NCBI GenBank assembly: GCA_030698775.1
Contig: JAUYMJ010000081.1
Location: 1 to 34,021 of the forward strand
Direction: 5' to 3'
Source of the DNA: a bacterium
GTDB lineage: Bacteria > Patescibacteriota > Microgenomatia > Levybacterales > UBA12049
Length of the DNA stretch: 34,021 bases
The first letter of the stretch is position 1. Each line of letters starts with the position of its first letter. Below are positions 1-34,021 of the stretch, piece by piece. The notes under the pieces were generated by a model. That model searched no databases and was not told the DNA's origin. It worked only from the letters and a program-made list of their open reading frames with translations. A program made the translations under genes and the position numbers.

Positions 1-1145
1 TAGTTCTTTTGCCTTAGAAATGCGGGGATGTCCCACTCGTCCTCTGCTTCTTTTTCTTCTTTCTTCTCCTGTTGAGGAGGGGGTGTTTGCTGATTTGAGA
101 AATTTGTAAATGGTGCTGGAGGGGTGTAGCTTTGTGTCGGGGTAGTTGGCTCGGGTTGCGGACGTGAGACAAACTGCGTCAGCTGCTGTTTCGCAGAGTC
201 AAATCCTGTGGCAACGACTGTGATGCGCAATTGATCGTGCATCGACTCGTCAATCGTCGCACCAAAAATAATATTGGCATCGGGATCTGCTGCAGCTGCA
301 ATAATCTTAGCTGCTTCGTCGACCTCGGTCATCGTGAGGTCATGCCCACCGACTATATTAAAGAGCACACCGCGTGCCCCCTCCATCGTGATCTCAAGAA
401 GCGGTGAGGAGATCGCCGAACGGGCCGCTGCCTGTGACCTGTTCTCGCCTATCCCTGTTCCGATACCCATGAGTGCTGAGCCGGCATTTGACATAATAGT
501 TCTTACGTCAGCGAAGTCGACGTTGATAAGGCCGGGAAGTGTAATGATCTCTGAAATCCCCTGCACACCCTGTGTCAGCACAGAGTCGGCAACTTTGAAT
601 GCTTCAACTAGAGACAGCTTTCGGTCAACAACATCCATTATCCTTTGGTTGGGGATTGTGATCAACGTGTCTACTTTGTCACGGATTATTTCAATTGCTT
701 CATCTGCTGCAACTTTCCTCCTCGCGCCTTCAAACGTAAAAGGCTTTGTGACAACAGCAACGGTAAGGGCACCTAAATCCTTGGCAAGCTGCGCGACAAT
801 GGGCGCTGCTCCGGACCCCGTCCCTCCACCCATGCCTGCGGTGACAAATACCATATCCGATCCCTCAAGCATGTCCTTAATTTTCTGGACTGATTCTTCG
901 GCCGCCTGACGTCCCACCTCCGGGTCTCCACCGCTGCCTAACCCTTTAGTGAGGTTTTCTCCGATCTGGACTTTCGTTGGGGCTTGGTTAAGAAGTAATG
1001 ACTGCGCATCGGTATTAACGGCTACAAAATCAACTCCCTGGATAGTTGATTGGGCAATCATGGAGTTAATGGCATTTGATCCACCGCCTCCCACACCAAC
1101 GACGCGGATTTTAGCAAAATTCGTTGATTGTGGCCGTATCAGCAT
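1..1145 (-). CDS. ftsZ: Cell division protein FtsZ, 381 codons; final base of stop codon lies outside the window
   Basis: Manual translation from ATG at 1145 gives [51 protein letters not shown]; end reads ...[14 protein letters not shown] followed by TA at the edge. Absent from the ORF track because no complete stop is present. Confidence 0.97.
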
Positions 1146-1154
1146 GATTGACCC

Positions 1155-1183
1155 ATCCTAGCAGATGATTTTTTGAAAAGCAA
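1155..1183 (-). promoter_or_regulatory. ftsZ promoter: TTGCTT-17-TAGGAT with TGc extended -10, 9 nt from ATG
   Basis: Read directly on the minus strand; implies a leaderless or near-leaderless mRNA. Confidence 0.6.
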
Positions 1184-1192
1184 TACCCGAGG

Positions 1193-1232
1193 AAAAAAAT
1201 ACGAATCACCACAAAACTGCATGTCTTCGTAT
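1193..1232 (-). terminator. Candidate intrinsic terminator between ftsA and ftsZ
   Basis: Minus strand ATACGAA (1232-1226) ... TTCGTAT (1205-1199) is a 7-bp perfect stem, 20-nt loop, followed by a T tract (1199-1193). Confidence 0.6.
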
Positions 1233-1247
1233 CAAACCAGGAGGAAC

Positions 1248-2552
1248 TCAGGGTATGAAAGATTTTATAATTGCAATGATTTTCTTCAGCGCTTTTCCCG
1301 ATCCTCCACCCATCCCAGGAATTTTCGGCATAGAAAACCCAAACGGCAGCGATTTTTCCTCACCCATTCGCGAGCCGGCAAGTATGAGCCCAATGACTGT
1401 CGCGTAGGCAGGTGTCTGAATTTCATCAATAATCCCTTTCATATTCTGCGGCATTCCAACACGTACCGGCATAGCAAGCATTCGCTTTGCCGAATCCTTA
1501 ACGCCAACCGTGAGCGCTCCGCCAGCTGAAAGCACGAGGCCTGCCGGGGTTTGTCCACCGAAACCTGATTTCTTTATCTCAAGCCCCACCATAGTAAATA
1601 TCTCATTTAACCTCGGGCGGATGATTCCCTCAACGAGTGTTTTTTGTGACACCTTTGTTAAATCTTCAGGTAAACGAAGCTCTGCCAGATCAATTTCATC
1701 CGAAGCCTTTTGCTCTTTTTTTGCCTCATGATCATCAGGACGTATTACTCGTTTTTGTGGCATTTGAGAGAGGTAAAGTTTAATTTTTTCTGCACTCTCG
1801 AGTGAAATGCGAAGTCCAATCGCGAGGTCATTTGTGATGTGTCTCGCTCCGATCGCAAGGACAGATGAATACGCTACCGACCCCTCTGTGTAGATTTGTA
1901 TATCGGTTGTACCGGCACCAATATCAACGAGAATGACGCCCAGCTCCTTTTCCGTATCTGAAAGAATAGACAGTGAACTCGCATACCCGTTAAAAACGAA
2001 GCTGTCAACGTCAACGCCGACCTCCGAGAAGGCTTTTTCTAAGTTCCGAACGGCAATACTGTTGGCGGTTATAATATGGGTATCGACCTCCAAACGCACC
2101 CCTGTCATGCCGATTGGATCTTTAATTCCCTCCTGCCCGTCAACTGTATAGTTTCGTGGAAGGACATGGATTATCTCTTTCGTTGAGGGCAGTGATACTG
2201 CTTTTGCTGCATCAATGACACGGGCCAGATCTGTTGAGCTAATTTCACCGTTTGGATTGGAAACGGCGACAACACCCCGTGAATTAAGGCATTCAATCTG
2301 GGCTCCACCAATTGAGGCAAAAATATGTGCCGCTGAGGTTCCTGCCATCCGTTCTGCCGCTTCGAGTGAATTATTTATTGCGGCAACAGCTTCCTCGATA
2401 TCAACAATCTGCCCCTTTCTGATCCCGGCCGATTTTCCTTCTGATACGCCGAGTACGTTTATGTATTCGTCTACTTTCGCGATAACGCTGACAGTTTTAT
2501 ACGTCCCGACATCTACTGCGACAACAATTCTTCCCTCGTTTACAGAAGCCAT
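1248..2552 (-). CDS. ftsA: Cell division protein FtsA
   Basis: MASVNEGRIVVAVDVGTYKT..., actin-like ATPase motifs (GVILVDIGAGTTDI), C-terminal amphipathic tail KKIIAIIKSFIP; next to ftsZ. Ends in TGA, arguing for code 11. Confidence 0.95.
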   Translation of the reverse strand: MASVNEGRIVVAVDVGTYKTVSVIAKVDEYINVLGVSEGKSAGIRKGQIVDIEEAVAAINNSLEAAERMAGTSAAHIFASIGGAQIECLNSRGVVAVSNPNGEISSTDLARVIDAAKAVSLPSTKEIIHVLPRNYTVDGQEGIKDPIGMTGVRLEVDTHIITANSIAVRNLEKAFSEVGVDVDSFVFNGYASSLSILSDTEKELGVILVDIGAGTTDIQIYTEGSVAYSSVLAIGARHITNDLAIGLRISLESAEKIKLYLSQMPQKRVIRPDDHEAKKEQKASDEIDLAELRLPEDLTKVSQKTLVEGIIRPRLNEIFTMVGLEIKKSGFGGQTPAGLVLSAGGALTVGVKDSAKRMLAMPVRVGMPQNMKGIIDEIQTPAYATVIGLILAGSRMGEEKSLPFGFSMPKIPGMGGGSGKALKKIIAIIKSFIP

Positions 2553-2555
2553 ATG

Positions 2556-3020
2556 TTACTTTGCTAAAACGACAACAGGCCGATCAAAGCGAAGGTCTAG
2601 CCTACTAAATCGCTTACCCTCCATTGTAAGCCGATGTATAATAAGTTGTAAAGAGGCTATTTGTTCGGGGATCCCTTCACTTTTCATGAGCACCTCCGCA
2701 TTCCCTGGCATCGTCACAACGATAGCGCTATCTGAAGCTCTTGTGACAAAAAGAAACGAAATATTTTTTTCTCTAAACGCCCGCTCTATTTCATCAGTTC
2801 CCCCACTTACGATTGCGGATTCGAATCCCCCCCGACTGTTTGTGTATATGACCGGAATAATAAGTTTTTGGCTGTCTAAAGAAGATATAATTGTAACGAT
2901 CACAAAAATAAACGAGATGACGCCAACTGTATAATACAGAAGCTGAGCTGCATGTTTCGGCTTATTTTTTGTTCTATGTTTTTTTGTTTGTCTTTTTGTT
3001 TTCCACATCGAAAATGACAT
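2556..3020 (-). CDS. ftsQ: FtsQ/DivIB-like single-pass membrane protein (short, divergent)
   Basis: Basic N-terminus, one TM segment (LLYYTVGVISFIFVIVTIISSL), extracytoplasmic domain, position between murG and ftsA. Start uncertain (3020 or 3008); overlaps murG. Confidence 0.65.
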   Translation of the reverse strand: MSFSMWKTKRQTKKHRTKNKPKHAAQLLYYTVGVISFIFVIVTIISSLDSQKLIIPVIYTNSRGGFESAIVSGGTDEIERAFREKNISFLFVTRASDSAIVVTMPGNAEVLMKSEGIPEQIASLQLIIHRLTMEGKRFSRLDLRFDRPVVVLAK

Positions 3021-4089
3021 GTATGATGTCTTCTGCAGCCGTCATGAACCTCTGCCGCACTGAAGGGTCATTAAGGCTGAATGAGGATAACGACGAAAGC
3101 ATTTCGTCGATTTGAGAAAGAAAGAGTACGTCGGCTTTCTCCTGAAGGAGTGCTCTCCCCAAACCCAATGTGGCAAGAAGCAATGCATTTTCCTCTTGTT
3201 CACCCTTCTGACCTGTCGAGAGAGGAATACACAGCGCCGGTTTTTCAAAATAGATAAGTTCTGAGATTGTGTTTATTCCTGCCCTACCTACAACCATATC
3301 CGCTGATGCCAGAACCTTAGCAGCGTCTTGGGAAAAAAGAAACTTCTCAATCCTATACCGTGCTTTGAGACTATCGGGAAGCAGCTCTCTTACCTTGAAA
3401 AGCCGCTCATAGTCGTTGAAAGGATACGCGTTTCCTGTCTGGTGAGTGATAGAAGCTCTCTTGAGAAGTTCGGAAAGATGCTTCTCTACAAGGAGGTTTA
3501 GAAAATGCGAACCGCTACTTCCCCCGGTTATGTAGAGGGAGGGACGGCTCTTTGATTTTGCTTTCTTTACAACTGCTTGCAAAATCTCTTTCCGCAACGG
3601 ATTTCCGGTCAGCATCGTTTTTTCTTTCGGAAAATACACGGAGGAAGACTCCCATGAAATACATATTGCGTTAGCAAATCGAGATGAAATTTTATTTGCA
3701 AACCCTGCTCTCGTCGTCTGCTCATGGATGACAACAGGTATCGACAATGTAGATGCTGCAATGACAGTTGGGAGACCTATGTACCCGCCAAACGACAGAA
3801 CAACGCTTGGATGTATCTCCCTCAGTAGCTTTCGCGCAAGTCTGATATTATTTGGTAGACGGAGAAGAGATGGAATCGTATGTCGGCTTATAGACCTTTG
3901 GAGACGGGCACTTGGTAATGTTTTGAAAGGAATCCCTCTTTTTGTGATCTCTGCATACTCGAACGAAACAGATGCATCCGACTCAAACGTATTTTTACGG
4001 CCGATAAATATGACCTCAACTTCCTTCGGCAGCGACTCAATAACAGCTAATGCCGGTGCAATATGTCCCCCGGTGACTACAATCTTCAT
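2974..4089 (-). CDS. murG: MurG, lipid II-forming GlcNAc transferase
   Basis: MKIVVTGGHIAPALAVIESL, HEQTTRAGFANKISSRFA, GRAGINTISELIYFEKPALCIPL. Confidence 0.92.
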   Translation of the reverse strand: MKIVVTGGHIAPALAVIESLPKEVEVIFIGRKNTFESDASVSFEYAEITKRGIPFKTLPSARLQRSISRHTIPSLLRLPNNIRLARKLLREIHPSVVLSFGGYIGLPTVIAASTLSIPVVIHEQTTRAGFANKISSRFANAICISWESSSVYFPKEKTMLTGNPLRKEILQAVVKKAKSKSRPSLYITGGSSGSHFLNLLVEKHLSELLKRASITHQTGNAYPFNDYERLFKVRELLPDSLKARYRIEKFLFSQDAAKVLASADMVVGRAGINTISELIYFEKPALCIPLSTGQKGEQEENALLLATLGLGRALLQEKADVLFLSQIDEMLSSLSSFSLNDPSVRQRFMTAAEDIIHVIFDVENKKTNKKT

Positions 4090-4090
4090 A

Positions 4091-5155
4091 CTATTTTGTC
4101 TGAGAAATATTCAACAACATTCCAATCGCCGCAAGATCAATAATGAGTGCTGATCCACCATAAGAAATGAACGGCAAAGGTACACCTGTCAACGGCATAA
4201 GTGCAGTCATAGAAAAAAGATTAATGACGATCTGTATACCAAGAAACGAGGTAATCCCTGCTGCCAACAGCTTACCGAATGTGTCTTTCGCGTGTGACGC
4301 AATAACAAATCCCCGCCATATGACCAGTGCAAAAATAATTACCAGAATCGATGCGCCAACAAACCCGACCTCCTCCGCAATAATCGCGAAGATAGAATCG
4401 GTGACGTTCTCCGGGAGATATGCATATTTTTGAAGAGAATTTCCAATCCCAACCCCAAGAATTCCACCAGAACCTAACGCAATTAAAATCTGCTTTGTGT
4501 GGTATGAGACGTTGGAAAGGGTAGGGTCAACATTGAGAAATGACGTCAATCGGGCAGCCCGATATGGAGCTGCCTTGATGAAGAGAAATCCCACTAAACC
4601 GGCAACAGGGGCAATGTAGAAAAAGTGGCGTACTGCTCCGCCTGAAAGAAAATACAGCACAGCTGCTTCAAAGACGATGATTGATGCCGTTCCCATATCA
4701 GGCTGCAACATGACAAGTAACCACACCGTTCCCATCAGAAGAAGAAAGGCAAGAAACCTCCCTTTTTCTTTGGTTGAAAACCATGCTGCCAAATAAATCG
4801 CAAGGCTGAGTTTCACAAATTCTGCCGGTTGTAACACAAAAAAATGAAGATTAATCCAGCGGTGTGCGCCAAGCGCCCGTATGCCAATCCCGGGAATAAA
4901 AACAAGCAGGAGCAGCACGATAGAGGCAATCAAAAGCGGCACTGCAAATACATAGAGCCTTTTGTATGAGAAGACGGAAAAGAAAAAAAGTGCCCCGAAT
5001 CCGAGAACCATCCATACCGATTGTTCCTTGATATAATAATACTTATCCTGAAAGTCGCGGAGCGCGATAACGGACGAAGCATTGTAGACCATGAATAATC
5101 CGAATAGACAAAGAAGAAAGATTATTCCGAGCAAAATACCGTCAACTTTTTTCAT
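4091..5155 (-). CDS. ftsW: SEDS-family FtsW
   Basis: Multi-TM; SEDS signatures (HRWINLHFFVLQPAEFVKLSLAIYLA, LQPDMGT, FISYGGSALI); adjacent to murG. Confidence 0.93.
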   Translation of the reverse strand: MKKVDGILLGIIFLLCLFGLFMVYNASSVIALRDFQDKYYYIKEQSVWMVLGFGALFFFSVFSYKRLYVFAVPLLIASIVLLLLVFIPGIGIRALGAHRWINLHFFVLQPAEFVKLSLAIYLAAWFSTKEKGRFLAFLLLMGTVWLLVMLQPDMGTASIIVFEAAVLYFLSGGAVRHFFYIAPVAGLVGFLFIKAAPYRAARLTSFLNVDPTLSNVSYHTKQILIALGSGGILGVGIGNSLQKYAYLPENVTDSIFAIIAEEVGFVGASILVIIFALVIWRGFVIASHAKDTFGKLLAAGITSFLGIQIVINLFSMTALMPLTGVPLPFISYGGSALIIDLAAIGMLLNISQTK

Positions 5156-5161
5156 ACTTTC

Positions 5162-5167
5162 AGTATA
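5162..5167 (-). promoter_or_regulatory. ftsW -10 (TATACT), 6 nt from ATG
   Basis: Minus strand TATACT-gaaagt-ATG; -35 weak. Confidence 0.45.
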
Positions 5168-5206
5168 GCGATTTTTCCAAACCCGTTTCTACGAAGAAAA
5201 AGAAGC

Positions 5207-6220
5207 TCAGCCGATGAATGCGATATAGAGCCCGAGAAGTGCAAAGAAAACGCCTATGAGCCAGGCCCTCATGACAATTTTTGGCTCCTCCCATCCGCGC
5301 TTTTGTAAATAGAGATGCAAGGGGGCAGCGGGAAGAATTTTTTTGCCTAAATATTTTTTACTCAAGATCTGAAGCAGCGAGGACCCACCCTCAAGGACAA
5401 AGACGCCACCGATAAGTGCAAGCGCTAACACTTTACCTGTCAAAAGTCCGGTCACTGCAAGTGCAGCCCCGAGAGAGAGGGAACCGACATCTCCGAGGGT
5501 AATCCGGGCTTTATAAACATTAAAATAGAGAAATGCTGCAATTGATCCAAGGAGAAGGGCGATAAAAATTCCAAGTGATTGATCAAGCTGCGTGGCAGTA
5601 ATTGCAAGAAACGCCGCTAAGCAAATCAGGCATAAGCCCGAAGCAAGGCCGTCTAGACCATCTGCAATATTAAAGGCATTCACAAAAGAGACAATGACAA
5701 AAGCCGCAAAAGGAATAAAGAAGACACCGATTGTAATCGTACCGATCGCCTGGATGTGAACGAACGTATACCCGAGCTGATAGTAAAAAACTGCTGCAAT
5801 AATAAGGGCCAGAATCCACTGAATAACAAATTTGTGCCGGAAGCGGAGCCCGAAGAAATGGCTTTCTTTCCCGCTTGTAACAATTTTCTTCAAGTCATCA
5901 TACATACCTAAAACGCCAAAGCTGATAAATGAGAAAAGCAGAACGAATGCCTGCCATGCTTTTACCTGCACATCCAGAATCCCATATGACCAGAGGGTCA
6001 ACACCGACACAACGAGAATGATAAGAATCCCTCCACCAAAGGGGGTTCCTGCCTTCCAGTTGTGAAATTTGTCAAACGTCGGCGTATGATGGTTAAAAAT
6101 ATCGCGGGTTTTTTGCTTTGCTCTCTGCAGCTTCACTTTGTACAAGAAATCTATGAATGGGATGAGAAGAATTCCCGTAATAAAAAACGAGAGTATACTT
6201 AACCCGAGTATTGTCGCCAT
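5207..6220 (-). CDS. mraY: MraY, phospho-MurNAc-pentapeptide transferase; start revised from 6271
   Basis: Family motifs KKIVTSGKESHFFGLRFRHKF, FNIADGLDGLASG, ARITLGDVGSLSLGAALAV. ATG at 6220 (MATILGLSIL...) preferred because the promoter lies within the 17-codon extension. Confidence 0.92.
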   Translation of the reverse strand: MATILGLSILSFFITGILLIPFIDFLYKVKLQRAKQKTRDIFNHHTPTFDKFHNWKAGTPFGGGILIILVVSVLTLWSYGILDVQVKAWQAFVLLFSFISFGVLGMYDDLKKIVTSGKESHFFGLRFRHKFVIQWILALIIAAVFYYQLGYTFVHIQAIGTITIGVFFIPFAAFVIVSFVNAFNIADGLDGLASGLCLICLAAFLAITATQLDQSLGIFIALLLGSIAAFLYFNVYKARITLGDVGSLSLGAALAVTGLLTGKVLALALIGGVFVLEGGSSLLQILSKKYLGKKILPAAPLHLYLQKRGWEEPKIVMRAWLIGVFFALLGLYIAFIG

Positions 6221-6229
6221 GTAGCGTAT

Positions 6230-6258
6230 AGTATACTCCAAGAGGCAGGGAAGCACAA
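6230..6258 (-). promoter_or_regulatory. mraY promoter TTGTGC-17-TATACT, 9 nt from ATG 6220
   Basis: Direct reading of the minus strand. Confidence 0.6.
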
Positions 6259-6280
6259 ACAAAGAGGCCAATATGACGTC

Positions 6281-8044
6281 CTATTTCACTGTCACGCTTT
6301 TCGCGAGATTACGTGGTTTGTCCGGATCAAACCCCTTTCGGACGGCGAGGAGGTAGGAGAGAAGCTGGGCGGGGATAATCTGTGGGATGATCGACGCATC
6401 CTTTATGTCTTTTACTTCGATCCAGTGGTCAAACACTTCAGCACGGATCGGTGAAATTCCGATAATCGTTCCTCCTCTTGCTTTAATCTCCATCGCGTTT
6501 GATATGATCGCCTCATACGTCTCATCAGATGGAGCAAAAACAATACACGGCGTTCCCTTTTCGATGAGGGCAATTGTTCCGTGCTTGAGTTCGCCTCCTG
6601 CTAACCCCTCTGTATGGATATAACTTACTTCTTTTATCTTGAGGGCTGCCTCAAGAGCCGTCGCAAAAGACAAACCACGACCGACCGTAAAAATATGCTG
6701 CTTCTTACTGAGTGTATCGGAAAGTTGCTCAAGTGCACGCACCGGTTGATCTTTCAGTAATCTCTCCACCTCGTCTGCAGCCGAAAGAAGCAGTTTTTTT
6801 GCTTCACTTGTTCTCTTTATCATTGCGAAGCTTAGCATCAGGAGAATTGAAAGTTTTGCAATGTAGGCTTTTGTCGAAGCGACAGCTTTCTCAGGTCCTG
6901 CTCCCAAAAGAAGCTTTCTATCCGCCATGCGATAGATTGTCGAACCAAGCGTATTGACGAGCGCAAATATTGTGCTTCCCTTCCCTTTAGCTCTCGTCAA
7001 CGGTTCAACGATATCAATTGTTTCACCGGATTGAGAGAGCGCTATTACCAAACTACGCTTGGTTAAAAAATCCTCGAGGTAATTAAACTCGGACGCCATT
7101 GCAGTATTGAGATGCTCTTTAGCAATTTTGGAAAAAAGATAGACTCCCGCAAGTGACGCGTGGTACGCCGTGCCTGCACCTATCAGGAACGTACCTTTTG
7201 CCGTCTTGATGACGTCGGCAAGATCGTCGATTTGGTCGGCATACGTGTTTGCAATAGTTCTTATTACTTTTGGCTGGTCGAATATTTCTTTGATCATAAA
7301 GTGAGGGAAATTTCCGAGGCTTGCCTCCTCAACCTTCCAGTCGATTGTCTCAAACCTGACCGGTAGCTTATTGCCGGTAGTAACGTCATACAGTGCAACT
7401 GAAGTATCGAGCACAACGAGCTCATTGTCTTTAAGAAAATGGATTTCTTTTGTATGACGAACAATTCCCGATGCGTCAGATGCTAAATAGAACGCATTGC
7501 TTCCACGTCCGACAACAAGCGGTGATCCGTTTTTTGCTGCGACAATTTGCTCCGTATCACTATTCATGACAACAATTGCATTGAGACCGCTGAACTGCAC
7601 AAATGCATTGCGAACAGCCTGAAGGAAATCCATACCCTCCTGCATATTTTCCTCAATCATATGAACCGCGACTTCAGTATCTGTTTCCGATCTGAACCTG
7701 TGACGTTTACTTCGCAAGCGATGTCTGAGGGTTTCGTAATTTTCGATGATGCCGTTATGCAAAAGCGCAAGTTTCTCGGTACAGTCGAGGTGTGGATGCG
7801 CGTTTTTCACCGTGACTCCGCCGTGCGTCGCCCACCGTGTATGTCCTATCCCAACTGTGCTTTTCGGAAGAGACACTGTTGCGCCACCGATTTTCCCCAC
7901 GTTTTTCTCAAGGGCAATTTTCCGGCCGTATTTCACGGCAATACCCCAGGAGTCGTACCCACGGTATTCGAGTGTTTTTAACCCGTCAAGGATAACTGAG
8001 GGTGCAGAAGCAGACGCGCCGATATAGCTGAAAATTCCGCACAT
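6281..8044 (-). CDS. glmS: GlmS, glutamine--fructose-6-phosphate aminotransferase; start revised from 8071
   Basis: MCGIFSYIG N-terminal nucleophile Cys, GIGHTRWATHGGVT, SQSGETIDIVEPL, C-terminal PRNLAKSVTVK. The GATase Cys must follow Met, so ATG 8044 is the correct start. Confidence 0.97.
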   Translation of the reverse strand: MCGIFSYIGASASAPSVILDGLKTLEYRGYDSWGIAVKYGRKIALEKNVGKIGGATVSLPKSTVGIGHTRWATHGGVTVKNAHPHLDCTEKLALLHNGIIENYETLRHRLRSKRHRFRSETDTEVAVHMIEENMQEGMDFLQAVRNAFVQFSGLNAIVVMNSDTEQIVAAKNGSPLVVGRGSNAFYLASDASGIVRHTKEIHFLKDNELVVLDTSVALYDVTTGNKLPVRFETIDWKVEEASLGNFPHFMIKEIFDQPKVIRTIANTYADQIDDLADVIKTAKGTFLIGAGTAYHASLAGVYLFSKIAKEHLNTAMASEFNYLEDFLTKRSLVIALSQSGETIDIVEPLTRAKGKGSTIFALVNTLGSTIYRMADRKLLLGAGPEKAVASTKAYIAKLSILLMLSFAMIKRTSEAKKLLLSAADEVERLLKDQPVRALEQLSDTLSKKQHIFTVGRGLSFATALEAALKIKEVSYIHTEGLAGGELKHGTIALIEKGTPCIVFAPSDETYEAIISNAMEIKARGGTIIGISPIRAEVFDHWIEVKDIKDASIIPQIIPAQLLSYLLAVRKGFDPDKPRNLAKSVTVK

Positions 8045-8053
8045 AGAAAACTG

Positions 8054-8059
8054 ATTATA
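8054..8059 (-). promoter_or_regulatory. glmS -10 (TATAAT), 9 nt from ATG and overlapping the stop of the upstream gene
   Basis: Minus strand TATAAT-cagttttct-ATG-TGC; the TAA of the upstream ORF is inside the hexamer. Confidence 0.5.
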
Positions 8060-9803
8060 CCCCAGCAACAATACCTAACACCATACGCAAATCCTCTATC
8101 GTCGCATCGGGAGAAAATCCCTCAATGGCTTGCTGCTTCGTAGCAAACGGACCCCGTTTCATCCAGATCGTATAGCAATCAGGTTTGAATTTCTTTGCTC
8201 GGTATAACACTTCAAGTTTGTCATCAACCAGATAAAGAGAAGCGTCTTTATATTTGCTCAGCACATCGATGAGTGAGTCATATTTTTTTGCGACAATATG
8301 TGTATGCTCTCCCTGAAAATATGAATCGATTGCGGTTTGAGAGAGCTTTTCTTTTTGAAACTGTGTTTCACCCTCTGAAAAAATCCCAAGCTCTGCGTAC
8401 GCACCGATGTCGCCTAGTGATTCAGAGGCCTCCTCATAGACCGAAAATGTTTTCAAGCCTGACTCTTTAAAAAGTTTCGTATCAAAAAGCGTATAATCGA
8501 TGTCAAAAAGCACTACCTTTTTTCTCCCACCCGTTTTCACGTTCGCTTCACCCGATTTCTTTCTAACGACCTCTGTAATCTTTGCATAATATTCAGTACC
8601 ATTGTCGATATTGGTAAAACTGGTTGTTGACGGACCGACCACTACGCTACTTCCGATAAGGACTCCCGGCATTGTTGAGACACGGATGCCAAGCCTCGTA
8701 TTGTCTCCGATAAAAACACCGAGGGACTTTCTTCCCGAATCTACCTTCATGCCCTTTACTTTCACCCTTACGTTCTTTCGGTCAAGTCTTACGTTCCCCG
8801 AGCAGAAGGACGCTGCCAACTTACACTCCTTCCCAATGACTGAATCGCCAAGATACCCCGAATGTGTTGTTGTTCCGTCCATAATGATGCTGTGCTTTAT
8901 TTCCATATGTGCGCCTACCACGACATCTTTTTCAAGGATCACCCCTCCCCTAAGAATGGCATTTGTCCCGACATACGCATTTTCTCCAATGTAGCATGGC
9001 CCCTTAATCACTGCCCCATTCTCAACGGTAACGTTTTTTGAAATCACAACATTTTCCTCTATAACCGCAGTACTCGAAATAACAGCAGATTCATGAATTG
9101 ATGGCGTCATCATCTTGAGAAGATAATCTCCGACATCAAGAATATGCCAGGGAAACTTAAGCGTGATCGTCTCCGCGTTCGTTTTTACACCTGCAACCCG
9201 ATGTTGTTTCACAAATCCGTCAAGGGCAGTCTCGAAACTATAATGATGCTTTTCCGCACTCTGCAATATTGCCAGAAACGAGCGTTGGAGAAGATACATT
9301 CCGACGATTCGGTGATTTCCCGTTAAGTTCTCTGGTTTTTCAGTTACTTCAACGATCATCCCATTGTTTAATCTGACAACGCCGAAACTTCCGGGGTCTG
9401 CTTCCTCTTTGATGATAATTGCCCCTGACGCTCCCGTAGCTGTTCGCTCAGATGCAAGTAGCTTCAAGTACTTCTCACACTCAAAATGGTGCGCATGGAT
9501 AACAAAAAAATCTTCAGTGATTTTGGACGAGGCATCAAGAAGCGCCTCCCCCATCCCCCTGGCCCCACTATGCGTAACAAAGGTCACACCGGAGAGGTCG
9601 AGGTTACTCCTTTGCAATATGTCTTCAACGCCGTTCCCTTTGCTGACGACGACGATAATATCCGAGATCCCTGCCGACCGTATCGCTTCAATTGTCCGCT
9701 CGATAAACGATTTTCCCATCAGGGAAATGGCTGATTTATGTGTTGCCCCTCCGAATGGAAAAAGCCTGCTTGAATTACCTGCTGCGAGTATTATTGCTTG
9801 CAT
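8055..9803 (-). CDS. GlmU-like sugar-1-phosphate nucleotidyltransferase with left-handed beta-helix, fused to a C-terminal HAD domain
   Basis: MQAIILAAGNSSRLFPFGG (NTP-transferase start), hexapeptide repeats (AVIEENVVISKNVTVENGAVIKGPCYIGENAYVG), then KKVVLFDIDYTLFDT and SLYLVDDKLEVLYRAKKF (HAD motifs), one uninterrupted ORF. Confidence 0.85.
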   Translation of the reverse strand: MQAIILAAGNSSRLFPFGGATHKSAISLMGKSFIERTIEAIRSAGISDIIVVVSKGNGVEDILQRSNLDLSGVTFVTHSGARGMGEALLDASSKITEDFFVIHAHHFECEKYLKLLASERTATGASGAIIIKEEADPGSFGVVRLNNGMIVEVTEKPENLTGNHRIVGMYLLQRSFLAILQSAEKHHYSFETALDGFVKQHRVAGVKTNAETITLKFPWHILDVGDYLLKMMTPSIHESAVISSTAVIEENVVISKNVTVENGAVIKGPCYIGENAYVGTNAILRGGVILEKDVVVGAHMEIKHSIIMDGTTTHSGYLGDSVIGKECKLAASFCSGNVRLDRKNVRVKVKGMKVDSGRKSLGVFIGDNTRLGIRVSTMPGVLIGSSVVVGPSTTSFTNIDNGTEYYAKITEVVRKKSGEANVKTGGRKKVVLFDIDYTLFDTKLFKESGLKTFSVYEEASESLGDIGAYAELGIFSEGETQFQKEKLSQTAIDSYFQGEHTHIVAKKYDSLIDVLSKYKDASLYLVDDKLEVLYRAKKFKPDCYTIWMKRGPFATKQQAIEGFSPDATIEDLRMVLGIVAGV

Positions 9804-9806
9804 AGC

Positions 9807-11132
9807 TTACAGTGTGTGACGTTTTATCTGCGCGCCGAGTTTTCCTAGCCTTATTTCGAGTTGCTCATATCCCCGGTCTAGTTTCTCGATACCGAGTATG
9901 GTCGATTCCCCCCTTGCCGCGAGTGCGGAGAGCACGAGAGCCGCGCCTGCACGAAGATCAGATATTGTTACCACAGCATTGTGCAGTACAACCGGACCCT
10001 CAATCCGCGCTGCATGGAAAAAATCAGGATTGTCATCTGTCAGATTAAAATTGTATGTTTCCCGAGGGTTTTTCACGTCCGGGTTAAATAATGTAATTTT
10101 TGCACCCATTTTTGCAAGCTCTGTCACGTAGCCAAACCTGTTCTCAAACACCGTCTCGTGAATTACAGAGACTCCTTCGGCTTGGGTCATGAGAACAGCC
10201 CATGGGGCTTGCCAGTCAGTCATAAATCCCGGATGCTGCTGTGTAGTGACCGAAACCGCAGTAAGTAGCCGCTCATAAAAAAACCGTATTCCATTCTCTC
10301 TTATCTCCACCCCCGCCCCCGCATCCCGAAATGCTCTTATAAATTCCGAAATCTGCTCCTCTTTTGCATCAATGACGAAGATGTCACCTTTCGTCACGAG
10401 AGCGGCAACCGCGAGCGTCACTATCTCGTTACGGTCCGGAAGGATACTAATCTGTCCACCGTGCAGGCTATCTACACCGTCTATCGTTATCTCTCTATGG
10501 GCCGACCTTTTAATCCGTGCTCCCATGCTGAGAAGAAGTACGATAAGCTCATCGACTTCAGGTTCCTCTGCCGCATTTTCTAGTACCGTTGTCCCTTTTG
10601 CGAGGACGCCGGCTAAAATCATCGTCTCTGTTCCCGTATGAGAGTTTTTCTCAAAGTGGTACCTGCCCCCGGTGAGTCCCTTTGTCTTTGCATGAAAAAA
10701 CCCATCGTTTGTGTCGTAATACACCTCAGCGCCAAGATGAGTCAATCCGTCAATTGTCCTGTCTATCGGGCGCGCCCCAAGCCGACAGCCTCCCGGGTTT
10801 GGGATAAGCGCTTTTCCGAGACGAGCGAGAAGAGGTGCTATGAAAAGTGATGAAGTCCTCACTTCGGCTGCGGCATCTAGGGGAATTGAGTGGCCACGTA
10901 TCTGTTTCATTCTCACTGTTACGGTGTGCCCTGATACATCCACCTCCCCGCCAAGCCCACGGATAATTTCAATCATTATGTGTAAATCACTGATGAGAGG
11001 CGCATTATTGATGACAACAGGATCAGATGTAAGACAAGAAGCGACCAACGCTTTCAACGCGACATTTTTTGCCCCTGACACAACAGTGCTTCCTTGTAAA
11101 ACGCTCCCACCAGTAATGCTGTATTTTTCCAT
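9807..11132 (-). CDS. murA: MurA, UDP-GlcNAc 1-carboxyvinyltransferase
   Basis: SGAKNVALKALVAS, PGGCRLGARPIDRTIDGL with catalytic Cys retained, RAGAALVLSALAARGESTI. Confidence 0.96.
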   Translation of the reverse strand: MEKYSITGGSVLQGSTVVSGAKNVALKALVASCLTSDPVVINNAPLISDLHIMIEIIRGLGGEVDVSGHTVTVRMKQIRGHSIPLDAAAEVRTSSLFIAPLLARLGKALIPNPGGCRLGARPIDRTIDGLTHLGAEVYYDTNDGFFHAKTKGLTGGRYHFEKNSHTGTETMILAGVLAKGTTVLENAAEEPEVDELIVLLLSMGARIKRSAHREITIDGVDSLHGGQISILPDRNEIVTLAVAALVTKGDIFVIDAKEEQISEFIRAFRDAGAGVEIRENGIRFFYERLLTAVSVTTQQHPGFMTDWQAPWAVLMTQAEGVSVIHETVFENRFGYVTELAKMGAKITLFNPDVKNPRETYNFNLTDDNPDFFHAARIEGPVVLHNAVVTISDLRAGAALVLSALAARGESTILGIEKLDRGYEQLEIRLGKLGAQIKRHTL

Positions 11133-11134
11133 AG

Positions 11135-12115
11135 TTATACTAGTGCGTGTAATTGTATCTCTAATTGTACACCGAACCTACGAAAAACAGTCTCTTTTAC
11201 GACCTGCTGCAGTTTTTCAACATCATCGTTCGTCCCGGAGCCATGATTGAGAACATAATGAGGATTGTCACGCCACAACTCAACATCGCCTACCCTGTGA
11301 CCGAGCAACCCCGATTTCTCTAAGAGAAATTCCGGAGTCACATCTCTCGGGAGTGACGAATTTGGGTAAAGGTTTGTGAGGGTCATATTACGAAATGTCA
11401 TTCCGGTTGTAAAATTTTTTGGCTGCGTGGTCGTTCTGTACGTTACCGCCTCCTCAGCCCGTGCCCATAATTTGTCTTTTTCTTCAGGATAGAGAGCAAA
11501 AAGTACGCTCAGCAGAACCGTATCTTCTTTAAGAACCGAACTTTCATCAAATCCAAAATGAAAATACGAATTGTCAACGTCTTTGATACCTTCTTTTGTA
11601 AGGATTTTTCCGGCATATACGGCTCTTCCGATCCTCATATTTTCCTTCGGATAATTTGCGTTAACCGTCACAGCACCGCCAACAGTCCCAGGAAGACCCA
11701 GTGCAAATTCAATTCCCCCAAACCCCTGATCTATGACATAACGAACAACCTGATTTGTTATCGCACCCGATTCAGCATATAGGTATGCCTGGGAAAGCTT
11801 CATTTGGTTATTCGTGAACTTTCCTTTCATCCCCTGCAGCTCAAAACGGCGACAATTATTTTTTATCACCAATCCGTCAAAACCTAGAGGTGCTGCCAAA
11901 ATATTCGTCCCGCCTCCAAGTACCTTCACGCGGATACCACTGTTCCAGGCTGAAGTGACGAGTGCGCTAAGCATGTCTACGGAATCAACTAAGGCAAAAA
12001 GCACTGCTGGTCCACCGGTTTTAAATGCCGTATGTATATGTAGGGGTTCATCACGTTTGATCACTGCTTGCGGGTAACGTGCCTGTACATCCTGTAAAAA
12101 TTGTTCCGTGTTCAT
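11135..12115 (-). CDS. murB: MurB, UDP-N-acetylenolpyruvoylglucosamine reductase
   Basis: HTAFKTGGPAVLFALV, VLGGGTNILA, FALGLPGTVGGAVTVNANY; overlaps murC by 4 bp. Confidence 0.93.
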   Translation of the reverse strand: MNTEQFLQDVQARYPQAVIKRDEPLHIHTAFKTGGPAVLFALVDSVDMLSALVTSAWNSGIRVKVLGGGTNILAAPLGFDGLVIKNNCRRFELQGMKGKFTNNQMKLSQAYLYAESGAITNQVVRYVIDQGFGGIEFALGLPGTVGGAVTVNANYPKENMRIGRAVYAGKILTKEGIKDVDNSYFHFGFDESSVLKEDTVLLSVLFALYPEEKDKLWARAEEAVTYRTTTQPKNFTTGMTFRNMTLTNLYPNSSLPRDVTPEFLLEKSGLLGHRVGDVELWRDNPHYVLNHGSGTNDDVEKLQQVVKETVFRRFGVQLEIQLHALV

Positions 12116-13539
12116 ATCGTTTTTAGAAGATCATGGATACGGTAGACATCCCCCGCACCCATGGTAATGACGATGTCCCTGTCTGAGAGTATATCCTGAG
12201 AAAGAAGTACTTTTGCATCTTCTATGCTTTTTGCGTACTCGACAGACTTATGGGTCCTCTCCATTGCTTGTTTAAGGTGAAGCGTTGAGACATCGTCGGT
12301 CTTAGTCTCTCTTGCCGAGGCAAAAATATCAAGAAGGATAACCCTATCCGCATTAGCAAATGAGTGAATAAAGTGATCGAATAACTTTTGTGTCCGTGAA
12401 TACGTATGAGGTTGGAAAATACAGGTTATCCTATCGCGTGGAAACATCTGACGAAATGCTTTTAGGGTTGCAATGATCTCTGATGGATGATGTGCGTAAT
12501 CATCATAAAGCTTCGCACCGGATTTCGTTTCGCGAATAAATTCCATCCTACGTTTTGACCCCTTGTATGTACTTATTGCAGTCTTTATGTGCGCGAGATC
12601 TAATCCTAACTCAAGACCAGCAACGACACATGCCAATGCATTAAGGCTATTGTGTTCGCCAGACACATTTATGCGGATCTCTCCAAGATCCGTACCCATT
12701 CCTTTAATCCAAAAAAATGTCTGCCGTCCGGAAACGAACACCCTTGTAATGACGAAATCATTTCTGGGTGAAAAACCATATGTCTTGACTGGACATGAGG
12801 CACGAGTAAGTACGGACCGAACATTTTCATCGTCACCGCAAGCAATAAGTACCCCATCTGAAGGGATTGACCCGACAAAATCCGCAAAGACGTCAACAAC
12901 CGATGCAAGATCAGGATAGATATCGGGATGGTCAAGCTCGATGCTCGTGATAATTGCTATTTTTGGGTGCTGGTAGAGCATCTTCGCAGTCTTATCCGAC
13001 TGTGGTTCGGCAAAATATTCGTCTGCCTCAGCAATGAAGTATTTCCCTTTTCCGAATTTCCCCGGTCCCGGGAGTGAGGGTATGCTGCTGGTACCGATAA
13101 CATAGCAAGGGTCAAGCTTGAGGTGTGAAAATACAGTCGCTAACATTGCTGTCGTCGTTGTTTTTCCATGCGTTCCGGTAATGGAAATTCCTACGTAAGG
13201 ACTGCTTGCAATAAGCGTTCCGTCCATGAAGCGGCCAACTGCTTCGCCTTGTGTCCATACGGTAATTCCGTTGGCTTTTGCAGCCACCGCTTCCGGGTTT
13301 GAAAACCCACCGTGTGCCCCTGTCGTAATCACTAACTTCGCTTTTTTTACGTGATCCTCGGTAAAAGAATCGAAACACACGATACTTGCTTTCTTCAATG
13401 CATCATCAGTAATAAATGTCTCGGGCGTATCTGAACCGGTAACAGGAAAACCAGCTTCACGCACTAATAAGGCTAAAGCAGTCATACCTACCCCTTTGAT
13501 CCCGACAAAATGGATAGTAAAATCGTCCTTATTTTTCAT
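12112..13539 (-). CDS. murC: MurC, UDP-MurNAc--L-Ala ligase; start revised from 13602
   Basis: FVGIKGVGMTALALL, ITGTHGKTTTTAMLA, DDYAHHPSEIIATLKAF. ATG 13539 (MKNKDDF) places the N-terminus at the Rossmann fold and overlaps the murE tail by 11 bp. Confidence 0.93.
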   Translation of the reverse strand: MKNKDDFTIHFVGIKGVGMTALALLVREAGFPVTGSDTPETFITDDALKKASIVCFDSFTEDHVKKAKLVITTGAHGGFSNPEAVAAKANGITVWTQGEAVGRFMDGTLIASSPYVGISITGTHGKTTTTAMLATVFSHLKLDPCYVIGTSSIPSLPGPGKFGKGKYFIAEADEYFAEPQSDKTAKMLYQHPKIAIITSIELDHPDIYPDLASVVDVFADFVGSIPSDGVLIACGDDENVRSVLTRASCPVKTYGFSPRNDFVITRVFVSGRQTFFWIKGMGTDLGEIRINVSGEHNSLNALACVVAGLELGLDLAHIKTAISTYKGSKRRMEFIRETKSGAKLYDDYAHHPSEIIATLKAFRQMFPRDRITCIFQPHTYSRTQKLFDHFIHSFANADRVILLDIFASARETKTDDVSTLHLKQAMERTHKSVEYAKSIEDAKVLLSQDILSDRDIVITMGAGDVYRIHDLLKTI

Positions 13540-14725
13540 ACTGTTTTGAGATTGCACGTTTGACCGCTTCGTGGTCGCTCCACGCAATCTCACCCTTCCC
13601 ATAATTTATCGACTTCTCATGACCCTTGCCGGTAATAACGACGATGTCGTGTTTTTTTGCAAATGAGATAGCCAATTCTATTGCCTCCTGCCTGTCAACA
13701 ATTTTGTGAAGTTGTGGCACATCCCCGACTCGTATAACACCCGATGCAATCTCATTAATGATTGCTGAAACAGGCTCTGTTCGTGGATCTTCAGCAGTCA
13801 AAATAATAATGTCATCATACTCACTTGCCACCTCTCCCATCATCGGACGCTTGGTTTTGTCACGAAGTCCGGCGCTTCCGAACACATGGATTAACCGTCC
13901 ATGTCTTTTCGTTTTTTTAAGCGTTTGCAACAACTGTTTAAATGCATTTGGAGTATGCGCAAAATCTATTATGACAGTAAAATCTTCGTCAAACACGATT
14001 TCCATTCTCCCTTTGGGAAACGAAAATGTGCCTGCAGCGGCCTGTATCGTCTCTTTCACAACCCCTAATTCGCGACAAACGGCAGCTGCTGCAAGAAAAT
14101 TGTATGTGTTATGCTCCCCAATAAGATTTCTCGGAGGGGCTCCTACGGTTTTCGCAGTCACATCGGCACCGGCCATCCCGTAGGTGATAACAAAATTTTT
14201 TGCTTTACCTAAGTCTTTCAGAATAACCCTGTATGATTCGTCATCACGGTTAATAATTTGCCTTTTCGCTAGTTGAAAAAGCTTCAGCTTTGCTTTGACG
14301 TAGTTCTCATATGTTCCGTGGTAGTCAAGATGCTCATGGGTGATATTCGTTATAACACCTATCGAAAAAGGGATACCGTATACCCTGTTTTGGTCAAGCG
14401 CATGCGATGTTACCTCAAGCACAACAATTTCGACACCAGTGTCTCTTGCCCTCCGAAGGTACGATTGCATTGCGAAGCTATTTGGTGTGGTGACGTGAAA
14501 CCCTGTGTCAAATTCCGTCCCGTTAACAAATGCACCGACTGTTGAAATAAGGGCAACTTTTTTGCCGGCTATGGTGAGGATGTGGTAGATGAGTGAGGCT
14601 GTTGTAGTTTTACCGTCGGTTCCAGTCACACCGATCACAGTCAAAGCCCGTCCGGGGAAACCAAAATAGGAATTTGCCAGAAGCGCGACGAGCAGGTGGT
14701 AAACATTTTTCGCTTTTTGCCACAT
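13529..14725 (-). CDS. murE: MurE-type Mur ligase lacking the usual N-terminal UDP-binding domain
   Basis: VIGVTGTDGKTTTASLIYH, EVTSHALDQNRVYGIPFSIGVITNITHEHLDYHG, FAHTPNAF, AEDPRTEP; only about 30 aa precede the P-loop. Confidence 0.85.
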   Translation of the reverse strand: MWQKAKNVYHLLVALLANSYFGFPGRALTVIGVTGTDGKTTTASLIYHILTIAGKKVALISTVGAFVNGTEFDTGFHVTTPNSFAMQSYLRRARDTGVEIVVLEVTSHALDQNRVYGIPFSIGVITNITHEHLDYHGTYENYVKAKLKLFQLAKRQIINRDDESYRVILKDLGKAKNFVITYGMAGADVTAKTVGAPPRNLIGEHNTYNFLAAAAVCRELGVVKETIQAAAGTFSFPKGRMEIVFDEDFTVIIDFAHTPNAFKQLLQTLKKTKRHGRLIHVFGSAGLRDKTKRPMMGEVASEYDDIIILTAEDPRTEPVSAIINEIASGVIRVGDVPQLHKIVDRQEAIELAISFAKKHDIVVITGKGHEKSINYGKGEIAWSDHEAVKRAISKQYEK

Positions 14726-14733
14726 GCTTTGGT

Positions 14734-14763
14734 ATTATAGCGTTTTTAGGCTAAAGCTTCCAA
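14734..14763 (-). promoter_or_regulatory. murE promoter TTGGAA-18-TATAAT, 8 nt from ATG
   Basis: Direct reading of the minus strand. Confidence 0.6.
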
Positions 14764-14769
14764 TTATTC

Positions 14770-15342
14770 CTACTCCAAGCTCTTGAAGAATTGGACAAAC
14801 ATCGTGTAGTTTACAAAAAAAAGATAACCGTTGAGCAGTATAAGCCCCGGAAAAACCAGTGATTTTTCTATAAATCCCCCTGTCTTTACGCGAAAAAATC
14901 GCAAAGGAGGAAATCCGAAATGGATCGGAATAGGAAACAACCAAGGCACACCTTCTTTTGTGAGAGTATCCATGATAAGATGCGAGACAACCCCGATCAT
15001 AAAAGCCCACCATACGATTTCCATATTAACTATGATGAAAGATGTACTTGCATCAAGGAGCATTTTTGACACGAAACCAAAAAGGGCAACGCCGAGGATA
15101 GAATGTGACAGCAGACGATGACTTCCCAAAAGCGGGTCAATAATTTTTGAGAGGATAGTCCCTCCCCTGATATTTGAATAGAGTTTTGCCGAAGGTTGGT
15201 CTAAGTCAGGTGCAAGGCCGCCTACCATATTTGCTCCAACCGCGACAAGTGCTGTCCCAAGTGAAATATGGGGAACCGGAACTGCCGATAGGACTATCGT
15301 CATTGCGGTAAAAGCGGCAAGGTCATGTGTTCTTCCAGTCAT
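14770..15342 (-). CDS. YdjM-like membrane-bound metal-dependent hydrolase family protein
   Basis: MTGRTHDLAAF, GGLAPDLDQPSA, GSHRLLSHSILG, SHLIMDTLTKEGVPWLFPI; multi-TM. ATG 15342 preferred over TTG 15357. Confidence 0.75.
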   Translation of the reverse strand: MTGRTHDLAAFTAMTIVLSAVPVPHISLGTALVAVGANMVGGLAPDLDQPSAKLYSNIRGGTILSKIIDPLLGSHRLLSHSILGVALFGFVSKMLLDASTSFIIVNMEIVWWAFMIGVVSHLIMDTLTKEGVPWLFPIPIHFGFPPLRFFRVKTGGFIEKSLVFPGLILLNGYLFFVNYTMFVQFFKSLE

Positions 15343-15477
15343 ATGGGAATCTCTCAAAGTATAGCAAATCTCCCGTAATTCGTAGCTTAGACTTTTACCC
15401 TGAATGTATTTACGATTCCGGGAACAAAATAATATATATTATACAAGCGCTAGATAGATTTTTTCTGAAAAAACTGC

Positions 15478-15483
15478 TACTAT
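15478..15483 (+). promoter_or_regulatory. Extended -10 TGcTACTAT, 6 nt from ATG 15490
   Basis: Direct reading of the plus strand. Confidence 0.5.
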
Positions 15484-15489
15484 TCCGCT

Positions 15490-15819
15490 ATGAAACCGAT
15501 TATTCCGTTTGAAGACTTCAGTAAGCTGGATATCCGGGTCGGAAAAGTGATGACGTGTGAGCGAAAGGATGGATCAGAAAAATTACTCAGGCTGACTGTC
15601 GACTTCGGAGAAGAAGGAACACGAAATATACTCTCGGGAATCGCACAATGGTATACTCCCGAACAACTGGTCGACAAACAATTTATCTTTATTCTGAACC
15701 TACAACCTCGTCAAATAATGGGAGAAATGTCCGAGGGAATGATTCTCGCGGCAGAGGGGAAAAAACCTCTTCCTCTCAAACCGCTAAAGAATGCATTCCC
15801 CGGGGCTACAATTCGCTAA
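15490..15819 (+). CDS. Stand-alone tRNA-binding (MetRS C-terminal / Trbp111-like) OB-fold protein
   Basis: IPFEDFSKLDIRVGKVMTCERKDGSEKLLRLTVDFGEEGTRNILSGIAQWYTPEQLVDKQFIFILNLQPRQIMGEMSEGMILAA. Confidence 0.88.
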   Translation: MKPIIPFEDFSKLDIRVGKVMTCERKDGSEKLLRLTVDFGEEGTRNILSGIAQWYTPEQLVDKQFIFILNLQPRQIMGEMSEGMILAAEGKKPLPLKPLKNAFPGATIR

Positions 15820-15846
15820 GCTACTTTCAAACCAAATCCGCACGGT

Positions 15847-17526
15847 TTATTGCGTTGGGGTGACTCCATAATAGAGTAACATTTTTTTTGCTATAGTAAA
15901 AAATATCGGTGCTGCCGTTTCTGATCCGAAAATAGAACTCGTCGGACGGTCAATTACAACGAGCATAACAAATTTCGGATCATCTGCAGGAGCAAACCCG
16001 ATGAATGAAGCAATGGTCTTATTAGGATCATAATGGCCTCCGATTGGAATCTGCGCAGTCCCTGTTTTTCCCGCGATACGATAACCCTTCGGCTTGGCAA
16101 ATTTCGCTTCTCCCTTATCGACTGCATTCACGAGAATTTCCGTCATAACCTTGGCGGCCGCACCCGAAATTGGTCGACCAAGCTCTTTTGGGTTAATAGT
16201 AATGACTTTGCCGTTTTGCGTTTCTATCTTATTTACAACGTGTGGCTCCATCCTGACTCCTTCGTTGGCGATTGCTGAAAAAGCTGAGAGGAGCTGAAGT
16301 GGAGTTACTGAGATACCTTGTCCGAAACTCGCTGTTGCGAGGTCTATCGGATACCACGACTCCGAATCACGAAGGGGGGACGGGATTTCTCCTTGCAAAT
16401 CTACTCCCGTCATCTCGCCTATTCCAAACTTGTTAAGATACGAAAGCAGTAGCTTTAAGCCCAGCTTCTGGCCGACAAACACCATTCCCGTATTGTCAGA
16501 GAACTGAATTGTTTCCATCATTGTTTCATCGGGATGGTATTTGTCATTCCACGTTCGTATTTCATAGCCACCGATAGGTATTGGGCCGTCACAAATGGTA
16601 CATTTCGTCTTCGGGGTAACAAGACCCGCATCGATTGCTGAGGACATCACAAGAGGTTTAAAGGTTGACCCCGGTTCATAGGTACTTGAAACAGATGGAT
16701 TGATATAGTCTTTCTCCTCAAATTCCCAGTATTTTCTTGGGTCGAAAGTCGGTTGGCTCGCTATAGCAAGAATGCCTCCTGTTTTTGGATTCATGACAAG
16801 CACCATTCCTCCTTGTGCTCCGTATTTTTCAACGCCTTTTTTCAATTCCTCATCAGCCATAAACTGTATCGCTCTATCGACATTAAGGATAAGATTTCTT
16901 CCGTCATCGCCGCCACCGGTCTCGTCCATTCGTGCGAGGATAGGACGACCGAGCGCATCGTGAATTTGGACAGCTCTTGCGACTCTCCCCCTCAGCTGAC
17001 GATCATAGAATCCTTCAAGGCCAAAATACCCCTGGTTGTTTCCTGTTTCGTCTTTTCCAACAAATCCAAGTAATTGTGCAGCAACTGACGCTTCCGGATA
17101 GTATCTGACATACTGCTCCTCAAAACCAACACCGGGAATCTTCAATCGCTCAACCTGCTGTTTTATCTCATGTGAAACGCTCGGATTCAGCGCCACCCAA
17201 AAACGGTTCAACGAGAGAAGACTACTGAGAGAGGCCGTATCCGCATTAAGGAGAGGTGAGAGAATCGTCGATACCGTCTGAATATCTTTCACTTCTTTTG
17301 GGTTAGCAAACACAAGATACGCGAGTTTGTTCGCAGCAATTGGAAATCCGTCGGAAGTCATGATCTCTCCCCGCCGGGGTGTCAACGTAATAGATCTTCC
17401 GTACTGGGATTCTCCGACCTGAGAGAGCGTATCGGCTTCGACAATTTGCCAGTGAGCCAAACGTAGAATAGTGGCAAGAAAACAAAAAAAATAAAAAGAG
17501 AGAACAAATCTATACCGCCATCTCAT
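15847..17526 (-). CDS. ftsI: FtsI / class B penicillin-binding protein transpeptidase
   Basis: N-terminal TM, RGEIMTSDG, SxxK in STYEPGSTFKPL, SDN, AGKTGTAQIP. Confidence 0.93.
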   Translation of the reverse strand: MRWRYRFVLSFYFFCFLATILRLAHWQIVEADTLSQVGESQYGRSITLTPRRGEIMTSDGFPIAANKLAYLVFANPKEVKDIQTVSTILSPLLNADTASLSSLLSLNRFWVALNPSVSHEIKQQVERLKIPGVGFEEQYVRYYPEASVAAQLLGFVGKDETGNNQGYFGLEGFYDRQLRGRVARAVQIHDALGRPILARMDETGGGDDGRNLILNVDRAIQFMADEELKKGVEKYGAQGGMVLVMNPKTGGILAIASQPTFDPRKYWEFEEKDYINPSVSSTYEPGSTFKPLVMSSAIDAGLVTPKTKCTICDGPIPIGGYEIRTWNDKYHPDETMMETIQFSDNTGMVFVGQKLGLKLLLSYLNKFGIGEMTGVDLQGEIPSPLRDSESWYPIDLATASFGQGISVTPLQLLSAFSAIANEGVRMEPHVVNKIETQNGKVITINPKELGRPISGAAAKVMTEILVNAVDKGEAKFAKPKGYRIAGKTGTAQIPIGGHYDPNKTIASFIGFAPADDPKFVMLVVIDRPTSSIFGSETAAPIFFTIAKKMLLYYGVTPTQ

Positions 17527-17807
17527 TTATTGTATGCCATCGGAAGGGGGGCTGAAAGCACAATCTGTGATGACATGGTTTCATACCCCTGCCTCCCTGC
17601 TTCCTCTTTCAAGTTCGTGAAAGAGGACTCGTTCAGGATTTTTTCTTCGAGGAGCGCCGACTCTCTTTGATAAGAATCAACCTCCGCAGACAATTTGTTC
17701 AAATCGACCCCGGACGTTGCGAGTGAATTTGATACGACAGCACGAGTAATCGTCAGAACAACTATGATAACGAGTAATATCGAAAGAACAAAAAATGATT
17801 TTTTCAT
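17523..17807 (-). CDS. ftsL: FtsL-like small bitopic protein
   Basis: 94 aa, single N-terminal TM, coiled-coil-like stretch, located between rsmH and ftsI, 4-bp overlaps, SD-like agaggt upstream. Confidence 0.6.
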   Translation of the reverse strand: MKKSFFVLSILLVIIVVLTITRAVVSNSLATSGVDLNKLSAEVDSYQRESALLEEKILNESSFTNLKEEAGRQGYETMSSQIVLSAPLPMAYNK

Positions 17808-18694
17808 ACTGTACCTCTTTCAAAAACGCGCATTTTTGCGCTTCTTGCCCTAGGATTTTCTGCCACTTCCTCAAGCGTAGGAGTGACAGGCTTTTTTGTG
17901 AGAATGCTTCCAAATCCCTGGTCAGCAAACGACGAGAAACGGTGTTTGACGATCCTATCCTCAAGAGAATGAAAAGAAATAACCACGATCCTCCCTCCGA
18001 CACCTATTAACTGTAACGATGCACTCAGAGCTTCTTCGAGAGCGTGCAACTCATCGTTGACTGCAATCCGAAGCGCCTGGAATACACGTGTAGCAGGATG
18101 CATTCCACCGCTCTTCCCCATCCGTCTCTCAATGATAAAAGCCAAATCTCTTGTCGTTTCTATTGGCTGCATAGACCGTGCCTCAACTATACAATCGGCA
18201 ATCTTATTCGAAAATGGCTCCTCGCCATATTTTTCAAAAAGCTTTGCAAGTTCTTTTTTTGACAAACCGTTGATGAGGTCTTTTGCTGTTACCGCGAGCG
18301 AACTGTCCATCCGCATATCAAGTACCCCCTCCCTCTGAAAACTGAAACCCCTGGACGGTGTGTCAAACTGGTGACTTGAGACACCAAGGTCGAATAGTAT
18401 CCCAGAGACCTTTGTAAAACCTTCCCGTTTTGCAATCTGGCCGATCTCGCGAAAATTACCTTTGCAAAGCGTAATTTCCCTCCGAACGTCCTCTGCTACA
18501 TGTGTGATTTTTTCTTCAACAAACCTGATTGCTTCCTCATCAACATCAATTGCAAGTACTACCCCTCCGCTTTTGGCAATTGCGAGCGTATGCCCACCTC
18601 CTCCAAGCGTCACGTCAATATATCGTTTACCTTTTTTTACCTGAAGCAAGGAGGATGCCTCCTGAAGCATTACGCTTCTGTGGAAATCACTCAT
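17804..18694 (-). CDS. rsmH: RsmH (MraW), 16S rRNA m4C1402 methyltransferase
   Basis: HRSVMLQEASSLL, YIDVTLGGGGHTLAI, DLGVSSHQFDTPSRGFSFQREGVLDMRMD; SD ggaggt upstream. Confidence 0.96.
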   Translation of the reverse strand: MSDFHRSVMLQEASSLLQVKKGKRYIDVTLGGGGHTLAIAKSGGVVLAIDVDEEAIRFVEEKITHVAEDVRREITLCKGNFREIGQIAKREGFTKVSGILFDLGVSSHQFDTPSRGFSFQREGVLDMRMDSSLAVTAKDLINGLSKKELAKLFEKYGEEPFSNKIADCIVEARSMQPIETTRDLAFIIERRMGKSGGMHPATRVFQALRIAVNDELHALEEALSASLQLIGVGGRIVVISFHSLEDRIVKHRFSSFADQGFGSILTKKPVTPTLEEVAENPRARSAKMRVFERGTV

Positions 18695-19127
18695 CGCTTT
18701 TACCTCCCTCGCTTAACCTTTCGGCGATCGATGGAACTTTTTCACTAAGCCTCAGCTGTTCCTTCTCCCAGAGTGTCTTGTCCCACACTTCAACCAACCG
18801 CTTCATTCCAGCAAATATCAATGCATCGCTAAGACCCGCATATTCTCTCAAATAACCCGGAAGAAGAAAGCGCCCTTTGTCATCAAGTTCAACAAACGCA
18901 GCGTTGCCAAGTAAAAACCGCTGCATCTCTCGTGCATCTTTATTGAGGAATGAAAGCTCCTCTGTTCCTTCGAGAAGTGACTCCCAGTTTGCAACGGACA
19001 CGATAATAAGGTTTCTATCCAATCCTTTCGTAATGATCAACTTCTCTCCGAAAACCCCGCGGAAGCGTTTTGGAAATGAACTCCTGGACTTTTCATCCAG
19101 CTTTCCTTCGTACTGACCAAGAATCAT
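18687..19127 (-). CDS. mraZ: MraZ transcriptional regulator
   Basis: MILGQYEGKLDEKSRSSFPKRFR and VELDDKGRFLLPGYLREYAGL, the duplicated AbrB-like half-motifs. Confidence 0.95.
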   Translation of the reverse strand: MILGQYEGKLDEKSRSSFPKRFRGVFGEKLIITKGLDRNLIIVSVANWESLLEGTEELSFLNKDAREMQRFLLGNAAFVELDDKGRFLLPGYLREYAGLSDALIFAGMKRLVEVWDKTLWEKEQLRLSEKVPSIAERLSEGGKSDE

Positions 19128-19148
19128 ATTTTAAAGAGCAGATTATTT

Positions 19149-19163
19149 TCCCACTTTTTCCCA
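19149..19163 (-). promoter_or_regulatory. Candidate MraZ boxes: TGGGA-N5-TGGGA direct repeat
   Basis: Minus strand gagTGGGAaaaagTGGGAaaata, repeats exactly 10 bp apart, 21 bp upstream of the mraZ ATG. Confidence 0.7.
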
Positions 19164-19180
19164 CTCGGGATACTATCCAT

Positions 19181-19198
19181 TGTGAAATATTTTTCACA
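19181..19198. repeat. Perfect inverted repeat TGTGAAA-TATT-TTTCACA upstream of mraZ
   Basis: Arms 19181-19187 and 19192-19198, 4-nt spacer. Confidence 0.75.
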
Positions 19199-19302
19199 GC
19201 GAGTCAAGGGGGTAAAAAGACAGAATAGTGGGTTGATATAGGCTAAAACACAAACTGTAGTAAAGAGGGGCGTTTTGTGAAAATAGTAACGCGTAGATCG
19301 TA

Positions 19303-19809
19303 CTAGAGGTCGAGTGTGTCCGATACCTGGAAAACCTTACCGTCCTGCATCGTCACTTTCATCTCAAGTCTTACCTGTGTTACTCCGGTGTCATAACGGC
19401 ATTTTCCGCTTGAGCAACTGCCAAGATCATAATACTTGGTTTCAAACGGTGATTTACCATCCAGCGATAACTCATCGGTGACATTTCTCGAAACCTTACC
19501 GGAGCCTCCCTCATCCTCGCCAAAACTGCTTGCCTGGTCTGCGTCGTAGACGAGGTCAAATTCAATCTTGGCGACATTCGTCGCATTTTTGAGGATTAAC
19601 TTCACTGCCCGATTATCAGCTCTGGCAACCATTTTCAATCCGATTTCGCTTGGGGAAAGTGTGGGAATAATCTCATCGAGTATTCCCTGCTCTGTTTGGT
19701 CAGTTGGGGACTGCGAGGAGTTCTTTGACAAAAACAAAAATGATCCTCCTCCCAGGACAATCAAAACAAATATGATAATCGGAACAAGTAGTTTCCTGTT
19801 CATCTTCAT
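19303..19809 (-). CDS. Membrane-anchored extracytoplasmic protein of unknown function
   Basis: One N-terminal TM (LLVPIIIFVLIVLGGGSFLFL) followed by a soluble beta-rich-looking domain; own consensus promoter. Confidence 0.7.
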   Translation of the reverse strand: MKMNRKLLVPIIIFVLIVLGGGSFLFLSKNSSQSPTDQTEQGILDEIIPTLSPSEIGLKMVARADNRAVKLILKNATNVAKIEFDLVYDADQASSFGEDEGGSGKVSRNVTDELSLDGKSPFETKYYDLGSCSSGKCRYDTGVTQVRLEMKVTMQDGKVFQVSDTLDL

Positions 19810-19815
19810 ACAGAC

Positions 19816-19844
19816 ATTATTGTATGCTTTCGCTTACTTGTCAA
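19816..19844 (-). promoter_or_regulatory. Promoter TTGACA-17-AATAAT, 6 nt from ATG 19809
   Basis: Direct reading; perfect -35. Confidence 0.7.
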
Positions 19845-19863
19845 CATATACCAATCCTCGTTG

Positions 19864-19869
19864 TATAAT
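19864..19869 (+). promoter_or_regulatory. -10 TATAAT, 6 nt from ATG 19876
   Basis: Plus strand TATAAT-cagttg-ATG. Confidence 0.55.
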
Positions 19870-19875
19870 CAGTTG

Positions 19876-21201
19876 ATGCGACAAAATCTTTTTCTCTGGG
19901 CTGTTATTTTCTCCCTCCTCGCCGGGATTTTTCTCATCCGATATGCAATTGTAGGACAGGCTGTGTATGGCGACGGAATTTATTATTGGGGCTATACCCG
20001 ATCACTAGTTCTTGACCATGACCTTGACCTCCGCAACGAAGGGGCACACACGTACAGCCCTGAAATTAATAATTCCGAATCTGTTGTGCATCCTACCGAA
20101 CGAACAAATCTTCTTAACGGACGATATTATCCCATAGGGACATCACTTCTCTGGTTACCATTGTTTTACTTGCTACATTTCCTCACCAAACTATTGTTTA
20201 CATTCGGGCTCCCTGCAATACCAAACGGTTATTCCGATATCTATCAGATTGGGATCGGGCTCTTAAATGTCGGCTTTGTGATTGGTGGTACAGCGTTAAA
20301 TTATAAAACTCTTCTCTTCTACTTTAAAGGCAATATTGCAAAACTGACTGCACTGGCAATACTTTTTTCATCAAACCTGTTCTATTACGGCAGTATTGAT
20401 GTCATCAATTCGCACCCTCTCTCATTTTTCTTCAGCAGTCTCTTCTGCTACCTTTTTGTACAAAGCCTCAAGAAACGTACCTATCGCATGTGGTTGGTAC
20501 TTGGCACACTCAGCGGTATCCTTGCAATTATCAGACTCCAGGACGGATTGTTTGGACTACTGCTTATCTCACAGGTCATAGGGATGTTTTTTACAAACCG
20601 GAGAAAAAATATTTCTCAAAATATACTCGGGCTTCTTCTCGCAGGCTTCGGAGGTGTTGTTGGATTTGCTCCGCAATTTATTACATCACATCTCATCTAC
20701 CACTTTCCCCTCACACTTCCGTATACATTCCAACTCGAGCTTTTTCATATCCGTGACCCAAAACTTCTTGAGCTCATTTTTGATACATCACGGGGATTAC
20801 TCTTTTATTCTCCTGTATACATCATCTCTTTTCTTGGTCTCTGTGTGCTTCCAAAGTCACTGAGAGTTGTGCAGGTTGCTTTCATCCCTACCATTGTTGC
20901 TTCATACCTGTTGGTTTCAATCTGGCCCGCTTGGTCACAAGGTGAATCATACGGAATACGGATGTTTATCAGCCTCCTTCCATTGCTTTCGTTCGGACTG
21001 GCAGTAGTACTGCAGGCACTTGCAAACCGATTCTCACGTGCTGTTTTGGCGTTCATTCTCGGTGCTTTTATCCTCCATAATGTCATTATGATCCTCGGTT
21101 TCCATCTTTTTCTTCACAGCCCAACGTATGTCGGAGAGGATATTTCAAGGTCCGGGAAATTAAAAATGCGTATTCTCGATCGATTCTCACAAAATAAATA
21201 G
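19876..21201 (+). CDS. Multi-TM glycosyltransferase-like (GT39/GT-C type) membrane protein; start revised from TTG 19861
   Basis: Many TM segments; loop after TM1 with GDGIYYWGYTRSLVLDHDLDLRNEG typical of GT-C enzymes. Confidence 0.65.
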   Translation: MRQNLFLWAVIFSLLAGIFLIRYAIVGQAVYGDGIYYWGYTRSLVLDHDLDLRNEGAHTYSPEINNSESVVHPTERTNLLNGRYYPIGTSLLWLPLFYLLHFLTKLLFTFGLPAIPNGYSDIYQIGIGLLNVGFVIGGTALNYKTLLFYFKGNIAKLTALAILFSSNLFYYGSIDVINSHPLSFFFSSLFCYLFVQSLKKRTYRMWLVLGTLSGILAIIRLQDGLFGLLLISQVIGMFFTNRRKNISQNILGLLLAGFGGVVGFAPQFITSHLIYHFPLTLPYTFQLELFHIRDPKLLELIFDTSRGLLFYSPVYIISFLGLCVLPKSLRVVQVAFIPTIVASYLLVSIWPAWSQGESYGIRMFISLLPLLSFGLAVVLQALANRFSRAVLAFILGAFILHNVIMILGFHLFLHSPTYVGEDISRSGKLKMRILDRFSQNK

Positions 21202-21243
21202 AATCGTACTAAATCGATTAATGAGGAATAATCACTAGAATGG

Positions 21244-22713
21244 CTATCTGGAGAGTTTCTTTTGGAAATGCGCCGGAAGCTCTGGTATTGGAACCCGGAT
21301 TTGCTCGGTAGTGTCCCGATCTCTTACCGTCACAGACCCGTCTTCAATTGTCTGAAAATCAATTGTCACACACCACGGTGTACCGATTTCGTCCTGATAC
21401 AAATACCGTTTACCGATATTTCCCCTGTCATCAAACGTGCAGACAAGTGTCTCCCTGAGCATGTCAAAAACTTCCGTCGCTTTGCTTACAAGCTGTTCTT
21501 TATTTGAAAGAAGCGGAAATACAGCCACTTTGTAAGGCGATAGTCTTGGGTCAAGACGTAGGACTGTCCTTTCACCTTCTTCGTAATACGCGTCACAAAG
21601 CGCCATAAGGAATAGCCTATTGATACCGACAGCCGGCTCAATAACATGGGGTATTACTTTTTTATTTGTCTTCGGGTCGATGACATACAATTCCTTTCCC
21701 GAATGCTTGATATGCTGCTTCAGGTCGTAATCTGTACGGTACGCGAGCCCCCACAATTCTTTAAATCCAAAAGGGAATTTGTATTCCAAATCTTCAGTTT
21801 GTTTGCTGTAAAACGACCGCTCTTCATCGGTATGAATCCGCCAGCGAAGGTTTTCTTCGCGCACACCAAGACCCGTAATGATAAATCGCCACATCGCCTC
21901 TTTCCAGGTTGCAAACAGCTTCTCCCAATTCTCACTCTCTGGATCGAAGAAATACTCAATCTCTCCCTGCTCAAACTCAATCGTGCGGAACACAGAGTTC
22001 CCAAGCGTCACCTCGTTTCGGAAACTCTTCCCAAGCTGCGCAATACCAAACGGCAAACGCACACGAGTCGAGTTGACAACATTCTCAAAATTCACAAAAA
22101 TTCCCTGAGCCGTCTCTCCCCGAAGATATGCCAGCGACTGATCTCCCATGACAATACCAAGATGTACTGGAAAGAGAAGGTTAAACTTTCGGGGTGTCGT
22201 CCAGTCGAATTTTCCACAATTCGGACAGGTAATTTTCAAATGGGACAAGATTGTTTCAATTTCAAGAAGCGTTAACCCTTCTACCTTTTTATGTATAATT
22301 CCTGCCTTTATTCTCTCAGGGTCAATGTCCGTACTTTGTGGGACGAGATCAAATCTCCTGACAAATTCATCAATCTTCTGTTCATTTTCCGCCAGATAAT
22401 CTTCAATCAAATGATCTGCACGAATTCTGTGCTTACATTGCTTACAATCGAGTAAAACATCTGAAAAACCGGAAGTATGTCCCGATGCCTCCCAGACTTT
22501 CTGGTGTGAGATGAGGCTTGCATCAAGACCGACGATATCGGTTCGGCGATGCACAAACGTCTCCCACCAGAGGTTTTTGATGTTACGAAGGAGCTCCGTA
22601 CCGACAGGTCCATAGTCGTAGGTATTGGCAAGCCCGCCATACAACTCACTTCCCGGAAAAATAAATCCCCGCCGTTTTGCCAACGCTACAATTTTATCCA
22701 TCAAATCGGCCAT
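21244..22713 (-). CDS. glyS: Glycyl-tRNA synthetase (dimeric class II type)
   Basis: KIVALAKRRGFIFPGSELYGGLANTYDYGPVGTELLRNIKNLWW, LRGETAQGIFVNFENV, RNEVTLGNSVFRTIEFEQGEIEYF. Confidence 0.95.
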   Translation of the reverse strand: MADLMDKIVALAKRRGFIFPGSELYGGLANTYDYGPVGTELLRNIKNLWWETFVHRRTDIVGLDASLISHQKVWEASGHTSGFSDVLLDCKQCKHRIRADHLIEDYLAENEQKIDEFVRRFDLVPQSTDIDPERIKAGIIHKKVEGLTLLEIETILSHLKITCPNCGKFDWTTPRKFNLLFPVHLGIVMGDQSLAYLRGETAQGIFVNFENVVNSTRVRLPFGIAQLGKSFRNEVTLGNSVFRTIEFEQGEIEYFFDPESENWEKLFATWKEAMWRFIITGLGVREENLRWRIHTDEERSFYSKQTEDLEYKFPFGFKELWGLAYRTDYDLKQHIKHSGKELYVIDPKTNKKVIPHVIEPAVGINRLFLMALCDAYYEEGERTVLRLDPRLSPYKVAVFPLLSNKEQLVSKATEVFDMLRETLVCTFDDRGNIGKRYLYQDEIGTPWCVTIDFQTIEDGSVTVRDRDTTEQIRVPIPELPAHFQKKLSR

Positions 22714-22769
22714 ATCAGTAAGATAATGATAGCAGAAAGATTCCCTTCCAGATAGTAAGATGAAAATAC

Positions 22770-23495
22770 CTACGCTGCACTCTCGGACAATTGAAGAGGG
22801 GTCCCCATTCTTCGAGTGACATCAGGATAGACACCTTTGAGAGTGTTATATCCTGCAACTGTTCCATTCAGAAAACATTGTCGAATTTCTGGCTTCAACG
22901 ACCTTGATAGTTCGCCAATACCGCTCAGAAGCGATGCTTGTTCGAGTGGAATCTCCACAGCAAGTGAAATACCCGAAAGACTCTCCATATGATCCCTAAA
23001 GGTGACTGACCTCCCACCTAATGAGTTATCCATTGCATTCTTGAGCATTTCAGGGGCAGTATCCAGAACGGCATCGGAAAATTCCCCTCCTAGATGCTCA
23101 TCAAACATGGTAAAAACAAAGGCTATCCCGATCCCTGCTGTTTGAATAGCCAGCTCTGGATATGTACTACCGCTGTAGAAGTGTCGCAACACGCTATCTG
23201 TGTGACTAAAAAAGTCTTGATTATTTTTCGATTTAAGAAACGAACGGATATAATCTTTAAGCAATTCGTCCGCTTGTTCAACAGGGTGGGCTACAGGCTC
23301 ACCTAAAGAAACAAGAGTCTGATAGTAGCTCAACGGAAGATTAAGCTTTTCCAGCACCCGATCCTTGGTACGATCAGTAATTTGAGGAAGTTGATTAGGA
23401 TCTGGTCGATCAGTTTCATCAAATACATAGGATATTGGCACTCCCTTGTCAACTGTTACAATAACTTCTTCCCTCTGTTCGGTTGTCTTGGCCAT
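22770..23495 (-). CDS. Hypothetical protein, 241 aa, no recognised family
   Basis: Open frame with its own consensus promoter; no recognisable motifs. Confidence 0.6.
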   Translation of the reverse strand: MAKTTEQREEVIVTVDKGVPISYVFDETDRPDPNQLPQITDRTKDRVLEKLNLPLSYYQTLVSLGEPVAHPVEQADELLKDYIRSFLKSKNNQDFFSHTDSVLRHFYSGSTYPELAIQTAGIGIAFVFTMFDEHLGGEFSDAVLDTAPEMLKNAMDNSLGGRSVTFRDHMESLSGISLAVEIPLEQASLLSGIGELSRSLKPEIRQCFLNGTVAGYNTLKGVYPDVTRRMGTPLQLSESAA

Positions 23496-23507
23496 AAGTT
23501 ACGCACC

Positions 23508-23536
23508 ATTATACAAAACATCAGGCTTGATATCAA
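23508..23536 (-). promoter_or_regulatory. Promoter TTGATA-17-TATAAT, 12 nt from ATG 23495
   Basis: Direct reading of the minus strand. Confidence 0.65.
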
Positions 23537-23560
23537 ACTATGAGTTTATTGGCAGCCGGA

Positions 23561-24127
23561 TTACAAATCCAGGCGCATAAATATCGCGCGGCTTTTCAGG
23601 CGGCGCTCGAGGATACTCTCGATGAATGAATGAGTATCAACAGACAGGGATGCTGCTTGCGGCGTATGCCAATAGCCAAGAAGTGTAAGAAGTGTTACCT
23701 CAAATTCGTGGATGACAAAGAGTGCTTCCTGACTCAGGTCAGAATTACATCGCGACAAACGGTGCAAGGTATTTTTCAAAAGAAAATAAACCTGATGATG
23801 CTCCTGGTTTTCAGGACACAACCCATCAACAAGCTCGCAAATGTGGTATGCAAAACCGATTTTCTGCAGATCCTCTTTAAGGTCAGAGCAAGTATCGGTA
23901 GCTGTTGCTTCGGTCAATATTGGGCTTCGTGATGCCTGGTACAGTGTCAGAATAACCGTATTTAGAAGCTCGACGTGGGCTGATCGGCGGCTAGGAACGC
24001 GCCTGATGCCTTTTGCCTTTACAGAAAGCTTGCCGTGGTCTCTTGTGAAAACAGTAAGAAGACGATCTGCCTCTCCGACATTCCGCCTATTAATAATTAT
24101 TCCTTCTGTTTTGTAGGTTCGGATCAT
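23561..24127 (-). CDS. recO: RecO-like DNA repair protein (short)
   Basis: MIRTYKTEGIIINRRNVGEADRLLTVFTRDHGKLSVKAKGIRRVPSRRSAHVELLN is a typical RecO OB-fold N-terminus. Confidence 0.85.
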   Translation of the reverse strand: MIRTYKTEGIIINRRNVGEADRLLTVFTRDHGKLSVKAKGIRRVPSRRSAHVELLNTVILTLYQASRSPILTEATATDTCSDLKEDLQKIGFAYHICELVDGLCPENQEHHQVYFLLKNTLHRLSRCNSDLSQEALFVIHEFEVTLLTLLGYWHTPQAASLSVDTHSFIESILERRLKSRAIFMRLDL

Positions 24128-24138
24128 AAGGCAGGCAT

Positions 24139-24202
24139 TAGATACTAGTAGCTAGATATTAGAAAAAACTCTAGTTCACTAATACCTAATAACTAGTGCC
24201 TA
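24139..24202. repeat. Inverted array of 7-nt-phased TAG units
   Basis: TAG at 24139, 24146, 24153, 24160; CTA at 24179, 24186, 24193, 24200; the two 24-nt arms are reverse-complementary at 18/24 positions. Confidence 0.75.
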
Positions 24203-26143
24203 CATCTTTAGCTTCAATTCTTTATCGGTAAGGAGCGGAAATTTCTCAATCGTACGATTATTGACTTTAATTGTGTATTCGTTATTGTCGGTGCCCGGCT
24301 GTTTCTGGATCAACAACGGCAACATGCCTTTTTCAACTTTAAACGGAAGAAGGTAGGTTAGTGTATATGTCGTTTTCCCCAAGGGACGAACTGTGATGAA
24401 TCCATCAAACACGGTCTTACCCAAATCCTCGTGGGTTGTCACTTTCACTTCAGAACCTTTTGCGCTGATCAGCTTGCTCCCTTTGGGAACATACACCCTC
24501 ACCCAATCCCGAAGTTCCGCGTTCAAGCAGAGGCCCCCGCGCTCGAGATTACAATCAGAAGGTGCGTGTGTATTTTTATAATCAATGGTTACTGTCTTTT
24601 CGATCTGCCCGTCCCCTTTTACGTTGTAGACAACACCAACAGCCTGATTGGTGAAAAGATTCGACTTAGCTCCTCCGAAATTGGCGTCATTAATGTGCAA
24701 ATAGTCACCATCAAAAGGAAGAATTCTTCCGGCGGCATTGAGCGCCTCGATTCCGGACTGTGCATTTTTGTCATAGAGGTCAAAAAGGACATGCTTCTGC
24801 TGCACCTCGGTAATCAAATCTTGAAAGAGCGGGCCCCAGTAGAGTTTGGGTGATGATTTCAGCGCTTTCTCCATTAACGCATAAAGAAGCGTTCCAAGAA
24901 GGTCTTTCCTCCCTGTTTTGACGTAATTCACCGGTCGTGAGATATTGTCTTCAAGCGTATAAATCACCTGCGGGCAATCACAGCGCGGATCGTTTTTCGT
25001 GGTAAACGAGATGCCTCCGGCAGTGATTTGGTCATCAAGTATCTTCAAAACCGATACGAGCACATGTGTATCAAGCGCTATGATACCGTCAACCTCTACT
25101 TTTTGTCCTGCTTTGTCGTACATTGCCCTAAATGTTTTCATGGATTCAATAAAATCAGGTGAAAGATTGGAGTCCCGAAGGTTAAGCGTGTTGACTTTTG
25201 GTAAGTATTTAAGGATGGGTTCCGGAGCCTTCTGCTTATTCGGAATAGAATCATCCAAAGTATAAATATCGTCAGATCTGTCAACATGAATTACCCCTTT
25301 ATCAATCCTAAAAACAGCATAGGCAGTGATGAACCCACCGGTCGGACGGAGCTCTTTGTCGTTCTGGAAAAGGATGAGATACTTCTTCTCCTCAGCTTCA
25401 CCAAGAAGCGAAGGCAATACTTTTATGAGTGGCTGTGCCTCATCGACGAACGTCACCCCTTGGTCGGTCAGATCACGCAGTTGTTTAAGTTGAGAATTCG
25501 CCTTTTTACCGAAAAGAAGTGACGGGTAGTGATTTGGGTCTATTTTGTCAACCTCATCCCGCATGGCAACAAGGGATTTAGATAATTCATTAATTTTGGG
25601 TGTCACCTTACCCATTGTCAAAACGGCAGTCTTTATTCGCTCTTCAGCTGTCCCGCCGACAAAACTTCCCTGTCCTTTCAATCCAAGAACATCTGCGTAT
25701 GGGGCTAGGGAATTGAGGAGGATTTCACCTGTCTCTATACCATGTGTCCCTGCCTTTACCAAATGGTCAGCGTCACTGTAATACCACCCTGCGATCGGAA
25801 TAAACTGGACAAAGGAGAAGCTATTGAGGTCCTTTTGTGTTTTTGCTATGAGCACCTTTGTATTTTTGAGCTCTTTTTGCGCTTGTTCTATATTCTGATT
25901 TTTCAGATACGCAGCAACAGTCTTTGCCGACTGGTAGGTCGCCCTGGCGGAAGAGTAGGTTTTTTGCGCAGGAAGGATGATGGTAAACACGGAGAGAATT
26001 GCAATAATGACAAGGCCCGCAATAATGACTGCAGAATTCTTGCCAAAGTGAAGCTTGAAATTCATTCGAGCTGCAGCTACCCTGCGCTCCTTGCTTTTTT
26101 TAGGATCTTTCTGCTCAAGATCAATCTTTTGAAAACCGTCCAT
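24200..26143 (-). CDS. DUF4012-family membrane-anchored protein
   Basis: N-terminal TM, AEEKKYLILFQNDKELRPTGGFITAYAVFRIDKG (DUF4012 hallmark). Confidence 0.85.
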   Translation of the reverse strand: MDGFQKIDLEQKDPKKSKERRVAAARMNFKLHFGKNSAVIIAGLVIIAILSVFTIILPAQKTYSSARATYQSAKTVAAYLKNQNIEQAQKELKNTKVLIAKTQKDLNSFSFVQFIPIAGWYYSDADHLVKAGTHGIETGEILLNSLAPYADVLGLKGQGSFVGGTAEERIKTAVLTMGKVTPKINELSKSLVAMRDEVDKIDPNHYPSLLFGKKANSQLKQLRDLTDQGVTFVDEAQPLIKVLPSLLGEAEEKKYLILFQNDKELRPTGGFITAYAVFRIDKGVIHVDRSDDIYTLDDSIPNKQKAPEPILKYLPKVNTLNLRDSNLSPDFIESMKTFRAMYDKAGQKVEVDGIIALDTHVLVSVLKILDDQITAGGISFTTKNDPRCDCPQVIYTLEDNISRPVNYVKTGRKDLLGTLLYALMEKALKSSPKLYWGPLFQDLITEVQQKHVLFDLYDKNAQSGIEALNAAGRILPFDGDYLHINDANFGGAKSNLFTNQAVGVVYNVKGDGQIEKTVTIDYKNTHAPSDCNLERGGLCLNAELRDWVRVYVPKGSKLISAKGSEVKVTTHEDLGKTVFDGFITVRPLGKTTYTLTYLLPFKVEKGMLPLLIQKQPGTDNNEYTIKVNNRTIEKFPLLTDKELKLKM

Positions 26144-26188
26144 AAAAGGTATAGTCCAATCTTACTCAACAGGAGTATTTCTTGTCAA

Positions 26189-26854
26189 TCACAATGCCCC
26201 TTTTCCCGAAATCATTGCCCAGGGAGTTTTGAGGACAATACCCAGGTCATAGAGGATCGATCGATGCCTCACATATTCAGCATCCATTTGGATTCTTTTG
26301 TCAAAATTTATTTCTGACCGACCCGATACCTGCCAGTATCCGGTGAGCCCCGGTTTTACCGAGAGTACGATTTTCACAGCATCTTTCGTTTCCGGATATT
26401 TTTTTTGTTGATCCCGAAGCTCATCCGGATAATATGCCCGCGGACCAACCAAGCTCATGTCACCGCGAAGAATATTCGCGAGTTGAGGAACCTCGTCTAT
26501 TGAGTGTTTCCGTAAAAACCTACCGACTGTGGTTATCCTAGGGTCATCCCTCAACTTATAACTCCCTTTTTTGTACCGTTCGTAGAGCGCGGCAAGTTCC
26601 GGGTCTTCCCGGAGCAGTTCATGTGCGTTTTGGATCATCGAACGCAACTTATACATTTTAAATGGCTTGCCGCTTTTCCCGATCCGTTCAGGTGTATCGG
26701 CAAACACTGGACCTCTGCTGTCAAGTTTGATTGCTAATGCTGAGAGAAGAAGGATAGGTGAGAAAAAGAGAAGGAGAAAAGAAGAAAAAAGAATATCGAG
26801 GCTACGCTTCACGATCTCGTACGTTGCGCTCTTTGTAACTTCTTTGTAGGGCAT
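26189..26854 (-). CDS. WcaJ-type undecaprenyl-phosphate sugar phosphotransferase
   Basis: VKRSLDILFSSFLLLFFSPI, FKMYKLRSM, FLRKHSIDEVPQLANILRGDMSLVGPRAY, KPGLTGYWQVSGRSE. Confidence 0.92.
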   Translation of the reverse strand: MPYKEVTKSATYEIVKRSLDILFSSFLLLFFSPILLLSALAIKLDSRGPVFADTPERIGKSGKPFKMYKLRSMIQNAHELLREDPELAALYERYKKGSYKLRDDPRITTVGRFLRKHSIDEVPQLANILRGDMSLVGPRAYYPDELRDQQKKYPETKDAVKIVLSVKPGLTGYWQVSGRSEINFDKRIQMDAEYVRHRSILYDLGIVLKTPWAMISGKGAL

Positions 26855-26855
26855 A

Positions 26856-27941
26856 TTAGGTGAGATGCTCCCTCTGTGTTCCGGAAAGCTTCTCTACCAC
26901 CTTCTTTATCTTCGGAACCGCATTTTTTGGGCAGATGAGGATGACATCATCCGTCACTATCGTGACATATCCGTCAAGATCAATTCCGACAACCAGCTGC
27001 TTCCCTTCATTGAATATGATGCTGTCACGAGAGTCTTCAACAAGCACGTCGCCTTTTATTACGTTTTGATGTTCCGAATCGGTCAACGCCTCCTTCAAAG
27101 ACTCCCACGCACCAACATCACTCCAACCAAGGTCGGCTGAGAACACAATAACATTACTCCCAACAAGCTTCGTCAATACCGCATCGTCAAAACTTATCTT
27201 CTCAAGAGTCGGGTAAATCCTCTCGAGGTGTTCCTGATAGTCATTTGTACCGTATGCTCCGGCTATCACAGCGATCTGTTCAAACATATCATGCACATGC
27301 TCTCTGAAGAGAGTCGTCAAAAACCCTGGCGATGTCACAAAATAACCTAGGTTCCAGACGTATTTTTTGCTTTTGAAATATGCTTCGGCATCATCTGGCT
27401 TTGGCCGGTAATGCAACTTCAGAAACTCATAGACGTGGATGCTATCCTCATCGAGGATCTTCTCGCCGACCTCAATCCACCCCATATTTTGGTTTGCAAA
27501 CCGTGGCTTTTGGCCAATAAAAATAAAATCCGCGCCTTTCTCCTTAATTTTCTCACCTGCGATGAGAAGTATTTTTCGAAAAAGAGCCTCCTGCTTCACC
27601 ACATGGTCGCTCCACAAAATAGCGACCGGCTCATCGTCACCAAACCGTTTCTGGAGTATCGCAGCAGCTAATCCGAGGGACGGACCGACATCTCTCATTG
27701 CCGGCTCAAAGATAAAATTTTCCTTCGGGATCATTGATAACTGCTCAAAAACGATATCCTCGTATTGCTTACCTGTCGCGATAAATATGTCAGAGGGAGA
27801 AAAGGTAGGAAGAAGTCTGTCCACCGTTTGCTGGATTGTCGATTTATCACCAATAAGTTTTCCGAACTGCTTTGGTGAATTTTTTCTTGATAGTGGCCAT
27901 AATCTTGTTCCGGCTCCTCCCGCAAATATAATAAGTTTCAT
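26856..27941 (-). CDS. manC: Mannose-1-phosphate guanylyltransferase
   Basis: IIFAGGAGTRLWPLSRKNSPKQF, WNLGYFVTSPG, DLGWSDVGAWESL. Confidence 0.88.
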   Translation of the reverse strand: MKLIIFAGGAGTRLWPLSRKNSPKQFGKLIGDKSTIQQTVDRLLPTFSPSDIFIATGKQYEDIVFEQLSMIPKENFIFEPAMRDVGPSLGLAAAILQKRFGDDEPVAILWSDHVVKQEALFRKILLIAGEKIKEKGADFIFIGQKPRFANQNMGWIEVGEKILDEDSIHVYEFLKLHYRPKPDDAEAYFKSKKYVWNLGYFVTSPGFLTTLFREHVHDMFEQIAVIAGAYGTNDYQEHLERIYPTLEKISFDDAVLTKLVGSNVIVFSADLGWSDVGAWESLKEALTDSEHQNVIKGDVLVEDSRDSIIFNEGKQLVVGIDLDGYVTIVTDDVILICPKNAVPKIKKVVEKLSGTQREHLT

Positions 27942-29020
27942 AGTTTTTTCATTTCCTCTCGCTCTATCAAGGAGAAAAATTCGCTTTTAAATCGCTCTTT
28001 ACTGAAATGCGCAGCCTGCTTCTTACAGATAGCAGCGTCGAATTTTTTCTTCTGAAATCTTCTCAAGGCATTTCTGAGTGCTTTGATCGTTTGTGGATAG
28101 AAAAAAATCCCGGTCTTTCCATCAATCATTGTCTCCAACGCCCCGCCTGCGCGAAGCGCAATAACCGGCTTTCCATATTTTTGGGCTTCCAAAATAGTAA
28201 GCCCAAAATCTTCTCTCCCGGGAAAAATAAGACCCTGACAACCCTTATAATACTGGACGAGTTCTTCGTCAGTCAAGTTACCGACAAATTCTACAGTCGG
28301 CCCTGCAACGGATTTTAGCATCGAAAGCTGCGATCCTGTGCCTACTATTTTCAATGGCAGCTGCAGTTCATTACATGCCTTGATAGCAAGGTCGATTCGT
28401 TTGTAAGGAACGAGCCTTGACACGACGAGAAAAAACTTTCCTCGCTTCCGGGTTGAGCTTCCGCTATCATCAATAGCGAGAGGAGGATAAATCACAGGGA
28501 CATCTTCTCGATAATATTTCTTGATTCTTTTTCTTACCTCATTTGAAATCGCAATGATACTATCCGGCCTACTTATCGCAATTTTGTCCCAATAACGAAG
28601 GTAGAAAACGAACGGAAAAGCCAGAATCCGCAGGAACGGATTAAGAAAATAATCTGCGTACCCGCTCCAAAGATAGCGTGTCGGAGTGAGGCAATAGCAA
28701 ATGTGCCTCGTGTGGGGATGCGTTATGATGCCTTTTGCCGACTCACTTGTGACAGAAATGACAAGGTCAAAATCTGCAAAAGTAAAACTCTCAAATGCCA
28801 ACGGCATAAGGACGGGGAAAAACTCATGCGCTTCTTTTGCAAATGGTATGGACTGAAGAAACGATGTTCTTACGTTAAAGTCTTTCGCCCAAGAGGCATG
28901 AGCGGGATTGTAGACCGAGGTATAAAGTGGCGCATTTGGAAAAAGTTCGTGAAGTGCAAGAAGTATCCGCTCCGCCCCTCCCCACTTATTAACCCGATCA
29001 TACACTATTGCTACTCGCAT
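27938..29020 (-). CDS. GT4-family glycosyltransferase
   Basis: RVAIVYDRVNKWGGAERILLALHELFP, VSRLVPYKRIDLAIKAC, FPGREDFGLTILEAQKYGKPVIAL. Confidence 0.9.
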   Translation of the reverse strand: MRVAIVYDRVNKWGGAERILLALHELFPNAPLYTSVYNPAHASWAKDFNVRTSFLQSIPFAKEAHEFFPVLMPLAFESFTFADFDLVISVTSESAKGIITHPHTRHICYCLTPTRYLWSGYADYFLNPFLRILAFPFVFYLRYWDKIAISRPDSIIAISNEVRKRIKKYYREDVPVIYPPLAIDDSGSSTRKRGKFFLVVSRLVPYKRIDLAIKACNELQLPLKIVGTGSQLSMLKSVAGPTVEFVGNLTDEELVQYYKGCQGLIFPGREDFGLTILEAQKYGKPVIALRAGGALETMIDGKTGIFFYPQTIKALRNALRRFQKKKFDAAICKKQAAHFSKERFKSEFFSLIEREEMKKL

Positions 29021-29056
29021 GCACCAAATCTATCACAAATAGGCAGTTTATTTTGT

Positions 29057-30169
29057 TCATCCCGAAAAACAACTCTCATACACAGCCAAAGTCTCTCTCG
29101 CCATTTTACTCCAGGAAAACGATGCAGCATGCCTGATCCCTGTCTTTCTGAGATCGGTAAGGAATTTTGCATCGTTTTTTTCAAGGACAGATTGCATTGC
29201 CGTTGCAATACTTTCAACATCCTGCGGATCAAAATAGATTGCTGCATTATTACATATTTCACGAAGCGATGGAATATCCGATGCGAGAACCACACAGTCA
29301 TTTGCCATCGCTTCAAGAGGCGTCAGCCCAAACCCTTCCATGAGTGAAGGCATAACAAGTGCAATTGCATTATGATAAAGGGCAGCTAACTCATCGTCGC
29401 CTCTTGCCTCAAAAAAAATTACCTTGTCTTTCTCAGCTATTTCAGCTTTTAACCGTTGATAGAAAAAATCGTTTTTACCTGCCAACACGAGTGAAATATC
29501 CTTATCAGCTTTACTAATGATCCGAAAGGCTTCAAGAAGGTTATTCAGGTTCTTGTGGGGATAAGCATTACCAACATAGAGAAAATATTTTCCTTGTGCA
29601 GGTATACGAGTATTTTGGGAGTTGAAATCTTTTATTGCCTCATCAACTCCTTCATATGTCACAGTCACTTTTTGGGTAGGAACTTTCAGATGGTCTACAA
29701 TCTCTTTTTTTGTGGAATTCGAAACTGCAATAACTTTTTTTGATCTCTTCGCAGCTTGCAGGATGACGTATTTATACCCCTGTAATTTAAGCCAGTACAA
29801 AGGGTATGGTAGAGTTGAAGACTTACCCGTTGGGAAATGATGGATGATCAAATCATGGATAGTTACGACAAATGGCCGGGGATACAAAATAGGGACAGAA
29901 AAGTAAGGAAAATGGACCAGATCAAGATTTTCTTTTAAGAGTACTTCCGGAAAGCGCAATTGCTCCTCTAGGGTATGCCACCGGATATCAGTGCTAACTA
30001 TTTGCCATTTTCCATTTGCCATTTGCGATACTTGCTCCTCGTCTTTTGGCAAAACAAACAACGTGTACTCATTGTGCTTATCGATTATGGCCAACTCCCT
30101 AACCAAGTTTCTCGTATATCTTCCCACTCCTGTCTCATTCCACAAGCGGCAATCAATCCCGATTCGCAT
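29057..30169 (-). CDS. GT4-family glycosyltransferase; start revised from 30184
   Basis: MRIGIDCRLWNETGVGRYTRNLV, YVGNAYPHKNLNNLLEAF, PSLMEGFGLTPLEAMANDCVVLASD. ATG 30169 preferred: the upstream ATG overlaps the TATACT -10. Confidence 0.9.
   Translation of the reverse strand: MRIGIDCRLWNETGVGRYTRNLVRELAIIDKHNEYTLFVLPKDEEQVSQMANGKWQIVSTDIRWHTLEEQLRFPEVLLKENLDLVHFPYFSVPILYPRPFVVTIHDLIIHHFPTGKSSTLPYPLYWLKLQGYKYVILQAAKRSKKVIAVSNSTKKEIVDHLKVPTQKVTVTYEGVDEAIKDFNSQNTRIPAQGKYFLYVGNAYPHKNLNNLLEAFRIISKADKDISLVLAGKNDFFYQRLKAEIAEKDKVIFFEARGDDELAALYHNAIALVMPSLMEGFGLTPLEAMANDCVVLASDIPSLREICNNAAIYFDPQDVESIATAMQSVLEKNDAKFLTDLRKTGIRHAASFSWSKMARETLAVYESCFSG
30001..30028. repeat. Degenerate 7-nt tandem repeat inside GT4 CDS
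   Basis: TTTGCCA TTTTCCA TTTGCCA TTTGCGA on the plus strand; encodes SQMANGKWQ on the minus strand. Confidence 0.7.
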
Positions 30170-30175
30170 AGAGAA

Positions 30176-30204
30176 AGTATACATGCGGATCCCGAAGAAG
30201 TCTA
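30176..30204 (-). promoter_or_regulatory. Promoter TAGACT-17-TATACT, 6 nt from ATG 30169
   Basis: Direct reading, located in a short intergenic gap. Confidence 0.5.
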
Positions 30205-30208
30205 ACCG

Positions 30209-31108
30209 TCACTCGATCGTCGCAAGTGTCCTCCGAAGCTTTTGGTCAATTGCATAAAAAACAAGTGACATAATAAGGGATGGGTATTTGTCCGTGTAGT
30301 GTTTCTTGTAAAACGTCTTCATTGCCGTAAATCGCTGGTTTGTGACCCATTTTTTTGTTTCAATATTAGCTTTTGATATTTGTTGTGATTCTTTTTTTAT
30401 CCCGCTTGATGCACCTTTGAGATGTAAAATCTCAACGTCAGGAACAAAATAAATTTTCCATCCGTTTTGCTTGAGCATATAGCAAAAATCAATATCTTCA
30501 CCGTAGAAGAAATAATCTTCATCCCACCATCCAACTTGTTCACCGGCTTCTCTTCTTACGATCATGAATGCACCGGCCAATGCATCTATCTCATGTGTCT
30601 TCATTACATCCTTCCATGCCAGATGGTAGCCGTTAAAAAACATTGAGTTTGGAAATACCTTTGACAGTCCCGAAAAGTGACACAGGGCATTCCATGGGGT
30701 AGGAAAACCCCTATGCGCCGCATCATCAAGCTGCCCATTTGCCATCCTAACAAAACACGTTGCTGCCCCGGCTCGCTGCTGGTTGTCCATAAACTCCACC
30801 ATATATTGCAATGTTTTCTCAGGAACCACAGTATCTGAATTTAAAAACAATATATATCTTCCGGATGACTCCTTTATACCGATATTATTAGCTTTTGAAA
30901 ATCCGACGTTCTCTTTATTCGCAATTACGTTTACTTTCGAGTTGTATTGTTGCATTCTTTTTACCGAGTCATCTTTTGATGCATTATCAACCACAATTAC
31001 CTCAAACGTAATCCCGCTGATGTGTTCGTAAAGAGACCGAAGACACGCGAGAGTTAAATCTTCCGTGTTAAAACTTACGATAATAATCGAGAGATCAATT
31101 TTTTTCAT
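30209..31108 (-). CDS. GT2-family glycosyltransferase
   Basis: LSIIIVSFNTEDLTLACLRSL, FEVIVVDNASKDDSV, YILFLNSDTVVPE, DYFFYGEDIDFCYMLKQNGW. Confidence 0.93.
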   Translation of the reverse strand: MKKIDLSIIIVSFNTEDLTLACLRSLYEHISGITFEVIVVDNASKDDSVKRMQQYNSKVNVIANKENVGFSKANNIGIKESSGRYILFLNSDTVVPEKTLQYMVEFMDNQQRAGAATCFVRMANGQLDDAAHRGFPTPWNALCHFSGLSKVFPNSMFFNGYHLAWKDVMKTHEIDALAGAFMIVRREAGEQVGWWDEDYFFYGEDIDFCYMLKQNGWKIYFVPDVEILHLKGASSGIKKESQQISKANIETKKWVTNQRFTAMKTFYKKHYTDKYPSLIMSLVFYAIDQKLRRTLATIE

Positions 31109-32276
31109 AGAGAAGTGATTGCCATGTTTTGTAGAGTTTATCTCCTATTTTCGTCCAGTCATATTCTTTACTTACCGCTCTGTACGCGTTCTCGGTTATT
31201 TTTTTCCGGAGAGCCGTATCGCCAAGGATATGCTTGATATGATCAGCAAATTCTCCAGCATTTTCCCCGACCAAAAATTCCCTTCCGTTTTCAAAGTCAA
31301 AAGAGGAGATCCTATCGGAAAGTGCGACAACCGGAAGCCTTGCGGCCATGGCTTCAATAATCTTAAAATTTGTCCCCCCACCGATCCTAATCGGAGCAAT
31401 AAGCACAGTACCTGAGGAAAAAAGCTCTTCAGTGTTTTCGACAAATTCCCTCGTCGTTACTCGGGCATGCTTCAAAAAAGATATATCGCCTGATCTTCTC
31501 CCTACGACAAGTAATCTTAGGTCTTCAGAAAGAAGAGGAAACACTTCCCGCAGAAACCACCGCATAGCGTCTACGTTTGGATAATAAGAAAAGTTTCCTA
31601 TAAAAAGGAGCGTATTTGCAGGGTGATTTTTTTTCGACTTAAATATAGAGACATCAACTCCGTTCTCTATAACAATAACGTTTTCATGACCGCTTCTTAT
31701 GACATGCTTCTTCTCTTCGTTCGTTACAGTCAAAACGCAATCAGCGAGTTGATAAAAATGCTCTTCTTCTTTTTTTATTTTTCTCGCCTGTCGTTTAAAA
31801 AACACCCTGAGCGGATATGACGCGTGATACTCCGCGTAACCCTCGTAAAGAAGATACTCTATATTTTCTGTACCGAATACTTGCTTAATTCCCATTTCGC
31901 GCAACTTCGTGCTCAGGTAATAGCCTGTATAGAAGGACTCAAAATGGACGATATCGATTTTTCGATCCTCAATTGTTTCAAGGAGTTTTTTCTCTATTCC
32001 TTTGTCAAAATAGAGACCATGAAAAATTGACTTACCAGACACAAGTGAGGGGAGCGATCTCATATCTATGACCGAGCGGCGGGGAACAATAATGATATCA
32101 TCAATTCCGATTTTTTTTAGCCCTTCTTCCTGTGAACTATTGAATCGGTCTCTCACAAATGAGAAAAGAGTGATACGGGCATTTTTTTTCGCAAACTTCA
32201 GCAGATTATACGCTCTAGTTTTTCCACCTGAATTCGTAGGAAAAGGGAAATCATAAGTAAAAAATAAAACATTCAT
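31095..32276 (-). CDS. GT4-like glycosyltransferase
   Basis: MNVLFFTYDFPFPTNSGGKTRAYNLLKF, LFIGNFSYYPNVDAMRWFLREVFP, APIRIGGGTNFKIIEAMAARLPVVAL. Confidence 0.9.
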   Translation of the reverse strand: MNVLFFTYDFPFPTNSGGKTRAYNLLKFAKKNARITLFSFVRDRFNSSQEEGLKKIGIDDIIIVPRRSVIDMRSLPSLVSGKSIFHGLYFDKGIEKKLLETIEDRKIDIVHFESFYTGYYLSTKLREMGIKQVFGTENIEYLLYEGYAEYHASYPLRVFFKRQARKIKKEEEHFYQLADCVLTVTNEEKKHVIRSGHENVIVIENGVDVSIFKSKKNHPANTLLFIGNFSYYPNVDAMRWFLREVFPLLSEDLRLLVVGRRSGDISFLKHARVTTREFVENTEELFSSGTVLIAPIRIGGGTNFKIIEAMAARLPVVALSDRISSFDFENGREFLVGENAGEFADHIKHILGDTALRKKITENAYRAVSKEYDWTKIGDKLYKTWQSLLYEKN

Positions 32277-33757
32277 TTGGTGAGTTTAATAATGAGGAAT
32301 TTTGGATCAGAAGCAACAATCTGATATTCGTTGCCAAGGCCGTCAACGTCTTGTTGCGTCGGATTCACAATTGCGACATACTGTGCGCCCATTTGTATCA
32401 TCTCGAGAAGTGGTTTCTCCAGGCTCGCCCATCCTTGCCTTTTTGTCTGGTACAAAAAACTGGTATCCCCATTATAAAATGTAAGAATCTTCGCGTCTTT
32501 TGGGGTGAGCCTATCGACCATCTCCCCGGCAGTGACGATATTTGGATTATTAATATTAAAAAAGTCACGCACAGTATACCAGCTCAAGAAAAACGAAAAA
32601 GCAACTGAAAAAAGCAATACTGTCATACCACCAACCCTATTAATTCCTGATACCGGCTTATAAAGAAAAGCAGCCCCGAAGCCAAAGAAAATCGCTACCG
32701 TGGGAAGCAGGGGAATTTGGTAGTAATCATGCTGGACATTCCCCCTTGCGACAACAAATACATACAACAGACTCGCCACCAAAAATGAAAGGAAGAAACG
32801 CTGACTCTTCTCCCGTCTCATAAAGACACTACTTGCAACCACCATAATACCAAGGAGAAGTAGTGTATATCCTGCAAATCCCAACATTTCTTTTCCGAGG
32901 TGGTCACCAAAAATCCAATAGAAAAACGCTCCCTTAAACCTAATATTTCCACCGTTAAAAAGCCAATCACTGACCGGAATTCCTTCAGGAAAACGAAGCA
33001 TCCACCATCTCCAAGAGAGAAGCGGAAGAAACGCAACAAGAGTATATACGTACAACTGCCAACGTCTCAATAAACGTAGACCGAATGCATTAAATGCCAG
33101 TACCACAATCGGCAAAAAGAAAAAGGCTGCGAACGGCTTCAGTAAGAGAGCAGCCGCTGCTGAAATTACTGACAGAAGGAAGAAACCCGGACTGTATATT
33201 TTGGCAAAATTTTTCGACTGTAGAGTCTTGTCTTCGGTCTTCTCAAGTAGCCAACGGTCAAAAAAATATATTGCACTAAGCGTCGTCGTCACCATTAAAG
33301 GGTCAGGTAAAATTACCCTGCCGTAATAAATGCTATATGGCAGAATAGCAAAAAAAAATGCACTTCCGAGAGCAACATTTGATTCTGCATGTTTTCTCAC
33401 GATAAGAAAAATGAGAAGAGCCGAAATCGAACTCGCCATGATTGTTACAATTCTTCCCCATTCTTCAAGGGTAAGCACACCAAAAATCCCGTAAAATCCT
33501 GCCTGAAGAATGTTATACAACGGGAACTCAACAAATCGATAACCCTGAGGATTATCGAGTCCAGACGGGACATTTGACAAATCATGAAACCTGGGGTGAA
33601 GCAGGTCAAACCCTTGTTCAGAATATATCCTAGACACTGAAGACGTATCCGCTTGCCGCCAAGAATGCCAATCTGCAATAGGTGAAGAAAAACGATAAAA
33701 GCGAAAAAGAATACCAACAACCAGAATAAGTAATAACCACGTATGTTCTTTCTTCAT
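32273..33757 (-). CDS. GT39/PMT-like multi-TM glycosyltransferase
   Basis: Multi-TM; IADWHSWRQADTSSVSRIYSEQGFDLLHPRF near the N-terminus as in GT-C enzymes. Confidence 0.78.
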   Translation of the reverse strand: MKKEHTWLLLILVVGILFRFYRFSSPIADWHSWRQADTSSVSRIYSEQGFDLLHPRFHDLSNVPSGLDNPQGYRFVEFPLYNILQAGFYGIFGVLTLEEWGRIVTIMASSISALLIFLIVRKHAESNVALGSAFFFAILPYSIYYGRVILPDPLMVTTTLSAIYFFDRWLLEKTEDKTLQSKNFAKIYSPGFFLLSVISAAAALLLKPFAAFFFLPIVVLAFNAFGLRLLRRWQLYVYTLVAFLPLLSWRWWMLRFPEGIPVSDWLFNGGNIRFKGAFFYWIFGDHLGKEMLGFAGYTLLLLGIMVVASSVFMRREKSQRFFLSFLVASLLYVFVVARGNVQHDYYQIPLLPTVAIFFGFGAAFLYKPVSGINRVGGMTVLLFSVAFSFFLSWYTVRDFFNINNPNIVTAGEMVDRLTPKDAKILTFYNGDTSFLYQTKRQGWASLEKPLLEMIQMGAQYVAIVNPTQQDVDGLGNEYQIVASDPKFLIIKLTK

Positions 33758-34021
33758 TTACTATCCCGGAGAGTATACCGTTCAATCACATCGCCCGTAC
33801 CTGAGAACTCGAAGATTTTTTCGTGCGTCGAAGCTGTCGGGATTGTTTGGAAGACGGCATCCACAGATGGCCAGGTCGAAATTGAAATATTGGGATTTCG
33901 AAAAACAAACCAGATCGCATCCGGCAGACCGACAGGGAAAACCCACGCTTGGCCTACCTTCACCGGAACATTAATGAAATGGAATTTCATTGGCTCACTC
34001 GACCAGTAATCTGCATAGAGC
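33754..34021 (-). CDS. C-terminal fragment of a larger ORF truncated by the window edge
   Basis: The frame stays open through the edge (LYADYWSSEPMKFHFINVPVKVGQAWVFPVG...), so ATG 33990 is probably not the true start; overlaps the next gene by 4 bp. Confidence 0.7.
   Translation of the reverse strand, partial: LYADYWSSEPMKFHFINVPVKVGQAWVFPVGLPDAIWFVFRNPNISISTWPSVDAVFQTIPTASTHEKIFEFSGTGDVIERYTLRDSK

Follow-up and report, generated by a model that had tools for sequence, protein, structure and literature searches.

A TAG-phased heptamer palindrome at a DUF4012-recO junction in a Microgenomates genome, probably one copy of a dispersed REP/MITE-like repeat

Here we report that in a 34,021-nt stretch of DNA (the window) the spacer separating a DUF4012 gene from recO, 72 nt long, is filled almost entirely by two head-to-head arrays of TAG-core heptamers. 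We consider this feature to be probably one copy of a dispersed, non-autonomous, REP/MITE-like palindromic repeat that would have spread in trans and whose phased cores may be read by a protein. The window is contig 58 of a 1.28 Mb genome assembly (105 contigs, 89% complete) whose closest named relatives are Candidatus Levybacteria (Microgenomates). The arrays of TAG and CTA heptamers, the 18/24 identities between the arms, the 16-nt loop and the use of the last CTA as the DUF4012 stop codon, all described in an earlier sequence-only reading, were confirmed in the sequence, and the locus is laid out as follows:

24139 to 24162, plus strand: left array of TAGATAC, TAGTAGC, TAGATAT and TAG, with one TAG core per 7 nt (TAGATACTAGTAGCTAGATATTAG; sequence, exact pattern match)
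24163 to 24178, no strand: loop AAAAAACTCTAGTTCA between the arms, 16 nt (inverted-repeat search)
24179 to 24202, minus strand: right array of CTAATAC, CTAATAA, CTAGTGC and CTA, with minus-strand TAG phasing (CTAATACCTAATAACTAGTGCCTA; sequence, exact pattern match)
24131 to 24202, minus strand: entire imperfect palindrome in the fold of the transcribed strand, with its GGCA...TGCC foot (RNA fold)
24200 to 26143, minus strand: upstream gene, DUF4012 protein, 647 aa (PF13196, E 1e-22), with its stop codon at 24200-24202
23561 to 24127, minus strand: downstream gene, recO, 188 aa (PF11967 and PF02565), starting at 24127

Two exact four-unit arrays in this arrangement are not expected by chance. 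The two arms are the sole zero-mismatch matches to TAGN4TAGN4TAGN4TAG in the window, and an exact array occurred in none of 400 first-order simulated windows; with up to two mismatches allowed there are seven matches in the window against 1.09 +/- 1.09 after shuffling, a count that none of 100 shuffles reached. Part of the inverted repeat follows from the array itself, since the arms share a core and CTAG is self-complementary: the TAG core supplies 12 of the 24 arm positions, half of the 75% arm complementarity comes from the shared CTAG, and of the 12 positions outside the core just 6 match. The 7-nt phase is not kept strictly through the whole element, since there is an 8-nt step between CTAGTTCA and CTAA immediately inside the right array. 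CTAG is scarce across the genome, with 1129 occurrences where base composition predicts ∼4812, and arrays rich in it are the more conspicuous for that.

The earlier reading had suggested a mobile or satellite-like intergenic repeat and had proposed a search for further copies, and such copies were found, with 50 matches to the four-unit TAG pattern genome-wide compared to 9 for the reversed control. Gene calling with a simple dicodon model over nearly the whole genome gave 1224 genes and 88.9% coding sequence. Period-7 arrays number 173 in total, and among intergenic arrays 58 have period 7 and 33 period 14, with 0-8 for other periods; 50 kb of E. coli yielded no period-7 array. The arrays come in several sequence "colours", including YTAGNNN (TAGCGTT, TAGTATT, TAGGTAC), NCAAANN, CAAATNN, GAATTNN and GTAACNN. 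Just over half of the intergenic arrays (51%) lie within head-to-head imperfect palindromes with a hairpin score of at least 14, compared to 7% under a null in which the array was kept and its flanks were swapped for other intergenic sequence. These palindromes are ∼50-140 nt long with arms made of rows of degenerate heptamers and are found for the most part at gene junctions, and 47 hairpins are listed with a best arm period of 7. Spacer hairpins with period-7 arms lie at 31 codirectional, 7 divergent and 2 convergent junctions, against a background of 289, 111 and 51. The two arms of an element share a colour, yet they are not exactly complementary. An exact fold-back origin of the arms was rejected because the two arms of an element resemble each other no more closely than they do the best-matching arms found in other elements.

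Within a colour, copies at unrelated loci are homologous, the best of them from end to end, and this homology extends ∼90-138 nt between distant loci and includes the non-periodic centres. The NCAAANN family has ∼17 copies of ∼93 nt each at unrelated loci, and one AATTTTC pair shows 82% identity all the way from the stop codon to the start codon. The TAG family includes about ten relatives of the reported element, mostly between codirectional genes:

L027, 6513-6638, 6994-7122 and 17045-17080: TAG-family relatives
L085, 2509-2578: TAG-family relative
L072, 10999-11103: TAG-family relative
L124, 16124-16207 and 16866-16911: TAG-family relatives
L051, 5690-5741: TAG-family relative
L128, 8043-8084: TAG-family relative
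L095, 13044-13099: TAG-family relative

Within this family the L027 pair at 6531 and 7000 is 84% identical over 98 nt, with 41 identical bases and zero similarity outside. The suggestion of a mobile or satellite-like repeat is thus supported by genome-wide copies, many of them intergenic and paired head to head, that form discrete homologous units.

What is conserved between homologous copies is the phased core. Short cores (TAG, CAAA, AAT) are kept at 7-nt spacing while the bases in between vary, and the conservation of alignment columns rises and falls every 7 nt (autocorrelation 0.52-0.68, p<2e-4). The periodicity tests draw chiefly on the NCAAANN and TTAG families rather than on the TAG family, and one-register misalignment of units could inflate the periodicity. 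With the core phase at each site assigned from neighbouring units alone, core-phase sites mismatch at 14.3% compared to 24.4% elsewhere in gapless pairwise alignments of 23 non-independent pairs. The resulting core to non-core ratio of 0.59 at lag 7 is the lowest over lags 3-12, the other lags giving 0.83-1.68. Variability is clustered in some phases when all arrays are considered (1.04 compared to 0.754 +/- 0.031), and in hairpin arms alone this clustering is below significance (p 0.12).

The TAG array is absent from the DUF4012-recO junction in all 16 relatives with a readable junction; in most of them the stop and start overlap or the spacer is short. Other palindromes occupy this junction in the sister genome L151, where DUF4012 is 84% identical, and in L162 and L163. 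The empty junctions are in sequences too divergent for a target duplication to be read, and no insertion with a matching empty site and target duplication could be shown in a near-identical strain. In a genome of the same genus (G001), strong hairpins were found at the orthologues of all 12 codirectional junctions that carry one here, with 16 junctions occupied only in G001 and none only in this genome (Fisher p 3e-7; p 0.003 when the spacer is 50 nt or longer in both genomes). The palindromes at these orthologous junctions are mostly unrelated, with TAGCGTC, TAG and CAAA arms here versus TCCGAAT, CATTGTT and CCTAATT in G001; at junction 8 of L057 one and the same GTCATTGCGA palindrome is found in both. 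We read the shared occupancy as repeated occupation of a few tolerant junctions, and in-place turnover may be an alternative. The junction palindromes of G001 (L172-L191) are built of other units, namely TCCGAAT cores ∼10 nt apart and the 8-mers CATTGTTN and CCTAATTA, so the arm period varies between species. Palindromes of the GTCATTGCGA..GCAATGAC and CCTCAGAATGACA types share the same junctions at L057 (spacer 8), L137, L151 and other loci, and in some cases the two species carry them at orthologous junctions.

Similar elements occur across the phylum. Of 287 Patescibacteria genomes, 112 have matches to the strict pattern of four YTAG units; these often greatly outnumber those of the reversed control, which is equally high in some genomes. 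Full-length TTAG palindromes of ∼115-125 nt recur in genomes from several different families, with E down to 1e-28.

Heptamer arrays might instead arise in place at unconstrained junctions, through replication slippage and fold-back synthesis and without any mobile element, their shared colours reflecting the same process and composition everywhere. Such an origin would account for the over-representation of period 7 inside called genes as well, for the degeneracy of the arrays and for the different order of units in same-colour copies, and it has a parallel in Cyanothece, where heptamer arrays vary by 7-nt indels (PMC4679880). We nevertheless judge it unlikely, because it does not explain homology over the full length of elements at distant loci, discrete boundaries such as those of the L027 pair or the presence of one TTAG palindrome in different families of the phylum, and because neutral decay should not spare in-phase cores. 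An all-frame stop was put forward in the earlier reading; a TAG every 7 nt would then terminate every frame on both strands and separate neighbouring genes or render insertions harmless. Seven is indeed 1 modulo 3, CTAG gives TAG on both strands, and several TAG-family arrays overlap the upstream stop codon. However, stop density in arrays exceeds that of shuffled sequence by only ∼15% for the sense strand and ∼4% for the opposite one, and TAG makes up 8 of 32 stops in or beside arrays, equal to the genome rate. The stop codon at this junction is native, since the DUF4012 gene of L151 ends at the same TAG with no array there. As a general role the all-frame stop is largely refuted, and we rate it very improbable as the explanation for this element.

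Selection for an intergenic mRNA stem-loop, acting in stability, processing, attenuation or translational decoupling of the two genes, draws on the better folding of the transcribed strand at the element (-26.4 kcal/mol, z -3.9) than of the opposite strand (-18.8 kcal/mol, z -2.4). The same preference for the sense strand holds over the 74 spacer hairpins of this genome (p 0.007; 116 G-U against 78 A-C, p 0.008), and orthologous junctions keep hairpins despite differing sequence. Against it, G001 has no strand effect (p 0.82), elements also lie between divergent genes, and neither an Rfam match (23500-26200, E<=1) nor an intrinsic terminator was called at the site. Covariation between the arms, the absence of which the earlier reading had listed as a refuting sign, was not found among 11 copies of the sister NCAAANN family rather than the TAG family itself (0.103 compared to 0.150 shuffled); RNAalifold predicts no pairs in NCAAANN and only 8 in the TTAG family. 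An RNA hairpin function is therefore not supported, and we think it quite improbable: of the weak hairpin seen in the earlier reading the geometry stands, while a structural RNA role does not, given arms without covariation in the family where this was testable. Paired arm positions in NCAAANN pair at 68.4% compared to 71.8% in shuffles, 499 of 500 of which were at least as high; this deficit fits avoidance of perfect palindromes and, with 11 sequences, is suggestive only. An intrinsic terminator was rejected in its own right, with none called at the site and elements also present between divergent genes. Mobilisation as REP sequences by a RAYT (Y1 tyrosine transposase) would suit palindromic, intergenic and dispersed elements, and RAYT-like genes are present in 28 of 40 relatives, G001 included. 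It is nonetheless extremely improbable here, as PF01797 was not found in this 89% complete assembly, G008, G018, G019 and G033 lack PF01797 yet have many TAG arrays, array abundance is uncorrelated with PF01797, and the RAYT-like gene of G001 (L174, 3939-4623) is flanked by GGGGACGGTCC repeats and not by heptamer arrays. The GGGGACGGTCC repeats around that gene represent a different REP-type family.

On our preferred reading, a dispersed element read by a protein, copies would have been spread in trans, through a process akin to transposition or template copying, and gene junctions would be the sites that tolerate insertion. The phased cores in inverted orientation may serve as the recognition signal for the responsible or a resident protein, which would probably bind as an oligomer with one core contacted every 7 nt; no transposase or binding protein for the elements was identified. 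We offer more tentatively, as a possibility, that Patescibacteria carry phylum-wide interspersed elements whose signature is 7-nt-phased cores of 3-4 nt in inverted arms, read by an undescribed oligomeric DNA-binding or mobilising protein, with a core sequence that would change from one lineage to the next and an architecture, and even a set of occupied junctions, that would be retained.

The nearest published kinds of repeat each share some of these properties. REP and BIME palindromes moved by RAYTs (PMC3733652) are likewise short, dispersed, palindromic and mostly extragenic, with several lineage-specific families. However, REPs measure 20-40 bp and carry an unpaired GTAG or CGTC tag (PMC3733652), whereas the elements here are 50-140 nt, have arms of phased heptamers in which TAG cores repeat throughout instead of a single unpaired end tag, and are not found flanking a RAYT/Y1 transposase. 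MITEs, including the Rickettsia palindromic elements (PMC10969869), are also non-autonomous, inverted, ∼60-150 bp and dispersed at gene edges, and our palindromes share with MITEs dispersed homologous copies with defined ends; unlike MITEs, their arms are tandem degenerate heptamers and not ordinary terminal inverted repeats. The TAACTGA repeats of Beggiatoaceae, Cyanobacteria and Bacteroidetes (PMC4679880), with which we group the wider bacterial heptamer satellites (PMC6749651), resemble the present arrays in being intergenic tandem 7-nt units with many copies per genome. TAACTGA repeats are, however, mostly one exact unit in direct orientation (PMC4679880), while here units are degenerate around a fixed core, arms are inverted, there are several colours and the phylum is another. 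Compared with structured RNAs, the elements show neither compensatory arm changes (in the NCAAANN family) nor a known RNA family. None of these kinds brings together phased arms of degenerate heptamers, inverted pairing and a turnover of colours across a phylum.

Rickettsia palindromic elements frequently insert in frame inside genes. Period-7 arrays exist in called genes here, and the sole one followed, an ATTTGCC array at 29994-30034 inside a glycosyltransferase gene (29057-30184, minus strand), is read through as ..QMANGKWQIV... It was rejected as an in-frame insertion, because homologues are about the same length and have similar residues there.

Patescibacteria genomes are small, and yet many junctions in this lineage are padded with seemingly undescribed repeats; we found no prior description of them in this phylum in the open literature, and subscription journals may hold one. 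If a protein does read the heptad cores, this very large uncultivated group would have a mobility or nucleoid system of a new sort. Even without a protein reader the elements bear on annotation, on breaks in assemblies and on the inference of operon spacing.

MraZ boxes are short GTGGG repeats read by the oligomeric MraZ protein, and they offer a precedent for this kind of recognition, in which short cores at a fixed distance from one another are read by an oligomer. They differ from the elements described here in being direct repeats at one promoter with 10-bp spacing, neither dispersed nor palindromic. The window itself contains a likely example: two AGTGGGAAAA direct repeats with 10-nt spacing lie at 19128-19215, just upstream of mraZ (18687-19127, PF02381), and are likely the MraZ boxes of the dcw cluster.
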